Shown: in pieces, positions 1-64,000 of the stretch
Position numbering within the stretch: position 1 is the stretch's first letter
Layout of the letters: each line of letters begins with the position of its first letter
DNA from: Halanaerobium hydrogeniformans
Lineage (GTDB): Bacteria; Bacillota; Halanaerobiia; Halanaerobiales; Halanaerobiaceae
Direction of reading: 5' to 3'
Assembly: GCF_000166415.1 (NCBI RefSeq)
Contig: NC_014654.1
Coordinates: forward strand, 2,294,001-2,358,000
DNA length: 64,000 bases
Translations under genes and position numbers: made by a program
Notes under the pieces: model-generated
What the model saw: the letters and a program-made list of their open reading frames with translations, nothing else
Database searches by the model: none
Told to the model about the DNA's origin: nothing

Positions 1-437
1 GTAAATATAGTGTTTTAATCGGTGGTAAAATCAGTGCAGTTAAATCATCTCTCAACACCGGGCTCAATCTAGCCGAGGGAGAAAAAGCGGTTATAGAAAA
101 ATTACTAATCCCCAAAGTTTCCGAAGAAGTTCTAGAGATGCTCAAATATAAAAAAATTGATAAAGATAAGGTCAAATCACTCGGTATTTTAGAATATAAT
201 AATATAGCTTCCGGTATTATTGCTGCTGATACCGCAGTTAAAGCAGCAGAAGTCCATTTAGTTATGCTTAAATTAGGTATGACAACTGGTGGAAAAGCAG
301 TTGTTATTTTTACTGGTGATAATCAGGCCTGTCAACACGGTATTAATGCCTGTGAAAGCTCGGTAAATGATAAATATCTAATTTCTAAAAGCTTTATTTC
401 TTCACCCAGCCAAAAACTAATAGACAGTATATTTTAA
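1..437 (+). CDS. Bacterial microcompartment shell protein, tandem BMC domains (BMC-T type), 5' end outside window
   Basis: This is a structural shell component of a polyhedral bacterial microcompartment; BMC-T proteins form pseudohexameric trimers whose central pore may carry substrates or an Fe-S cluster. The reading frame is open from base 3, so the gene starts upstream of the window and the internal ATG at 138 is not its start. The visible residues begin with the end of one BMC domain (KYSVLIGGKISAV) and continue through a linker into a second complete BMC domain (KVKSLGILEYNNIASGII, then a helix with AADTAVKAAEV, then GGKAVVIFTGD). Two BMC domains in one chain define the BMC-T class; a PduT-like subtype is possible, but the missing N-terminus prevents a firm subtype. 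No enzyme of a microcompartment operon is visible downstream, so this is probably the last gene of its operon, ending at a strong hairpin. Confidence 0.85.
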   Translation, partial: KYSVLIGGKISAVKSSLNTGLNLAEGEKAVIEKLLIPKVSEEVLEMLKYKKIDKDKVKSLGILEYNNIASGIIAADTAVKAAEVHLVMLKLGMTTGGKAVVIFTGDNQACQHGINACESSVNDKYLISKSFISSPSQKLIDSIF

Positions 438-457
438 TAACTTTTTGAATAAAAAAG

Positions 458-500
458 CTACTGCTGAACTTCATATAAGAAATTTAGCAGTAGATTTTTA
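458..500 (+). terminator. Rho-independent terminator, probably bidirectional
   Basis: An 11-bp stem (458-468 with 483-493, one G-T pair) closes a 14-nt loop and is followed by a T-rich run. An A-run on the 5' side makes it usable from the minus strand too. It separates the shell protein gene from the converging HAD gene, which ends at 505. Confidence 0.8.
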
Positions 501-504
501 TTTT

Positions 505-1170
505 TTATAGACTAAGTTTTTCTAAATTTTGCTGGTTAAATTCTTTAATGAGAATATCTGCCGAACTTAAATCCTGGTTATAATCAGTATCCCGATCAAA
601 ACCGATCGATTTCATGCCTGCCTGATTAGCAGCTGATATACCATGCTCAGAATCTTCGATAACCAGACACTCCTCAGCTTTAACCCCTAAATTTTCTGCT
701 GCCTGAAGAAAAATATCAGGTTCTGGTTTTCCTTTTTCCACAGAATTACCATCCACATAACCTTCCATATATTTAGCAAGTCCAAATTTCTGATATATCA
801 GTTCAATAATTGGTTCATAAGATGAAGAAGCTATAATCATTTTATAACTCTTAGCTTTAAAATATTCAAACCACTCTTTTATCCCGGGCATCAGTGCAAG
901 TTCATCACTCTCACTTAATACTTTATAATGGCCATGTACATGTTCTTCTATAAAATCTTCGACTTCATAATCTTTATACTCACCTTTAAAGTGATATTTA
1001 TTAAACAGATCTGTCCAAATATCTAGTAAATTTACTCCAATATAGTTTTGTAATTCCTTATCACTTAAGTTTATCCCATAACGCTGAAAAATCTCTTTAT
1101 CAGCCTTCTCATAAATTGGTTCACTGTCTACAATAACACCATCCATATCAAATATTACTGCCTTTATCAT
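505..1170 (-). CDS. HAD-superfamily hydrolase, beta-phosphoglucomutase/phosphatase-like
   Basis: This is a predicted cytoplasmic phosphatase or phosphomutase of HAD subfamily IA. The N-terminus has the nucleophile motif DMDGVIVDSEP (aspartates at about residues 8 and 10), a helical cap follows, then a Ser/Thr motif (IIASSS), a lysine in GKPEPD and the metal-binding acidic motif VIEDSEHG. Length (about 221 aa) is normal. A GTG at 1179 is in frame, but the ATG at 1170 sits 6 nt after GGGTG and is the better start. The DSEP cap signature is shared by beta-phosphoglucomutase and by sugar-phosphate and 2-phosphoglycolate phosphatases, so the substrate cannot be assigned. It lies downstream of the NhaC antiporter on the same strand. 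Confidence 0.8.
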   Translation of the reverse strand: MIKAVIFDMDGVIVDSEPIYEKADKEIFQRYGINLSDKELQNYIGVNLLDIWTDLFNKYHFKGEYKDYEVEDFIEEHVHGHYKVLSESDELALMPGIKEWFEYFKAKSYKMIIASSSYEPIIELIYQKFGLAKYMEGYVDGNSVEKGKPEPDIFLQAAENLGVKAEECLVIEDSEHGISAANQAGMKSIGFDRDTDYNQDLSSADILIKEFNQQNLEKLSL

Positions 1171-1225
1171 TTTTATCACCCGCTAATCATTATATTGAAA
1201 TCAAGCATTTTCTGCAAATTTAATT

Positions 1226-2656
1226 CTAAAATATAAAGCCAGCAGCCAGATATAGAACCAGCGCAAAAGCTCCATTTAATAGAGCATAAGGAAGCTGGGT
1301 ATTTACATGATCAATATGATCTGAGGCTGAAGCCATTGAAGAAATAATTGTAGTATCAGAAATTGGAGAACAATGATCTCCCATAATCCCACCTGATACA
1401 ACAGCTCCTATGGTCGGATATAAAGGGGCTCCCATGGCAACTGCCATCTGTATTCCGATTGGCATCATAATTCCAAATGTTCCCCAGCTGGTACCTGTTG
1501 AAAAAGCCATAAGTGAGGCCATTAAAAATATCATTGCCGGACCAAAAGCACCGCTAACCCTTCCCTCAACTAGAGCTGCCATGTACTGACCTGTTTCTAA
1601 ATAACCTATTACATTTCCAATTGCAAATGCAGTAATCAAAAGTATGGCGACCGGAACAATTGCTCCTATCCCTTGATATACATAGTCTATATATTCTTTT
1701 AAAGACATAATACCACCCAGAACATATAAAAACCCTGCAAATGTTACTGATGTAATTACTGCCCAAAAGACAGATGTTGAACCTGAACCCTGCAAAATAT
1801 TCCCATCACCTGTTATGTAGAGACTAATAGGCATCATTAGAATCAAGATAAGTAGTGGTAAAATCATATTCCACATATTCGGAGTGACCCCTTCTTTAGG
1901 AGGAGTTGCAGTTGCCTCTTCCGAAACCATCGGGGTAGCACCTTCTCTTAAGAGCAGGCCTTTTTCGCTGGCCCTCTTTTCTGCTTTTTTCATCGGTCCC
2001 CAGTCATTTCCGGTCATAATATAATAACCAACCGCTATAATTGCTATAATACTGTAAAACTGAAATGGAAGTGATCTAACCAACAGCCCAGCAGCAGTTC
2101 CATCAACTACCCCATTTGCTATCTGAACTCCAATAACTCCCATCAGCATAGCTCCCCATCCGTTTAAGGGGATCAAACCACAAACTGGGGCAGATGTTGA
2201 ATCACAAACATAAGCTAATTTTTCTCGAGAAACATTATATTTATCTGTTAAGGGCCTTGCTACAGTTCCAGCAACCAAACTTGTAATAGAAGATTCAATA
2301 AAAATAACCAGACCAGTTATGTAAGCCAAAAGAAGTGCACCTTTTTTATCTTTAACTAAATCCTTTTTTTCTGTTAAATAATTTATAAAACCCTGTACTC
2401 CTCCTGAAGCTGAAATGACAGTAATCAATCCTCCTACCAAAAATGAAAATATTATTGTTTTGGTAATCCAGCCTTCAGAAAAAACCAGTACTATTTCTTC
2501 TAGAGTAGCATTAATGGATACAAAAAGCTGCCAATCATTTAAAATTAATGTTCCTGAAAAAATCCCTAAGATTAATGAAATAAAAACCTGTTTTGTAGTA
2601 ATTGCCAGAAAAATTGCGACTAGTGGTGGTAAAATACTCCATAAACCATATTCCAT
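1226..2656 (-). CDS. NhaC-family Na+/H+ antiporter
   Basis: This is an integral membrane secondary transporter of the NhaC/Na+-H+ antiporter family (PF03553 type). The 476-aa chain has about 11-12 hydrophobic segments, starting with PLVAIFLAI near residue 12. It carries the family repeats FIESSITSLVAG and SAPVCGLIPLNGWGA in the N-half and MAFSTGTSWGTFG plus GDHCSPISDTTI in the C-half. A charged cytoplasmic loop lies between about residues 220 and 260. The start ATG follows AGGAGG by 7 nt. Its job is probably sodium extrusion or pH homeostasis, in keeping with a halophile. Some members exchange organic substrates (malate/lactate or amino acids), which cannot be excluded. Confidence 0.85.
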   Translation of the reverse strand: MEYGLWSILPPLVAIFLAITTKQVFISLILGIFSGTLILNDWQLFVSINATLEEIVLVFSEGWITKTIIFSFLVGGLITVISASGGVQGFINYLTEKKDLVKDKKGALLLAYITGLVIFIESSITSLVAGTVARPLTDKYNVSREKLAYVCDSTSAPVCGLIPLNGWGAMLMGVIGVQIANGVVDGTAAGLLVRSLPFQFYSIIAIIAVGYYIMTGNDWGPMKKAEKRASEKGLLLREGATPMVSEEATATPPKEGVTPNMWNMILPLLILILMMPISLYITGDGNILQGSGSTSVFWAVITSVTFAGFLYVLGGIMSLKEYIDYVYQGIGAIVPVAILLITAFAIGNVIGYLETGQYMAALVEGRVSGAFGPAMIFLMASLMAFSTGTSWGTFGIMMPIGIQMAVAMGAPLYPTIGAVVSGGIMGDHCSPISDTTIISSMASASDHIDHVNTQLPYALLNGAFALVLYLAAGFIF

Positions 2657-2745
2657 CTTAGATCCTCCTCAAATATTAAATATTTAAATTATTTATGGCA
2701 CAATATTCAGAAAATATTGGCTAATCCATATTTTTTAATCTGAGA

Positions 2746-3948
2746 TCAGCTTTTTTGTATTACCGAGAAAAATAATACAATTACTGCCAGCAGACTAAAA
2801 GCAATACTAACAGCAAACATCGAATTCATCCCAAAAGTATCGATTAAAAAACCTCCCAGGAGACTGCCGATTATCCCACCACCTCCAAAGGCTGACATAA
2901 GTATAATGCTTTGAGCAGTTGTTTTTAGACCAGTAGGAGCAATTAATTTTACATAATATCTAACCGTTACCAGAAAAACTCCAAATGATAGCGACTGTAA
3001 AAGGCCATAGAATATTAACTGTGTTGGTGAGACAGCTAAGGCAACTATTATAGTTCTAAGTAAATAAAAAATTGCAGCAAATAAGAGTAGTGCTCTTGTT
3101 TTATATCGCTGCAGAAAATGTTTAGCCATAAAAAATATTGGTGCTTCACTTAATGCATTAAAAAATAATATGTAACCTAAATCCCTAGAATCACCTCCAA
3201 CAGACTGAACTATTGGAGCAAGGTAAACCATTATCATCATCGCCGGAATAAAAATTAAAAGTGTAACCGATAAGATAAATAAATATTCGGGATCTTTTAA
3301 AAGTTTGACTAAATTTTTAAGATTGGTTTTTTGCTTCGTGGGATTAGACTTTAGGTCATCAGGAATTTGATAGCTATTATCCTCAATCATTAAAGCGATC
3401 ACAACTACTATAAAAGCTGCCAAACCATAACTTAAAAAATGTACTGTCCAACCAAAAAACTCAATAACCAGACCGAAAATTGTCACAATAATCGCAAAGC
3501 CAATTGATCCCCAGGCTCTCATAAATCCATAATTAAGAGCCGTTTTTTCTGATGTTTCAATGATCCAGCTGTCGAGTACTGACTGCTGTGGCTCCCATAA
3601 AAAGCCCATTACCCCAATAGCAATAAAAAGCATGTAATCACCATAAAAAGTAAAAGGAGCAACAATAATCCCCATCAATAACATAGAAATAATAAAAACT
3701 TTTTTTCTGCTTTCAATCTTATCACAGATGAAGCCTATTACCGGGGGACCAATTAAACCTGTAAAAGTACGCAGAGACATTAAAGTCCCAATCCTTATGT
3801 TACTATAGCCAATCTCCCCTAGATAATAAACAAGATAACCACCATAAATTGCCCATGTGCTCCAGAAAAAAAACTGTAATAAAGAGAATTCTGTGATAAC
3901 CTTTAAATATTTATTGCTTTCTATATTTTTTATATATTTTTTTAGCAT
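2746..3948 (-). CDS. MFS transporter (MFS_1-like, LacY/HcaT-type)
   Basis: This 400-aa membrane protein has 12 predicted helices in two six-helix halves. The early helix FFWSTWAIYGGYLVYYLGEIG, the loop GFICDKIESRKKVF (the MFS inter-helix 2-3 motif) and DSWIIETSEK resemble the LacY/3-phenylpropionate/nucleoside-symporter branch rather than drug exporters. The substrate is unknown. The start ATG follows AGTAGGT by 4 nt. It is a lone minus-strand gene between the NhaC antiporter and a repeat-containing intergenic stretch. Confidence 0.75.
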   Translation of the reverse strand: MLKKYIKNIESNKYLKVITEFSLLQFFFWSTWAIYGGYLVYYLGEIGYSNIRIGTLMSLRTFTGLIGPPVIGFICDKIESRKKVFIISMLLMGIIVAPFTFYGDYMLFIAIGVMGFLWEPQQSVLDSWIIETSEKTALNYGFMRAWGSIGFAIIVTIFGLVIEFFGWTVHFLSYGLAAFIVVVIALMIEDNSYQIPDDLKSNPTKQKTNLKNLVKLLKDPEYLFILSVTLLIFIPAMMIMVYLAPIVQSVGGDSRDLGYILFFNALSEAPIFFMAKHFLQRYKTRALLLFAAIFYLLRTIIVALAVSPTQLIFYGLLQSLSFGVFLVTVRYYVKLIAPTGLKTTAQSIILMSAFGGGGIIGSLLGGFLIDTFGMNSMFAVSIAFSLLAVIVLFFSVIQKS

Positions 3949-3990
3949 AATTACCTACTCATCTTGTAGTGTTTTTTTGCTGTGATTATT

Positions 3991-4085
3991 AAGTACCACT
4001 TATAAGTACCTGGTACTTAGAGTCTAAATTTTGAAATAGCAGGGATTCTAATGTGAATAACAGTTTTCTGTACCTGGTACTTATA
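3991..4085. repeat. Interspersed palindromic repeat element with paired GTACCTGGTAC ends, copy 1
   Basis: GTACCTGGTAC occurs at 4006-4016 and 4070-4080, exactly 64 nt apart, each followed by TTA. A perfect 8-bp inverted repeat (AAGTACCA at 3991-3998, TGGTACTT at 4011-4018) surrounds the first copy. The same paired motif with the same 64-nt spacing recurs at 29815-29895, so this looks like a small mobile or REP-like element and not chance. It fills the gap between the MFS gene and a dehydrogenase gene. Confidence 0.6.
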
Positions 4086-4094
4086 AACCGATAA

Positions 4095-5066
4095 CTAATT
4101 AACCTGATTAATTGCCTGGCCATTAATAAAGCTTTTTACATTTTCAACAACAATATCAACTAACCTCTGCCGGGATTCTTTTGAAGCCCAGGCTATATGA
4201 GGAGTTATGATTGTTTTATCTGAGTCTAAAAGCGGATTGTCTTTTTTAGGAGGCTCAGTTGATAACACATCAACTGCTGCTCCAAAAACTTTGCCTTCTT
4301 CGAGAGCAGACTTAAGGTCTTCTTCTATTATTAAACCACCTCGGGCTGTATTGATAATAATTACTCCGGGTTTCATTTGAGAAATGCTATTTTTATTTAT
4401 CATACCTTCTGTCTGATCAGTTAATGGACAGTGAAGACTAATAATATCTGCCTGCTGGTAAAGTTCTTCTAATTCAAGGAACTCTATTTTATCTGTCATG
4501 ATTTCTTCAGCAGCAATTTTTTTAGCTGGACTTCTATCATATACTATAACTTTTAAACCAAAAGCAAGAGCTATCTCTGCAGTTCTCTGGCCAATATTCC
4601 CATAACCAATAATACCCATGGTTTTTCCCTTTAATTCAATTAATGGATAGTCCCAAAAACAAAAATGCTCTGACTCACTCCATTTTCCAGCTTTGACCAC
4701 CCGATTATGTTCTCCAACATGATGGGCTACTTCTAAAGTTAAAGCAAAAACAAATTGAGCTACTGCATCAGTACTGTAAGCAGGTACATTGCTTACTACG
4801 ATGTCATTTTCTGCAGCTGCACCTAAATCAACTATATTATAACCGGTAGCTTGAACTCCAATGTATTTCAAATCTGGCAGCTGAGAAATTCTTTCGGCTG
4901 TAAATTCAATTTTATTTGTCAAAATTATATCTGCATCTTTTGCCCGTTCCATAATTTTTTCTTCAGGGGTGCTTTCATAAATTTCAACTTCCCCAAGCTC
5001 TTTTAAAGGTTCCCAGCTTAAATCACCTGGATTGACTGCATAACCATCTAAAACAACAATTTTCAT
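4095..5066 (-). CDS. D-2-hydroxyacid dehydrogenase (glycerate/hydroxypyruvate reductase-like)
   Basis: This NAD(P)-dependent enzyme reduces 2-oxoacids to D-2-hydroxyacids. The 323-aa chain has the split catalytic domain around a Rossmann fold with GIIGYGNIGQ followed by an acidic residue in VIVYD, pointing to NAD. The catalytic triad is visible: Arg in NTARGG, Glu in DVLSTEPP and His in TPHIAWAS. The sequence resembles glycerate dehydrogenase (HprA) more than phosphoglycerate dehydrogenase, since there is no C-terminal ACT domain. The ATG follows AAAGGAG. It lies downstream of lipA with an imperfect inverted repeat in the gap. Confidence 0.85.
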   Translation of the reverse strand: MKIVVLDGYAVNPGDLSWEPLKELGEVEIYESTPEEKIMERAKDADIILTNKIEFTAERISQLPDLKYIGVQATGYNIVDLGAAAENDIVVSNVPAYSTDAVAQFVFALTLEVAHHVGEHNRVVKAGKWSESEHFCFWDYPLIELKGKTMGIIGYGNIGQRTAEIALAFGLKVIVYDRSPAKKIAAEEIMTDKIEFLELEELYQQADIISLHCPLTDQTEGMINKNSISQMKPGVIIINTARGGLIIEEDLKSALEEGKVFGAAVDVLSTEPPKKDNPLLDSDKTIITPHIAWASKESRQRLVDIVVENVKSFINGQAINQVN

Positions 5067-5080
5067 AATTCTGCTCCTTT

Positions 5081-5108
5081 CTAAAAATACTAATCAATAG
5101 ATTTTTAG
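5081..5108. promoter_or_regulatory. AT-rich inverted repeat between lipA and dehydrogenase gene
   Basis: CTAAAAAT plus an inner CTA pairs with TAG plus ATTTTTAG around a short loop (11 bp with one bulged A). It lies 15 nt upstream of the dehydrogenase start and next to its ribosome binding site. It could be a weak terminator for lipA or an operator; it lacks the GC-rich stem of a strong terminator. Confidence 0.3.
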
Positions 5109-5123
5109 CTTATCTGTTCTAAA

Positions 5124-5972
5124 TTATTCAACACTTTTTGAAGCATGATATGAACTTCTAGAAAAAGGCTCTGAAACAACTGACTTAAATCCTAATTTTT
5201 CCCCGTTCTTTTTATATTCTGCAAATTTCTCCGGCCTGATAAATTCTTTCACCTCTAAATGTTCTTTAGAAGGCTGTAAATACTGGCCGATAGTTAAAAT
5301 ATCAACATTAATCTCTCTTAAATCTTCCATAACTTTAATTACTTCCACTTCTTTTTCACCTAAGCCAAGCATTAGCCCGGATTTAGTATATAGTGAAGGC
5401 TTATAATTTTTCATTTTTTCTAGTACATCAAGTGAGCGCTGATAATCAGCTTCCGGTCTTACTTCATTGTAAAGAGTAGGTACGGTTTCTATATTATGGT
5501 TAAAAACCTCGAATTCTGCCTTTGCCAATCTTTTTAATATTTTTTCTTCACCTTGAAAATCAGGTGTTAAAAGTTCTACCTTGATATTTTTGTCTATTTT
5601 TTTAACTTCTTCTACCACCCTAATAAATTGGCTAACTCCTCCATCTGCTAAATCATCTCTTGTCACTGAGGTAATCACAACATATCGTAAATTTAAACTT
5701 TTAACTGCTTCTGCCAAATTAGCTGGCTCATCTGGATCAACCTTTTCCGGCTCAGCTGAGGTTACCGCACAAAATCTGCAGTTCCTGGAACAAATTTTGC
5801 CCAAAATCATAAAGGTTGCTGTATTATTGGCAAAACACTCTCCCTGATTTGGACAGTGAGCACTCTGACAAACAGTATTTAATTTTAAATCATCTAAAAT
5901 ATCCTCAACCTGCATCCACTTTTCCTGAGCAGGAAGTCTTTTTTTAAGCCACTCCGGGAACTTACCTTTCAT
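5124..5972 (-). CDS. lipA: Lipoyl synthase
   Basis: This radical-SAM enzyme inserts two sulfurs into protein-bound octanoyl groups to make lipoyl cofactors. The 282-aa chain has the auxiliary cluster cysteines at 35, 40 and 46 (CQSAHCPNQGEC), the radical-SAM motif CSRNCRFC at 61-68, and the C-terminal RSSYHA whose first serine ligates the auxiliary cluster in the family. The start overlaps the end of lipB by 11 nt and is preceded by GGAGG inside lipB, so the two are translationally coupled. Lipoyl-dependent enzymes (glycine cleavage, 2-oxoacid dehydrogenases) are not in the window. Confidence 0.97.
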   Translation of the reverse strand: MKGKFPEWLKKRLPAQEKWMQVEDILDDLKLNTVCQSAHCPNQGECFANNTATFMILGKICSRNCRFCAVTSAEPEKVDPDEPANLAEAVKSLNLRYVVITSVTRDDLADGGVSQFIRVVEEVKKIDKNIKVELLTPDFQGEEKILKRLAKAEFEVFNHNIETVPTLYNEVRPEADYQRSLDVLEKMKNYKPSLYTKSGLMLGLGEKEVEVIKVMEDLREINVDILTIGQYLQPSKEHLEVKEFIRPEKFAEYKKNGEKLGFKSVVSEPFSRSSYHASKSVE

Positions 5973-6621
5973 AATTTATAACCTCCATTTTAAATACCTC
6001 TGTAAATTTTTTTATTAATATTTCTATAACCGCTTCAGTTTCGACTTTTTGCCCAAGCAGTTTTTCTAAAGATGTTACACCTTTATCAGTAATTCCACAG
6101 GGTACTATATAAGAAAAATGTTCTAAGTTAGGACTGATATTAAATGCACAACCGTGATAACTTACCCAGCGTCTCACAGCTACACCAATGGCTGTAATTT
6201 TTTCATTCCCAACCCAGACACCTGTTAATCCATCTATTCTCCAGCCATTAATATCAAATTCTTTTAATAATTCAATAAATACTTCTTCATAAGAACGCAG
6301 CAGCCAGTGTAAATCTTTTTTATGATTTTTTAAATTTAAAATTGGATAGATTACAAGCTGGCCCGGTCCATGATATGTGATATCTCCACCTCTATTTGTT
6401 TTATAAACTTCAATTCCAGCATCATTTAAAAAATCAGAACCGACTCTAATATTTTCTCTGGAGCCACTTGTCCCTATAGTAAAAACAGGTGGATGTTCAA
6501 CAATTAAAAGAGTATCTTCTATCTCATCGTTTATTCTTTTTTGCATTATTTCTAATTGTAGATCATAAGCTTTCTGATGTTCTAATATACCTAGATTCTT
6601 AATATTTAATTTAACTGCCAT
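5962..6621 (-). CDS. lipB: Octanoyl-[ACP]:protein N-octanoyltransferase
   Basis: LipB transfers octanoyl from ACP to the lipoyl-domain lysine, the step before LipA. The 219-aa chain contains the family signature RGGDITYHGPGQL (77-89), the catalytic lysine (NEKITAIG, Lys141) and catalytic cysteine (VPCGI, Cys175). The ATG follows AAGGGG. It forms a two-gene lipB-lipA operon by overlap, and a terminator of the upstream nitroreductase gene lies ahead of it. Confidence 0.96.
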   Translation of the reverse strand: MAVKLNIKNLGILEHQKAYDLQLEIMQKRINDEIEDTLLIVEHPPVFTIGTSGSRENIRVGSDFLNDAGIEVYKTNRGGDITYHGPGQLVIYPILNLKNHKKDLHWLLRSYEEVFIELLKEFDINGWRIDGLTGVWVGNEKITAIGVAVRRWVSYHGCAFNISPNLEHFSYIVPCGITDKGVTSLEKLLGQKVETEAVIEILIKKFTEVFKMEVINYER

Positions 6622-6700
6622 ATCTATCCCCTTTGTTTTATTAGAATTTACGTTAATAAATATTATATCATGCTATAAAGACTATTAAAATGAATTTATT

Positions 6701-6727
6701 AAAAAAAGCCCCCTAATAGGGAGCTTA
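6701..6727 (-). terminator. Rho-independent terminator of the nitroreductase gene
   Basis: Read on the minus strand, AAGCTCCCT pairs with AGGGGGCTT (one mismatch, 3-nt loop) and is followed by a T7 run. It lies about 20 nt beyond the nitroreductase stop. Confidence 0.85.
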
Positions 6728-6746
6728 ATTTAAAAGAACAATATTT

Positions 6747-7346
6747 TTATTTGTAAACTTTAACTCTTTGATATAATGGTTGGAATTCTTTTTCATCTGG
6801 CTCAGCAGTTGGTTTACCAAATGGCATTTGAGCCACAAAACGCCATTTTACAGGAATGTCCCATTCAGCTCTAACATCTTCTTCAATTAATTCAGTATAA
6901 TGCTGAAGTGAAGCTCCTAAACCTTCTGCTTCCAGTAAATTCCAGACGTTATACTGCAGCATCCCGGAAGATTGTTCAGACCATTTTGGAAAGTTTTCAC
7001 TGTAAAGTGGAAACTCTTCCTGCATTTTCTCTACAATTGACTGGTCTTCATAAAATAAGACCGTTCCATAACCACTCCTGAATCCATCGATTTTTTCTTT
7101 GGTAGAAGGAAAATTTTCTTCTGGAACTATCTTTTTTAGTGAAGCTTCAACTATATTCCAAAATTTATCGTTTTCCTCGTCAAATAAGATAACAACTCTA
7201 CCTGTTTGTGAATTAAAAGCAGTAGGGGTATGTTTAACTGCATATTTAACTATTTCTTCTATCTTTTCTTCAGAAACAACTTTTTCATCATTAATTGAAT
7301 AATAACTTCTTCTTTCTTTGATCACTTGATAAATGTCTTTTGTCAT
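6747..7346 (-). CDS. Nitroreductase-family protein (Frm2/Hbn1-like)
   Basis: This is a predicted FMN-dependent oxidoreductase of 199 aa. The N-terminal IKERRSYYSIN is the FMN-phosphate-binding region of the family, HTPTAFNSQTGRVVIL resembles the HxPxAFNxQ motif of the fatty-acid-repression nitroreductase group (Frm2/Hbn1, YdgI-like), and GLGASLQHY lies near the C-terminal flavin contact. The physiological substrate is unknown. It is a single-gene unit: GGGAGGG precedes the ATG by 7 nt and a strong terminator follows the stop. Confidence 0.85.
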   Translation of the reverse strand: MTKDIYQVIKERRSYYSINDEKVVSEEKIEEIVKYAVKHTPTAFNSQTGRVVILFDEENDKFWNIVEASLKKIVPEENFPSTKEKIDGFRSGYGTVLFYEDQSIVEKMQEEFPLYSENFPKWSEQSSGMLQYNVWNLLEAEGLGASLQHYTELIEEDVRAEWDIPVKWRFVAQMPFGKPTAEPDEKEFQPLYQRVKVYK

Positions 7347-7524
7347 AACATGTCCCTCCCAATTTCAGCTTAAGTAATTTTTTAAAATTAACTATGCTAA
7401 ATTACAATAATATCAAAGCATAATTTTTATATTATTAGCTAATTATTCCTAATTATCCTTCTCTTGACTTTTTTGACACTATTGAAAATTTATCACAGCT
7501 GCAATAAATTTACTGTATTATTGT

Positions 7525-8616
7525 TTACATATTCTGATTTTTTAAAAAATCAGTAATCGCTTTAGCTGATGGAGGACACCCCTTCACAAAGTTTAATGCT
7601 TTATTACAGCAGCTGCCAATTCCCAAGCCCTCGATTTCTCTGTCTTTATAAGCCTGGCCAAGATAGATAGTTTGATTTATTGCCTTTAATTTACCCCTTT
7701 CGTCCAATCTCTTAAGGGCATGAACCAAGCTTCCATAACAGGCTGAGCAGGCATTTTTAGCTTTTATCATTTTTGTTAATTTTTTAATTTTACTGGAATT
7801 ATAATTTATATCCGCAGCCTGATCTTTATTTATTTCTATAATTTCTGCTTTTTCTAAATTATTGTTCCCGATCCCCATTTCTGCTGCAATCTCTAGATAG
7901 GGAATATCAGTAATATGATAACCCAATAATTCAGCTGCATAGCTATCAAGTAGAACAGGATCTTTAGCAGCCATAATTCGATTCATTTTAACTGCATTAC
8001 CACCTTCTTCGAAATCTAAATCCCCATAGATACCATCAACTATAATTAAATCCTGTTTTAAAGCCTTATTTAGATGGGCGATTGATTTATGCAGCCCCAT
8101 TCTATGAAAGCGTCTTTTTTCTTGATCTGATAAACACCCTTTAAGATTTTTTAAAGCACAGGTTAGATTGGTCTGGCAGTGGCCCTTTAATACGGGCAAA
8201 TTGATTAAATAATCAACTTTTAGAGCTATTTCAGCAATTTCTATTTCCATATCAAAAACTTTCTTTTTGCGATAATTGCTTTTCTGAAGATTATATAAAG
8301 GAATTTTATATTTCCTCGCAAGTTCCTGATAACCACATTTTTTAAAAGCATTATCAGTATCTGCTCCCACCCATGAACCTTCTATAATTATAATATTTTT
8401 AAAGCCTTTAGCCTGTAAATATTCAATTAGAGCAGCAGCTATTTGGGGATCAGTTGTTGCTCCTTTTTCTGAGGTGCTGGCATTGATCAAATTTGGTTTT
8501 AAAGCAATTAAATCATCTTTATCTAATTCATTTTCAACTGCAATTTCTTTGAGCAGTTCTTCGGTCATTTTTTTGGCCTGATCACCATAACTTACCAATA
8601 TCTGCTTATTCAGCAT
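7525..8616 (-). CDS. DUF362-domain protein
   Basis: This 363-aa protein has a DUF362 core, recognisable from LKPNLINAS near residue 40, the IIIIEGSW strand, LINLPVLKGH, and MAAKDPVLLDSYAAELLG. DUF362 proteins are often fused to ferredoxin domains. Here the C-terminus instead has scattered cysteines (CSACYG, then GSCCNKALNFVKGCPP) that could bind a cluster or metal but do not match a canonical CxxCxxCxxxC ferredoxin. The function is not known. It is 26 nt downstream of an aminotransferase gene and probably co-transcribed with it. Confidence 0.7.
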   Translation of the reverse strand: MLNKQILVSYGDQAKKMTEELLKEIAVENELDKDDLIALKPNLINASTSEKGATTDPQIAAALIEYLQAKGFKNIIIIEGSWVGADTDNAFKKCGYQELARKYKIPLYNLQKSNYRKKKVFDMEIEIAEIALKVDYLINLPVLKGHCQTNLTCALKNLKGCLSDQEKRRFHRMGLHKSIAHLNKALKQDLIIVDGIYGDLDFEEGGNAVKMNRIMAAKDPVLLDSYAAELLGYHITDIPYLEIAAEMGIGNNNLEKAEIIEINKDQAADINYNSSKIKKLTKMIKAKNACSACYGSLVHALKRLDERGKLKAINQTIYLGQAYKDREIEGLGIGSCCNKALNFVKGCPPSAKAITDFLKNQNM

Positions 8617-8642
8617 TCTATACCTCCAAATTTAATGTGCTA

Positions 8643-9758
8643 TTATTTGTTTTCATGAATAAATTCTTTTAATAGTTTGAGGCCGTTTATCAGTTCTTGC
8701 TTATTACCTGCAAATCCAACTCTAATAAAACCCTCTCTTCCAAATGCAATTCCAGGGACTGTTAAAACCCCTTTTTCATAATATAATTTTTTAGAAAAAG
8801 TTTCAGAATCTAAGTCAATTTTATAATTCAAAAATGCAGTAGTACCACCATTAGGTTTTACATACTCAACTAAAGCTTCAGATTCAACCCACTGGTCAAG
8901 AATTGCAAGCTGTTTCTCTAATTTAATAGAATTTCTTTTAAAAATCTTATCTTTGTTTTCTAAAGCAATAACAGAAAGAAAATCATCTATTTTACCATTA
9001 CTAATTGTTGTATAATCTCTGTGCAGCTGACAGATATCAATAATTTCTTCAGCCGCTGCAAGCCAGCCAATCCTAAGCCCAGCCAGTGAAAATATTTTTG
9101 ACATACTACCTACACTTATTCCCTTTTCATAAAGATCAGCAATTGCTGGTAACTTTTTTCCTTTACTTAAACCTCTATAAACCTCATCAGCCAAAATGTA
9201 GGCATCAACATCACTAGCTATTTCTACAATAGCTTTTAATATATCTTCTCCCATCACAACTCCAGAAGGATTATTAGGATTATTAATGGCAATTAATTTA
9301 GTGTTTTCATTTGCCATTCCCCTCAACTTTTTTAAATCTATTGAATAGTTATCTTCATATTTTAATTCTAATTTTTTAACTTTTGCCCCAAAAGATTCTG
9401 GTATTGAGTAAAGCTGTTGATAGGTAGGATGTACAGAAATAACTTCATCATCAGCTTCAACAAGGGAATACATAACTAAAAAATTAGCTCCACTCGCACC
9501 ATGTGAAGGCAAAATATTTTCCGGGGATAGAGTATTATATAAACTGCTTACTCCTTTTTTAAAGCCTTCTGAACCTTTAATATCTCCATAATCAAGCTTT
9601 ATATTTTTTATCTCTGTGATTTTATTTTCTGGATCATCACTTAAATTAATTAATTGCTCTACCGTTAAAGATTCTACACATGTTTCTGCAATATTATATT
9701 TAGCCCCTTTTTCATATTTATTCATCCATTCTTCTACTCCAAATGCTTCTATCTTCAT
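8643..9758 (-). CDS. PLP-dependent class I/II aminotransferase
   Basis: This is a fold-type-I aminotransferase of 371 aa. The sequence shows the substrate-binding NNPNNPSG, the aspartate and tyrosine in ILADEVYRG, and the PLP lysine in SMSKIFSLAGLRIGW. The segment ASGANFLVMYSLVEADDEV plus HPTYQQLY resembles the branch that contains capreomycidine-synthase-like enzymes, but many clostridial proteins of unknown substrate fall there, so only the family is firm. The ATG follows AGGAGG. The neighbouring DUF362 gene is likely in the same transcript. Confidence 0.85.
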   Translation of the reverse strand: MKIEAFGVEEWMNKYEKGAKYNIAETCVESLTVEQLINLSDDPENKITEIKNIKLDYGDIKGSEGFKKGVSSLYNTLSPENILPSHGASGANFLVMYSLVEADDEVISVHPTYQQLYSIPESFGAKVKKLELKYEDNYSIDLKKLRGMANENTKLIAINNPNNPSGVVMGEDILKAIVEIASDVDAYILADEVYRGLSKGKKLPAIADLYEKGISVGSMSKIFSLAGLRIGWLAAAEEIIDICQLHRDYTTISNGKIDDFLSVIALENKDKIFKRNSIKLEKQLAILDQWVESEALVEYVKPNGGTTAFLNYKIDLDSETFSKKLYYEKGVLTVPGIAFGREGFIRVGFAGNKQELINGLKLLKEFIHENK

Positions 9759-9841
9759 TTTTTTCCTCCTAGCTGCTCAATATTTACTTTAGGTAAATTT
9801 TAAATATTAATAATAATTTTATCACATTCAAAACAAAAAAG

Positions 9842-9875
9842 AAAAAACCCCACCAAATATTTTCAGTGAGATTTT
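9842..9875 (-). terminator. Rho-independent terminator after the larA-like gene
   Basis: On the minus strand AAATCTCAC pairs with GTGGGGTTT through two G-T pairs, followed by a T-rich tract. It begins about 25 nt after the stop codon at 9899. Confidence 0.6.
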
Positions 9876-9898
9876 ATAAGTTAAATTAGCACCAGTAA

Positions 9899-11148
9899 TT
9901 ATTTAATGATTGGAACTGTTAAACTGCCCTGTGGCATAACATATGCCTTATAATTGCCCTCATATTTATTTTCAAGATAATTTGTAGCTTCTGCTAAACT
10001 TCTCATCTTTTTAAGAAACATATTCTCACTTTGAGCCTTAGATAAATCAGATATCAGAATAACCTCTTTGTCCTTTACCACCTTAGAGATAGCAAATGCC
10101 TTATGACCACCGATTAAAAATTTCTCTTTTATTCTCTCTATATTATCTTCTGGTTTTTCGGCTTCATCCATCCAGCGTTCAAAACGTTCTTCTCCTAAAC
10201 CCTCTGTACATTCTGCAACCCAGATTATCGTTCCACCTTTTTTTACCGCATGGTCTGCATGGTCAAGGGCCTTTTGGGCCTGATAAACATTTATATCTCT
10301 AGGAAATCCACCTGAACTAACTACTGCCACATCTGCTTTTTCTGCAATCTCTACCTCATACATCTCAGCTGAACTCTTTATTCCTGCTGACCAGGCTTCC
10401 CGTAGATCACCTGAAACAACCTTTACTATCTCGCGATTACTGTTAGTGACAACATTGACTATAAAATCAACACCCAAAAGTTCTGCTCCAGCAAATAACT
10501 CCTGGTTGATCGGATTTTCGGCTAAAGGAGGGTTTTCTGCCATCACATGAACCATATGAGAATGGTTTTTTTCTATCGTTTCTCTACCTGCTATACCAGG
10601 CAGGATTGATTTTCTACCACCTGAAAAACCTGCCATATAATGGGGTAATATTACTCCTGTTGTGATCACAAAATCAGCTTCTACTGCTTTTTTATTTATT
10701 TTCACTTTATTGCCGGTACTTAAAGTTCCCAATTCTACAAGCTCTCCATCACAGTCATGATGATGAAAAGAATAGTTCTCATGAATTTCATCACCGAAAA
10801 TCTCCCTGTTCTGGGCCTCAGAATGAGCAGCATGGACTCCTGTTGCAACAATAAAAGTAATCTGTTCTTTTTTAATCCTGCCTTTTTTATGGTATCTAAA
10901 ATGGGGGGCAGCATATATTCATAGGGAGTATATCTGCTTACATCATTAACAACTATAACCAGATCTTCTATCTTTTTTGCCTTTAACAACTCCAAAAGTG
11001 GTTTAGAAGCAATGGGGTTTGCAAGTGAATGCTCAACCTCTTTTAAAGGGTCTTTGAGTCCTTTTTTTTCAGCTGCTTTTAAAACTTTCAGTAAATTTTC
11101 TTTGGGTAAATCAAGTGATAACTTTTTTCTACCATATTTTAATAACAT
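9899..11148 (-). pseudogene. larA: LarA-family nickel-dependent racemase, interrupted by one frameshift (pseudogene or programmed -1 frameshift)
   Basis: LarA-type enzymes use a nickel-pincer nucleotide to racemise lactate or related 2-hydroxyacids. The first reading frame (11148 to 10735, 137 aa) gives a normal LarA N-terminus (VIVVNDVSRYTPYEYMLPPIL) and then degenerates. The -1 frame (to 9899) supplies the rest: FIVATGVHAAHSEAQ with the first catalytic His, PHYMAGFSGGRKSILPG with the second His and cofactor-binding Lys, and NHSHM with the nickel ligand. The two pieces join without a missing residue if the ribosome slips back one base at A AAA AAG (10867-10873) or at a second identical heptamer (10882-10888). 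Joined length is about 416 aa, as expected for the family. It starts 1 nt after ahcY. Explanations are a one-base deletion in an A7 tract, a sequencing error, or true frameshifting. Confidence 0.8.
10867..10888 (-). other. Two in-frame A AAA AAG slippery heptamers at the larA frameshift
   Basis: On the minus strand A AAA AAG occurs at 10888-10882 and again at 10873-10867, both phased as X XXY YYZ in the upstream reading frame. A -1 slip at either one enters the frame that encodes the rest of LarA. An AGGCAGGA stretch lies between them, close to the second heptamer. I see no strong downstream hairpin. Confidence 0.6.
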
Positions 11149-11149
11149 T

Positions 11150-12403
11150 TTAATTTGTCTCCCAACTGCTGATATAATCTTTTTGAGCTTCAGTTAGTTT
11201 ATCAATTTTAATTCCTAGTGACTTTAATTTGTATTCTGCAACCATATTGTCGATTTTATCAGGAATCTTATATACCTTATTAGCCAGGTCTTGATTTTTA
11301 TTTAAATATAGCAGTGAAGAAAGCTGTAGTGCAAAGGTCATATCCATAATTTCTGCTGGATGACCATCTGCGGCAGCAAGGTTAACCAGTCTTCCCTCTG
11401 CTAAAAGATAAATTTTTCTTTGGTCTGCCATTTCATATTTTTTAATATTTTTTCTAGCTTCTGCTGTATCAACTGCTAATTCTTTAAGATCAGTTTTACT
11501 CACTTCAACATCAAAGTGACCGGCATTAGATAATATTGCTCCATCTTTCATTTCTTTGATATGCTCTTTTGCTATCACATCATTACAACCGGTAACAGTG
11601 ATGAAAAAATCACCTTTTTTTGCTGCTTCTTTCATAGGCATCACTTCAAAACCATCCATCCAGGCTTCACTGGCTTTTATCGGATCTATTTCGGTTACTA
11701 TAACTCTGGCACCCAGGCCTTTAGCTCTCATAGCTACCCCTTTACCACACCAGCCATAACCTGCTACAACAGCAGTTTTTCCTGCTACAACCAAATTGGT
11801 GGTTCTCATGATACCATCCCAGACTGATTGTCCTGTACCATATCTGTTATCAAAAAGTGATTTGCATTGAGCATCATTTACAGCCATCATCGGAAAACTT
11901 AAGGTCCCATCTGCTTCCATTGCTTCTAAACGATGAATACCTGTAGTTGTTTCTTCTGCTCCACCAATAATTTTTTGTAATAATTCTTTGCGCTCTGTAT
12001 GAAGAGCCTCTACCATATCACCACCATCATCGATAATAAAGTCGGGCTCAGTATCAAGCACTTTGTTTAAGTGAACTTTATATTCTTCAGATGTAGATCC
12101 ATACCAGCTGTGGACCTCAACCCCGTGTGCTGCAAGACCAGCTGCTACATCATCTTGAGTAGAAAGAGGATTACTACCACAGATTGCAACCTCAGCTCCC
12201 AATTCTTTAATTACATAAGCTAAATAAGCCGTTTTAGCTTCTAAGTGAAGGCAAATTGCCACATTTTTACCGGCAAAAGGCTGTTCTTCTTGGTATTCTT
12301 TAAGTATTTGATTTAAAATATCCATTTTATCTGCGATCCATTCTATTTTTTTCCAACCCTCTGCTGCTAAATCAGGGTTTCTTAAGGTAGAATTTTCTAT
12401 CAT
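11150..12403 (-). CDS. ahcY: Adenosylhomocysteinase (S-adenosyl- or S-inosyl-homocysteine hydrolase)
   Basis: This NAD-dependent hydrolase splits S-adenosylhomocysteine into homocysteine and a nucleoside, removing the product inhibitor of methyltransferases. The 417-aa sequence is canonical through ICLHLEAKTAYL, GSNPLSTQDDVAAGL, IIDDGGDM, the NAD loop VVAGYGWCGKG, TEIDPIKASEAWMDGF and LAAADGHPAEIMDMTFALQ. It lacks the C-terminal extension ending in Tyr that completes a neighbouring active site in many bacterial and eukaryotic enzymes. Archaeal-type short enzymes of this kind can prefer S-inosylhomocysteine, so that substrate is an open alternative. A strong AAGGAGG precedes the ATG, and the larA-like gene follows after 1 nt. 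Confidence 0.93.
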   Translation of the reverse strand: MIENSTLRNPDLAAEGWKKIEWIADKMDILNQILKEYQEEQPFAGKNVAICLHLEAKTAYLAYVIKELGAEVAICGSNPLSTQDDVAAGLAAHGVEVHSWYGSTSEEYKVHLNKVLDTEPDFIIDDGGDMVEALHTERKELLQKIIGGAEETTTGIHRLEAMEADGTLSFPMMAVNDAQCKSLFDNRYGTGQSVWDGIMRTTNLVVAGKTAVVAGYGWCGKGVAMRAKGLGARVIVTEIDPIKASEAWMDGFEVMPMKEAAKKGDFFITVTGCNDVIAKEHIKEMKDGAILSNAGHFDVEVSKTDLKELAVDTAEARKNIKKYEMADQRKIYLLAEGRLVNLAAADGHPAEIMDMTFALQLSSLLYLNKNQDLANKVYKIPDKIDNMVAEYKLKSLGIKIDKLTEAQKDYISSWETN

Positions 12404-12574
12404 TATTTTGACCTCCTTGAAATTTTGCGCTAAAATATAATTTACACTGCTTTTATTTTATCATATATATATTTAAATAAAAGTCGAATTTTATTATCTT
12501 TTAAATTTTTTTGCCAATAATCTAGAATTCTGAGTTAATTACTTATATAATAATAGTTGAATGGAGGTATTGAT

Positions 12575-13090
12575 GTGCAAAAGAAAAGTATTATTATTCT
12601 AATAGTAGTTATTGCTGCAGCAGGTGCTTTTATATATTTTCAAAATATGGGAACTGGAAATGAACTACCTGAAAGAGGTACCGAAGTTGATAAACTTGCT
12701 CCTGATTTTCAAATTGAAGATTTAGATGGTAATGAAGTAAAACTTAGTGATTATCAGGGAGAAAAAGTTTTTCTTAATTTTTGGGCAAGCTGGTGTCCTC
12801 CCTGCCGGGAAGAAATGCCGGCAATGCAGGAATTGCATGAAAAGCGAAATGAAGACATAACTATACTGGCTGTTAATGTAGGTGAAGATAAAGCTGTAAT
12901 TCAGAGCTATCTTCTAGAAAACCCATATTCATTTAAAATTTTATTGGATGAAAACAGACAGGTAGCACAAGATTATTTAGTTAGAGGAATTCCAACAAGT
13001 TATTTTTTAGATGAAGACGGTGTAATAATCAATAAAATTACTGGAGCAATTTCTTATCAACAAATGCTTGAATTAGCTGAAATAGATTAA
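12575..13090 (+). CDS. TlpA/ResA-like thiol-disulfide oxidoreductase, membrane anchored
   Basis: This thioredoxin-fold protein acts outside the cytoplasmic membrane, usually reducing protein disulfides. The chosen GTG start at 12575 follows GGAGG by 7 nt; a TTG at 12557 lies before that binding site and is unlikely. The 171-aa product has an N-terminal helix (SIIILIVVIAAAGAFIYF) as an uncleaved anchor, then ResA-type features: APDFQIEDLDGNEVKLSDY, active site WASWCPPC and the cis-proline loop RGIPTSYFLDEDG. It is divergent from ahcY and ends in a strong terminator. No CcdA or cytochrome maturation gene is nearby, so the partner is unknown. Confidence 0.9.
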   Translation: MQKKSIIILIVVIAAAGAFIYFQNMGTGNELPERGTEVDKLAPDFQIEDLDGNEVKLSDYQGEKVFLNFWASWCPPCREEMPAMQELHEKRNEDITILAVNVGEDKAVIQSYLLENPYSFKILLDENRQVAQDYLVRGIPTSYFLDEDGVIINKITGAISYQQMLELAEID

Positions 13091-13130
13091 AAAAAGACAG
13101 CCTTTAGATCGAAAAAAGGCTGTCTTTTTT
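13089..13130. terminator. Strong bidirectional rho-independent terminator
   Basis: AAAGACAGCCTTT pairs with AAAGGCTGTCTTT, flanked by an A-run and a T-run. It lies between the converging TlpA-like and purine permease genes and serves both. Confidence 0.92.
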
Positions 13131-13158
13131 ATATAAAATTAATTTATTTAATTTTTAA

Positions 13159-14472
13159 TTAAAAGATAAAATATGCAGCAAATACAACAGCTAATACATA
13201 TACTAACCAGTGAACATCTTCACCCTGTCCAGTAAATAATTTTACTAATGGATAAACAATAAATCCAAAAGCAATACCATGAGAAATTGAATAAGTTAAT
13301 GGCATTATTATCATGGCCATAAAAGCTGGTAAGATCTCAGTGAAGTCACCCCAGTCAAGTTTAGTAATATTTGTCATCATCATCGTTCCCACAACAATTA
13401 AGGCTGGAGAAGTAGCTGCAGCTGGTACAATACCAATTAAAGGTCTAAAAAATAGAGCTAATAAGAATAAAGCAGAAACAACAACTCCAGTTAATCCAGT
13501 CCGACCACCATCTCCAACACCGGCAGCAGACTCAACATATGTTGTTACAGTACTTGTACCAAAAAGTGCTCCACCAGTAGTACCGATTGCATCAGCTAAA
13601 AGAGCCCTGCTGGCTTTTGGCAAATCGCCATTTTCATCTAAATAACCAGCCTGCTGACTTACACCAACAAGAGTTCCAGCAGTATCAAACATATCAACAA
13701 ATAAGAAAGATAAAATAACTCCAACCATACCCAGACTTAGGGCTGACTGAATATCCAACTGAAATAGAACTTCAGACCAATCTGCCATCTGAGGCATTGC
13801 AACTAAGCCATCAAAAGCTGGTGTAACACCATTTATCCAGCCAAATGCTGTTGATAAGAGGATACCCCAGAGAAGTGCTCCCTTAATTTTTCTGGCATGT
13901 AAGATACCAGTTACTATAAGACCAAACAGAGCAACCAGAGCAGGTCCTGAGAACAGATCACCCATTGCTATAAGGGTTGCCTCATCTGCCACAACAATAT
14001 TTGCATTTTGTAGACCAATGAAGGCAATAAATAATCCTATACCAGCACTAATACCTGTTTTAAGTGCCATTGGAATACTGTTTACAATCATTTCCCTTAC
14101 AGGAGTAACACTTAAAATAATAAATAAAATACCTTCTAAAAAGATTATTCCTAAAGCAACCTCCCATGGCACTCCCATCCCAATTACTACTGAATAGGCG
14201 AAAAATGCATTTAATCCCATTCCAGATGCAAGAGCAAAAGGATAGTTAGTTAAAAATGCCATTGCCAGAGTACCTAAAACAGCACTCATAATTGTAGCAA
14301 TTAAAACACCTTCAAATGGCATTCCAGCATCACTAAGTATTGAAGGGTTAACAAAAATAATATAGGCCATCGTCATAAAAGTAGTAAAACCAGCAATAAT
14401 TTCAGTTTTGACATTTGTATTATTTTCTTCTAGTTTAAAAACATTTTCTAAAAACCCATTATCTGTACTCAT
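13159..14472 (-). CDS. AzgA/PbuG-type purine permease
   Basis: This is a cytoplasmic-membrane proton symporter for adenine, guanine, hypoxanthine or xanthine (NCS2 superfamily, AzgA group). The 437-aa protein begins with the family N-terminus (TEIIAGFTTFMTMAYIIFVNP), continues with SGMGLNAFFAYSV and has FVDMFDTAGTLVGV and GTSTVTTYVESAAGV, both highly conserved in AzgA/PbuG. About 12-14 membrane segments are apparent. The ATG follows AAGGAGG. The gene has its own consensus promoter and a purine riboswitch in a leader of about 400 nt, which supports purine transport directly. It is the last gene of the purine island. Confidence 0.95.
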   Translation of the reverse strand: MSTDNGFLENVFKLEENNTNVKTEIIAGFTTFMTMAYIIFVNPSILSDAGMPFEGVLIATIMSAVLGTLAMAFLTNYPFALASGMGLNAFFAYSVVIGMGVPWEVALGIIFLEGILFIILSVTPVREMIVNSIPMALKTGISAGIGLFIAFIGLQNANIVVADEATLIAMGDLFSGPALVALFGLIVTGILHARKIKGALLWGILLSTAFGWINGVTPAFDGLVAMPQMADWSEVLFQLDIQSALSLGMVGVILSFLFVDMFDTAGTLVGVSQQAGYLDENGDLPKASRALLADAIGTTGGALFGTSTVTTYVESAAGVGDGGRTGLTGVVVSALFLLALFFRPLIGIVPAAATSPALIVVGTMMMTNITKLDWGDFTEILPAFMAMIIMPLTYSISHGIAFGFIVYPLVKLFTGQGEDVHWLVYVLAVVFAAYFIF

Positions 14473-14559
14473 TAATTAATAACCTCCTTGTAATTTGCCA
14501 ACTAAATAAAACAGAACTAAAGACTTCACCACCCTTCTTAAACTTTTTAATATTTAAAA

Positions 14560-14614
14560 ATAAAAACCCAAGAAAACAGACTCCAAACTATGAGGAATCT
14601 ACCTTCTCAGGTTT
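14560..14614 (-). terminator. Riboswitch expression platform: regulated transcription terminator
   Basis: On the minus strand an 11-bp stem (14604-14614 with 14564-14574, two G-T pairs) encloses a second 7-bp stem (AGATTCC with GGAGTCT) and is followed by a T-rich run. The apical part contains CCTCATAGT, which is perfectly complementary over 9 nt to the 3' strand of the riboswitch P1 region. The two structures should therefore exclude each other. The terminator sits about 90 nt before the permease start. Confidence 0.8.
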
Positions 14615-14751
14615 AAAAAAATCTAGACAGAGTTTTAAATATCCAGCTTTAATGATTTTCAGTTCAAATAATTCAAATCTTAATTTGAGAAAACTGTAAA
14701 ATCACAAAAAGCAAAAAGATAAACGGATATTCAACTTAAAACAGATAATTT

Positions 14752-14820
14752 CCCTCATAGTTGTCAGTTATCGGCTGACACTAGAAACTTGTGAACCATA
14801 TCTTCACAATTATACGAGGC
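14752..14820 (-). ncRNA. Purine riboswitch aptamer (guanine/xanthine-type by its J3/1 cytosine)
   Basis: The minus strand matches the purine aptamer core in order: P1 CCTC, TATAAT, P2 around loop GATATGG, GTTTCTA of J2/3, P3 TGTCAG/CTGACA closed by the loop CCGATAA, then ACTATG and GAGG of P1. The nucleotide that pairs with the ligand corresponds to the C of ACTATG, as in guanine riboswitches; adenine riboswitches have T there. An unusual point is a G just before the P3 strand where the common consensus has C. In this 439-nt gap (14473-14912) I see the promoter, this aptamer, the terminator and nothing else. Confidence 0.92.
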
Positions 14821-14887
14821 ATATTTGATTTTATTGAAATTTTTTACATATTTTTTAAAAAAATCATTTAATTTAAATTCATTTACT

Positions 14888-14916
14888 ATTATAGATAAAG
14901 ATTAAAACAATGTCAA
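14888..14916 (-). promoter_or_regulatory. Sigma-A-type promoter of the purine permease
   Basis: The minus strand has TTGACA (14916-14911), a 17-nt spacer and TATAAT (14893-14888), a perfect match to consensus. The -35 box contains the stop codon of the upstream adenine deaminase gene. Transcription would start near 14880 and give a leader of about 400 nt carrying the riboswitch. Confidence 0.9.
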
Positions 14917-16664
14917 CAAATAATTAAGTCAACTTTTTTAAATTGATTAACATCAAATAATCCCTCTTCAGTAAGCTTCAATTCAGGAATTACAGTTAGC
15001 GCCATAAAAGAAAGTGTCATAAATGGTCCTGCTCTATTAACACCAAGTGAGTTGGCTTTTTCTCTCATCTTAATCAATTTATCAGCTACTTCTTTTAATG
15101 GCTTTTCTGCCATTAAACCTCCCACTCGAAGTTGAAGTTTTTGCTCAACTACTCCATCAACTACAATAACTATTCCACCCTGCATTTTTTCTATTTCTTT
15201 GACTGCAAGATACATATCTTCTGAGCTTAAACCTGCTGTAATAATATTATGAGCATCATGACCAATAGAAGTTGCGATTGCTCCTTTGCGGAGACCGAAA
15301 TTTCTTAATAAGCCCAGTCCTACCCTGGCCCTGTCTTTATACCTATCAACAACCGCAAGTTTGACTAAGTTATGACCTATCAATTCTATTCTAGGGGGCT
15401 CACCGGGATAATTATCTTCGGTCTCATAAGTCGAGGCAGCAGTAACAATTTTATCTTCAAGCAGCTCTATAACCCTATATTTTTTTGCCTTAGGTAAATC
15501 AAAATCATTTTCAACAATTTTACCCAATTTAACTGAATTAAAAATCTTCTCTTTTATATCACTGCTCATCATTTTGCTAATATCAGCTGAAGCTTTAGTG
15601 TCTACTGATTTTAACAAAGTTCCATTTTCTGCTGTTAATTTACCATCTTTGTAAACAGCTTTGATATTAAGATCTCTCAGGTTATCTATTATCAATAGAT
15701 CAGCTTTATAATTAGGTGCTATTGCTCCTAAATTATCAATCCCCAGGATTAAAGCAGAATTTATACTGGCCATTCGAATAGCACGGAGAGGAGACAAACC
15801 ATATTGCACTGCTTTACGAACAACAAAATCTATGTGTCCTTCTTCAATTAAGTCACCTGGATGGCGATCATCGGTTGCAAAACAAAAACGTGAACAATTG
15901 CTACTATTTACTGCTGGCAAAAGAGCAGCCAGATCTCTAGTCACAGAACCCTCTCTGATCATGATATTCATACCTTTAGAAACTTTTTCTAAAGCTTCTT
16001 TGGCAGTTGTAGCCTCATGATCTGCTGCAATGCCGGCCAGCAAATAGGCGTTTAAATCTGGCCCTGATAAACCTGGAGCATGTCCATCCTTAAAAATATT
16101 ATCAGCCATTTTTATTTTAGCCCATATTTCCTGATCACCATTTATTACTGAAGGATAATCCATAACTTCTCCCAAACCAAATATCCCTTTTTCAGTTAAA
16201 AGAGGTTTTAGATCTGCTGCTGATAATTTAGCTCCAGAATGTTCAAATCTACTTGCTGGAACACATGAGGGAAGCATTAAATTAAAATTCCAGGGTTGTG
16301 CCCTACCTGCAACCAGGAGATATTTTATTCCCGTAATTCCAGCAACATTTGCAATTTCATGGGGATCTGCTACAACAGTAGTTGTCCCCCTGGGAATCAC
16401 TTCGCGAGCAAATTCATCTACATTAGTCATTGAAGATTCTATGTGAAGATGAGCATCGATAAAAGCAGGGCTGATGATCATATTACTTAAATCAATCTCT
16501 TCTTCTCCTTGATATTCACCAAGTCCGATTATGATTCCATCTGCAACAGCAACATCACAATTAATAAGCCTTTCATTAAAAACATCAACCACTGCTGCAT
16601 TTTTAAAAACTTTCTCTGCCTTTTTTATTCCCCTGGCCTGTTTTAATAATTCACGCTTTTTCAC
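14913..16664 (-). CDS. ade: Adenine deaminase
   Basis: This converts adenine to hypoxanthine and ammonia, feeding the purine pool into oxidation by the hydroxylases upstream. The 583-aa length is normal. The sequence shows the amidohydrolase metal motif DAHLHIESS near residue 70, GTTTVVADPHEIANV, KDGHAPGLSG, a second metal-site stretch ATDDRHPGDL and the C-terminal GIVIVVDG region of bacterial Ade. The start is a GTG 5 nt after AAGGGGG. It is the last gene read from the long xdh operon before the separately promoted permease. Confidence 0.95.
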   Translation of the reverse strand: MKKRELLKQARGIKKAEKVFKNAAVVDVFNERLINCDVAVADGIIIGLGEYQGEEEIDLSNMIISPAFIDAHLHIESSMTNVDEFAREVIPRGTTTVVADPHEIANVAGITGIKYLLVAGRAQPWNFNLMLPSCVPASRFEHSGAKLSAADLKPLLTEKGIFGLGEVMDYPSVINGDQEIWAKIKMADNIFKDGHAPGLSGPDLNAYLLAGIAADHEATTAKEALEKVSKGMNIMIREGSVTRDLAALLPAVNSSNCSRFCFATDDRHPGDLIEEGHIDFVVRKAVQYGLSPLRAIRMASINSALILGIDNLGAIAPNYKADLLIIDNLRDLNIKAVYKDGKLTAENGTLLKSVDTKASADISKMMSSDIKEKIFNSVKLGKIVENDFDLPKAKKYRVIELLEDKIVTAASTYETEDNYPGEPPRIELIGHNLVKLAVVDRYKDRARVGLGLLRNFGLRKGAIATSIGHDAHNIITAGLSSEDMYLAVKEIEKMQGGIVIVVDGVVEQKLQLRVGGLMAEKPLKEVADKLIKMREKANSLGVNRAGPFMTLSFMALTVIPELKLTEEGLFDVNQFKKVDLIIC

Positions 16665-16709
16665 ATAAGCCCCCTTTCTAATAAAGCCTTTATAAATATG
16701 ACAAATAAT

Positions 16710-17801
16710 TTAATCCCAATTCAATTCTAAAGCAGCAAAATTACAGCGGGTAACACAGAGACCACAAGCAGCACATTTTTCTTTATCAATTACAATTTTT
16801 TTGTCTTCATTTAAATAATTAGCATCATAAACACAGCTTGTAATGCAAAGTCTGCAGCCTGTACAGTTTTCAATTATTATTTTAGGTGTTTTGCTTTGAT
16901 AATTTGCCTTTTTTGGCACTCTATCCTGGGCAATTCCTCTGATTTCATTTAAATTATTATAATTATGTTCTTCTAAATATCTATCAATTTCCCTGGCGAT
17001 TTTAGAATAAACAGTGGGTCCATTCAAGATAGCAGTAGTGCAAACCTGTACAGCCTCTGCTCCGGCCATAATCATCTTTACTGCATCTTCTCCCCTAGAA
17101 ATTCCCCCAACTGCAATGATAGGTATCTCAACAGCTTTAACAGCCTCAAAAACCGCTCTTAAAGCTAGAGGAAAGATTGCATCTCCAGATAACCAGCCAT
17201 AACCGTTTTCACTGCCCATTAAGGCCCTTCCACTCTCTAAATCAATATCCAGTGTTGGCCCAAAGGAATTTATTAAAACTAAACCATCAGCACCAGCTTT
17301 TTGAGCAGCTTTAGCAAACTTCGCAATATCAATTTGAGGACTTAATTTAACCAAAACCGGTAAATCAACAGCTTTTTTTGCTGCTTTTACACTTTCTATT
17401 ACCGGAGAAGGATCACTACCTAAATAATGAGTGGAAAGTTCTAAAGCATCAGCAAAAGGCTCAACTTTTCTTGCCAGCTCACTTATTTCTTCAGCACTAT
17501 AACCTAAACCAACGATAACTGGTAATCCCAGTTCCTTAATAACAGGGTATTCCTCATTTAACCATTTGTCAGGACCCATTTCTGACCATAATTCTGTATT
17601 CATAAAACCACTTTTTAGCTGGGCCATATTTGGCCTGGGTACTTTTGCAGCTTTAGTAGAAATAGTTTTGGTTACTATAGCAGAAGTGCCACCTTTTTTG
17701 GCAGCTGCTGCAGCCTTAGCATCTTTAATTGGTGGTCCTGCAGCTGGCATGACAGGATGTTTTAAAATAAAATCGTACAACTTGACTCTTAAATCAGCCA
17801 T
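16710..17801 (-). CDS. PreA-like (dihydropyrimidine/dihydroorotate dehydrogenase family) flavoprotein with 2x[4Fe-4S] domain
   Basis: This is an FMN-binding TIM barrel fused to a C-terminal dicluster ferredoxin. The barrel shows the family start (VMPAAGPPIKD), LVKLSPQID, VGGISRGEDAVKMIMAGA and QVCTTAILNGP. The C-terminus has CTGCRLCITSC and CAACGLCVTRC, each followed by a fourth-cysteine pattern for [4Fe-4S]. The layout matches PreA, the catalytic subunit of bacterial dihydropyrimidine dehydrogenase, but no PreT (FAD/NADPH subunit) is present in the window. ATG at 17801 follows GGGGTG; a GTG at 17810 is possible. Lying between ade and the NTPase gene, it may reduce or oxidise a nucleobase or pass electrons for the hydroxylases. 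Confidence 0.8.
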   Translation of the reverse strand: MADLRVKLYDFILKHPVMPAAGPPIKDAKAAAAAKKGGTSAIVTKTISTKAAKVPRPNMAQLKSGFMNTELWSEMGPDKWLNEEYPVIKELGLPVIVGLGYSAEEISELARKVEPFADALELSTHYLGSDPSPVIESVKAAKKAVDLPVLVKLSPQIDIAKFAKAAQKAGADGLVLINSFGPTLDIDLESGRALMGSENGYGWLSGDAIFPLALRAVFEAVKAVEIPIIAVGGISRGEDAVKMIMAGAEAVQVCTTAILNGPTVYSKIAREIDRYLEEHNYNNLNEIRGIAQDRVPKKANYQSKTPKIIIENCTGCRLCITSCVYDANYLNEDKKIVIDKEKCAACGLCVTRCNFAALELNWD

Positions 17802-17817
17802 GATAGTCACCCCTAGT

Positions 17818-18417
17818 TTAATAGTCTTTCTTACGCATAAATTGACTCAAAACAGAGAAAATCTCTCTTTTGATTTCTTCCCTATTATCTTCTTGTACCT
17901 CAAATATTTTAGTATCTTTTCTTTCTTTTATTTGGTCTAAAAAAGAATTGCTTTCTGCTATTAATACACCAAGTACAATTTTTTGTGAATCCAGAAGAGA
18001 AAAAACTTTTTCTTTAAATTTTTCTGCCCCAGATTCAAAACGTCCCAATTCATCCATAATAACTATTGCTACATCTAATCTCAGTAATTCAACTCCATAA
18101 TTATTAAATACCTCGGGAAAAACTTCGAACTCTTCATCAATACTTTCCCTTGATGCAATAATATTATCAAAGTGGCTCATTGTTAAAGTATTTTTCTTGC
18201 CAAAATCAGAAATCAGATTTTTAGTTCCCATTGTTTTTAAAAACAATGCAGGTACAAGCCTAAAGACCAGAGGTTTTTGGCTGAGTGGATCAACTTCTCT
18301 GGCTACTGCATAGCCTGCCGGATAATAATCAATTTCTTCCAATAACCTTTTTATAATACTAGATTTACCACTATTTTTTTCTCCTGTTAAAAAATAATTA
18401 TTTAATGTTTTTGCCAT
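17818..18417 (-). CDS. THEP1-like nucleoside-triphosphatase (NTPase_1 family)
   Basis: This is a small P-loop NTPase of 199 aa. Walker A is at the N-terminus (TGEKNSGKSS, about residues 11-20) and the Walker B region is VAIVIMDELGRFESGAEKF, the sequence typical of the THEP1/DUF265 family. Purified family members hydrolyse several NTPs, but the biological role is not established. The position, 14 nt after the hydroxylase subunits in a purine operon, is notable and may mean cofactor insertion or maturation. RBS AGGAGTG precedes the ATG. Confidence 0.8.
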   Translation of the reverse strand: MAKTLNNYFLTGEKNSGKSSIIKRLLEEIDYYPAGYAVAREVDPLSQKPLVFRLVPALFLKTMGTKNLISDFGKKNTLTMSHFDNIIASRESIDEEFEVFPEVFNNYGVELLRLDVAIVIMDELGRFESGAEKFKEKVFSLLDSQKIVLGVLIAESNSFLDQIKERKDTKIFEVQEDNREEIKREIFSVLSQFMRKKDY

Positions 18418-18431
18418 TTTTACACTCCTGT

Positions 18432-19427
18432 CTATTTTTTATTATATTTTTCTTCTATAGCTTTTTTTACCCTGGATGGATTTAAAGGAAGCTCATAAAA
18501 ACGAATCCCAATTGCATCGTAAACTGCATTTGCAAGAGCTGGAGCTGCTGCGATAATTGTAGGTTCCCCTACACCTTTAGCTCCAAATGGTCCTTCTGAA
18601 TCTTGATCTTCAATTAAATAATGTTTAAATTTTGGGATATCAACACTGGTTGGAACTAAATAATCCGACATTCCAGCATTTAAGGTCCTTCCATTGCGAA
18701 TAACCTGGTCTTCCATAACTGCCATTCCCAGTCCCTGAACAGTACCACCTTCAATTTGTCCCTCAACATTTTTAGGATTAATTGCCTTACCAATATCAAC
18801 AGCTGTATAGACATTGAGTAGATCGATAATTCCAGTATCAGTATCTACTTCAACTTCTATTACCTGGGAAAGAAATGTATAAGCAACATAGACCTTATCT
18901 GCCTGGCCCTTTTGATCAGGTTGATAAGTAACCGGGAAAAATGAGCCTTCAGCTTCTAAAGTTATCCCTCTATTTTTTAGTTTAGCAGCCAATTCCCAGT
19001 AAGTAATGGAGTAATCAGGCTCGTCGTAAAGATAAATCTCACCATCTTTTACATTTATCTCAGGATGATTGCTTCTAAACTCCAGGCTCCCATAATGATA
19101 TAAATTGGCTAATAAATCTTCGGCAGCTTTTTTTACAGCATTACCGGTAAAATATGTCTGTCTGGTCGCAGAGGTAGAACCTGAGTTTTTAGTAGTATGG
19201 GTATCACCCTGAATAACCTCAAAATAATCAGGTTTGATTCTTAATATTTCAGCTGCAATTTGAATAACCGTAGTAATAACACCCTGGCCAACATCTGCTG
19301 CAGCAGTTTTGATAACAATTCTTTCATCTGTTTTAATTTCTATTGAAGCTATAGAATGATCAGGAAATCCTTCTCCATAACCAAACCCAAACATTATTGT
19401 AGCCAAACCTCTTCCTTTTTTCTTCAT
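18432..19427 (-). CDS. Molybdenum hydroxylase, C-terminal half of the molybdopterin subunit (separate gene)
   Basis: This encodes the second molybdopterin-binding domain of a xanthine-dehydrogenase-family enzyme as its own polypeptide (331 aa from the ATG). It has GRGLATIMFGFGYGEG, the pterin contact AADVGQGV near residue 48, NSGSTSATRQTYFTGN, VDIGKAINP and the catalytic glutamate in EGPFGAKGVGEP (about residue 288). The ATG overlaps the stop of the preceding gene (TGATG) and is preceded by GGGAGG, so translation is coupled. The cut falls in the linker between the two Mo domains, unlike the intact 764-aa subunit elsewhere in this operon. A 50 + 37 kDa split like this is known for nicotinate dehydrogenase (NdhL/NdhM) of Eubacterium barkeri. 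Confidence 0.9.
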   Translation of the reverse strand: MKKKGRGLATIMFGFGYGEGFPDHSIASIEIKTDERIVIKTAAADVGQGVITTVIQIAAEILRIKPDYFEVIQGDTHTTKNSGSTSATRQTYFTGNAVKKAAEDLLANLYHYGSLEFRSNHPEINVKDGEIYLYDEPDYSITYWELAAKLKNRGITLEAEGSFFPVTYQPDQKGQADKVYVAYTFLSQVIEVEVDTDTGIIDLLNVYTAVDIGKAINPKNVEGQIEGGTVQGLGMAVMEDQVIRNGRTLNAGMSDYLVPTSVDIPKFKHYLIEDQDSEGPFGAKGVGEPTIIAAAPALANAVYDAIGIRFYELPLNPSRVKKAIEEKYNKK

Positions 19428-20773
19428 CACTCTTTTCCTCCCTTCCAGCCGCTTAATTCCATCACTTTTTTAATAGTTTCTTCAGCATTAACACTGTGAT
19501 TAAGCTGCTGACCATTAGGAGTCCATGAACCAATTTGATAGATATTTTTTTGTCTAAACTCTGCTGGATCCATTTTAAGTTCATGGGCCAGGATATCCAT
19601 CTGAGATTCATAGGCAAAGGCACCCTGGGTTGTCCCAAAACCTCTCATTGCTCCAGCATAGGTATTATTTGTATAAACTGCATGTGATATTCCCTTGATA
19701 TTTTCGACATTATAAGGGCCGGTCGCATGGTACATACCTTTATGAACTACTGCTGGACCACTTGAAGCATAAGCACCTGTGTCACCAATAAACTTTGTCT
19801 GCCAGGCTTTTAAATAGCCATCACTACTGACACCAGTTTTATTAATTATCGTAATTGGATGCCGCTTGGATTGGGTAATCATAGATTCTGCGCGGCTAAA
19901 AGTTAATTTGACCGGTCTACCTGTTCTCATAGCTGCAATGGCTAGATGGATGTGTACAGAAACATCTTCTTTTTTACCAAAAGCTCCACCAATAGTTGGC
20001 TGAATAATTCTAATCTGATCTTTGGCCAGTCTTAGTGATTGAGCTACATCTGCCTGAGTATCATGCAGCCACTGGGTAGCTGCCCAGATATTAACTCTTC
20101 CCTTTCTTTCATCATAAAAAGCTATCCCCGCTTCGTTTTGCATCGGGAGTTGATCTATAAATTGAGTTTGATATTTTCTTTCGACAATAATATCTGATTC
20201 TGCAAAACCAGCTTCAACATCCCCCCGTTCCAGGTTATGAGTAACTAAAATATTGCCATCAGGATGTATATTAACTGCATCATCCTCCATGGCCCTAAAA
20301 GGATCAGTTATAACTTCAAGCTCTTCTATTTTTACCTCAATTAAGTCAACAGCCTTTTTAGCAGCTTCAATACTTTCGGCCGCTACTACTGCTAGAGCAT
20401 CACCTAAATAACGCATTGTTTTACCCGGAGCAACTAAAACAGGTTGATCTCTAATAATCAGGCCAAACTTCCTTACATTTGGTATATCTTCTGCAGTAAA
20501 TATATCTACTACACCTTTTACTTTTTTTGCTTTAGAAATATCAATATCTTTTAAAATAGCATGAGGATGAACAGCCCTTTTCACCTTCAAATAGAGCATA
20601 TCCTCAAAATAAATGTCATTAGCATAAACTGCTTTTCCGCTAACCTTATCTTTAGCATCAGCTTTTAAAATATCCTGGCCAACAAAACGTTTACCACCTT
20701 TGGGCTTTTCTGATGAACATCTGGTAGTATGCTTGCAGTAATAATCTTTAACACTATATTTTTGCTCACTCAT
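19427..20773 (-). CDS. Molybdenum hydroxylase, N-terminal half of the molybdopterin subunit (separate gene)
   Basis: This 448-aa chain carries the first half of a xanthine-dehydrogenase-type large subunit. DAKDKVSGKAVYANDIYFED opens the Ald_Xan_dh_C N-domain, IGGAFGKKE (about 262-270) is the conserved molybdopterin contact and GAMRGFG (about 375-381) holds the conserved active-site Arg. The chain stops cleanly after the NGQQLNHSV segment, where the intact homologue at 26194-28488 continues into a linker. The start ATG at 20773 follows AAGGAAG and overlaps the 2Fe-2S gene; a GTG at 20782 is less likely. With the genes on both sides it forms a four-subunit Mo/FAD/Fe-S enzyme, probably acting on purine, hypoxanthine or a related heterocycle. 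Confidence 0.92.
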   Translation of the reverse strand: MSEQKYSVKDYYCKHTTRCSSEKPKGGKRFVGQDILKADAKDKVSGKAVYANDIYFEDMLYLKVKRAVHPHAILKDIDISKAKKVKGVVDIFTAEDIPNVRKFGLIIRDQPVLVAPGKTMRYLGDALAVVAAESIEAAKKAVDLIEVKIEELEVITDPFRAMEDDAVNIHPDGNILVTHNLERGDVEAGFAESDIIVERKYQTQFIDQLPMQNEAGIAFYDERKGRVNIWAATQWLHDTQADVAQSLRLAKDQIRIIQPTIGGAFGKKEDVSVHIHLAIAAMRTGRPVKLTFSRAESMITQSKRHPITIINKTGVSSDGYLKAWQTKFIGDTGAYASSGPAVVHKGMYHATGPYNVENIKGISHAVYTNNTYAGAMRGFGTTQGAFAYESQMDILAHELKMDPAEFRQKNIYQIGSWTPNGQQLNHSVNAEETIKKVMELSGWKGGKE

Positions 20774-21251
20774 CAGAATCACTTCCTTCTGAGTTTATTA
20801 TATCTGCAGCCAGCATTACCGCTTCAATAATTTTAGTATAACCAGTACAGCGACAAATATTACCTGATAAAGCAGAACGAACTTCTTCCTCATTTGGCCG
20901 TGGATTTTTATCTAAAAGGTTTTTGCCGGCCATTATCATACCCGGAATACAAAAACCACACTGGACCGCACCGGTCTCAATAAAAGCTTCTTGTAGTGGG
21001 TGAAGTTGATCATCTTTAACCAAACCTTCAATAGTAATAATTTCAGCTCCATCAGCTTGAGGGGCAGGTACCAGACAGGAAGGTATTAAACGGCCATTCA
21101 TAATAACAGAACAGGCACCACATTCACCTTTGCCACAACCTTCCTTAACTCCTGTTAAACCAAGATCTTCTCTAAGAAGATCAAGCAGGCGGTGATAAGG
21201 TGTTACTGCTATTTCTCTTTCTTCTCCATTAACCTTAAATTTGATCTGCAT
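20766..21251 (-). CDS. 2Fe-2S subunit of the split molybdenum hydroxylase
   Basis: This electron-transfer subunit (161 aa) has two [2Fe-2S] clusters. The N-terminal plant-type ferredoxin motif is CGKGECGAC plus a further Cys in SCLVPA; the C-terminal four-helix domain has CGFCIPGM and CRCTGY. Both are complete. It moves electrons from the molybdenum site to the FAD subunit. The start follows GGGAGGG, the 3' end overlaps the next gene, and the 5' end overlaps the FAD gene. Confidence 0.95.
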   Translation of the reverse strand: MQIKFKVNGEEREIAVTPYHRLLDLLREDLGLTGVKEGCGKGECGACSVIMNGRLIPSCLVPAPQADGAEIITIEGLVKDDQLHPLQEAFIETGAVQCGFCIPGMIMAGKNLLDKNPRPNEEEVRSALSGNICRCTGYTKIIEAVMLAADIINSEGSDSDE

Positions 21252-22173
21252 TTTTCCCTCCCTCTCTTCTTTTTTCTATTGATTCCAGGGCATTTTCCAT
21301 AATATCTCTAACAACATTTTCTCTATATTTTTTAGTCCCCCTAATATCATCTATAGGAGAAACCCTTTTTTTAAGCTCTTCTCCAAGGTTTCTGTAATTC
21401 AGTTCAGCCAGGCTTTTGCCGATCATCATCTCTTCTACTTCTCTCAATCTAATTGGAGTCGGAGCAGCTGACCCAACCGCAAGTCCAGCCCGCTTAATTA
21501 TTCCCCTATCAAAATATAGAACTAAAGCTAAATTTAAAGTAGAAATAACCAAAGCTTTACGCCGGCCAATTTTGGACCAGAAATTTAAAGCTGGCTCAGA
21601 ATATAAAGGTATTTCTATCTGGGTTAAAAGCTCATTTTCCTTTAATATATTTCTTTTTGGAGCGAGGAAAAATTCTTCGGCTTTAACCAGGCGGCTGCCT
21701 TCTTGTGACTGCAGCTTAAAACTAGCATCAGAGGCAAGCAGGGCTGAAAGGGTATCTCCCGCAGGTGATGATGTACAGATGTTCCCACCGATAGTACCTC
21801 TGCTTCTAATTTGAGGGGAACCTACTGCAGCTGAGGCTTTAGCCAAAATAGAAAGCCTTTCTTTTAACATTTGTGAATTTTTTAATTCATAATGGGTCAT
21901 TAAAGGCCCAATCAAGATCTTATCTTCTTTAAAATCTAAAAATTTTAGTTCTTTAATTCTGCTTAAATCAAGCCAGTGTTTAATTTCATTTAATCGCTCA
22001 TATTTTTCTACAAGTACATCAGTTGCACCTGCTAAAACTATAATTTCATCCTGATATTTTTCTTTAATCTCTAAAGCTTTTTTAAGGGTTTTAGGTTGAA
22101 AATAGTTTTCAAAATCTTTGCCAGAAATCGTTTGCCTGTTCTCTACTTTCATGGGCGATCTTTTGATAATCAA
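21235..22173 (-). CDS. FAD subunit of the split molybdenum hydroxylase
   Basis: This is a CO-dehydrogenase/XdhB-type flavoprotein (312 aa). It shows the FAD-pyrophosphate motif VLAGATDVLV and the second motif RGTIGGNICTSSPAGDT, followed by the C-terminal domain around IGRRKALVISTLNLAL. The TTG start at 22173 is supported by GGGAGG at 22183-22188, 9 nt upstream; the in-frame ATG at 22152 has no binding site. The 5' end overlaps ssnA by 65 nt. It passes electrons to NAD+ or ferredoxin; the acceptor cannot be read from the sequence. Confidence 0.93.
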   Translation of the reverse strand: MIIKRSPMKVENRQTISGKDFENYFQPKTLKKALEIKEKYQDEIIVLAGATDVLVEKYERLNEIKHWLDLSRIKELKFLDFKEDKILIGPLMTHYELKNSQMLKERLSILAKASAAVGSPQIRSRGTIGGNICTSSPAGDTLSALLASDASFKLQSQEGSRLVKAEEFFLAPKRNILKENELLTQIEIPLYSEPALNFWSKIGRRKALVISTLNLALVLYFDRGIIKRAGLAVGSAAPTPIRLREVEEMMIGKSLAELNYRNLGEELKKRVSPIDDIRGTKKYRENVVRDIMENALESIEKRREGGKNADQI

Positions 22174-23440
22174 AAACCTTCACCTCCCGATCTTCCATCA
22201 ATATTTTGCCTGCCACAATAGTTGTGTCTACCATACCACCATTGATTCCAAATAAGATATGAGCATAACTGTTATCAGAATTTATCTCGGTTGGAGGAAA
22301 ATAATCTACTACGATAATATCTGCTGCTGCACCTTTTTTTAAAACACCAAGTTCTACTCCAAAACTTTGAGAAGCCAATTCTGGATTGCGCTTAAAGACC
22401 ATCTCAGGAATCTCAGTCCAGCCCAACCCTGGATCCTGGCTACTGTGTTTTAAGACTAAATCAGCAAATTTTATGCTCTCAAACATATCAGTAGTATATC
22501 CATCAGTACCTAAACAAAGTTTCACCCCTTTAGCAAGGACTTTTTTTAGAGGTGTTACTCCCACAGCATTATTTAAATTTGATTCTGGATTATGAACTAA
22601 AAAGCATTCATTTTCTTTTAAAATTTCTAATTCTTCATCCTGAAGATGAACCCCATGCACAGCAATAGTGCCAGGCCGCCAGATATCATAATCATCCAGT
22701 CTTTTAACTACACCATTATAGCCTTTAAGTCTGCTGTGTTCTAAATCAAGCCTTCCTTCTGCTGCATGGATATGAAAATTGGAGTTCATTTTATCTGCTA
22801 ATTTCGAAACTTTAGCTAAGGTGTCATCTTCTAAAGTAAAAGAGGCATGTAGACCTATTCTTGTGTTTAAGCGTTCTGAATTATCTTCAGCTATATTATT
22901 TATAAATTCTTCACTTTCTTTTAAGGCAGCATCTCTCATCTGATCACCATTGCGGTCCGATATCTCATAAGCCAGGTCAGCTCTGATCCCACTTTCCTCA
23001 ACTGCTTTTGCTATGATCTCAAGACTATATTTAATCTGACCATAACTGGCATGATGATCAATTATTGTTGTGGTCCCTTGCTTAATTCCGGTTAAAATCG
23101 CATAAAGGGCACTATAATAAATATCATCTGCTTTAAGAGTATTATCAAGCCGCCACCATAACTTTTCTAAAATCTCTAAAAAATGACGGGGTGGTTGATC
23201 CGTTTTCAAATCCATCCCCCTGGCAAAAGTACTGTAAAGATGCATATGAGAATTGATCATTCCTGGCATTACAACTTTGCCATCCACATCTTTAACTTCT
23301 ACCTCACTATATTTTGACTCTAAGATATCACTTTCAGCAATTTCTTTAATTTTACTACCCTCTATTAAAACAGCACCATCTTTGATAACCCTGTTATCCT
23401 GATCATTGGTTATTACCACTGCATTGGTTAATAATAGCAA
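22109..23440 (-). CDS. ssnA: SsnA-type amidohydrolase/deaminase
   Basis: SsnA is an amidohydrolase-superfamily enzyme that is a marker of the anaerobic purine/urate degradation cluster; its exact substrate is debated (guanine- or xanthine-like deamination or ring opening). The 443-aa sequence has the metal motif NSHMHLYSTFARGM, the long tract GTTTIIDHHASYG, FHIHAAEGRLDLEHS, VHGVHLQDEE and LGTDGYTTDMFESIK, as in SsnA. The start is TTG, 6 nt after GAGGAGG. It lies between the two hydroxylase subunit sets. Confidence 0.9.
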   Translation of the reverse strand: MLLLTNAVVITNDQDNRVIKDGAVLIEGSKIKEIAESDILESKYSEVEVKDVDGKVVMPGMINSHMHLYSTFARGMDLKTDQPPRHFLEILEKLWWRLDNTLKADDIYYSALYAILTGIKQGTTTIIDHHASYGQIKYSLEIIAKAVEESGIRADLAYEISDRNGDQMRDAALKESEEFINNIAEDNSERLNTRIGLHASFTLEDDTLAKVSKLADKMNSNFHIHAAEGRLDLEHSRLKGYNGVVKRLDDYDIWRPGTIAVHGVHLQDEELEILKENECFLVHNPESNLNNAVGVTPLKKVLAKGVKLCLGTDGYTTDMFESIKFADLVLKHSSQDPGLGWTEIPEMVFKRNPELASQSFGVELGVLKKGAAADIIVVDYFPPTEINSDNSYAHILFGINGGMVDTTIVAGKILMEDREVKVFDYQKIAHESREQANDFWQRF

Positions 23441-23472
23441 ATTAAGTCCTCCTCATTCAAAGACTTCTCTAT

Positions 23473-24849
23473 CTACTTTAAAATATCTTTACACATTTCT
23501 GCAGAAATATTGTTCGCTTTTTCTATTATTTCCTGCTCATCAACATTGCTTAACTCTCCCTTTTCTACAACAATCTCACCATTCACAATTGTATAGTCAA
23601 CTATTTGAGTATCTCCCTGATTAATTAAGGCTGATACAGGATCATAAAGGCCACCAGCCCAACCAAGCCTTTTAGAGTTGATCATAAACATATCAGCTGC
23701 CTTTCCGACCTCTAAACTACCTATTTCAGGTTGGTTTAAAACATCTCTTCCACCATTTGTAGCCAGTCCCAGTACATCTTCAGCACTAAGAGATTTAATT
23801 CCATGTACCAAACGGTGCATTAGAAAAGCAGACTTTAATTCTAAAATCATATTGGAAGAATCATTACTGGCACTTCCATCTACTGCCAGCCCAACCGGTA
23901 CACCTTTGTCAAGCATCTCAGGAACTAAGGCTACTCCTGAAGAAAGTTTCATATTGGAAACTGGGCAGTGAGAAACCCCGGTACCTGTAGCCGCCATTTT
24001 GTCTAATTCACTGCTGTTTAGATGGACTGCATGAGCATACCAGACATCTTCGCCCAACCAGCCCAGTTTTTCCATATATGCTAAAGGCCTCATCCCATAT
24101 TTTTCTAAAACAAATTTCTCCTCATCTTTGGTTTCAGCAAGATGGGTATGCACCTGTACTCCATGTTTTCGGGCAAGTTCTATTGACTCGAGCATCAATT
24201 CTTCGGTTACCGAAAAAGGTGAGCAAGGGGCTAAAACTACCCTCTGCATTGCAAAAGGATCAGGATCATGGTATTTATCAATCAATCTTTTCGAATCTGC
24301 TAAGATTTGCTGATCAGTTTGAACAACTTTATCTGGTGGTAGTCCACCATCTTTTTGACTTAAAGACATACTTCCCCGAGACCCATGAAAGCGAATACCA
24401 ATTTCTGCTGCAGCATCAAACTCATAATCTACTAAATTATCCGGCTGGTTTCTTGGAAACACATAAAAATGATCACTAGTTGTTGTACAACCGGTTTTAA
24501 GCAGTTCTCCAGCAGCAAGCAAAGTAGAGTAATATACAGCATCAGCTGTTAAATTTGACCAGATTGGATAGAGATATTTTAACCAGCCAAAAAGTTCAAG
24601 TTCCTGAGCTTCAGGTAAACTTCTCGTTAAAGTCTGATAAAAGTGATGATGAAGATTAATCAAACCAGGGAAAAGAAAATAATCTCGGCCGTTAATAATC
24701 CTGGTCTCATCATTTTGTTCTAAAGAAATATTTCTTCCCATCTCTTTTATTTTACCATCTTCAATTAAAAGGTCAGCATTTTTTAATCGTTCTCGATTTT
24801 CATTCATTGTTATAATTTCTTTGGCATTTTTGATTAAAATTTGAGTCAT
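23473..24849 (-). CDS. Amidohydrolase, 8-oxoguanine deaminase-like
   Basis: This 458-aa member of the AtzA/TrzN/guanine-deaminase branch most resembles 8-oxoguanine deaminases, which are often misnamed hydroxydechloroatrazine ethylaminohydrolase. Zinc-site motifs are NLHHHFYQTLTRSL (about residue 66), VHTHLAETKDE, YAHAVHLNSSE and AVDGSASND. It would deaminate 8-oxoguanine or guanine to a urate- or xanthine-like product that the neighbouring hydroxylases can use. The ATG follows GGGGAG and the gene starts 1 nt after the 2Fe-2S gene. Confidence 0.85.
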   Translation of the reverse strand: MTQILIKNAKEIITMNENRERLKNADLLIEDGKIKEMGRNISLEQNDETRIINGRDYFLFPGLINLHHHFYQTLTRSLPEAQELELFGWLKYLYPIWSNLTADAVYYSTLLAAGELLKTGCTTTSDHFYVFPRNQPDNLVDYEFDAAAEIGIRFHGSRGSMSLSQKDGGLPPDKVVQTDQQILADSKRLIDKYHDPDPFAMQRVVLAPCSPFSVTEELMLESIELARKHGVQVHTHLAETKDEEKFVLEKYGMRPLAYMEKLGWLGEDVWYAHAVHLNSSELDKMAATGTGVSHCPVSNMKLSSGVALVPEMLDKGVPVGLAVDGSASNDSSNMILELKSAFLMHRLVHGIKSLSAEDVLGLATNGGRDVLNQPEIGSLEVGKAADMFMINSKRLGWAGGLYDPVSALINQGDTQIVDYTIVNGEIVVEKGELSNVDEQEIIEKANNISAEMCKDILK

Positions 24850-24850
24850 T

Positions 24851-25324
24851 TTAAACTCCCCATTCTTTGGCAGCAGTTTCTACAGCTTCTATAATCTGCT
24901 GGTAACCTGTACAGCGGCAGAGATTTCCTTCCAAAGCAGTTTTTATTTCAGATTTACTTGGTCTCGGGTTTTTCTTAAGTAAAGCCAGAGCTGACATTAG
25001 CATGCCCGGGGTACAAAAACCACATTGAATTGCCTGTTTATCAACAAATGCTTTCTGAAGAGGGCTAAGTCCTTTTTTGCTTTCTAATCCTTCTACTGTA
25101 ATAATTTCACTGCCATCAGCTTGAGCAGTTAAGACCATACAGGAATTAACAGCTTTATCATCAATAATTACAGTACAGGCTCCACATTCTCCTACACTAC
25201 ATCCCTCTTTGGTTCCAGTTAATTTAAGCTGTTTACGTATTGTATCAAGCAATCTTTCCTGACTTCCTACTTTTAGATTATATTTTTTTGAATTAACTGT
25301 AATTTCTACATCTAATTTAGCCAC
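24851..25324 (-). CDS. Xanthine dehydrogenase 2Fe-2S subunit
   Basis: This 157-aa electron-transfer subunit shows CSVGECGACTV with its partner Cys in SCMVLTA, then CGFCTPGM and CRCTGY, giving two complete [2Fe-2S] sites. A GTG start overlaps the stop of the FAD subunit gene and lies 9 nt after GGAGG. It pairs with the intact 764-aa Mo subunit and is clearly paralogous to the 161-aa protein at 20766-21251. Confidence 0.95.
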   Translation of the reverse strand: MAKLDVEITVNSKKYNLKVGSQERLLDTIRKQLKLTGTKEGCSVGECGACTVIIDDKAVNSCMVLTAQADGSEIITVEGLESKKGLSPLQKAFVDKQAIQCGFCTPGMLMSALALLKKNPRPSKSEIKTALEGNLCRCTGYQQIIEAVETAAKEWGV

Positions 25325-26192
25325 TATAAGCTGCCTCCTTTAAAAAATCATCAACTGCCCTTTCTACTAATTTTGCCAAAGCAGGTTTTTTATAAGGGGT
25401 TGACCATCTTTCACCTGTTATTTTTACCATTTCTTCAGCAGCCAGTCTACCTGCCTCCTTAGAATCAATATCTGCTAATTTTTTATCTAAAAGATAGCTG
25501 TTTACCTCTGCAAAAGGCACAGGTGAGGGTGTTGCTGCTCCGGATACGACCTGGATTTTGAATACTTTATCAGCTTTAACTTCTCCCAGTAAGGTTAAAG
25601 AAATTCTTGATATACTCAAAGCTTTTCTCCGTCCAATTTTTTGATAACTGCTGTAATATTCACCCTGAGGTAGCTCAAAAACTATTTCTTTTAAAAGTTC
25701 ATCTTTTTTTAAAGCAGTCTTATAAGGTGCTTTAACAAAATCTCTAACTGCCAATTTTCGTTCTCCTCTTTTTGAAGCCAAAACAACTTCAGCTTCTAGA
25801 GCAATCAAAGGAGAAAATGAATCTGCACAGGCAGCTGCATTAACCAGATTGCCACCGATTGTGGCCCTGTTTCTAATCTGAGTTGAGCCAATGCTTTTAG
25901 CTGCTTCTGCAATAAAAGGCAGTTTTTGCTGAATTTCTTTACTTTCTATCAAGTCAGCATGAGTTGTTAAGCTACCAATTACCGCTTTTTTAGCACTTAA
26001 ATTGATTCCTTTTAATTCTTTAAGTGAAGAGATATCCAGAACATAATCTATTTTATCAAATTTAGGATCCTGATTATGAAGGTCAACAAGTAAATCAGTG
26101 CCACCTGCCAGACATTCCACATTATCTTTTTCAGCCAGTATTTCAAGTGCTTCAAAAAGACTAGTTGCTCTTAATAGTTGATATTCTACCAT
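25317..26192 (-). CDS. Xanthine dehydrogenase FAD subunit
   Basis: This XdhB-type FAD-binding subunit is 291 aa from the ATG at 26192, which follows AAAGGAGG and lies 1 nt after the Mo subunit stop. An upstream start at 26228 would run inside the preceding gene and is not supported. Motifs are CLAGGTDLLVDL, NRATIGGNLVNAAACADS and IGRRKALSISRISL. It transfers electrons from the Fe-S subunit to the external acceptor. Confidence 0.94.
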   Translation of the reverse strand: MVEYQLLRATSLFEALEILAEKDNVECLAGGTDLLVDLHNQDPKFDKIDYVLDISSLKELKGINLSAKKAVIGSLTTHADLIESKEIQQKLPFIAEAAKSIGSTQIRNRATIGGNLVNAAACADSFSPLIALEAEVVLASKRGERKLAVRDFVKAPYKTALKKDELLKEIVFELPQGEYYSSYQKIGRRKALSISRISLTLLGEVKADKVFKIQVVSGAATPSPVPFAEVNSYLLDKKLADIDSKEAGRLAAEEMVKITGERWSTPYKKPALAKLVERAVDDFLKEAAYSG

Positions 26193-26193
26193 T

Positions 26194-28488
26194 TTATTTA
26201 CAACCTCCTTTAGAGAGGGCTCTTCCAATTAAAACTCGTTCTAGATTAAGAGGTAAAGAACGAATTCTTTTTCCTGAAGCATGAGCAACGGCATTTGCTA
26301 TAGCAGCACTGGCAAGTTCAAGGGTAGGTTCTCCAACAGATTTAGCACCAAATGGACCATCTGGATCAGGGTTCTCTACTATTATCGGTTTAATATCAGG
26401 CATATCTTTAATGGTAGGTATCATATAGTCGTGAAAATTTTTGCCTTTAATCTGACCGGCTTCTACTTCCACTTCTTCCATTATGCCATAACCTAAACCC
26501 ATCACAACCCCACCATAAATCTGTCCTTTAACATTAGCAGGATTAATTGCTCTACCAACATCATGAGCTGCTGCCATGTTAAGTACTGTTAATTCTCCCG
26601 TTCCTGTATCTACTTCGACCTCTGCAATCTGACATCCATAAACATAGGTAAAGTATGGGTTGCCACAGCCCTTTTCTTCATCCCATGATATAGCAGGTCC
26701 TTTATACCAACCATAAGCAGAAAGCAGTATACCCTTATTTATCATTTCTGCTGCCAGGTCAGAAAAAAGGGCCAGTCGATCAGAATTTTGATTATATAAA
26801 AAGCCGTCTTTTAATTCCAACTCTTCTATAGATATTTCAAATTTTTGAGCAGCAAAATCTAAAATGCGTTTTTTTAATTTTTCCGCAGCATTTTTTATAG
26901 AGTTTCCTCCAATTAAAGTAGCCCTTGAGGCTACAGTTGAACCACTATCTGGAGTAAATGTAGTATCAACCTCCATATAATCTATCTCATTAAGAGTAAC
27001 TCCTAGTACTTCTGCCGCAATTTGAGAAAAGATGGTTTTTAAACCCTGACCGTTTTCTGCCAGACCACTGTAAACAGCAACACTACCATCTTTATTAATC
27101 TGAATTAAAGATGCTGCTGCATCAACAGCTTCTGCACCCAGACTGCATCCCCTAAAACTAATAGAAAGACCTATTCCTCTTTTTTTATCACCAGCTTGAG
27201 CCTGAGAATATTTTTCTCTTTTTGCTTGATAATCAATTGCTGCCATTGCCTTATCCATTACTTCTTCTAAACTTACAGTATGTCCATCTAATTTTTGACC
27301 ACTTGCAGTAATTGATCCCTGACGATAAATATTTTTTTTGCGAAGTTCTACTGGACTCATACCGAGTTCTTCTGCTAATTCGTCCATCAAAGATTCCTGA
27401 GCAAAAATTATCTGAGGAGAACCATAACCACGCATTGCACCTGTATAAGGATTATTTGTATAATAGCCATAGGTATCAGTTTTGACATGTTCTAATTCAT
27501 AGGGTCCAGTAGCTTGTACAACACTTCGCCAGGTCACAAAAGGTGTTTGACAGGCATAGGCTCCACTATCTGCAACTGCTTCTATTTCCATTGCCGTTAG
27601 TTTGCCTTCTTTAGTGGCCCCGATCTTATATTTTAATTGATAGGGATGGCGCTTATAGCTTTCAGTAAAAGACTCTTCGCGACTGTTGACCATTTTCACA
27701 GGTCTTTTTGTTGCTAAAGCCATTACTGCAGCTCTTGCAGCCATAGCAGAAACAACCTCATCTTTGCCACCAAAAGAACCACCAATATGATTTTGAATAA
27801 CCCTAACCTCGGCCAATTCAGCTCCTAAAACTGTTGCTACTGCAGTTCTTGTAGCATAGGGATTCTGGATCGACCCATATATTGAAACAAGGTGATTTTC
27901 ATCTTCTGGAACAACCACAACTGCTTCAGGCTCAAGATAACTGTGCTCGATCAATTGTGTAGAATATTCTCTTTCCAAAATCACATCTGCCTGGGCAAAG
28001 CCCTTTTCTACATCACCTTTACGAAGGGGATGGTGAATCACCTGGTTATCGTCTTTTTCAGGGTGAATTTTTAATGCCTCATTCTTTCTAGCCTCATCAA
28101 GATCATAAATGGCTTCTAATTCCTCATATTCTACCTTGATCTTTTCAAGCGCGGCTGCTGCCTCTGCTTCACTTTCTGCAGCAACCATTGCCACTCCATC
28201 ACCAGCTAAAAGAACTCTATCCTCAGCTAAAACTTGTTGATCTTCTACGATTACCCCAAAAAGATTGTTTTTAATATCAGCAGCTGTAAATACCCCCTTT
28301 ACACCTGGCATTTTTTCTGCCTCTTCAGTTTCTATATTTATAATTCGGGCATGCGGATACTTGGTTCTCAAAACTTTAGCATAAAGTTGATTTGCAAATT
28401 CTAAATCGGCTCCAAATTTAGCTTTACCGGTAACTTTTTCATAAGCATCGACCCTTTTTACACCTTTATTTACATGTTTAAAAGCCAT
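26194..28488 (-). CDS. Xanthine dehydrogenase molybdenum-binding subunit, intact
   Basis: This 764-aa large subunit contains both molybdopterin domains. IGGSFGGKDEV and GAMRGYGSPQ lie in the first, AENGQGLKTIFSQ in the second, and the catalytic glutamate in GPFGAKSVGEP near the C-terminus. With the FAD and 2Fe-2S genes that follow it forms a three-subunit xanthine dehydrogenase (about 82, 33 and 17 kDa), the same plan as E. coli XdhABC and clostridial enzymes. It is the first gene of the operon; GGAGG precedes the ATG. Whether a labile selenium ligand is present cannot be told from sequence. Other purine or heterocycle substrates are possible. Confidence 0.93.
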   Translation of the reverse strand: MAFKHVNKGVKRVDAYEKVTGKAKFGADLEFANQLYAKVLRTKYPHARIINIETEEAEKMPGVKGVFTAADIKNNLFGVIVEDQQVLAEDRVLLAGDGVAMVAAESEAEAAAALEKIKVEYEELEAIYDLDEARKNEALKIHPEKDDNQVIHHPLRKGDVEKGFAQADVILEREYSTQLIEHSYLEPEAVVVVPEDENHLVSIYGSIQNPYATRTAVATVLGAELAEVRVIQNHIGGSFGGKDEVVSAMAARAAVMALATKRPVKMVNSREESFTESYKRHPYQLKYKIGATKEGKLTAMEIEAVADSGAYACQTPFVTWRSVVQATGPYELEHVKTDTYGYYTNNPYTGAMRGYGSPQIIFAQESLMDELAEELGMSPVELRKKNIYRQGSITASGQKLDGHTVSLEEVMDKAMAAIDYQAKREKYSQAQAGDKKRGIGLSISFRGCSLGAEAVDAAASLIQINKDGSVAVYSGLAENGQGLKTIFSQIAAEVLGVTLNEIDYMEVDTTFTPDSGSTVASRATLIGGNSIKNAAEKLKKRILDFAAQKFEISIEELELKDGFLYNQNSDRLALFSDLAAEMINKGILLSAYGWYKGPAISWDEEKGCGNPYFTYVYGCQIAEVEVDTGTGELTVLNMAAAHDVGRAINPANVKGQIYGGVVMGLGYGIMEEVEVEAGQIKGKNFHDYMIPTIKDMPDIKPIIVENPDPDGPFGAKSVGEPTLELASAAIANAVAHASGKRIRSLPLNLERVLIGRALSKGGCK

Positions 28489-28530
28489 TACTGCACCTCC
28501 AGTTAATAATAAAGTTAATTAAACAGATAG

Positions 28531-28593
28531 ACTTCCTTCATTTTTGCTTAAAAAAGCATTTTCCCCTCTGGGAAATGTCAAAATGAAGAAAGT
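28531..28593 (-). ncRNA. Structured leader RNA of the xdh operon (three-way junction, candidate riboswitch)
   Basis: On the minus strand a 14-bp closing stem (28593-28580 with 28544-28531, one mismatch) encloses two hairpins: TTTCCC with GGGAAA around an AGAG loop, and TGCTT with AAGCA around T4. It begins about 8 nt after the predicted transcription start and ends 40 nt before the ribosome binding site. It is not a purine aptamer (no TATGG/GTTTCTA core). The rest of this 322-nt gap, 28615-28810 (which includes the possible -35), is AT-rich with no gene I can support. Confidence 0.5.
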
Positions 28594-28608
28594 CCATATT
28601 TTAACTCT

Positions 28609-28614
28609 ATTATA
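28609..28614 (-). promoter_or_regulatory. -10 box of the xdh operon
   Basis: A perfect TATAAT on the minus strand would place the start near 28602, just ahead of the leader RNA. The -35 region 17 nt upstream (TGTTAA) is weak, which suggests activator dependence. Confidence 0.5.
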
Positions 28615-28810
28615 TAACAATGTATTTTAAATTAACAGACTTTTCTCTCCTCTTCGGGAAGGATTAAGTTTAAGATAATTGCAATTATAGCAACAACTAT
28701 GCTAAATCATTTTTTATCCTTAACTAATTTATTAGCTTAAAAATTGTTAATTCCTGCAATTAAATGCCAAAAATGATTATTATATATGTATACAGAGCTT
28801 TTGACTTCAA

Positions 28811-29794
28811 TTATTTACCACCCATATTTAAAGTCATTACAGCCTTTGCTGTATGCAGTCTGTTTTCTGCTTCAGTATATACTATCGAATGAGGACCATC
28901 TATGACAGAATCTTCTACTTCATTACCACGATCAGCAGGCAAGGCATGCATGTACATAACATCATCATCTGCCAGGGCCATCCTTTCTTCAGTACATTTC
29001 CAATCCTTGTTAGCTTCTAATAAATCATCAATCACATCATCAGCTTGATTACTGACCCAACTTCCCCAGTTTTTAGGAATTACTATATCTGCATCCCGAT
29101 AAGCTTCATCTTGATCATGGGTTATTTTAAATTGACCATTGTTTGCTTCTGCATTCTTTCTCGCTTTTTCAATCACCCAGTCAGGCATCTCATAGCCCTC
29201 TGGATAAGCAAGGGTAACATCCATTCCATAGCGCGGGAAAAGTAATGTCTGGGTTAAAGGAACAGAAATAGGTTTTTTATGGCTGGTAGCATAAGCCCAG
29301 ATAATTGAAACTTTCAAATTGCTTTTTGCTTTTTTCTTTTCTATTATTGTCATCAAATCTGCAATACCCTGCATTGGATGGTAAAGGTCACACTGGAGAT
29401 TCATAACAGGAACTTTTGCGTGTTCCGCCAGTGAACGCAGATACTTATTTCCTACTTCCCAGACACAATTTCTACAGGCTAAGCCATGACCATAACTACC
29501 CAGTATTATTCCTGTATCTTTAGCAACCTCACCATGAGAAACCTGCATAGTACTTGTGTCTAAAAAATTAGCATGACCTCCTAATTGAGCTAAACCAGCT
29601 TCCATCGAATTTCTGGTTCTGGTGGACTGCTCAAAAAACATTAAAAATGCAGTTTTATCCCTCAAATATGGGGTAGGAACTCCCATCGCGAATTTCTTTT
29701 TTAAATCAAATGAAACTTCAAGCAGTGTATCTATCTCATCTTTTGTCCATTCTTCTAATGTAATAAAATCTTTCCCTTTTAATTGGGTCTCCAT
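28811..29794 (-). CDS. ygeW: YgeW-type knotted carbamoyltransferase
   Basis: This belongs to the aspartate/ornithine carbamoyltransferase superfamily. The YgeW branch occurs in anaerobic purine-degradation clusters and its acceptor substrate is not settled. The 327-aa protein has the carbamoyl-phosphate loop FEQSTRTRNSMEAGL, the 80s-loop-like DTSTMQVSHGEVAKDTG, NLQCDLYHPMQGIADLMTI and the late active-site HALPADRG. The ATG follows GAGGAGG. It is read in the same direction as the block to its right; ygeY ends 103 nt upstream, across a palindromic repeat element. Confidence 0.93.
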   Translation of the reverse strand: METQLKGKDFITLEEWTKDEIDTLLEVSFDLKKKFAMGVPTPYLRDKTAFLMFFEQSTRTRNSMEAGLAQLGGHANFLDTSTMQVSHGEVAKDTGIILGSYGHGLACRNCVWEVGNKYLRSLAEHAKVPVMNLQCDLYHPMQGIADLMTIIEKKKAKSNLKVSIIWAYATSHKKPISVPLTQTLLFPRYGMDVTLAYPEGYEMPDWVIEKARKNAEANNGQFKITHDQDEAYRDADIVIPKNWGSWVSNQADDVIDDLLEANKDWKCTEERMALADDDVMYMHALPADRGNEVEDSVIDGPHSIVYTEAENRLHTAKAVMTLNMGGK

Positions 29795-29814
29795 TTCTAA
29801 AATCCTCCTCTTTT

Positions 29815-29895
29815 ATAGGTACCTGGTACTTATAAATATTTTTTGTGTGTTAATTCGCCAGGTATCGGCAGTTATATTGCCGGTACCTGGTAAAT
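29815..29895. repeat. Interspersed palindromic repeat element, copy 2
   Basis: GTACCTGGTAC (29819-29829) and GTACCTGGTAA (29883-29893) are 64 nt apart, as in copy 1 at 3991-4085. The right end forms a 13-bp hairpin (29858-29870 with 29878-29890, one G-T pair). It lies between ygeY and ygeW and could add a processing site or attenuator to that transcript. Confidence 0.6.
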
Positions 29896-29897
29896 AT

Positions 29898-31136
29898 CTA
29901 TACTAAATTGTCGGTTTGTTCAGGCATCTGCTCAGCATATTTTTCTACATACAGCTTCGGTAGAGCAGCATATAAAGCTGCAGCCTTAACTAATTCTGAT
30001 TTCCAGGTTTTTTCATCTGGAGCATGAGCTTGATCTTCATGACCTGGGCCGAATCCAATACAGGGGATTCCGTGTCTGCCCATAATCGAGACCCCATTTG
30101 TAGAAAATGTCCATTTATCAACCAGAGGGTCTTCTTTAAATAAATTCTTATATATCTCAACTGTACTTTGACATAAAGGATGTTCCTCTTCAATCAACCA
30201 GGTTGGAAAATATGCATCCATAGGATAAACAAAACCTGTATATGATGGTCTTTGATATTCATACATCTCTACTTCTGCCTCTGCCGCTTTAACAGCAGGC
30301 AATTCTCTGATCTGTTCTAAGGCAAACTGCCAGCTTTCTCCAGCAGTTAAACGCCTATCAACAGAAACACTACAGCCATCTGCAACGGCACAGCGGGAAG
30401 GTGAACTATAAAAAATCTCTGAAACTGTTAAACTTCCTTTGCCCAAAAACTGATGGGGAGTTAAATTGGGATGTAATTCTTTTAACTCATTTAAAATAGG
30501 GGCCATTTTAAAAATAGCATTATCTCCTCTTTCCGGAGCAGAGCCATGACAGCTAACTCCATGGGTGCTAACCTTAATTTCCATCCTGCCCCGATGGCCA
30601 CGATAAATATTACAGGAAGATGGTTCTGTAATTACTACAAACTCAGGTCTAATACCTTTTTCTTCAATTAGATAATGCCAGCAGAGACCATCACAGTCTT
30701 CTTCCTGTACAGTGCCTGTGATCAGTAGAGTATAATTATCTTCTAAATCTAAATCTTTGATGATTTTGGCTGCATAAACCATTGAAGCCATTCCACCTTC
30801 CTGGTCACTGGCTCCTCTACCAATAATTATTTCTTCATCTTCATAACCTTCATAAGGGTCATACTCCCAGAGAGATTGATCACCAATTCCAACAGTATCG
30901 ATATGAGCATCTATGGCAATTAGATGTTCACCACTACCAATATATCCTAAAATATTGCCCATTTCATCGATCTCAATCTTATCAAACCCGACCTTTTCCA
31001 TTTCTTCTTTAATCCTCAAAATAACTTTTTCTTCATTACAGCTTTCACTGGGAATTCTAATCATATCTCTTAAAAAAGCACTCATATCTGCTTTATATTC
31101 TTCGGCTTTTTCTAATATTTTATCGTATTTAATCAA
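29898..31136 (-). CDS. ygeY: YgeY-type M20-family metallohydrolase
   Basis: This zinc hydrolase of the M20 peptidase/deacylase family belongs to the YgeY group linked to selenium/purine clusters; it is thought to hydrolyse an acylated or carbamoylated intermediate. Metal-site motifs are [50 protein letters not shown] and [13 protein letters not shown]. The best start is TTG at 31136, 10 nt after GGAGG, giving 412 aa; a longer frame to 31241 has a hydrophobic, non-homologous start inside the upstream regulator gene. It follows the XRE/cupin gene in the same direction. Confidence 0.92.
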
Positions 31137-31188
31137 TATTTTAGCACCTCCATAATTATTAATACTTAATTTGTTATTAAAGAATATT

Positions 31189-31740
31189 TTAAAAATTTGG
31201 AGGAGTAATAGCTGAAATAAAACGCAGCTCTTCACTGCCAATACTCTTAATTTTATGAGGAAGACTGGCTTTATAATAGATACTGTCTCCTTTTTTTAAC
31301 TTATATTCTTTATCACCAATTATTATATGCATTTTACCTGCTAAAACTATCGTACATTCTTCTCCCAAATGATTTAGAGGTTCTTCTGAAGTTTCTGCAC
31401 CTGGTTCCATACAGGCTTCTATAACCTCCATGTCCCTATTTAAATCAGGAGAAAGCAGTTCAAAGGTCAAATGTGAGCCAGGAAAATTAAGTATTCTTCT
31501 TTGCTCTTTTCTGACAACCGCATTATGGCTTTCTTCTTCGATTAAAAAATAGAAAATAGGAACTTCTAAAGCTCTAGCAATTTCCCGCAGGGCAGTAATC
31601 GATGGCTCAGCCAATCCCCTCTCGACCTGGCTTAAATAACTGGAAGTTTTATTTATTTTCTGAGCTACATCATTTAAACTCATACTTTTAGATTTGCGCT
31701 TATTACGAATTCTCTGCCCAAGCATCTTATTATTACTCAT
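31189..31740 (-). CDS. XRE-family transcriptional regulator with C-terminal cupin domain
   Basis: This 183-aa regulator has an N-terminal helix-turn-helix (residues about 7-62: [35 protein letters not shown]) and a cupin_2 sensor domain (about 105-180: [32 protein letters not shown]). Proteins of this architecture (PuuR-like) usually repress adjacent catabolic genes and respond to a small molecule bound by the cupin. It lies within the ygeW-ygeY-PLP block, so it is the likely local regulator. An inverted repeat at 34519-34552 is a candidate operator. Confidence 0.88.
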
Positions 31741-31741
31741 C

Positions 31742-33007
31742 TCATATCACACCCATTTTCTTAAATATCTCAGTTAATTTATCTAAATCAGGTTCGACTT
31801 CAATCGGGTTTCCAGCTGCCTTTCTAGCATTTTTGATATCTTTAAGTCCATTACCGGTTATTACAACTGCAGCACTTTGATCTTTTTTTACAATTCCATC
31901 TGCCACTGCTTTTTTTAAACCTGCTAATCCTGCTACACCGGCTGGTTCAGCAAAAACACCACTTTTTTCACCCAGAGTTTTCATCATCTGCAGTATTTTT
32001 TGATCACTAACATTTATCATATCTCCCTCAGAATCTCTGACTGCTCTAACTGCTTTAATCCAGTTCCGGGGTTTACCAACTGCTATACTGTCAGCTATAG
32101 TATCTTCTTTACTAACTTTCAGCTTCTCATTACTTTTAAATGCCTCAGTTATTGGGGCACAACCTTCTGCCTGCACACCAAGTAATCTTGGCATTTTATC
32201 AATAAATCCCAGCTGGATTAAATCATATAGCCCTTTATATGCTCCAGCAATTGTACAACCATCTCCAACCGAAAAAACCAACCAGTCTGGCATCTGCCAG
32301 TTCAGTTGTTCAGCCAGCTCTATAGAAACAGTTTTTTTGCCCTCAACAAGATAAGGATTAATTGCCGCATTACGATTATACCAGCCCCATTTATCAATAG
32401 CTGCTGCCGATAGATAAAAAGCTTCTTCATATGTACCTTTAACAGAAACAACATCTGCTCCATAAACTAATAGCTGGGCTAATTTCCCAGCTGGAGCTCT
32501 ATCAGGGACAAAAATAACCGACTTCATTCTTCCCCCCATTGAGGCAATATTGCCTGCCAATGAAGAAGCTGCATTCCCTGTTGAAGAACAGGCAACAGTC
32601 ACTGCACCTGCTTCCTGGGCTTTAACCACCGCCATAGCTGAAGCCCGATCTTTTAAAGATGCAGTTGGATTTAAACCATCATCTTTAATTATTAACTTTC
32701 TTATCCCCAACTCATCTGCTAAAACCTGAATATCATAAATAGGAGTATTTCCAACAGCTAACTTTGGCTTTTCAGTATTTTCTTCTATAGGTAAAAGGGG
32801 AGTATAACGCCAGATTCTCTGATCAGAAGTATTTTTTAATATCTCTTTTGACCAATCCCTTTTTATTTTTGAATAATCATAATCAACATCTAAAATACCA
32901 TCTTCACAATCATCACAGAGATAACGTTCTGGATCTGCCTCATATTTTTTAGCACATTTAATGCAATGAAGGCCTTCAACATATTTCACAATTTTCACTC
33001 CCATCAT
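31742..33007 (-). CDS. Threonine synthase-like PLP-dependent enzyme
   Basis: This is a fold-type-II PLP enzyme of about 415-421 aa. An N-terminal zinc ribbon (CIKC, then CDDC) precedes the catalytic domain with the Schiff-base lysine in NPTASLKDRASA, the phosphate contacts SSTGNAASSLAG and SVGDGCTIAGAYKG. Threonine synthases share this pattern, yet no other threonine-pathway gene is near, and the gene is 10 nt after another PLP enzyme in a ygeW/ygeY block. It may therefore act as a lyase on an amino-acid intermediate of that pathway. The start is uncertain: the ATGs at 33007 lack a binding site, while a GTG at 32989 follows GGGAG by 8 nt. Confidence 0.8.
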   Translation of the reverse strand: MMGVKIVKYVEGLHCIKCAKKYEADPERYLCDDCEDGILDVDYDYSKIKRDWSKEILKNTSDQRIWRYTPLLPIEENTEKPKLAVGNTPIYDIQVLADELGIRKLIIKDDGLNPTASLKDRASAMAVVKAQEAGAVTVACSSTGNAASSLAGNIASMGGRMKSVIFVPDRAPAGKLAQLLVYGADVVSVKGTYEEAFYLSAAAIDKWGWYNRNAAINPYLVEGKKTVSIELAEQLNWQMPDWLVFSVGDGCTIAGAYKGLYDLIQLGFIDKMPRLLGVQAEGCAPITEAFKSNEKLKVSKEDTIADSIAVGKPRNWIKAVRAVRDSEGDMINVSDQKILQMMKTLGEKSGVFAEPAGVAGLAGLKKAVADGIVKKDQSAAVVITGNGLKDIKNARKAAGNPIEVEPDLDKLTEIFKKMGVI

Positions 33008-33017
33008 TTATAATTTT

Positions 33018-34499
33018 TTAAGAACTTTTTAATTTTTCCAGCAGGCCTGTTTTCTGATTAAAGTCGATAATTAGTTTATCTATTTCTTCAGCTTGAGAGT
33101 GGATACCACCCCAGTAATTATCGTAATCATACCACTGAGCTTCTAATTCTTCTGAACTGCGTCCCTGTTGTTCAACCCAGGTATAGTACTTAAGATTATG
33201 AACTCTGCGTCTTTCCTCCAGTCCCATCTCCAAAGTGTTATCGGTAGATATACCTCTTAAATAACGGTGATAATCTCTAACCGCATCTTCCCGAGTATAC
33301 TCTCCCGCCTCGGCCCGCATTTCTTCCAGTCTTGAACTATATAGTTCAAGTGAATCAGTTAAAACCGTAATCAGCATTTGCTTTTCATCTAATTCATAAT
33401 ATTTGGCCATTTTAATTGCACCAACTAAATTAGCTATACCAGATATACCAAGCAGTTCAATTTTAGCAATAAAATCTTCCGGAATACCCTGTTCAAGTAA
33501 ATACTCCCTACCGGCTTTTTCATTGAATAAGCGGAGTAATGACATGGTCCTCTCATCATCTATACCTACAGCCATATCAGTATTTTTTACATTATGAACC
33601 CAGGGAATATGTTTATCTCCAATCCCCTCTATTCTGTGGGCTCCAAAACCGTTGCTTAAAATAGTGGGACACTGTAGTGCCTCCCCAACAGCGATTTTGC
33701 TTTTCGGATATTTATCTTTTAAATAGTCTCCAGCTCCCAGGGTGCCTGCAGAACCTGAAGTAGCGAAAAAGGCAAAATAATTATCATTTTCTCCTTTTTC
33801 TTGTTCTATAACTTCTTCCATTGCTGCTCCTGTGACTTCATAATGCCAGAGGTGGTTGCCAAATTCTTCAAATTGATTAAAAACCGTAATATCATCTCTT
33901 GTTTCTTTTAATTCCCAGACCTTATCAAAAATTTCTTTAACATTACTTTCTGTACCCGGGGTTGCTATAACTTCTCCAGCTACTTTTTCCAGCCATTCAA
34001 AACGTTCTTTACTCATACCCTTTGGTAAAATCGCAATAGAATCACAGGCTAATAATTGAGAATTATAAGCTCCACCTCGACAGTAATTACCCGTCGAAGG
34101 CCACACAGCTTTACTGGAACTGGGATCAAATTGTCCTGTAACAAGCTGAGGAACCAAACAACCATATGTAGCCCCTACTTTATGAGCACCAGTTGGAAAC
34201 CATTTTCCAACTATTGCAAAAATTCTTGCTTTAACACCGGTTAATTCTGAGGGGAATTCAATATAATTAACCCCATCATAAAGTCCACCACTTTTTTTAG
34301 GCTCATTTTTCCAGCTAATTCTAAAAAGATTATAGCTGTTTACATCCCAGAGACCTATATCTCTTAACTTTTCTTTGATTTGTTTAGGAATTAATTCGGG
34401 ATTCTTCATTTGAGCAAAAGTAGGCAAAATAATATTATTTTCTTTTGCTTGCTGAACTGCTTTTTCTAATTTTTTACTATTATAATCTAAGTTAATCAT
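33018..34499 (-). CDS. Fold-type-II PLP-dependent enzyme, uncharacterised, in the ygeW-ygeY block
   Basis: This 493-aa protein belongs to the cysteine synthase/tryptophan synthase beta superfamily. The likely PLP lysine is in TGAHKVGATYG (about residue 107) and the phosphate-binding loop is in FATSGSAGTLGAGD. It is longer than cysteine synthases and has an extra C-terminal region (RYLRGISTDNTLEMGLEERRR). I recall similar proteins next to ygeW-type genes in clostridia, but no reaction is known to me. It is the first gene of its transcript, with GGGGG 6 nt before the ATG, and an inverted repeat covers its promoter region. It is not YgeX by sequence. Confidence 0.75.
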   Translation of the reverse strand: MINLDYNSKKLEKAVQQAKENNIILPTFAQMKNPELIPKQIKEKLRDIGLWDVNSYNLFRISWKNEPKKSGGLYDGVNYIEFPSELTGVKARIFAIVGKWFPTGAHKVGATYGCLVPQLVTGQFDPSSSKAVWPSTGNYCRGGAYNSQLLACDSIAILPKGMSKERFEWLEKVAGEVIATPGTESNVKEIFDKVWELKETRDDITVFNQFEEFGNHLWHYEVTGAAMEEVIEQEKGENDNYFAFFATSGSAGTLGAGDYLKDKYPKSKIAVGEALQCPTILSNGFGAHRIEGIGDKHIPWVHNVKNTDMAVGIDDERTMSLLRLFNEKAGREYLLEQGIPEDFIAKIELLGISGIANLVGAIKMAKYYELDEKQMLITVLTDSLELYSSRLEEMRAEAGEYTREDAVRDYHRYLRGISTDNTLEMGLEERRRVHNLKYYTWVEQQGRSSEELEAQWYDYDNYWGGIHSQAEEIDKLIIDFNQKTGLLEKLKSS

Positions 34500-34518
34500 A
34501 TTAATCCCCCTTATTTAA

Positions 34519-34552
34519 TTAAATCTCACTTTATATATTCAATGAGATTTAA
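34519..34552. promoter_or_regulatory. Perfect inverted repeat upstream of the PLP/ygeY/ygeW block, candidate operator
   Basis: TTAAATCTCA (34519-34528) and TGAGATTTAA (34543-34552) form a perfect 10-bp inverted repeat with a 14-nt AT-rich centre that contains a TATATA -10-like box for the minus strand. It lies 20 nt before the start codon. The position suits a repressor site, possibly for the XRE/cupin protein two genes downstream. Confidence 0.5.
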
Positions 34553-34581
34553 CTTTATCCTGCAATAAAATAGATATAAAA

Positions 34582-34612
34582 GAAAAAAATACCCGTATAC
34601 AAACGGGCATTT
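34582..34612 (-). terminator. Rho-independent terminator after the OsmC gene
   Basis: On the minus strand AAATGCCCGT pairs with ACGGGTATTT around a 6-nt loop, followed by T7. It starts 11 nt past the OsmC stop and separates that transcript from the PLP block. Confidence 0.88.
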
Positions 34613-34622
34613 AGAAAATATA

Positions 34623-35036
34623 TTAATCTGTATTAACAATTTCATAACTGGAAGTTATTTCAGCATTTAAAGAGCTGCTGGCAGAACAATATTTTGTTTC
34701 AGATAGATTAATTGCTCTTTCGACCTTTCGCTCATTTAAATTTTTACCAGTAAATTTATAATTTAAATGGATTTTTGTAAAACGTTTTGGTGGTTCCTCG
34801 GCTCTCTCAGCTTTGATCTCTAACTTGAAATCTTCTAATTCAGCTTTCATTTTTTCTAAAATTAAAACTACATCAATTCCTGTGCAGCCACCTAAACCTG
34901 TTAGCAAAAGCTCCATTGGTCTTGGTCCGTTGTTGTTACCGCCAGATTCTTCTGAAGCATCAACAGTAATTTCATAGCCGGACGGCAGATCACTTGAGAA
35001 CTCTAAACCTCCCTGCCAATCTACATTAACATCCAT
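34623..35036 (-). CDS. OsmC-family protein
   Basis: This 137-aa protein has the OsmC/Ohr fold with both redox cysteines: LGGCTGIDVV near residue 51 and KYCSASSSL near residue 117. Family members reduce organic peroxides with lipoyl or other thiols, while many YhfA-like members have no known substrate; this sequence looks more like the YhfA/OsmC-like group than Ohr. It is preceded by AGAGGGGG. It ends a small operon with the DUF134 and CoA-disulfide-reductase-like genes. Confidence 0.85.
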   Translation of the reverse strand: MDVNVDWQGGLEFSSDLPSGYEITVDASEESGGNNNGPRPMELLLTGLGGCTGIDVVLILEKMKAELEDFKLEIKAERAEEPPKRFTKIHLNYKFTGKNLNERKVERAINLSETKYCSASSSLNAEITSSYEIVNTD

Positions 35037-35059
35037 AATTAAAAACCCCCTCTTACAAT

Positions 35060-35455
35060 TTATTTATTTTTCTTTTCATCATTTGAATTTGACTTCTTAT
35101 TCCCATGATGATGTTTTTTATGCCCTTTATGTTTTTTACCACATTTTGGGCAATGTCCAGGCCGAACTACTCGATAATCTCCACCTTCAAAACGGATAGC
35201 CTTGCCACAGGTTAGAGCATCAGCCGCTTTTTGTCTGGCTGAAGTTAAAACCCTTTGAAATGTAGGCCTTGAAATTTTCATCATTTCTGCCGCTTCTGCT
35301 TGAGTAAGACCTTTAACATCTTTTAAGCGCAAAGCCTCCACTTCTTCCATTGTCATTTCTACTGTTTCTAATTGCTTAGCTGGTACTCCAGCCGGTTTAA
35401 AAAATTTTATTTCTGGAAGTTGTTCTATAATACGATCTTTGGTAGGACGAGCCAT
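35060..35455 (-). CDS. DUF134-family HTH protein with His-rich tail
   Basis: This is a small DNA-binding-type protein (131 aa) of the DUF134 family. The N-terminal half has the family start (MARPTKDRIIEQLPEI) and a sigma-like helix-turn-helix (MTMEEVEALRLKDVKGLTQ, then SRPTFQRVLTSARQK). The tail is unusual: CPKCGKKHKGHKKHHHGN, a CxxC followed by a histidine/lysine-rich stretch that could bind a metal. The gene lies between a flavoprotein and OsmC. A redox- or metal-linked regulatory role is an inference only. Confidence 0.8.
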   Translation of the reverse strand: MARPTKDRIIEQLPEIKFFKPAGVPAKQLETVEMTMEEVEALRLKDVKGLTQAEAAEMMKISRPTFQRVLTSARQKAADALTCGKAIRFEGGDYRVVRPGHCPKCGKKHKGHKKHHHGNKKSNSNDEKKNK

Positions 35456-35515
35456 AATTTTTCACTCCTATTATTTCTGCTTGATTTTATCAGCTTGATT
35501 TAAAAATTAAAGCCA

Positions 35516-36862
35516 TTATAATTTCTTTTCAGCAACCATGCCTAAAATAGCTACTGCATCTTTTGCTGAAGAATAGGGAGGTGCATAAGCTAAATCCAAT
35601 TGGAATAAATCTGCTGCAGTCATTTCTGCCTGAATAGCGGTTACTAAAACATCGATTCTTTTATCAGAACCGTCTCCACCAATAACCTCTGCCCCAAGTA
35701 ATCTGCCATCATTATTGGCAAAAACACCTTTTATGTTAATTATATCAGCACCTGGATAATATCCAGCATGATTACGAGCTTTTATTTTAACTTCTGTAAC
35801 TTCAAAGCCATTTTTTTCTGCTTCTTCTTTACTTAATCCTGTTCTAGCTGCTGTTAAATCAAAAATTTTAGTAATCCCCGTTTTTATAATACCACTATGT
35901 GAATATGAGCCTCCTGCAGCATTTTCCCCAGCAGTTCTTCCCTGTTTATTAGCTGTTGAGCCAAGTGGTATCCAGGCAGCTTTGCCTGTAATCAAATCTT
36001 TTGATTCTGCACAGTCACCAGCAGCATAAATATCTTTAAGATTTGTCTCCATCTTTTCGTTGATTTTTATTGCTCCTGTTTCCCCTATTTCTATTCCTGC
36101 TTTTTTAGCAAGCTCAGAATTAGCCTTAACCCCGATTGATAAAAGGGCCAGATCTGCCTCAATTTCTTTGCCACTTTCTGTAACTACCTTTTCTAATTTA
36201 TCTCCACCTTTAAAAGCTGCAACTCCATCATTTAAAACTAAATCTACGTCTTTTTCCTGCAGCTCTTTTTCAACTAGTTTGGCCATTTCCTGGCTGAATG
36301 GAGGTAAAACCTGTGGCTGCAGCTCAATAACTGTTGTTTTTAAACCCATTTCAGTAAATGCTTCTGCCATTTCCAGGCCGATTAATCCTGCTCCAATTAT
36401 TACAGCTTTTTTTGTAGTGTCTCTATTTGCTGCTGCTTTAATTCGATCACCATCTTTTACAGAACGAAGCACAAAAATATTTTCTTTTTCAAAACCCTCA
36501 AAAGGTGGTTTGATAGGAGAAGCACCTGTAGCAATTATTAACTTATCATATTGATAAGCTCCATCCTGACCAGTAGCAAGATTTTTATAATAAATCATTT
36601 TTTCATGGCTATCAATTTCTCTAACCTCATGTTTTAAGCGAACCTCAACTCCATATTTATCTTCAAACTCTTCTCCTGTAAAGGCAATTAGTTGATCGCG
36701 ATCAGGTATAAGACCGGAAATATAGTATGGTAATCCACAGCCACCATAAGATATTTCAGTACCTTTTTCAAAAATAACTATTTCTGCATCTGGATCTGTT
36801 CTCCTTGCTTTAGCTGCTGCACTCGTTCCTGCAGCCACACCACCAATTACTGCTATTTTCAT
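35516..36862 (-). CDS. CoA-disulfide reductase / NADH oxidase-type flavoprotein
   Basis: This is a class III pyridine-nucleotide disulfide oxidoreductase of 448 aa. FAD binding is at the N-terminus (IGGVAAGTSAAAKAR), the redox-active cysteine is in SYGGCGLPYYISG (about residue 43), NAD(P)H binding is in VIIGAGLIGLEMAE and the second FAD motif is IYAAGDCAES. Single-cysteine enzymes of this type reduce CoA disulfide, per/polysulfides or O2. No C-terminal rhodanese domain is present. The neighbouring cysteine desulfidase upstream on the same strand makes a thiol/sulfide function attractive. GGAGG precedes the ATG. Confidence 0.87.
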   Translation of the reverse strand: MKIAVIGGVAAGTSAAAKARRTDPDAEIVIFEKGTEISYGGCGLPYYISGLIPDRDQLIAFTGEEFEDKYGVEVRLKHEVREIDSHEKMIYYKNLATGQDGAYQYDKLIIATGASPIKPPFEGFEKENIFVLRSVKDGDRIKAAANRDTTKKAVIIGAGLIGLEMAEAFTEMGLKTTVIELQPQVLPPFSQEMAKLVEKELQEKDVDLVLNDGVAAFKGGDKLEKVVTESGKEIEADLALLSIGVKANSELAKKAGIEIGETGAIKINEKMETNLKDIYAAGDCAESKDLITGKAAWIPLGSTANKQGRTAGENAAGGSYSHSGIIKTGITKIFDLTAARTGLSKEEAEKNGFEVTEVKIKARNHAGYYPGADIINIKGVFANNDGRLLGAEVIGGDGSDKRIDVLVTAIQAEMTAADLFQLDLAYAPPYSSAKDAVAILGMVAEKKL

Positions 36863-36892
36863 TTTTTATTCCTCCAATTCTAAGTTTTTAAG

Positions 36893-38158
36893 TTAACATC
36901 TATTCTTTTCAACGACTTTAAAAAGTGTATTATTAACTGTACTTTCTGCTGGATGAGATATTTCTGCTAAATTTTCAAAAGTCTTTTTTAAAGAACAATT
37001 AATAAAACCAGAAGGAAGATGACAATTAATATCCTCGTCAATTAAATCGAAGTGTCTTAAAGCAAGTTCTGCAGCTGAAATTGATTTTAAAGCACAGCTC
37101 CCTTTAGCTCCATCACAATAAACTCCACTTACATCACTAATTAAATTGTTTATTCCATACTCTATTTTATCACTTTTATCTGCTAAATATAGTAAAGCAG
37201 CCAACACACCTGGGGCTGCAGCATAAAAAAGCCCACATAATGAAGATAACCGCCCAATATATATTTTAGCATAATGACCAACTAAATGAGCAAGCATAGT
37301 TGCTTTAAATATTTCTGTTTCAGATTTATCAAAATATAATTGAGCACTGTGATAAGTAACTAAAGAAATAAAAATTCCTTGATTCCCACTGCCAGAAGAA
37401 GCCAATGCAGGTGAAGGCACTCCAGCCATTCTTGCCTCGGTTCCATCAGCAGCCATTGCTGCAATTTTATTAATCTCATTAAAAGTTTTTCGCTGTCGAT
37501 ATTTATTACCAACTCCAGAGCCTAATCCATCTTTACCTGCCCTGGCAATATTGGTATTTAACTTTAAACCATCTTTTAAAAATTTTAAATGTTGTTCAGT
37601 AAATTCTTTTTCCACAATATCGATCAAAGCAAATATGTCCATGGCTTTTAATTTTTGATCAAACTCATTATTTTCTAAAGAGTTATTTTCTATATCTGCC
37701 CGGTATTTAAGCTCTCCATCTACAATTATTTCTTTTAAATCATCATGATTTCCTTCTATTAAAGCTTTTACCTGATTGTCAGCTTTTATTAAAGCCTCTA
37801 CATAAACCGGCTCATGATCTTCCAGTACTTCAAACTTCACCTTATCTATTATAGCTAAAGCTGAATCCAGTTTATCTTCCAAATCAGCAAGGATCGTTAA
37901 TTTTCGTTCTAAAGCATCTTCCGCAAAATATCCTAATGCTGCAGCAGTTTTATTGCCATAATAGTGGCTTATCCCGGGCAAACCGGTTGACATACCATTT
38001 TTATAGACAAAACCATCCAGTTTTATTATTATCTCTTGTAGCTCCCCCTGACTGTATTCTGAAGCTGCTGCAACTGCAAAGGCTACAGCACCAGGTTCAG
38101 TACAGCCCTGGGCTAAAACGAGTTCTTTAGCTATAAAATCATCAAGCATCTTCTCCAT
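36893..38158 (-). CDS. cyuA: L-cysteine desulfidase family protein (CyuA/UPF0597)
   Basis: The family breaks L-cysteine into pyruvate, ammonia and sulfide using an oxygen-labile [4Fe-4S] cluster and resembles the alpha domain of bacterial serine dehydratases. The 421-aa chain shows the N-terminal AQGCTEPGAVAFAVA, the central GGEAR-like ADGTEARMAGVPSPALASSGSGNQG, LSSLCGLFYAAAPG and YCDGAKGSCALK, which supply the conserved cysteines. GAGGTGG precedes the ATG. It is followed by the CoA-disulfide-reductase-like gene with a 30-nt gap, suggesting co-transcription. Serine or threonine could be alternative substrates. Confidence 0.9.
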   Translation of the reverse strand: MEKMLDDFIAKELVLAQGCTEPGAVAFAVAAASEYSQGELQEIIIKLDGFVYKNGMSTGLPGISHYYGNKTAAALGYFAEDALERKLTILADLEDKLDSALAIIDKVKFEVLEDHEPVYVEALIKADNQVKALIEGNHDDLKEIIVDGELKYRADIENNSLENNEFDQKLKAMDIFALIDIVEKEFTEQHLKFLKDGLKLNTNIARAGKDGLGSGVGNKYRQRKTFNEINKIAAMAADGTEARMAGVPSPALASSGSGNQGIFISLVTYHSAQLYFDKSETEIFKATMLAHLVGHYAKIYIGRLSSLCGLFYAAAPGVLAALLYLADKSDKIEYGINNLISDVSGVYCDGAKGSCALKSISAAELALRHFDLIDEDINCHLPSGFINCSLKKTFENLAEISHPAESTVNNTLFKVVEKNRC

Positions 38159-38322
38159 CTTTCCACCTCTATTTATTAAATTATTAAATTATGATCATTA
38201 ATATTTTATCTAAATACAATATTCTATATAATTTATTTAACTCCTTTTATAAAATCATAAGAAGAAGCTAAAGGCTGTAAAATTGAGCGAAAATTTATAA
38301 TTATATTTTTTTATAAAATTCC

Positions 38323-38351
38323 TTGACGGTATTAAAATCTTATGCTATTAT
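38323..38351 (+). promoter_or_regulatory. Promoter of tRNA-Glu
   Basis: TTGACG (38323-38328), a 17-nt spacer and TATTAT (38346-38351) form a near-consensus promoter 24 nt before the tRNA. Confidence 0.85.
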
Positions 38352-38375
38352 ATTTATTGCAGTTAATAAATAAAT

Positions 38376-38451
38376 GCCCTCATCGTCTAGGGGTCTAGGA
38401 CACCAGGTTTTCATCCTGGCGGCAGGGGTTCGAATCCCCTTGAGGGTACCA
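38376..38451 (+). tRNA. tRNA-Glu (anticodon TTC), CCA encoded
   Basis: The cloverleaf is complete: acceptor GCCCTCA with TGAGGGT (first pair G-T), D-arm with GGGGTCTAGGAC, anticodon stem CCAGG/CCTGG with loop TTTTCAT giving anticodon TTC, and T-arm AGGGG-TTCGAAT-CCCCT. The 3' end has discriminator A and an encoded CCA. It is a single-gene unit with its own promoter and terminator. The remaining part of this gap (38159-38322) is AT-rich leader without a visible gene. Confidence 0.97.
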
Positions 38452-38460
38452 AATGCGATT

Positions 38461-38488
38461 AAGATAGCCAATAGGCTATCTTTTTTTA
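38461..38488 (+). terminator. Rho-independent terminator of tRNA-Glu
   Basis: AAGATAGCC and GGCTATCTT form a perfect 9-bp stem with loop AATA, followed by a T-run. The converging aldolase gene ends inside the hairpin at 38476. Confidence 0.9.
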
Positions 38489-39129
38489 TTTTTTTGACCA
38501 TAACTTTTAAATTTTTGCAGCATCTTTTCCATTTCTTGATCTGATAAAATTACCGGTTCACCAATTGATCTGGCCCGATAATAACTTTCTGCAACAAATT
38601 CAAGCTCTTCTACAATATTAAAAGCATTTTCTATAGAATCTGAACCTGTTAATAGCCCATGATTGGCCAAAATTACTGCATAACGATCTTCCATTGCTTT
38701 AAATGCTTTTTCAGCCAGTTCTTTAGTTCCAAATGTCGCATAATCAGCACAGCGAACATTTTTACCTGCTAAAGCTATCATATAATGGGCAGCCGGTAAA
38801 TCTTCTCTTAAAATTGACATCGTAGTACAATAGATAGAGTGGCAGTGGACTACTGAGAAAATATCATCTCTCTTTTTATAAAAAATCTGATGAAGCTCAT
38901 ATTCACTGGAAGGTTTTCGCTTTCCTTCAACTATATTACCTTCTAAATCCATAACAACCACATCTTCTACTTTGCAGGCAAAATAATCAATTCCACTGGG
39001 GCTGATAGCCATTAATCCCTGCTCAGGCTTATAGATGCTCAAATTACCCCCGGTTCCCTTTGTTAAACCACTTTCAATTAGTTTTTTTCCATACTCAACG
39101 ATCTTTTTCCGCTCATTTTTTAATTTCAT
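38476..39129 (-). CDS. Class II aldolase (fuculose/rhamnulose/ribulose-phosphate aldolase-like)
   Basis: This zinc-dependent enzyme (217 aa) belongs to the FucA/AraD family, which cleaves or epimerises sugar 1- or 5-phosphates. Motifs are GGNLSI near residue 28, the SPSGIDY loop, the catalytic glutamate in SSEYELH, and zinc ligands in VVHCHSIY and LANHGLL. L-fuculose-1-phosphate aldolase is the most common assignment for such sequences, but no fucose gene is nearby; methylthioribulose- or 5-deoxyribulose-phosphate enzymes are alternatives. AGGAGGT precedes the ATG. Confidence 0.85.
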   Translation of the reverse strand: MKLKNERKKIVEYGKKLIESGLTKGTGGNLSIYKPEQGLMAISPSGIDYFACKVEDVVVMDLEGNIVEGKRKPSSEYELHQIFYKKRDDIFSVVHCHSIYCTTMSILREDLPAAHYMIALAGKNVRCADYATFGTKELAEKAFKAMEDRYAVILANHGLLTGSDSIENAFNIVEELEFVAESYYRARSIGEPVILSDQEMEKMLQKFKSYGQKNKKR

Positions 39130-39196
39130 CTTTACCTCCTAATGCTTTTAATAGTCCAATTAATATTTGATTCTTTAAAAAAACCCTAAAAAATGC

Positions 39197-39220
39197 TATA
39201 ATTTAATAAGAATATTCTTA
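39197..39220 (+). promoter_or_regulatory. Promoter -10 and palindromic operator of the acetamidase/formamidase gene
   Basis: TATAAT (39197-39202) is followed by a perfect 14-bp palindrome TAAGAATATTCTTA (39207-39220), which would cover the transcription start. The -35 region (TTTAAA) is weak. The layout suggests control by a dimeric repressor. Confidence 0.5.
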
Positions 39221-39316
39221 ATCTTATAATTAAATTTTATCAAATCAAAAAGAAATATTCCAAAAAAGTTTTAAGTTTCTTTTTTAATACTACATAATAA
39301 AGGGAGAGGATTTAAA

Positions 39317-40216
39317 ATGAAAATTGAAGCAAAAGATTCTGTTTATGAAATGTCAGCCGAAAATGAAGCGGTTGCAAGCTGTAAACCAGGTGATAGTGTG
39401 GTTTTTGAGACCAAAGACTGTTTTAGTAATCAAATTCGTGATGAAGAAACACTTTTTGAGTCAACCGACTGGTCAACTATTAATCCTGCAACTGGACCTT
39501 TAGAAATCGAAGGTGCAGAAATAGGTGATACTCTAAAAGTAGAAGTTAAAAAAATAGATATAAATGATCAGGGTGTAATGGTAGCAGTTCCTGATATGGG
39601 TTTTATGGATAGCTTTATTAGTGAATCAGAAACCAAAATAATCCCTATTGAAGCTGGAAAAGCTGTATTCAATGATAAAATTAAATTTGATTTAAACCCT
39701 ATGATCGGTGTAATTGGTACTTCTCCTGGCAAAGATGAAGATGGTGTACCATGTGGTACCCCAGATTCTCATGGAGGTAATATGGACACAAAGGTTATAA
39801 CAGAGGGTGCTACATTATATTTCCCGGTTAAAGTTCCTGGTGCAATGCTGGCTATGGGAGATCTTCATGCAGCAATGGGAGATGGAGAAGTTGTAGTAAC
39901 CGGAATAGAAATCGCTGGTGAAGTAACAGTTAAAGTTGATTTAATTAAAGACAAAGAATTAAGTGATCCCATGGTAGAAACAGATGATGCCTTTTATACA
40001 ATTGCATCAGAAGTGAGTTTAGATCATGCTGCTCAAAAAGCAAGTAATAATATGTTTAAATTTTTAAATGAAAGACTTCCACTAAGCAATAACGAACTAG
40101 CAATGCTGATGAGTATTGCCTGTGATCTGCAGATAAGTCAGGTGGTAGACCCTAAAAAAACAGTTCGAATGAGGGTTGATAAAGAAACACTCAAAGAATA
40201 TGATCTAAAATACTAA
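39317..40216 (+). CDS. Acetamidase/formamidase family protein
   Basis: This 299-aa metal-dependent amidase is of the FmdA_AmdA family, which hydrolyses short amides to ammonia and the acid. Characteristic parts are NPATGPLEIEGAEIGDTL, the metal/active-site stretch PDSHGGNMDTKVI and GAMLAMGDLHAAMGDGEV. A good ribosome binding site (GGGAGAGG) precedes the ATG. It stands alone on the plus strand and could release ammonia from formamide, which some purine and histidine routes form; that link is speculative. Confidence 0.9.
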   Translation: MKIEAKDSVYEMSAENEAVASCKPGDSVVFETKDCFSNQIRDEETLFESTDWSTINPATGPLEIEGAEIGDTLKVEVKKIDINDQGVMVAVPDMGFMDSFISESETKIIPIEAGKAVFNDKIKFDLNPMIGVIGTSPGKDEDGVPCGTPDSHGGNMDTKVITEGATLYFPVKVPGAMLAMGDLHAAMGDGEVVVTGIEIAGEVTVKVDLIKDKELSDPMVETDDAFYTIASEVSLDHAAQKASNNMFKFLNERLPLSNNELAMLMSIACDLQISQVVDPKKTVRMRVDKETLKEYDLKY

Positions 40217-40217
40217 A

Positions 40218-41393
40218 TTAATTGAGAGCTGCTGTCCTGATAAGCATAATTAGAGTTCCTGCTAAAACTACAAAACCTACAAGTGAAAACATTGCCTGGA
40301 TTGACATAAAGTTTACTAACAATCCCAATAAAGCAGGTGAGGTGCTCATTCCAATATATTTCATGGTATTAAAAAGTGCTATCACAGAACCCGAAAGCTC
40401 TTTAGGTGGCAGGTCAGTAGCTCTATCATAAACAACGGGACTTAAAAGTCCCATCCCTAAACCAAAAATAACAACACTCATTAAAACAATAATATTACCC
40501 TGGCTCCAGACAGGGAATAATAATAAAGCAGAGGCAATCAAAATAAAGCCTCCTCCAACCTTAAACTTCCATCTTATATTTTTAAAAAGCTTAGCCCTAG
40601 AAGCTACAATAGCAGAAAACATACCCTGTAGTGATAAAGCTACTCCGGCAATATTTTCTCCAAAACCATGAAAATTATTTAAAAAGATCGGAACAAAAGT
40701 TACAACAGTATAAAGTAAGAAATATGTAACAAAAGCATAACCAAAAATCTCAACAATACTCTTTATTTTCAAGACTTCAAATAAAGATGAAATATATTTT
40801 TTCAAAGAAGTATCCCTATTTTCAAGTGCTTCCTTGTCAGGATTTTCTTTTAATGCAGGAGCTGTTTCTGGAATAAAGAGATAGAAAAACACTGCCAATA
40901 TAAGAGAAAAACCATAAACTATAAAAGGCAATCTCCAATCAATATAAACTAAAAAACCTCCCAAAAGAGGAATCACAACGGCACCTAAAGATAAGGTCCC
41001 TGTTAAATAACCCATGATATTAAGTCGTTCATCTCCATCATATAAATCACCAATAATGGTCATCGCCACTGGAATTAAACCGGCTACCCCTATCCCCTGA
41101 AAAAAGCGACATAATAAAAGCAGGGCAAAAGTTGGTGAAAAAACACTCAACAAACCAAAACTGCCATCTATAATTAAACAGGCTAAACCAACCTTTTTCC
41201 TACCCAACCTATCAATCAAATAACCAAGTATAGGTAAACTAAAAGCAGCTGATATTGTATAAACACTTAGGATAAGGCCTACAGTACCACCTTCAACTCC
41301 AAATGCTGCTCCAATTGTAGGTAGCCCAGGCGCTACTAAAGCTCCTCCCATTACTCCAAATGTCCCCATAATTATTACTAAAAATAACTGCAA
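40218..41393 (-). CDS. MFS transporter (drug/metabolite exporter type)
   Basis: This 12-helix MFS protein (391 aa) has the helix 2-3 motif GYLIDRLGRKKVGLA and the helix 5 motif C-like stretch GTLSLGAVVIPLLGGFL of the proton-driven exporter branch. The substrate is unknown. The start is TTG, 7 nt after GGAGG. Its stop codon is separated by a single base from the stop of the converging amidase gene and I see no terminator between them. Confidence 0.8.
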   Translation of the reverse strand: MQLFLVIIMGTFGVMGGALVAPGLPTIGAAFGVEGGTVGLILSVYTISAAFSLPILGYLIDRLGRKKVGLACLIIDGSFGLLSVFSPTFALLLLCRFFQGIGVAGLIPVAMTIIGDLYDGDERLNIMGYLTGTLSLGAVVIPLLGGFLVYIDWRLPFIVYGFSLILAVFFYLFIPETAPALKENPDKEALENRDTSLKKYISSLFEVLKIKSIVEIFGYAFVTYFLLYTVVTFVPIFLNNFHGFGENIAGVALSLQGMFSAIVASRAKLFKNIRWKFKVGGGFILIASALLLFPVWSQGNIIVLMSVVIFGLGMGLLSPVVYDRATDLPPKELSGSVIALFNTMKYIGMSTSPALLGLLVNFMSIQAMFSLVGFVVLAGTLIMLIRTAALN

Positions 41394-41425
41394 AGTTATA
41401 CCTCCAACTCAAATGTCAAAAATGG

Positions 41426-42244
41426 TTAATTTCTTTTTATACCAAAAAAAGAACGTAATTTCTTCTTCATTCTCACAAACTGACGTCTTTTTTTTCTTGC
41501 CGCAGAAACTTCCTTTTTATAATATTCCCATTTGTTTAGTGAATAACTTTTGAAAAATATGTCTTTTTCCTGCTCGGTAAATTTTAGTCTTTTTAAATCA
41601 TTGATTTTATCTTTTTTGGTAAGTTTTTCTTTGATTCTTCCCCTATTTAAATCAATATAATAAAGTTCAGGTTTGGTTTCATAATTTTTGACTAAAATAT
41701 TACCAGCATGAAGATCATTATGTACAATACCCGCCTCATGCATTTTTCTAACTTCTTTCCCTAACTGAGGCATTAAATTTTCTATTTTATCTCTTTCAGG
41801 ATGATTAAAATCTTTAGCTATCTCAAGCATATTAAAATCATAATCAAGATATTCTGTAATATAGTAGCTAAATATAAGTTCATTTGTTTTTCCACGCTTT
41901 TCAATTACTGCAATAGGAGCAGGAGTTTTTAATTTTATCTTTTCTAATTCTCTAGCAATCTTTAAAGACCTTTCTGCTTTTGAAGGAATAAATCTAAAAC
42001 GTAGTTTGTCATATAATTTGTCAAGTTTAAAACTCTTAATCACAATATCCATCTCTAAAATTGGATCATAAACTTTAACTAACTGATTTCTTAAATAATA
42101 TATCGTTTCTCCAATTTTAATTTCTTTTTCTTTCCCGAATTTATCAATAAAATATTTTATCCATTCTGGAGGTGTATTGGCTTTAACCAAAATATCTATA
42201 TTATTTTTTTGATATGAAATAAAAGATTTATTTTTAGATTTCAT
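41426..42244 (-). CDS. LPS-kinase-like protein (RfaY/WaaY-type)
   Basis: This 272-aa protein has a eukaryotic-kinase-like fold as in WaaP/RfaY enzymes that phosphorylate heptose in the LPS core. The catalytic loop IVHNDLHAGNILV (about residue 180) has the HxDxxxxN pattern, and YYIDLNRGRI supplies the metal-binding aspartate in place of DFG. The basic C-terminal tail (AARKKRRQFVRMKKK) suggests membrane association. It is the last gene of the LPS region, which fits a core-modifying kinase. The target sugar is unknown. Confidence 0.75.
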   Translation of the reverse strand: MKSKNKSFISYQKNNIDILVKANTPPEWIKYFIDKFGKEKEIKIGETIYYLRNQLVKVYDPILEMDIVIKSFKLDKLYDKLRFRFIPSKAERSLKIARELEKIKLKTPAPIAVIEKRGKTNELIFSYYITEYLDYDFNMLEIAKDFNHPERDKIENLMPQLGKEVRKMHEAGIVHNDLHAGNILVKNYETKPELYYIDLNRGRIKEKLTKKDKINDLKRLKFTEQEKDIFFKSYSLNKWEYYKKEVSAARKKRRQFVRMKKKLRSFFGIKRN

Positions 42245-42312
42245 TTAATATACTTCCTTTGAAAATTATTAATCTTTATTTTCTTAGCAATAATAACTTT
42301 TTATTCTTGATT

Positions 42313-43074
42313 TTAACGAAGATTAATTTTGTCAAGAGCATTATTAATATCTGTCAATAAATCTTGGCTTGTATTTTTAATAAATTCTTTATGAATACCA
42401 TCAACAATTACAGGTATTTCATCAATTCTCAATACTTTTGCAATAGCCAAGCGATGATTACCACTACTACATATATAGTGAAATTCACCATTTCTACCAA
42501 TAGCAATTCTAATTTCATCATAGATTTTTCTTCCTTTAAGACTTTCTCCAAGTTCTATCTGACTTTTATAACTATTTTTTTTAATTTCTTCAAATAATTT
42601 TTTATATTTAAAGAATCTGTTCTTTATTTTTCTTTCACTCATGTTTCCTTCTAAAGCTTTATACTCATCTGTATTATAAAAATCAATATCTTCTTCAAAT
42701 AATTGAATTATTGTTCTAAAACCAATAGATCCTATTTCATTTTCTATTTTTAAATAATCTGGAAAAAGATCTTTTTTATACATATCCCAATCTCCAGTCC
42801 TTAAGAAGTTATTATAAAAATCATTTTTTTCAATGGCTTTGTTCGTTTTAGGACTAAACAAAAAAGTATTTAATAAATTATTTTTGATCCAGATTACTCT
42901 ATTAATTTTAGGATGAATTATATTTTTTCTTTCGTATAAATCTAATTTATTAATTGTTTTAATTATTTCATTTATGTTTTTTTCTTTTCTTACTTTATAA
43001 TATTTTTTTTCCCAATAGTAACTAAACAATTTACTATTACGAATAATTTTTTTGTAAAATTGTTGAAATTTCAT
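42313..43074 (-). CDS. Uncharacterised protein with ParB/sulfiredoxin-like C-terminal segment
   Basis: I do not recognise this 253-aa protein as a whole. The C-terminal part (about 190-245: DEIRIAIGRNGEFHYICSSG, NHRLAIAKVL, IDEIPVIVDGIH) resembles the ParB-nuclease/sulfiredoxin fold pattern GxHRxxAxxxLG-x-IPV. The N-terminal 180 residues are lysine/asparagine-rich and very AT-biased. It lies between the O-antigen ligase and an LPS-kinase-like gene, so a role in a surface polysaccharide or phosphate modification is possible, as sulfiredoxin-like folds can bind nucleotides; this is inference. GAGGAG precedes the ATG. Confidence 0.6.
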   Translation of the reverse strand: MKFQQFYKKIIRNSKLFSYYWEKKYYKVRKEKNINEIIKTINKLDLYERKNIIHPKINRVIWIKNNLLNTFLFSPKTNKAIEKNDFYNNFLRTGDWDMYKKDLFPDYLKIENEIGSIGFRTIIQLFEEDIDFYNTDEYKALEGNMSERKIKNRFFKYKKLFEEIKKNSYKSQIELGESLKGRKIYDEIRIAIGRNGEFHYICSSGNHRLAIAKVLRIDEIPVIVDGIHKEFIKNTSQDLLTDINNALDKINLR

Positions 43075-43113
43075 AATAATCTCCTCTAAAAATTTCTATT
43101 TGGTAAATTTCAT

Positions 43114-44307
43114 TTATTCATTTTCAAGCTTTTTATTATGACTACTTTTATCTAGTTCAAGATATCTTAAAGAAAAACCTAATCCTACAACTACCCAGAA
43201 AAAGTTCCTTGTTTGTGCTTCTGTAATATTAGTTTCTGTTAAGCCCATTATAAGAAATGAAATTACAAATAAAGTTATACCTAAAAAAATATTTTTCACT
43301 AAATTATTTTCTTTTTCATCAAACATCAAATAAGAAGTAAAAAATAGCTTAATTAAATAATAATTCAAATAAACAAATATTAAAAAACCAGGTATACCTG
43401 TTGAAGCTAAAAAGAAAAAATAGTTGTTATGAGGACTTGACCTTGAACGATCTGTATATTCTAGATTATAGAAATATTCACTATAATTTTTAAATCCTAC
43501 ACCTCTTATTGGGTTTTCTATTACAGCATCTATTGATGCTCTCCACATAACTAATCTAGATTGAATCCATTGATCTTCAAGGTTAAATGAAGATAAAAAT
43601 CGTGATTGATAATTACTGGGAGCAAAAAATATTATCAAAATCATTAAAATTAATAATAAAATAATGATCTTAGGTTTTTTAATTAAGGCAAATAAAAATA
43701 TTACTACGATTAAAGCGATATAAGCTGCCCTAGTTAAAGAAAAAATAACCGCAGTTGTATAAGAAAAAATCATTATAGATAAGACAATATATTGCCATTT
43801 TTTATTATTTTTTCTAAATAGTAATGGTAACAATAGCGCAATTCCCATGACAGAAACATTTGCAGATGTTATAGAAAATCTAGCAAATCCTTCGGCACGT
43901 CTAACACCTTCAACTAAATGTTGATAATTAGCTACAAAACCCGAAATTGTTAATATAGTTAAAGATATAATTAATACTTTATAGATTGTTTTTTTCTCTT
44001 CAAGTAAATTTAAGATTGCTAATGGCAATAAAATACTATGAGTAGTTCCAGTACCTAAAGATGTCCAAAAAGCATTTGTGGATAATATTAAAACAAGTGA
44101 AAGACCAACTATTGGCCAATATTTAACACTTTTGTTAAAATCAATATCTTTCATAAAAATTATTTTTATTAACCAAGCCAAAAAAATTAAACCTGTACCT
44201 AAGCTAATAAAAGCTCTTCCCATATGTGAACCAAATGCATAAATATAAATACCTGAAAGAAAAATATATTCTACTATCTTTTTTTTATTATTAATAATAT
44301 TATCCAT
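43114..44307 (-). CDS. O-antigen ligase / Wzy-type membrane protein
   Basis: This 397-aa protein has about 12 membrane helices and a large loop between late helices (QSRFLSSFNLEDQWIQSRLVMW through TDRSRSSPHNNYFFF), the pattern of Wzy_C ligases (WaaL), which attach O-antigen to the lipid A core outside the inner membrane. The loop has the family's conserved pieces: R in SRLVMWRAS, GVGFKNY and the histidine in PHNNY. Polymerase (Wzy) versus ligase cannot be settled by eye. AAGGAG precedes the ATG. The IS256 remnant lies immediately upstream. Confidence 0.85.
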   Translation of the reverse strand: MDNIINNKKKIVEYIFLSGIYIYAFGSHMGRAFISLGTGLIFLAWLIKIIFMKDIDFNKSVKYWPIVGLSLVLILSTNAFWTSLGTGTTHSILLPLAILNLLEEKKTIYKVLIISLTILTISGFVANYQHLVEGVRRAEGFARFSITSANVSVMGIALLLPLLFRKNNKKWQYIVLSIMIFSYTTAVIFSLTRAAYIALIVVIFLFALIKKPKIIILLLILMILIIFFAPSNYQSRFLSSFNLEDQWIQSRLVMWRASIDAVIENPIRGVGFKNYSEYFYNLEYTDRSRSSPHNNYFFFLASTGIPGFLIFVYLNYYLIKLFFTSYLMFDEKENNLVKNIFLGITLFVISFLIMGLTETNITEAQTRNFFWVVVGLGFSLRYLELDKSSHNKKLENE

Positions 44308-44379
44308 AATATACTCCTTATAAATTAATTGATTATTTAACTAACAAAAAGATAACGTCAAGAACCTTATATAAATAAA

Positions 44380-45240
44380 TCAATATCTTTTTTTAAATAG
44401 TTGATGAAGTTGATCTTTTGCAGCTAAAAATCCTCGCATTTTTCTGTCAGACCATTTTGAGTTGTATTCAATAATTTTTAGAAATAATATTTTTTCAACT
44501 ACTTTTAAATTAGGTAAACTGTTCATTGACCTTAATCTTTTTCTGTTTTCTTTATTGTCTCTTTCAATCGAGTTTGTTTTATAAATAGCTTTATGTATGC
44601 TTTCTTAGATATTTATAAAATATTAATAGTTCACCTTTATCCTCATACCAGCTTTAAGTTGCTTTAGAATAGGTTTTAATCCATTTAAAATCAAATTCTT
44701 CTAAAGCCTTTTCTACAAACTATCTGCTAAGTAATCTATAGATTTTTTTAAATATTTAACGATTTCATAGGTATCTTTCTTTCTAACTTTGACAATTGTA
44801 TTATGCACTTTATGAACTATGCAATGCTATACATCTGCTTTGGAAAATAATTTTAAAAAAGAATCTTTAAGATCTGTAAGACCATCCATAACTCCTAGAA
44901 TGTCTTACTGGACTCTGCGTTCTTTTAAATTGGTTAGTATTTCTGCTGATGCATTAGCACCAAAATAAAAATCAAGTATATCACGATATCCCTTTTCATT
45001 AATACCAATGATAATATACACAGATTCATTTGCAACAGTATCTCGTCTGACTTTTATGCTCATGCCATAAATGAAAATAAAACTGTAATGTTTTTAAAGT
45101 GTTCTTTCTACTTTTTAACCTCTTTAAGAGCAACATTGTTTAGATTGCTGAGATTAGTACTAATGTACTTTTGTCCGTACATTGACTCTATTCAATCTAC
45201 CATATAGCGGGTGGAAAGACCATTAGCATAAATATTCATG
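44380..45240 (-). pseudogene. Decayed IS256-family (Mutator-type) transposase
   Basis: Across this gene-free 1-kb gap the minus strand translates in broken frames to an IS256-type transposase: NGLSTRYMVD and YGQKYISTNLSN, then VYIIIGINEKGYRDILDFYF and GANASAEILTNLKERR, GVMDGLTDLKDSFLKLF with a catalytic Asp, HCIVHKVHNTI, and finally TNSIERDNKENRKRLRSMNS with the catalytic Glu and LAAKDQLHQLFKKRY. At least four in-frame stop codons and several frameshifts interrupt it, and the first 100 residues are gone, so it is inactive. I could not identify the terminal inverted repeats. The rest of the gap (44308-44379, 45241-45348) is AT-rich with nothing I can support. Confidence 0.88.
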
Positions 45241-45348
45241 AGGGTTAATCCTTATAGTTGGGTTTTATTTCGTCAAAAAATATTTCACCCATTCAAAGCA
45301 GGGTCCTCTTTTTTATTTAAAAAATATATTTATATAATTTATTGTACA

Positions 45349-46215
45349 CTAAAATTCAAACAATTCATTTATATAATAGTTATGTTTTCTTAAAAAATAT
45401 GTATTATTTTCATCAATAACATTAATCAATTCTACGTTTATATATTCAATGATTTTTTTTTGATATTTACTTTTATGATTTATCAAAGAGTATTCTAAGA
45501 AATCTTTTATATTAAATAAATTTCTATGTTCTTCTTTTAAACTATATAAAGTCAAATATATAAAATCAGATAAACTTTTTGCTTGTAATTTCAAAGGCAA
45601 TATGGGCCATTTATATATATTATCTACATCTATTAAACTTATATTAAAATTCTCGTCTTTATTAATTATAAAATTTGGAGTATTTGGATCTTTATGCATG
45701 AAATCATTCTTTATTAATTTATTCCAAATGTCAGCTAATTTAATAAAAATTTTATTTTTTTTATAAATATTATAGTCAAAATGATTCTTTAAAAAAAAAT
45801 CTAAAGTTATTCCTGGAATAGCTTCTGTAATAAAGATACTTTTATAACTAAAAAAAGATTTTTTTATTGTAACAGCACATATAGGATCAAATATTGGAAT
45901 ACTTCTATTTTTTAACATTTTTGTTTTTGTTAAATGTCTTACTGCTTCTGTTGGTCTAAATAAATTTTTTATTAACTTTTTCTTTCTAAACGGATGATAA
46001 GTTTTTACATAATATGTTTTATTATTTTTTAACTTTATAACTTCATTATTATTTTCTCTTTTCTTTAATAATTGCTTATCATAATTCTCAATTTTTTTGT
46101 TGTAAACTAGAATGTCAATCATTTCATTAACTAAATTTAAATCTATATCATTAAGATAATAAAATTTAATTTTAGAACTATATGATTCTTTTTTTATATT
46201 CAGAAAATCAAACAT
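45349..46215 (-). CDS. LPS/Kdo-kinase-like protein (WaaP-type)
   Basis: This 288-aa very AT-rich gene has a kinase-like C-half: the catalytic loop FMHKDPNTPNFII and the metal-binding aspartate in SLIDVDNIYKWP. An upstream TKTKMLKNRSIPIFDPICAV segment corresponds to the N-lobe edge seen in WaaP/InaA-type kinases. It probably phosphorylates an LPS-core sugar. ATG at 46215 follows GAGGGTG by 6 nt; a GTG at 46224 is the alternative. It is separated from the next LPS gene downstream by the IS256 remnant. Confidence 0.7.
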   Translation of the reverse strand: MFDFLNIKKESYSSKIKFYYLNDIDLNLVNEMIDILVYNKKIENYDKQLLKKRENNNEVIKLKNNKTYYVKTYHPFRKKKLIKNLFRPTEAVRHLTKTKMLKNRSIPIFDPICAVTIKKSFFSYKSIFITEAIPGITLDFFLKNHFDYNIYKKNKIFIKLADIWNKLIKNDFMHKDPNTPNFIINKDENFNISLIDVDNIYKWPILPLKLQAKSLSDFIYLTLYSLKEEHRNLFNIKDFLEYSLINHKSKYQKKIIEYINVELINVIDENNTYFLRKHNYYINELFEF

Positions 46216-46236
46216 AATTATCACCCTCTATAATTA

Positions 46237-47334
46237 TCATAAACAAATCTCAATATTTCTAATCATTATATCAATAGTAAAATTATTTTCTATTATCTCT
46301 CTGCCTTTTATACCCATTTCTTTTTTATTATTTTGGGCAATCATCTTTAAAATTTTACTTTCAATATCTCTTGGGTTTTCACTTTCTGCTAAATATCCAC
46401 TTTCTCCATCAATAACTAACTCAGAGATATTGCTTACATCTGTACTGACAACCGGTAACTTTGCTGCCATTGCTTCTGCAATAACAAAGCCAAAACCTTC
46501 CCAACGTGCAGTATGAACTAAAAAATCTAACCCCGGTAAAATATTATAAACATCATCTCTAAAACCAGTAAATATTATATAATCATTTAAATTCTTTTTC
46601 TTTACTAACTCTTTTAATTCTTGTTCCCTATCTCCACTACCAATACCCAGAACAACAAAGTTTTTCTTTTTTTTAACTGCTTTTCCTACAGCTTTAATTA
46701 AAAATTCATGTCCTTTTTGATAATTCAAACGTCCTATATTTCCTATAATAATTTTATCTTCTTTTATATTAAATTCTTCATATAAGTTTAAAGGCTTATT
46801 AGCAGCTTGATCAATTTTATTTAAATCAATACCATTATATATTATCTCAATTTTATCTTCACTTAACCACTGGGATGTATTTCTCAAAACAGTCTCTTTA
46901 GTAGCTTTCGAATTAGCAATTATATCAGTGACACAATTTCTAAGCAAATACTTATTATAAAATCTATTTTTAATTGGGATAGCACTACCTCGCCGATAAA
47001 TAATTCTATCTAATCCAGCAATTTTACCGCAGATACCTCCAAATTTCAAGTCCTGAGACATGTTTAAAAACAAAATATCTATCTTTTGTGATTTCAAAAA
47101 TTTAATAAATTTATATGATTTTAATGGATTCAAAAAACTTATACCACTTTTTACTCTCACTTCTTGAGTTTTAATTTTTGCTTTTTTTGCTCTCTCATAT
47201 AATTCTGTATTTTTTGCCGTAGCTACATAGACATTATAGTCTTTTTTTTCATTAAAAATTTTGGCAGTGGTATAGGTCCATTTTTCTCCACCACCCCATA
47301 CTGGACAACTATTTAGAAAAACTATATTCTTCAA
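46237..47334 (-). CDS. Glycosyltransferase family 4 protein
   Basis: This GT-B fold transferase has 365 aa. The N-domain glycine loop is NSCPVWGGGEKWTYTTA, and the C-domain has IGNIGRLNYQKGHEFLIKA and the donor-binding EX7E motif in RWEGFGFVIAEAMAAKLPVV. It retains the anomeric configuration and probably adds a hexose to the LPS core. The start is TTG, overlapping the stop of the GT2 gene by 4 nt, so it is translationally coupled. Acceptor and donor are not deducible. Confidence 0.9.
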   Translation of the reverse strand: MKNIVFLNSCPVWGGGEKWTYTTAKIFNEKKDYNVYVATAKNTELYERAKKAKIKTQEVRVKSGISFLNPLKSYKFIKFLKSQKIDILFLNMSQDLKFGGICGKIAGLDRIIYRRGSAIPIKNRFYNKYLLRNCVTDIIANSKATKETVLRNTSQWLSEDKIEIIYNGIDLNKIDQAANKPLNLYEEFNIKEDKIIIGNIGRLNYQKGHEFLIKAVGKAVKKKKNFVVLGIGSGDREQELKELVKKKNLNDYIIFTGFRDDVYNILPGLDFLVHTARWEGFGFVIAEAMAAKLPVVSTDVSNISELVIDGESGYLAESENPRDIESKILKMIAQNNKKEMGIKGREIIENNFTIDIMIRNIEICL

Positions 47335-48089
47335 TTTTTCTCATCCCCAAATTTATTCAATTCCCAGAGTTTAATGCTTTTTAAAAATTGATAGTATGAT
47401 GATAAAATAGATAAAATCAATCCCTGACTACCCAATAAAACCCCTTTTTTTAGAAGATACTTCTTTATAAATTCTAAAAAAGGTCTAAACAATAAATAAC
47501 TTATACCTATTTTTTTACCTTTATTATATTTCTTCTCTGCATCTAAGGTAGTATAGTGATTCATTTTAGCTATATAACTCTCAAGATCTTTGTATGTATA
47601 ATGAATAAAATCATTTTCTAGTCTTTCTATATTTTCATTTATCTGTGGAGATTCATGGACCAGACCTTTATAGCGAAATTTCGCTTTAAATAATCTTAAA
47701 GTGTAATCTGGATACCAGCCACAATACTTAATCCATTTACCTAAAAAATAGTTTTTACGCGCAATTTCATATCCATTAACCATTGAATTATCTGCTAAAT
47801 TTTCAATCTCTTTTCTCAATTCTTCGGTAACTCTTTCATCAGCATCGATGACAAATACCCAATCAGTTTTAACTTTTTCTAATCCAAAATTACGCTGTGA
47901 AGCAAAATCATCAAATTCTCTCTGATAGAACTCTACATTAGCAAATGAATTAGAAATTTTTTTAGTATTATCATCACTATAAGAATCAATAACTATAATT
48001 TTATCAATCCAGTTAATTGATTTTAAACACTCTTCTATATTTTCTTCTTCATTATACGTCAATACTAAAGCTGTAAGATTTTTCATCAT
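47331..48089 (-). CDS. Glycosyltransferase family 2 protein (WaaE/KdtX-like)
   Basis: This GT-A fold transferase has 252 aa. ALVLTYNEEENIEECLKS opens the nucleotide-binding domain, the metal-binding DXD is in VIDADERV, and NYFLGKWIKYCGWYPDYTLRLF is the stretch typical of LPS-core beta-1,4-glucosyltransferases (WaaE group). It overlaps both neighbouring genes by 4 nt in the LPS operon. It likely adds glucose to the inner-core heptose. Confidence 0.88.
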   Translation of the reverse strand: MMKNLTALVLTYNEEENIEECLKSINWIDKIIVIDSYSDDNTKKISNSFANVEFYQREFDDFASQRNFGLEKVKTDWVFVIDADERVTEELRKEIENLADNSMVNGYEIARKNYFLGKWIKYCGWYPDYTLRLFKAKFRYKGLVHESPQINENIERLENDFIHYTYKDLESYIAKMNHYTTLDAEKKYNKGKKIGISYLLFRPFLEFIKKYLLKKGVLLGSQGLILSILSSYYQFLKSIKLWELNKFGDEKN

Positions 48090-49165
48090 ATCAAATCCTC
48101 AGTTTGCAGAAGATCAATAATCTTTTCTGCTTTAATTTCCCTCATACACTTAAAATGTTTTAATGGACACTCATGTTCTCCACAGGGCCTACAATCTAAA
48201 CCTTTGTTTTTAATTATTATATTTTTGGCTCTACCTCTCGGAGCATACTTTTCTTCATCAGAAGGGCCAAAAATAGTAACGGTATTTGTTCCAACAGCAG
48301 CCGCAACATGAACAGGGCCAGTATCTCCACTAATTATTAAATTAGCTTTTTTACAGACTGCAGCAAGTTCTAAAAGAGAAGTCTCTCCAGTAAGATTATA
48401 TGTTTTCTCTTTTTTATCAATATGAAAAATAATGTCTTTTACTCTTTTATTGTCTGAAGGGCCACCTACGAATAAAATATCATGACCTTTTTCTATTAAT
48501 AAATTGGCTAGTTCTGCAAAATATTTTTCAGGCCACCTTTTGGTTTTCCAGCTTCCACCAGTGTTTAAAACAATAAATCCTGCTTTCAGACTTAAATCTT
48601 TAAGTTTTTTCTCTGCAGTCTGAATATATTTATTTTCAATCCTTAAGGTTGGAAATAGTTTTTCTCTTTTGTTAGAAATCTGACTTACTTCAAGAGCTGA
48701 ATTGTTTCGGTCAAAATATTTTTCTAACAAATGACTCTGCTGAAGGCTCTTTATAAAATATAGATAAAAATCTATCATATGAGAATTTATAGTATCATCA
48801 ACTTTTTGATCTAAAAAAATGCCCCTGCCTTTAGAACCATAACCAATTACTTTATCAGCAGACACAATTTTTAAAAGCAGAGCAGTTCTCCAATTACCGT
48901 GAATATTTAATGCTAATTGATAATTATTTTGCTTTATTTCTTTAGCAAATTCGTATGACCTTAAAACATTCCAATTTTTATTATAACTATAAACATTGTC
49001 TATATTTTTATTAACCCTCATAATCTCAGCAAAATTACTGTTAGCAATCAAATCTATTCTTGCTTTTGGAAAAAGCTTTCTCAATTCTGCAAAAAAGGGA
49101 TGGGCAAAAATTAAATCTCCTAAATATAGCAAATCAATAACTACTATTCTTTTAATTTGATTCAT
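48086..49165 (-). CDS. LPS heptosyltransferase, GT9 family (WaaF-like)
   Basis: This GT9 enzyme adds ADP-heptose (or a related sugar) to the inner core. The 359-aa chain shows VVIDLLYLGDLIFAHPFFAEL at the N-terminus, GSWKTKRWPEKYFAELA and the donor-site ISGDTGPVHVAAAVGT plus FGPSDEEKYAPRG. A C-terminal cysteine cluster (CRPCGEHECPLKHFKC) is conserved with the neighbouring GT9. The ATG at 49165 follows AGAGG by 9 nt; the one at 49174 is directly on the binding site. It overlaps the upstream GT9 gene by 14 nt. Confidence 0.88.
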   Translation of the reverse strand: MNQIKRIVVIDLLYLGDLIFAHPFFAELRKLFPKARIDLIANSNFAEIMRVNKNIDNVYSYNKNWNVLRSYEFAKEIKQNNYQLALNIHGNWRTALLLKIVSADKVIGYGSKGRGIFLDQKVDDTINSHMIDFYLYFIKSLQQSHLLEKYFDRNNSALEVSQISNKREKLFPTLRIENKYIQTAEKKLKDLSLKAGFIVLNTGGSWKTKRWPEKYFAELANLLIEKGHDILFVGGPSDNKRVKDIIFHIDKKEKTYNLTGETSLLELAAVCKKANLIISGDTGPVHVAAAVGTNTVTIFGPSDEEKYAPRGRAKNIIIKNKGLDCRPCGEHECPLKHFKCMREIKAEKIIDLLQTEDLI

Positions 49166-50240
49166 TAGTACCATCCTCTAATTTTATTTCATCGAGCTTT
49201 TTTCCTGCTATTCGCATTACCTGGGCCACACTTATTGACTTCATACACTGCATATTACGGCTGCAAGTTTTATCCCAACAACGGATACATTTTAAACTAT
49301 TGTCCTGGATTACAGTGTGTCCTTCGCCATATGGACCATGTGTAACTGGATTTGTTGGTCCCATAAGAGCAATGACTTGTAAACCAATCGCTGCAGCTAG
49401 ATGAGTTGGACCAGTATCTCCACCTATATAAAGATCTGCTCTATTATATATCTCTGCTAATTCCTGCAAATCTGTTTTCCCAGCAAGATTACTATAAAAT
49501 TCTTTATTTCCTTCATATTTATCAATTGCTTCTCTATCAGCATTTGAACCTGTAAAGATAACATAGTAACCTTCTGCTATTAACTCATCTGCCAGTTCAA
49601 AATATCTTTCTAAAAACCAGTTTTTTGACTCCCAGGTAGTAAAAGGATTTAATATAATTATCTTTTTATTTGTATCAATTTTCTCTATTTCAAATAATCT
49701 ACTTACTCTGCTTTTAATAACAGGAGTTATTTTAAGACCATAATTAACTAATTCTGTGTCAACCCCAAGAGCTTTTGCAAGTTCTAAGCTTCTTTCTACT
49801 TTATGTAATTTCTTTTCTTTTAATTCAATTTTCGCCTGGTAAAAAAATTGACTTAACTCTCTACCATCAGCAGGCCCCATTCTAAGTTCAGGTTTAATTA
49901 AAAAAGAACTAAAAGAACTTTTGAAAAGACCATGTAAATCAAGAGTTATATCATAATTTCTTTTTCGCATCATTTTATAAAAAGACCAAAATTCTTTCAG
50001 AGTATGGATTATGCCCTTTTCTTTTATATCATTTTTCCATTTTTTTCTAGGCAAAATAATAGCATTGTCTAAGTAAGGATTCATATTTACTAGTGGAAAA
50101 GCCTTATCTTCCACCAACCAGTCTATCTGAGCATTTGGATACTTTTGCCTAATGCCATAGGCTGTTGGTAATGAATGTATAACATCACCAATTGCACTTA
50201 ATCTTATTATCAATATCTTCTCTGCTTTATCATCAAGCAT
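49152..50240 (-). CDS. LPS heptosyltransferase, GT9 family (WaaC-like)
   Basis: This second GT9 enzyme has 362 aa. ILIIRLSAIGDVIHSLPTAYG is the typical WaaC/WaaF N-terminus, TTWESKNWFLERYFELA and YIGGDTGPTHLAAAIGL form the donor site, and MGPTNPVTHGPYGEG follows. The cysteine cluster CIRCWDKTCSRNMQC is near the C-terminus. Coming directly after Kdo transferase in the operon, it probably adds the first heptose to Kdo. ADP-heptose synthesis genes are not in the window. Confidence 0.9.
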   Translation of the reverse strand: MLDDKAEKILIIRLSAIGDVIHSLPTAYGIRQKYPNAQIDWLVEDKAFPLVNMNPYLDNAIILPRKKWKNDIKEKGIIHTLKEFWSFYKMMRKRNYDITLDLHGLFKSSFSSFLIKPELRMGPADGRELSQFFYQAKIELKEKKLHKVERSLELAKALGVDTELVNYGLKITPVIKSRVSRLFEIEKIDTNKKIIILNPFTTWESKNWFLERYFELADELIAEGYYVIFTGSNADREAIDKYEGNKEFYSNLAGKTDLQELAEIYNRADLYIGGDTGPTHLAAAIGLQVIALMGPTNPVTHGPYGEGHTVIQDNSLKCIRCWDKTCSRNMQCMKSISVAQVMRIAGKKLDEIKLEDGTNESN

Positions 50241-50252
50241 TATAATCTACTC

Positions 50253-51545
50253 CTATTTTAATAAAACATTAATTAACTGCAAATTCTTTCTTACTGAACC
50301 CCTATTTTCTGCAATTAAAGCTGCTGCTTTTTCAGCTCTATCTTTTCTAAAGTTATCATTGGCCAATAATTGATAGCTTTTTTCAATAAAATCATCTAAA
50401 TCTTTCACTTCAAAGCCAGTCTCATTGTCCACTAAAAAGTCTCTTTCTTCTTTAAAATTATACATGCTCGGACCAAATAATACAACCTTTGCTCTTGCTG
50501 CTGCTTCAATAACATTATGGCCACCTCTATTGATTAATGAGCCTCCGATAAAAACAAGATCAGCAAAATAATATAACTCAGCTAATTCTCCCATTGTATC
50601 AATTATAATTATATCTACATCATTACTTAGGTGAATTTCATCTTTTTTTATTTCAGTATAAAGAGCTGCCTTAACAGCTTTCTGTTGGCACAGATCCAAT
50701 AATTCTTCTCTTCGTTCTACATAGCGAGGAGCTAATAGAATCTTTAGGTCTTTAAAATGAGGTTTTAGTTTTTTATAAAGATCTAAAATAATTTCTTCTT
50801 CACCTTGATGCGTACTGCCTGCAATAACAACCTTAGTTTTATTTTTAATATTAAATAACTCTCTTTTTTTATAATACTCTTCTTCAGAAGGATGATTGAT
50901 ACTAAGATCATATTTAAGATTACCATTAATACAGATATGATCTTCAGGAGCTCCTAATTCTTTGATCTTAGCAGCTGCTTCTTGATGCTGCATACTGAAA
51001 ATATCAACTCTCTGCAGCATGTCTTCCAGCAGATTACCCAGATATTTATACTTATCAAAAGAATCATCACTTATTCTTCCACTTGCCAGCATTATCTGGG
51101 TTCCCTGTTCATCTAAAGCTTTTATTAAATTAGGCCAGAGTTCAGTTTCTATCATAATAAACAGATCAGGTTTAAAAATATTAACAGCTTTATTAACAAC
51201 CCAATTTAGATCAAAGGGAAGATAAATAACTAAATCAGCTGCTTCAATTTTCTTTTTAGCTAATTTTTTCCCACTAGCTGTCATATTAGAAAAAATAATC
51301 CTTGCCTGAGGATGGTTTTTTCTAATTTCTTCAGTAAATTTCTGAGCAGCTAGAGTTTCTCCGACAGATGCTGCATGAATCCAGATTACCTTCTCTGCTG
51401 GAAATAATAAATCGAGATTGTGGTTATAGAATGCAAAACGCTCTCTCAAGTTTAATTTTTCATCATTACTTCTACTTTTATAATAAAAATAGGGAAGCAA
51501 AAAGACAGTTAAAACTGATAATATTGTATTATATAATAAGTACAT
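50253..51545 (-). CDS. waaA: 3-deoxy-D-manno-octulosonic acid (Kdo) transferase
   Basis: WaaA/KdtA transfers Kdo from CMP-Kdo to the lipid A precursor at the inner membrane. The chain (430 aa) has an N-terminal membrane anchor (ILSVLTVFLLPYFYY), the catalytic-glutamate motif HAASVGETLAA, MIETELWPNL and the donor-site GGSLINRGGHNVIEAA, all diagnostic. ATG at 51545 follows GAGGTGG by 6 nt; the upstream ATG at 51560 has no binding site. It is placed between the LpxL-type acyltransferase and heptosyltransferase genes. Confidence 0.95.
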   Translation of the reverse strand: MYLLYNTILSVLTVFLLPYFYYKSRSNDEKLNLRERFAFYNHNLDLLFPAEKVIWIHAASVGETLAAQKFTEEIRKNHPQARIIFSNMTASGKKLAKKKIEAADLVIYLPFDLNWVVNKAVNIFKPDLFIMIETELWPNLIKALDEQGTQIMLASGRISDDSFDKYKYLGNLLEDMLQRVDIFSMQHQEAAAKIKELGAPEDHICINGNLKYDLSINHPSEEEYYKKRELFNIKNKTKVVIAGSTHQGEEEIILDLYKKLKPHFKDLKILLAPRYVERREELLDLCQQKAVKAALYTEIKKDEIHLSNDVDIIIIDTMGELAELYYFADLVFIGGSLINRGGHNVIEAAARAKVVLFGPSMYNFKEERDFLVDNETGFEVKDLDDFIEKSYQLLANDNFRKDRAEKAAALIAENRGSVRKNLQLINVLLK

Positions 51546-51575
51546 AAGCTTCCACCTCATAATAATATTATTTTT

Positions 51576-52442
51576 CTAATTATATTTTTTCCAGCGTCTG
51601 TGCAGCCACATCCAGTCTTCCGGTGACCTTTCTATTTCTTTTTCTGTTAAATCAAGTAATCTCTTGAGTTCTACTTTCAATTCCGCTTCTGAACTATCAG
51701 CAGCTATTTTAATAGGTGGATAACAGATCAATTCATGTTCTAACCAGCCCTGCCGATGAAAAAAAATAGGTACAATAGGAGCTCCTGTTCTTTGGGCAAA
51801 TTGAACTGCTCCTAAAAATACAGATGCAGGTCTACCAAAAAAGTTCATTTTCCAGCCCTTACTTCTGGCATCCTGATCACCCAATAAAGCAACTATTTCA
51901 TTTTTTCTTAAAGCTTTAAAAGCCTTTCTCACAGCTAAGCCCTTTGGAATTATTCCAATTCCTATCCCGCGTCTTATTTCATTAATTTTCTGATCAAATA
52001 AAGAGTTTTTCTGTTCTTTAGCTATAGAATTAATCTTATATCCTTTAATAGCCAGTAAAGCTCCTAAAAGCTCCCAGTTGCCTAAGTGGGCTGAATAAAT
52101 AATAACTCCCTTATTTTCTTCTAAAGCCTGGTCTAGATATTCTAAATTATTAAATTCTACCATCTCTTCAATATCTGCTTCTGTAAACTGATCTTCCATT
52201 AAAAATTCAGCAAAATTTAGCCCTAAATTTAAATAAACTTTTTTAGTTATTTTTTTAGCTTCAGCATCTGATACTCCTAATGCTTTTTTTATATTTTTTT
52301 GAGCTAGTTTTCTCCTTTTAGGTGTCAACAAATAAGCCAAATAGCCTATAAATTTGCCTGGTAAATAAGCTATTTTTCTCGGTAGTTTAAGAGTTATAAA
52401 TCTAAATAAATTGTATAAGAATATAGTTATTTTATCTATCAT
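51576..52442 (-). CDS. Lipid A biosynthesis acyltransferase (LpxL/HtrB family)
   Basis: This adds a secondary acyl chain to Kdo-lipid A or its precursor at the inner membrane. The 288-aa protein has an N-terminal hydrophobic anchor, the catalytic HX4E motif SAHLGNWE (His119, Glu124), ALLGDQDARSKG and a late PEDWMWLHRRWK, all family marks. LpxL and LpxM cannot be told apart here. The ATG follows AAAGAGG. Fifteen nucleotides separate its end from waaA. Confidence 0.93.
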   Translation of the reverse strand: MIDKITIFLYNLFRFITLKLPRKIAYLPGKFIGYLAYLLTPKRRKLAQKNIKKALGVSDAEAKKITKKVYLNLGLNFAEFLMEDQFTEADIEEMVEFNNLEYLDQALEENKGVIIYSAHLGNWELLGALLAIKGYKINSIAKEQKNSLFDQKINEIRRGIGIGIIPKGLAVRKAFKALRKNEIVALLGDQDARSKGWKMNFFGRPASVFLGAVQFAQRTGAPIVPIFFHRQGWLEHELICYPPIKIAADSSEAELKVELKRLLDLTEKEIERSPEDWMWLHRRWKKYN

Positions 52443-52469
52443 ATTAAACCTCTTTAATTAAATAAAATT

Positions 52470-53462
52470 TTAAAAAACTTTTGCTCGCAGTAAATCCTGG
52501 AAATTAAGCATGGCAACTGGTTTGCCAGCTTCAACTACTGGTAGATCATTGATTTCTTTTTCTTCCATAATTTGTAGTGCTTCAGCAGCCAGTTTATCCT
52601 TTGTAATTGTAACAGGATCAACTGTCATATAATCTTTAACCGGTCTATCAATAAAGTCAGCAGACTTTTCTAAAAGTCTCCTAATATCACCATCGGTAAT
52701 TATACCCTTCAAATTACCTGCTTGATCTACTACTGAAGTAGATCCCATTCTGGTCTTGGTCATTTTAAAAAGAGCCTGTCTAACACTTGTTTCGGTTTTA
52801 ACTATTGGATTTTGCTTTCTTATTTCAACTACATCTTTAACCTTAGTTAAGAGCTTTTTACCCAGAGAACCTCCTGGATGATAGAGGGCAAAGTCTTCCT
52901 GAGTAAATCCATAATAAGTAGATAAGGCAATAGCTAAAGCATCACCTAAGGCTATAGCTGCTGTAGTACTTGCTGTTGGGGCTAGATTAAGCGGACATGC
53001 TTCTGTAATTACATCTGTTTCCAGAATTAAATCTGCATAAGTAGCTAAAGTAGAATCATTATCACCGGTCAGAGCAATTAATTTTACTCCAATCCTTCTT
53101 AAAGAAGGAAGCAGACTAATTACTTCATCACTTTCACCACTGTTAGAAACTGCAATCACAACATCTCCATTTTTAATCATACCTAGATCACCATGAAGGC
53201 CTTCTCCAGCATGGACGAAAAAAGCAGATGTTCCGGTACTAGAAAAAGTAGCAGCCATTTTTTTAGCAACTAAGCCAGCTTTGCCAACTCCAGTAAAAAC
53301 AACTCTGCCCGGGCAGTCAATAATTATTTTCATAGCCTCTTTGAAACTACCATCAAGGTTATCTCTTATTTTAAGAACAGCCTCTGCTTCAATTTCAAGC
53401 ACATTTTTGGCTTCATCCATAGCAGAACTTAATTTTTCTTTACTTATATCTTCTTTATTCAT
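52470..53462 (-). CDS. kdsD: Arabinose-5-phosphate isomerase
   Basis: KdsD interconverts ribulose-5-phosphate and arabinose-5-phosphate, the first step to Kdo. The 330-aa chain has a SIS domain (GVGKAGLVAKKMAATFSSTG, HAGEGLHGDLGMI, SNSGESDEVISLLP) followed by two CBS domains (TKTRMGSTSVVDQAG and MTVDPVTITKDKLAAEAL), the full KdsD/KpsF layout. It is followed by lpxL and preceded by kdsA. Confidence 0.95.
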   Translation of the reverse strand: MNKEDISKEKLSSAMDEAKNVLEIEAEAVLKIRDNLDGSFKEAMKIIIDCPGRVVFTGVGKAGLVAKKMAATFSSTGTSAFFVHAGEGLHGDLGMIKNGDVVIAVSNSGESDEVISLLPSLRRIGVKLIALTGDNDSTLATYADLILETDVITEACPLNLAPTASTTAAIALGDALAIALSTYYGFTQEDFALYHPGGSLGKKLLTKVKDVVEIRKQNPIVKTETSVRQALFKMTKTRMGSTSVVDQAGNLKGIITDGDIRRLLEKSADFIDRPVKDYMTVDPVTITKDKLAAEALQIMEEKEINDLPVVEAGKPVAMLNFQDLLRAKVF

Positions 53463-53491
53463 TATTTATTCACCTAATTTTTATTTTTTTA

Positions 53492-54340
53492 TTAAATATC
53501 ATCTATTTCTGGACAGTTTTTAACTGCTGAATCAATTGCAAGTGCCTGTTTCAATATTTTCTCCAGTTTATCCAGTGGAATCATATTGGCACCATCACTT
53601 TTAGCTTCAGCTGGATTATCATGTACTTCCATGAAGAGAGAATCAACTCCAGCTGCTAGTCCAGCTCTCATCAAATAAGGTACAAATTCTTTTTCTCCAT
53701 CAGAACTGTCTCCAGCACCACCAGGAAGCTGTACAGAATGAGTTACATCAAAGACAACTGGATAACCCGTTTTTCTCATCCTTGGTAAAGAACGAAAATC
53801 TACTACCAGGTTATTATAGCCAAAAGAAACCCCTCTTTCGGTAAGTAATATCTTTTCATTACCTGTACTTTCAATCTTATTAACAACCTGATCTATATCC
53901 CAGGGGGCCAGAAATTGACCCTTTTTTACATTAATTATCCTGTCTGTATTACCTGCAGCAACAAGCATATCAGTCTGCCTTGATAAAAAGGCTGGGATCT
54001 GAATAATATCCAATACTTCTGCAGCTTTTTCTGCCTGTTCAGGTAAATGTATATCAGAAATTACCGGTAAATTTAATTCTTCTTTAATTCTCTTTAAAAT
54101 TGCAAGTCCTTTATCTATTCCAGGCCCACGATATGATTCTATAGAAGAACGATTTGCTTTATCAAAAGAAGATTTAAAAACATAAGGAATACCCAGTCTA
54201 GAAGTTATCTCTTTAATACCTTCTGCTATTTTAAATACTCTTTCTTCCTCTTCTATAGCACAGGGGCCGGCTAAAAGCACAAAAGGCTTTTTAGAATCTC
54301 CAAAAATTATTTCATCATTCAGTTTCACTTTTTTTAGCAT
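53492..54340 (-). CDS. kdsA: Kdo-8-phosphate synthase
   Basis: KdsA condenses phosphoenolpyruvate with arabinose-5-phosphate. The 282-aa sequence shows LLAGPCAIEEEE, VFKSSFDKANRSS, DIHLPEQAEKAAEVLDIIQIPAFLSRQTD and FDVTHSVQLPGG. It has residues of the metal-site type, but whether it is metal dependent depends on one Cys/Asn position that I did not align. GAGGTG precedes the ATG. Confidence 0.96.
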   Translation of the reverse strand: MLKKVKLNDEIIFGDSKKPFVLLAGPCAIEEEERVFKIAEGIKEITSRLGIPYVFKSSFDKANRSSIESYRGPGIDKGLAILKRIKEELNLPVISDIHLPEQAEKAAEVLDIIQIPAFLSRQTDMLVAAGNTDRIINVKKGQFLAPWDIDQVVNKIESTGNEKILLTERGVSFGYNNLVVDFRSLPRMRKTGYPVVFDVTHSVQLPGGAGDSSDGEKEFVPYLMRAGLAAGVDSLFMEVHDNPAEAKSDGANMIPLDKLEKILKQALAIDSAVKNCPEIDDI

Positions 54341-54351
54341 ATTTTACACCT

Positions 54352-55098
54352 CTAGGTTCTATTTCTTTTTTTAAGTTCTTTTTCTACCAGTTCAATATCC
54401 TCTTTGCGGTCAACACCAATCAATTTTGCCTCTGTTTCTATAACCTTAATTTTAACACCACTTTCTAAAACACGCAGTTGTTCTAAAGACTCAGCCTTTT
54501 CGAGAGTTGTAGAACTCATAGCTGAATAGTCCAATAAAAAATCCCGCCTATAAACATAAAGTCCGATATGCTGAAAGTATTCTTTTGCCTTTTTTTCGTC
54601 ATCTCTGTAATAGGGAATTGGTGAACGGGAAAAATAAAGGGCATAATCATCTTGATCAACAACTACTTTAACTATATCTGGATTTGCAGCTTTTTTAGGA
54701 TCAAGCCTGCGTTTTAATGTGCTCATTTTTAGATTTTTTTCCTCTTGAAAAGGTTTAATTGCCTGAGCAATAGTTTCTTTTTTTATCAAAGGCTCATCTC
54801 CCTGCACATTGACTATTAAATCAGCCTCAATACCTTCTGCAGCCTCAGCTATTCTATCTGTACCAGTCTGATGCTCTGATGAGGTCATCACTGCTCGACC
54901 ACCATTTGCTTCCACCACAACTTTGATTCGCTGATCATCTGTAGCAACAATTACCTCATCTATCAGTTCTGACTTTTGTACTGCTTCCATTACCCGGACA
55001 ACCATTTCTTTTCCGGCTATTTTCGCCAGTGCTTTAGCAGGAAAACGGCTGGAATCATATCTTGCCGGTATTACTGCTGCAGTTTTTAAAGCATTCAT
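54352..55098 (-). CDS. kdsB: CMP-Kdo synthetase
   Basis: KdsB activates Kdo with CTP. The 248-aa chain has the nucleotide loop VIPARYDSSRFPAKALA, VATDD, TSSEHQTGTDRIAEAA, NVQGDEP and YFSRSPIPYYRD, all diagnostic for KdsB. GAGGTGG precedes the ATG. It sits with kdsA and kdsD in consecutive order. Confidence 0.96.
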   Translation of the reverse strand: MNALKTAAVIPARYDSSRFPAKALAKIAGKEMVVRVMEAVQKSELIDEVIVATDDQRIKVVVEANGGRAVMTSSEHQTGTDRIAEAAEGIEADLIVNVQGDEPLIKKETIAQAIKPFQEEKNLKMSTLKRRLDPKKAANPDIVKVVVDQDDYALYFSRSPIPYYRDDEKKAKEYFQHIGLYVYRRDFLLDYSAMSSTTLEKAESLEQLRVLESGVKIKVIETEAKLIGVDRKEDIELVEKELKKRNRT

Positions 55099-55118
55099 AA
55101 CTCCACCTCAATAATTTT

Positions 55119-56246
55119 TTATTTATTTCTTTTCTGCTGAATTTTCTCATTTATAGCTTCGAGAAGCTTTTTACTATCATCTATCTGCATAGAGATAGTT
55201 AAATAATAAAAAGGTAATTCGCCAATCATATCTCCAAAATCAAATAATTTTACTGCATCTTTTTCAGTTGTCAAAATAATATCAGCTTTAGAAGATTCAT
55301 ATTGATCAACTAAGGTTAATAGATCTTCTTTTTGGTAATTATAATGATCTTTAAAAACTCTATAGCTTACTAAATTACCACCATTACTTTCAATTGTTCT
55401 TTTAAAAGCTTCTGGACTACCAATACCTGAAAAAGCAAAAACCCTTTTCTCCTCCAGAAAATCTGCTTCATTTATATCCTCACCAACAACACTAATACAT
55501 TTTTCCGAAATGGTTTTAGCAGCAAAAACTCCTCTGTTTGCAGGACTCTTTTTATTAATATCTTTTTTAAGTGCCTCAACTCTAGAGTGTTCTACATTTT
55601 CTGTATGGTTTAAAATAAAAATATCAGCTCTTTTTAAAGCAGAAAAAGGTTCTCTTAATAATCCTGCTGGTAATACCTTATTATTGGAAAAGGGATCTTC
55701 TGCATCAATAATAACAACATCAACTTCTCTTTCTAATTGATAATGCTGAAAACCATCATCTAAAATAATTAATTCTGCTCCTTTTTCTTCAGCCAGCACT
55801 GTACCCTGATATCTATCTGCAGAGCGAATAAATATTACATCATCAGTCTTCCTGGCCAGCATAAAAAGTTCATCTCCAGATTGAGCTGAGTCTGCATAAA
55901 TGTTTTCTCCATCTTTAATTAAAAATGGTTCAGCAACATCTTTAGAAGCTCCATAACCCCTACTGATAACAGCAATTGAATATTTATGTTTTAATTGTTC
56001 AAGCAAAAATGCAGTAAAAGGTGTTTTGCCTGTTCCACCTGTTGTTATATTACCGACACTTATCACAGGTACTGAAGCTTCTTTTTTTGGCATCAATTTA
56101 TTTCGATAGGCAAAGGACCTCATTCTACTGGCAGCTGAATAAATATAAGATAAAAAAAGCAGTACTACTCTAGTGATTGAAGCTAATTTTCCTGTCTCTT
56201 CTTTTTTAATTACTCTTTTTAAATATGACTTCAAATTATCCTTCAT
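55119..56246 (-). CDS. lpxK: Tetraacyldisaccharide 4'-kinase
   Basis: LpxK phosphorylates the 4' position of the lipid A precursor at the inner membrane. The 375-aa protein has an N-terminal membrane-binding segment (VVLLFLSYIYSAASRMRSFAYR), the P-loop GNITTGGTGKTPFT (about 66-79), SRGYGA and the catalytic ILDDGFQHYQL. The ATG follows GGTG. Its position between kdsB and the DUF374 gene matches LPS operons of other diderm bacteria. Confidence 0.96.
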   Translation of the reverse strand: MKDNLKSYLKRVIKKEETGKLASITRVVLLFLSYIYSAASRMRSFAYRNKLMPKKEASVPVISVGNITTGGTGKTPFTAFLLEQLKHKYSIAVISRGYGASKDVAEPFLIKDGENIYADSAQSGDELFMLARKTDDVIFIRSADRYQGTVLAEEKGAELIILDDGFQHYQLEREVDVVIIDAEDPFSNNKVLPAGLLREPFSALKRADIFILNHTENVEHSRVEALKKDINKKSPANRGVFAAKTISEKCISVVGEDINEADFLEEKRVFAFSGIGSPEAFKRTIESNGGNLVSYRVFKDHYNYQKEDLLTLVDQYESSKADIILTTEKDAVKLFDFGDMIGELPFYYLTISMQIDDSKKLLEAINEKIQQKRNK

Positions 56247-56301
56247 AAAATATCACCAAATCCTTCAGGCTGTAAATTAACAGCTAAATTAAATCAACAG
56301 G

Positions 56302-56961
56302 CTAAACTTGAACAAGTTCTGCTGCTCTTTGATTGACTTTTTCCATCTTTTCTTTTAAGATAGCTTTCTTATCTTCCATTTCAAGCTCTTTATCAAAGCT
56401 AAAAGCTCTGCCAAAAACCAGGGCAGCTTTGCTAAAAGGTAATGGAAACAAATAATTATCCCAGCTGTTAAAGTTCTTTTTCCAGCGAGCATCTACCCCT
56501 ACCGGAACAATTAGCGCATCTGCTTTTTCTGATAAAAAGATTATACCTGATTTAACCTCATAAATAGGGCCAGTTGGTCCATCAATAGTTAAAGCAGTAT
56601 TTTCTCCCTCTTTCAGCTTTCTGTAAAGTGAGAGCAGAGAACGGCTGGCTCCTCGGCTGCTGGAACCTCTGATTGTTTTCCAGCCCAGGCTTTCCAACAC
56701 TCCTGTCATATAACTACCATCACGGCTGAGGCTTGTCAGAGCATAAATACCTAGATCCCGTAAAAAGTAGGCAGGAATCCAGCTCTTACCATGCCAGCTA
56801 GAAAAGATTATTGGCTGGCTCTGATCGAGTATATCAGCGATCTCTTCCCAGCCTTCAACTTCAAGTCTAATAGTCAGATTACTAAATCTTAATAGATTAT
56901 AGGCTAGAGATGGAATCAATTTATCTTTAAAACTTTTCTTTTTTTCAGCCAAAGATTTCAC
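56302..56961 (-). CDS. DUF374/lysophospholipid acyltransferase-like protein
   Basis: This 216-219-aa protein carries SSWHGKSWIPAYF (about 55-67) and TIDGPTGPIYEVKSGI, the two conserved blocks of the DUF374 group that is related to glycerolipid acyltransferases and often found in LPS operons. It may act as a lipid A or Kdo-lipid acyltransferase; the reaction is not established for most members. The GTG at 56961 lacks spacing from the binding site, and a TTG at 56952, 6 nt after GAGGTG, may be the real start. It is followed by lpxK. Confidence 0.85.
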   Translation of the reverse strand: MKSLAEKKKSFKDKLIPSLAYNLLRFSNLTIRLEVEGWEEIADILDQSQPIIFSSWHGKSWIPAYFLRDLGIYALTSLSRDGSYMTGVLESLGWKTIRGSSSRGASRSLLSLYRKLKEGENTALTIDGPTGPIYEVKSGIIFLSEKADALIVPVGVDARWKKNFNSWDNYLFPLPFSKAALVFGRAFSFDKELEMEDKKAILKEKMEKVNQRAAELVQV

Positions 56962-56967
56962 CTCTTT

Positions 56968-58740
56968 TTATTTTTCTATAAACTGCCCCTGATAAAGTGA
57001 AGCATATTTACCGTCTTTTTTAAGCAGTTCCTGATGACTACCTCTTTCTACTATTTGTCCATTTTCCAGAACAATAATTTTATCAGCATTTTTAATTGTA
57101 GAAAGTCTATGGGCAATAATGAAGGTTGTTCTATGCTCCATCAAATGCTCTAAAGCTTCCTGTACCAATGATTCTGATTCTGCATCAAGTGACGAAGTTG
57201 CCTCATCTAAAATCAAAATTTTAGGATCTTTTAAAATAGCTCTAGCAATAGAAATCCTCTGTTTTTGTCCACCTGAAAGGCCAACTCCTCTTTCTCCAAC
57301 CATTGTATCATAACCTTCTGGAAATTCTATTATAAACTCATGGGCATTTGCTGCTACAGCAGCTTTTTTAAGGGCCTCGTCATCTGCATCAAGATCTCCA
57401 TATTTAATATTGTCCCTTAATGTTCCACTAAACAAAATTGTTTCCTGAGGAACTATACCAATAAAACTACGCAGATTATCAATTTTTATATCCTTAAGAT
57501 TATGACCGTCAAGAGTTATATACCCCTTATCTGGATCATAAAAGCGTGGAAGCAAATCAACCAATGTGGTTTTTCCTGCACCACTTTGGCCAACAAATGC
57601 AATAATATCTCCAGGTGAAGCACAGAGGTTGATATCTTTTAATACAATTTCGTTTCTATTATAGGAAAAGTTTAAATTATTGTATACAATTTCTCCCTCA
57701 ATATTATCCAATTCGATTTTATCTTTATCTTCTGTTCTTAAACTGCTCTCAATATCCATAATCTCAAACACTCTTTCTCCTGCAGCAATCAACTGTTGAA
57801 AGCGCCTGCTTAACTTAGTAAGTGAGCGTAAGGGATCACTAATAGTAATTAAAAGAGTAAAAAAGGCAATAAGTTCAGATGCCCTCATTCTACCCTGCAT
57901 TACTTCATAACCACCAAACCAGAGTATAGCAGTAAAAGAAAGGGCTGCAATAAACTCTATTAAAGGAGTTAAAATAGCCCCATACTGTGTTTGTTTCATC
58001 TTAGCCCGGAAATTGGATTGATTTTCATCACTAAATTTATTATACTCATATTCCTCTCTACCAAATGACTTAACAACCCTTACTGCTGAAACAGTTTCTT
58101 GAATTACATCAGAAACATCTGCAATTTTAACCTGTACTGTTCTACTTATCCTTTTTAATTTTTTGTTAAAGACAGTAATAACATAAAATATTATTGGTAA
58201 GATAAGAACCAGAATAATTGTCAGTCTATAATTTAAGTAAACAAGGTAAATTAATCCACCAATTAAAGTGAATAATTTATCAATTGTTCCCACTGTTGTT
58301 TTAATCATAGAGCTTTCAAGTTGATGAACATCATTAGTTATTCTAGATAAAATATCACCAGTTTTATTTTGGCTGTAAAAACTAAGTGAAAGATTTTGAA
58401 TATGATAATAGAGATCATCTCTAATATCTTTAATGGACTTTTGTGAAACATAGGCTACTAAATAGTGCTGTCCATAATAGGCTACACCTTTAAGAAAATA
58501 TACCAGGACCATCAAAGCAGCAATCCAGCTTAGCCTAATAATACCCTCTCTGCCGGCTGCCATATCACTAATTATCGTTTCCAATAAATCCTGAAAAACC
58601 CTTACAAAAAAAATGGTTAAAAAGGCATGAACTAGCATTGAAAAAACACCACCTGCTAGCCTGCCTTTATATGGAAAAATATATTTTGAGACTCTTTTTA
58701 AAATTTCAATTGAGTTAATTTGTTTTTGTGCTGAGTCCAT
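56968..58740 (-). CDS. msbA: ABC transporter, lipid A exporter MsbA-type
   Basis: This is a half-size ABC exporter of about 590 aa with six membrane helices, then an ATPase domain: Walker A GQSGAGKTTLVDLL, Q-loop GIVPQETILF, signature LSGGQKQR, Walker B ILILDEATSSLDAES and H-loop IIAHRLST. Within an LPS operon it most likely flips core-lipid A across the inner membrane. ATG at 58740 is preferred; an in-frame upstream ATG at 58770 lies inside the HutP-like gene, which it overlaps by 26 nt in the preferred version. Confidence 0.92.
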   Translation of the reverse strand: MDSAQKQINSIEILKRVSKYIFPYKGRLAGGVFSMLVHAFLTIFFVRVFQDLLETIISDMAAGREGIIRLSWIAALMVLVYFLKGVAYYGQHYLVAYVSQKSIKDIRDDLYYHIQNLSLSFYSQNKTGDILSRITNDVHQLESSMIKTTVGTIDKLFTLIGGLIYLVYLNYRLTIILVLILPIIFYVITVFNKKLKRISRTVQVKIADVSDVIQETVSAVRVVKSFGREEYEYNKFSDENQSNFRAKMKQTQYGAILTPLIEFIAALSFTAILWFGGYEVMQGRMRASELIAFFTLLITISDPLRSLTKLSRRFQQLIAAGERVFEIMDIESSLRTEDKDKIELDNIEGEIVYNNLNFSYNRNEIVLKDINLCASPGDIIAFVGQSGAGKTTLVDLLPRFYDPDKGYITLDGHNLKDIKIDNLRSFIGIVPQETILFSGTLRDNIKYGDLDADDEALKKAAVAANAHEFIIEFPEGYDTMVGERGVGLSGGQKQRISIARAILKDPKILILDEATSSLDAESESLVQEALEHLMEHRTTFIIAHRLSTIKNADKIIVLENGQIVERGSHQELLKKDGKYASLYQGQFIEK

Positions 58741-59188
58741 AATAATGAATCCCCATTCCTGAAATTTCATGATCTACATCTAGACCGGGAATACCCAATT
58801 TACCATAAAGAGCTACAGCCAGGTGGGGAGCTTTACTAACTATCCCAATTTTTATGCCTGCTCCCGAAATTCCTGAAAGTGGTTTCTCAAAATCAATCAT
58901 TGCCCGTTCAACACAACGAGTTAAAATCCTTTGATCCTGTACAGATTCTGTGATAACTCCACCTTTAATTGCAGCTCCCAAACAATTCCTTAAAACTTTA
59001 TCCTTTAATTTAGAACCCTTTCCACCGGCTCTAGTAATAACTGCTTCATAACCCTCATTTTTATAAGCTTCTATTATATTTTTGTCATGTTCATCATTAA
59101 CCATTGAAAGTAACACTGCAACTTTACCTATTGACTGTCCGCCATCAATTTCTGTAAAATCCTCAATTGTAAAATCCGCTAAACTCAT
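58715..59188 (-). CDS. HutP-family protein
   Basis: This is a homologue of HutP, the Bacillus L-histidine- and Mg2+-dependent RNA-binding antiterminator of the histidine-utilisation operon. The 157-aa chain shows GKVAVLLSMVNDEHD near the N-terminus, CLGAAIKGGVITE, IGIVSKAPHLAVALYGKLGIPG and the C-terminal LDVDHEISGMGIHY, which match HutP strands and its His-binding region. No hut genes are nearby; it opens the LPS operon and overlaps msbA. RNA binding in this context is unproven. GAGGTG precedes the ATG. Confidence 0.85.
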   Translation of the reverse strand: MSLADFTIEDFTEIDGGQSIGKVAVLLSMVNDEHDKNIIEAYKNEGYEAVITRAGGKGSKLKDKVLRNCLGAAIKGGVITESVQDQRILTRCVERAMIDFEKPLSGISGAGIKIGIVSKAPHLAVALYGKLGIPGLDVDHEISGMGIHYYGLSTKTN

Positions 59189-59266
59189 ATAAATTCACCT
59201 CTTAATCTTATTCTTTTAGCTTATATTCTTCTAAAAAAGGTTTTGTATAAACTCTTAAATAAATAT

Positions 59267-60193
59267 CTAATCTCTAATTTCAGCTTCTAGTTCAGGAAAT
59301 AAAGCACTAACAAATTCCTTATATCCTTCAATAATTCTTGGTGAAGGCCTATTAACTAAATCTTGATCAACTATATATAATCTATCATTTTGGAAAGCCG
59401 AAATTTCTCTAAACAAATGTCTTGATCTTAATTTATCTATACTTACTCCTCCTGGACTACTGTGTTCACTGCTGATGAAAACATCAGGATCCATAGCAAT
59501 CAAACTTTCAATATTAAACTGAGGCCATGCACCTGAAGCTTCTCTACCAATATTATAGCCTCCAGCATCATGGATCATACTATCAATAAAAGTATTTTTA
59601 CCTGCTGTATAAAGTGGATCAGACCAGATTTCATAAAAAACCTTCGGTCTTTCTCTATTTTCTAATTTTTCTTCTACTAAGGTAGTTATTGTCTTATATT
59701 CTTCCTTCATTGCTCTTGTAATTTCTTCTCCCCTAGCTTGAGTAGAAGTCAACAAAGCAATATCATTTATCATCTCTATGGTATCCGGAATACTTCTTGG
59801 ATTAAAACCCACAACCTGAATACCCAGTTCTGACAATCTTTCAACAACTTCCTTTTTAGTAACAGATTCAGCAATTACAAGATCTGGATCTAAAGATATA
59901 ATTAATTCAACATTGGGTTCATCTATTGTCCCAACAGTAGCTTTTTGTAGAGCTTCCTCAGGATAACTGGCTGCTGTACTAACAGCAAGTAATTTATCTT
60001 CTAAACCCAAAGCATATATTATTTCTGTTGTCCCCGGTGCTAAAGAAATAATACCTTCAACCTCTTTTTCAATTATGATTTCTCTACCTAAATCATCTTC
60101 ATAATAGATTGGATATTCCTGAGCTAAACTGACACCAGAAAAGAGAGTCAAAACTATAATTAAGTTTAATAGGAAAAACAATATTTTTTTCAC
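59267..60193 (-). CDS. ABC transporter substrate-binding protein (BtuF/FepB-like)
   Basis: This is an extracytoplasmic binding protein of the vitamin B12/siderophore (cluster A-III) type. A signal peptide (MKKILFFLLNLIIVLTLFSGVSLAQ) lacks a lipobox cysteine, so it is probably periplasmic, as fits a diderm. Then come DDLGREIIIEKEVEGIISLAPGTTEIIYAL, TVGTIDEPNVELIISLDPDLVIA and a C-lobe with RPSPRIIEGYKEF. The start is GTG after GTGAGGA. No permease or ATPase partner is adjacent. Cobalamin or an iron complex is the likely ligand. Confidence 0.88.
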   Translation of the reverse strand: MKKILFFLLNLIIVLTLFSGVSLAQEYPIYYEDDLGREIIIEKEVEGIISLAPGTTEIIYALGLEDKLLAVSTAASYPEEALQKATVGTIDEPNVELIISLDPDLVIAESVTKKEVVERLSELGIQVVGFNPRSIPDTIEMINDIALLTSTQARGEEITRAMKEEYKTITTLVEEKLENRERPKVFYEIWSDPLYTAGKNTFIDSMIHDAGGYNIGREASGAWPQFNIESLIAMDPDVFISSEHSSPGGVSIDKLRSRHLFREISAFQNDRLYIVDQDLVNRPSPRIIEGYKEFVSALFPELEAEIRD

Positions 60194-60219
60194 TTCAAAT
60201 TCCTCACTTCTTACAATAA

Positions 60220-60972
60220 TTATTCAACTACAATATCTGAACGTTCAGGAATTGGGACCGCTTTAAGCTTATGCTCATTTTTTTGAACTAATCTTTCAAT
60301 TTTTTCTTTTGTTGCTTTTTCAGCCTCACCACTAAGAATATAATGGTCCAATTCTTGATAACTGAAACCCATCTCATCTTCATCAGTTTGGTTGCTCCAG
60401 AGTCCTGCACTGGGCTTTTTATTGATAATTTTTTCTGGAATTTTTAATTCTCTAGCTAAAACTTTAACCTCATGCTTAACTAAAGAACCCAGGGGAGCTA
60501 AATCAACCCCACCATCTCCATATTTAGTAAAATAGCCAATTTTTAATTCACTTCTATTATCAGTTCCAATCACAAGATAATTTAAAGAAGCTGCATAATA
60601 ATATAATGAAGTCATCCTCAGACGAGGTTTAATATTAACTTCTGCCATTTTATTACCTTTAATACCACTGCGCTTTAATTCATCTAATAAATGCTGATAA
60701 ACATCAGATAAATCTGTTATTATATAGTTTAAAGCAAATTTATTAGCAAAGAGCAGAGCATCTTCGCGGTCTTCTCTATTAGAATTACAGGGCATAATTA
60801 TCCCCATAGCATTATCACCAAAAGCTTTTTGAGCCAGTCTAGCTGTTACAGCAGAATCAATACCACCACTAAGTCCAACTACTGCTCCATTTGCCCCTGC
60901 AGAAACTACCTTATCTTTAAGCCAGTCAACTAAATTATCTGCAATTTTTTTAAAGTTTTTATTATCATTCAT
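60220..60972 (-). CDS. nadE: NH3-dependent NAD+ synthetase
   Basis: NadE amidates deamido-NAD to NAD+. The 250-aa chain has the PP-loop VVGLSGGIDSAVTARLA near residue 32, IMPCNSNREDREDALLF, IKPRLRMTSLYYYA, GTDNRSELKIGYFTKYGDGG and KPSAGLWSNQTDEDEMGFSY. It has no glutaminase domain, so it uses free ammonia. GGAGGG precedes the ATG and the gene ends the pgi-kinase-like-nadE order. Confidence 0.96.
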   Translation of the reverse strand: MNDNKNFKKIADNLVDWLKDKVVSAGANGAVVGLSGGIDSAVTARLAQKAFGDNAMGIIMPCNSNREDREDALLFANKFALNYIITDLSDVYQHLLDELKRSGIKGNKMAEVNIKPRLRMTSLYYYAASLNYLVIGTDNRSELKIGYFTKYGDGGVDLAPLGSLVKHEVKVLARELKIPEKIINKKPSAGLWSNQTDEDEMGFSYQELDHYILSGEAEKATKEKIERLVQKNEHKLKAVPIPERSDIVVE

Positions 60973-60975
60973 TAT

Positions 60976-62346
60976 TTATTCCCTCCAGGGAAAATTACCC
61001 TCTATCATTTCTTTGAAATCGCCTTCAATGTTCACAATATTCCAGATCCGATTAACTCTTTCTACAACAACCCGATCTTCATGCTCAAATGAATAGAAAC
61101 CGTCTTGATCTCTAAAACTAAATATATAATTAACCTGAAAAAGATATCGATCGTCAGCAGCAGAAATCTCAGTAAATTCAAAATCTTCTAAGCTGTAAAC
61201 TGATTGATCTTCATCTTCTTCACCTTCTTGACCACCATAAGCAGCCTGCATACTTTCTATAACATGACTTTCGGTTATAATCCGCTGCATATTACCTAAA
61301 TCAATATCACTTGCCTGATTAATTAAGCTAATATTTTTGGAAGCAATACCGTGATAAAAATACCCTACAACTTCTTCGGCAGTTGTTTCCTCTGTCACAT
61401 TTGCTGGTGGACCAGAGCCTGCACCATATAATATAGCTGCTCCAAGAATAACAAAAAAAGCTATAGACTTCCAGTTTAGCCGGAAAAAGAGTTTTATATT
61501 ATCTTTTTTATTTTTTTTAGCAATCATTTTTTTTGTGTTCTGGGTATCTTTTTCTTTAAAAGATTTTAAAACAAAATTGTTTTTTTGTTCAGAATCAATC
61601 GACTGCATTTTTTTTATAATTGTTCCATAATCTGGCCTCTGCTCAGGCTTTTTTTGCAGCATCTGTTTAAATAATTGATTCACTTCTTTTGAAAGTTCTG
61701 GCACTAAACGATTAATATCCATTATTTTTTCGCTCTGTATTTTATTTAAGACTTTGGCTGTATCTTTATCATTAAATATTTTTTTAGAACTAAAAAAGTA
61801 ATAAAATACCGCTGCTAAATTAAAAACATAAGATTTGTCCTGCCAGTCTTCTCCAGCAATGATTTCTGGAGGTCTAAAATATTCATTTAAATGATCTCCA
61901 AAATCATATTCCCCATAATTATCTTTAAGTTCAACAAAAATTTGAGGTAGCAAATATATTTTTTCTGTTTTTAAATCAATCCAAAAATTACTTGCATTAA
62001 GACCATCTTTAAAATATAGTTTTTTCTTTTCTAAATCTACCTCTTCTAAAAGTTCAAAAACAGCTTTTAACTCATTAAGCATTTTTTGAAAATTAAAAGA
62101 CTTTTCTTTCAGGTAATCTACTATAGGAACTAAGTCTTTTTTAGCATCTATTAATAAATAATACTCACCGGCTTCTCTAGCAATTCCCTGATAGCTAATT
62201 ATTTTTTGGGGTAGCTCAGTCCCTATATTTTTGATAGCTGCTTTAATTTCTTTGACAGTTTCCAGCTGAACTTTTGACCGGGGTTTAAAATCTTTGAATA
62301 ATTTTTCTTTGCTAAGATTTTTATTATTTTTTTTGTCTTCAACCAT
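60976..62346 (-). CDS. Membrane-anchored protein-kinase-like (pseudokinase) protein
   Basis: This 456-aa protein has three parts. The cytoplasmic N-part (to about 255) resembles a kinase C-lobe: LYFKDGLNASNFWIDL replaces the catalytic loop, the DFG position reads LLPQ, and RPPEIIAGEDWQDKS and KKPEQRPDY match the APE and late kinase motifs. The lack of catalytic Asp residues suggests a pseudokinase. A basic stretch, one membrane helix (SIAFFVILGAAILYGAG) and an extracytoplasmic domain of about 120 residues (TAEEVVGYFYHGIASKNI and later VERVNRIWNIVNIEG, an NTF2-like pattern) follow. The ATG at 62346 follows GGTGGGG by 7 nt; an upstream start would lie before that binding site. It ends 4 nt before nadE begins. 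Confidence 0.72.
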   Translation of the reverse strand: MVEDKKNNKNLSKEKLFKDFKPRSKVQLETVKEIKAAIKNIGTELPQKIISYQGIAREAGEYYLLIDAKKDLVPIVDYLKEKSFNFQKMLNELKAVFELLEEVDLEKKKLYFKDGLNASNFWIDLKTEKIYLLPQIFVELKDNYGEYDFGDHLNEYFRPPEIIAGEDWQDKSYVFNLAAVFYYFFSSKKIFNDKDTAKVLNKIQSEKIMDINRLVPELSKEVNQLFKQMLQKKPEQRPDYGTIIKKMQSIDSEQKNNFVLKSFKEKDTQNTKKMIAKKNKKDNIKLFFRLNWKSIAFFVILGAAILYGAGSGPPANVTEETTAEEVVGYFYHGIASKNISLINQASDIDLGNMQRIITESHVIESMQAAYGGQEGEEDEDQSVYSLEDFEFTEISAADDRYLFQVNYIFSFRDQDGFYSFEHEDRVVVERVNRIWNIVNIEGDFKEMIEGNFPWRE

Positions 62347-62374
62347 TAATAATCCCCACCATACTCTATATCTT

Positions 62375-62441
62375 AACACAGAGTATTCCACCTAAAAATT
62401 ATTTATTTCCAGGTGGAATTATTATATTATAACTCTGTGTT
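62375..62441 (-). promoter_or_regulatory. Long imperfect hairpin in the leader of the pseudokinase gene
   Basis: Two stacked inverted repeats (62375-62384 with 62432-62441, 10 bp; 62385-62393 with 62411-62419, 9 bp) are perfect and separated on one side by a 12-nt AT bulge. There is no T-run, so it is not an obvious terminator. It lies between pgi and the pseudokinase start and could be a processing site, attenuator or protein-binding RNA. Confidence 0.5.
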
Positions 62442-62456
62442 TTGATTTAAGTTAAT

Positions 62457-63878
62457 TTATAAAATTAAATCCTCATTATGCTCAGCAGATTGCTCGAATT
62501 CATCCTTTTTATCTTGATAACCATCACGACCAAAAATTCCATAGGTATAGTTTTTACCAAGCTCAACTCCCGGCTGATTAAAGGCATTAATATCAAACAA
62601 TTCTCCAGCTACAGCAGTCTGGAATTCGAAAAAGTAGAATAACTGTCCTAAAGTAAATTCATTTACCTCAGGCACATAAATCGTTTGGTTCATTCGCTTA
62701 CGTTTATTTAAGGCTACCTCTGTTGCTTTTTTCTCTGTATTTATCAGTTCTGCAAAGGAATGACCACCTAAATAACCGAGACCATCTAAATCTTCATAAG
62801 CAGAAGGAATCTCTAATTTATTTTCAAAATTTTCTACTTCAAGGAAGGTAATAATCTTATCATAAGGGCCTTCCATATATAGTTGAGCCTGTGAATGTTG
62901 ATCTGTAGCTCCTAATGCTTTGATTGGAGTAGGTCCTACATTAACCACTTCGCCATCTCTATTAACCTCTTTACCAAGTGATTCAGCCCAGAGCTGTCTA
63001 TACCAATCGGCAAGATCTTTTAAGCGGTCAGAATATGGCATCATTACTGACATAACCTTACCCTTTTTAAAGGCCAGATAATGAATTAAACCATTTATTA
63101 AAGCAGGATTATCCCAGAAATCTGCTTCTCTAGATATTTTATCCATATAAGCAGCCCCAGCTAGTAATTCTTCAATATCTACCCCTGTAAAGGCAGCAGA
63201 GAGCAATCCAACTGGAGTTAAAACGGAAAATCTTCCTCCAACATTATCAGGAATATGGAAGGTTTTCATATTTTCTCGTTTCGCTATTTCTATTAGATAT
63301 CCTGAATCTTTACTTGTTGTAGCAATAAAATGTTCTCCAACCTTATCTTCACCAACTGTTTCTGCAACCAGATCTCTTAATAATAAAAACTGGCTCATAG
63401 TTTCTGCTGTACTTCCAGATTTAGATATAACATTAAAAACTGTTTTTTCAACATCAAGTTTATCAACCATTGCTTTAATACCATCTGGATCTACATTATC
63501 ACTTACAAAAAGACGTGGGTATCCATTTCGAGCTTCAGCAAACATATTATAATAAGGATCATTGATAGCTGTTTGAACTGCAATATTACCTAAAGCAGAA
63601 CCACCAATTCCTAAAATTACTATATTATCGAATTTTTCTTTTAGTTCTTCAGCAGTAGCTTTAAGTTCTTTTATAACCTCTTTTTGTTTATAAGGAAGCT
63701 CCATAAAACCCATCTTACCTTCTGCTTCCGCTTTAAGAATATTTTCCTTTGCTGCTTCTGCTTCAGCCTTATACTCTTCTAGTTCCTCAAGTTTAAAACC
63801 TTCATCCCCAACAACTTCTTCAAATATGTTATTAATATCCAGTCTAATTCTTAAATCATCTTTTTTCTTTTCAGACAT
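62457..63878 (-). CDS. pgi: Glucose-6-phosphate isomerase
   Basis: Pgi interconverts glucose-6-phosphate and fructose-6-phosphate. The 473-aa protein shows VILGIGGSALGNIA near residue 92, the sugar-phosphate loop ISKSGSTAETMSQF, VGGRFSVLTPVGLL, the catalytic ATDQHSQAQLYMEG and the late FNQPGVELGK. GGGGG precedes the ATG. Active-site Glu and His positions expected for the family are in the LWAESLGKE and DQHSQ segments. It is first in the transcript that continues into the pseudokinase and nadE genes. Confidence 0.97.
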   Translation of the reverse strand: MSEKKKDDLRIRLDINNIFEEVVGDEGFKLEELEEYKAEAEAAKENILKAEAEGKMGFMELPYKQKEVIKELKATAEELKEKFDNIVILGIGGSALGNIAVQTAINDPYYNMFAEARNGYPRLFVSDNVDPDGIKAMVDKLDVEKTVFNVISKSGSTAETMSQFLLLRDLVAETVGEDKVGEHFIATTSKDSGYLIEIAKRENMKTFHIPDNVGGRFSVLTPVGLLSAAFTGVDIEELLAGAAYMDKISREADFWDNPALINGLIHYLAFKKGKVMSVMMPYSDRLKDLADWYRQLWAESLGKEVNRDGEVVNVGPTPIKALGATDQHSQAQLYMEGPYDKIITFLEVENFENKLEIPSAYEDLDGLGYLGGHSFAELINTEKKATEVALNKRKRMNQTIYVPEVNEFTLGQLFYFFEFQTAVAGELFDINAFNQPGVELGKNYTYGIFGRDGYQDKKDEFEQSAEHNEDLIL

Positions 63879-63906
63879 ATTAATTCCCCCTTCTGAGTTT
63901 ATATGA

Positions 63907-63936
63907 CTTATAAATAGTAAATTAATACTATCACAA
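63907..63936 (-). promoter_or_regulatory. Candidate promoter of pgi
   Basis: On the minus strand TTGTGA (63936-63931), an 18-nt spacer and TATAAG (63912-63907) precede the pgi start by about 30 nt. The match to consensus is moderate. Confidence 0.45.
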
Positions 63937-64000
63937 GTATATATTTTTACTTTATGTTTTGCAAGACCAACTTACCTTATAATTATATAGTATTTAAGTG

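Follow-up and report, generated by a model that had tools for sequence, protein, structure and literature searches.

A conserved three-way-junction leader RNA upstream of the xdh operon in Halanaerobium

Introduction

Secondary structures at the 5' end are known to stabilise mRNAs (reviewed in PMC3997798), and in cggR hairpins downstream of RNase Y sites set the abundance of the cleaved products, such hairpins also having been predicted in glnRA (PMC11780869). Other leaders sense metabolites. Xanthine-II aptamers, for example, are associated with xanthine dehydrogenase genes in Firmicutes (PMC9295807), and NMT1 (xanthine-I), whose two-stem junction has conserved bulges at J1-2a and J2, has been reported only in Proteobacteria (PMC7373994). 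The enzymes of anaerobic purine-degradation clusters of the kind considered here were recently characterised in a paper whose main text does not mention riboswitches (PMC12507026).

In the present study we analyse the leader of the xdh operon in such a cluster of Halanaerobium hydrogeniformans, whose genome is a single contig of 2.613 Mb; the window, meaning the whole stretch of 64,000 nucleotides that was analysed, covers contig positions 2294001-2358000. To our knowledge, the regulation of anaerobic purine (urate) degradation clusters is largely unknown, and to such a cluster the leader adds an uncatalogued and strongly selected RNA.

Results

Genomic context and structure of the leader

Encoded on the minus strand, the leader separates xdhA (26194-28488), the first gene past it, from a ygeW-like carbamoyltransferase gene (28811-29794); xdhA is followed by genes for the FAD and 2Fe-2S subunits. 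The locus is part of an anaerobic purine-degradation cluster, in which xdhABC-like genes occur together with ssnA, ygeY and an 8-oxoguanine deaminase-like gene. Relatives have a permease-type gene whose end lies directly upstream of the xdh promoter, and in H. polyolivorans this gene (L072 1509-2852) is placed between the ygeW-like gene and xdh. The permease has been deleted in the window, where 28707-28632 (minus strand) retains no more of it than roughly the final 21 codons and the sequence that precedes the start; the closest other protein in the genome, and the only similar one, is 37% identical to it. The features of the locus are as follows.

28609-28638, minus strand: xdh promoter CTGTTAATTTAAAATACATTGTTATATAAT, with a perfect -10 at 28614-28609 and a weak -35
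28527-28597, minus strand: whole three-way-junction leader RNA (fold z -6.9; match to covariance model R1, 57 bits, E 8e-11)
28580-28597, minus strand: 5' arm of P1, AUGGACUUUCUUCAUUUU, pairing with 28544-28527; arm, junction and P2 foot together identical at 23-26 of 26 positions
28557-28577, minus strand: P2 arm, CAUUUCCCAGAGGGGAAAAUG, with an invariant foot and a free loop
28546-28557, minus strand: P3 arm, GCUUUUUUAAGC, 12 nt here and up to about 85 nt in relatives
28527-28544, minus strand: 3' arm of P1, AAAAUGAAGGAAGUCUAU, with one-sided changes all to G-U in the mRNA sense
28495-28501, minus strand: Shine-Dalgarno sequence GGAGGTG of xdhA, identified by sequence, with an unpaired probability of 0.75 in the predicted leader
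26194-28488, minus strand: xdhA, molybdenum subunit of a xanthine dehydrogenase-type enzyme (NCBIfam XdhA_XDHase, E 1e-178, under the curated cut-off)

The computed fold of 28597-28527 is a three-way junction of -30.4 kcal/mol, compared with a mean of -12.2 kcal/mol for shuffled sequences, none of 200 of which folded as well (z -6.9). A longer stretch of the leader gave a z-score of -5.0, and the antisense strand of 28597-28527 folded less stably, at -22.2 kcal/mol. P1 forms an unbroken stem of 18 pairs in this fold and of 16 pairs in the comparative model; its mean pairing probability is 0.91-0.99 in each species, with a predicted opening cost of 10-15 kcal/mol. Only about four bases of the junction are unpaired, and the G at 28557 is able to pair in either P2 or P3. 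An earlier note, made from the sequence of the window alone, had described at the start of the xdh operon a three-way junction with a closing stem and two hairpins; the fold and the comparisons below bear this out, with a closing stem longer than the 14 bp it had given. The perfect TATAAT box that it had noticed lies at 28614-28609, and P1 begins (28597) 11 nt past this box instead of the proposed distance of about 8 nt. At the other end of the structure, about 25 nt separate the 3' arm of P1 from the ribosome binding site (GGAGGTG), near which the note had placed this end, and 38 nt separate it from the ATG of xdhA (28488).

Distribution, covariation and selection

With the leader DNA and the XdhA protein as queries we searched 38 genomes of the order, found XdhA homologues in 24 of them and read the upstream regions directly. 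A covariance model, R1, built from three relatives with the window sequence excluded, recovered the window leader (57 bits, E 8e-11) and found one true locus per genome, always before xdhA, in nine Halanaerobium-family genomes (the window genome, G011, G012, G015, G016, G017, G019, G020 and G022; named relatives are H. kushneri, H. saccharolyticum strains and H. polyolivorans). R1 found no match in G021, in the other 14 genomes that have an xdhA homologue or in four Halanaerobium genomes that lack the gene, and a search of 398 genomes of the phylum, with stricter filters than those used for the order, gave nothing further. Of the ten family genomes with xdhA, nine have kept the leader nearly unchanged, G021 being the exception.

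In the alignment of the nine sequences (eight distinct rows), which was fitted to the model so that pairing counts lean towards it, 98.7% of cells are paired, compared with 37-63% when the partners are slid. Double compensatory changes occur at four pairs spread over P1, P2 and P3, in agreement with RNAalifold, and all five pair positions with one-sided changes go to G-U in the mRNA sense, none to A-C; the earlier note had named covariation among homologous leaders as the test of its proposal, and on this point the proposal holds. P1 has 10 invariant pairs among its 16. The foot of P2 (CAUUU/AAAUG) is likewise invariant, its distal helix being swapped between clades (UCUCAA/UUGAGA versus CC/GG), and P3 is closed throughout by GCY...RGC, where a double change replaces C-G by U-A. 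Both P2 and P3 are always paired as the sequence and length of the P2 loop and the length of P3 (12 to about 85 nt) vary. In three leaders (L033, L035 and L037) the P3 arm of about 85 nt has a longer structure of its own, and the core is constant.

Between species, the 5' arm, junction and P2 foot are identical at 23-26 of 26 positions (88-100%) and the 3' arm of P1 at 15-18 of 19. Since the fourfold-degenerate sites of xdhA are only 35-59% identical between the same species, selection on the 5' arm must be strong. Furthermore, every one-sided change yields G-U and the antisense strand has the weaker fold, which suggests that selection acts on the mRNA and counts against a DNA cruciform, a DNA operator or an antisense RNA. 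The leader of the xdh operon is a genuine conserved cis-acting structured RNA, fixed upstream of one operon.

Relationship to known riboswitches

Comparison of the window and six relatives with Rfam, at the gathering thresholds and with permissive ones (E up to 10), placed no family at the leader, and membership of a known riboswitch family, for which the earlier note had proposed to look, is not supported; matches to a miRNA, XIST and a Phe leader were unrelated and at chance level. The note had judged that the leader does not fit the purine aptamer, and this is confirmed: it is unmatched by the Purine covariance model at E up to 10 and does not belong to the purine/xanthine-II riboswitches, while the same model finds a true copy at 14837-14738. 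That copy is a canonical purine riboswitch (minus strand, 73 bits) upstream of a purine permease-type gene (13159-14472). Moco (RF01055) gave no match at the xdh leader, which lies outside that family; two Moco riboswitches score over the cut-off elsewhere, at contig positions 2390032-2390154 and 831247-831370. NMT1, whose presence among the 4227 models we assumed, is absent from the Rfam matches at E up to 10 and differs in architecture too, and ssnA is not named among those matches, the presence of an ssnA model in the library being unconfirmed. In the literature that our search covered, no xdh leader or Halanaerobium RNA motif has been described.

We also looked for the machinery by which such a leader might switch. 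Past the 3' arm of P1 the window shows no terminator. A scan of the window had offered P2 and its following run of six U as a terminator, with the run lying inside the structure and confined to the window's clade, and this candidate was rejected because the other clade has no U run. Blocking the 5' arm of P1 shifted access to the ribosome site in no consistent direction across species. The same arm was rejected as a mask of the ribosome site, its duplexes of -8 to -10 kcal/mol being no better than those of shuffled sequences (fraction as good 0.21-0.56). Nor was a competing or alternative fold found that could serve as an expression platform, so that none of the platforms considered (terminator, ribosome-site sequestration, competing helix) is seen at this leader. 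These absences, together with a junction of about four unpaired bases, make a riboswitch reading weak. The earlier note's idea of a switch sensing a purine or the molybdenum cofactor accordingly did not gain from the analysis: with P1 constitutively formed, no terminator and no consistent effect on the ribosome site, a sensor is conceivable but unsupported. What stands of that reading as a whole is a structured xdh leader with its own conserved promoter; a known riboswitch family and a visible switching machinery do not.

A metabolite riboswitch of a new class, responding to xanthine, urate, guanine or the molybdenum cofactor through a platform that is unrecognisable by eye or by folding, seems to us unlikely. 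The adjoining operon is purine-catabolic, the three-way junction is the scaffold of purine riboswitches, with xanthine-II being linked to xanthine dehydrogenase genes (PMC9295807), and A20, C21 and the A that follows P3 are invariant in the junction. Set against this are not only the missing Rfam match and the missing terminator, ribosome-site masking and competing fold, but also a very narrow distribution in a single gene context and a conservation that resides mostly in helices around about four unpaired junction bases, unlike that of known aptamers. If the leader does sense a ligand, its junction aptamer would be unusually small. A more specific form of this idea, in which a compact three-way-junction riboswitch found only in Halanaerobium would sense a purine-breakdown intermediate or the molybdenum cofactor and control xdh mRNA via decay, not via termination or ribosome-site masking, we regard as quite unlikely.

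Promoter and 5' end of the transcript

The promoter has no good -35, as the earlier note had stated: a promoter scan gave no match for the TATAAT box at 28614-28609, and the -35 region reads CTGTTA. Present as a single copy in the genome, the promoter is identical at 30-34 of 34 bases across seven species, compared with 35-59% at the fourfold sites of xdhA, and it is kept in G021, where the three-way-junction RNA is missing. In some relatives its -35 part overlaps the permease stop codon. Near-invariance of the promoter (28638-28609) over about 30 bp, retention without the RNA and the position of the -35 over the permease stop suggest a candidate activator site.

The spacers on either side of the element, which separate it from the promoter and from the ribosome binding site, are variable in length and poorly conserved, barring a short 3' flank (28526-28511, minus strand) that is kept in relatives as about UCUGUUUAAU. 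This flank resembles the promoter block TCTGTTAAT as well as the AU-rich RNase Y sites found near structure. In G021 (L040) an unrelated strong hairpin, ACCGGAGC...GGCTCCGGT, stands directly after the promoter in the place of the three-way junction, and the leader of this genome folds at -21.7 kcal/mol. Estimated from distances, the predicted mRNA start lies about 4-5 nt before P1 in three species; in six of the nine genomes it lies about 28-31 nt before P1.

These positions bear on the reading of the element as a generic stem that stabilises the mRNA from its 5' end and has no specific partner. Such a stem would fit its 5'-terminal placement in three species and the unrelated hairpin at the same place in G021, but it leaves unexplained the 10 invariant pairs of P1 and the invariant foot of P2 at near-saturated neutral divergence, and in six genomes the element is away from the predicted 5' end; we consider this reading unlikely.

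Operator, leader peptide and mobile element

We find it quite unlikely that each arm of P1 is instead a copy of a near-palindromic DNA site for a repressor or activator, with the RNA fold as a by-product. Both arms are strongly conserved in sequence and in several species each contains a dyad, ATGG-N7-CCAT; however, this within-arm dyad decays in the window's clade, where the pairing between arms is kept by a double change, P2 and P3 remain hairpins though their sequence changes, and every one-sided change gives G-U in the mRNA sense. In addition, the spacing of the arms varies by about 85 bp, and the arm sequence is not in excess elsewhere in the genome. An upstream ORF or leader peptide starting at an AUG in P1 (MDFxHF[N/D]IS...) is very unlikely: although all nine leaders contain this AUG-initiated frame, of 11-19 codons, no species has a ribosome binding site upstream of it, its length is variable, and its conserved first nine codons change nearly only by amino-acid replacement (codons 4 and 7), with almost no silent changes. 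The long near-perfect inverted repeat might bring to mind a miniature transposon (inverted-repeat element) or a palindrome arisen by chance; both are effectively refuted, since each of the nine genomes has a single copy, always at the orthologous site, and compensatory changes are seen.

Discussion

We propose that the xdh leader is a constitutively folded cis-acting 5' RNA that would determine how stable xdh mRNA is or how it is processed, probably together with a protein that recognises its sequence, a model to which we would assign a probability of roughly 0.42. With a constitutive fold and neither a switch nor a terminator nor a mask of the ribosome site, the leader most likely acts on the fate of the mRNA. 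Transcribed from its dedicated promoter, it may shield xdh mRNA from 5'-end-dependent decay, and where the upstream permease message is co-transcribed it could uncouple the stability of xdh from that message, with a nuclease or regulatory protein specifically reading the near-invariant helices. Protection of the mRNA 5' end is suggested by the hairpin that follows the promoter in G021 and by the three species in which P1 lies 4-5 nt past the predicted start, but a stem about 28-31 nt from the predicted start, as in six of nine genomes, is not ideal for this purpose. Since the permease of relatives ends just before the promoter, the element sits where an operon-internal stabilising hairpin would, in the manner of cggR-gapA and glnRA (PMC11780869). 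Stability alone fails to explain the conservation, as a generic protective stem would be expected to need no near-invariant helices; the near-invariant helix sequence suggests a specific protein as the simplest guess, and conserved helices with free loops point to protein recognition of the helix or junction.

With the xanthine-II and guanine-class riboswitches the leader shares a three-way junction before purine genes, but the conserved letters of those aptamers are found in joining regions that form the binding pocket, whereas the joining regions of the xdh leader amount to about four bases. NMT1 resembles it in its purine-oxidation gene context and differs in having two stems in place of a three-way junction. 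The Moco RNA (RF01055) has a molybdoenzyme context in common with it and a different architecture, of 135 positions. The hairpins of cggR-gapA and glnRA in B. subtilis are likewise constitutive, are situated between a promoter or upstream gene and the gene that they protect, and have no expression platform. We know of no near-invariant helix sequence across species in these hairpins, and a like mechanism for the xdh leader is a proposal. The xdh leader is an orphan leader RNA of a familiar kind, genus-level in its distribution and previously uncatalogued.
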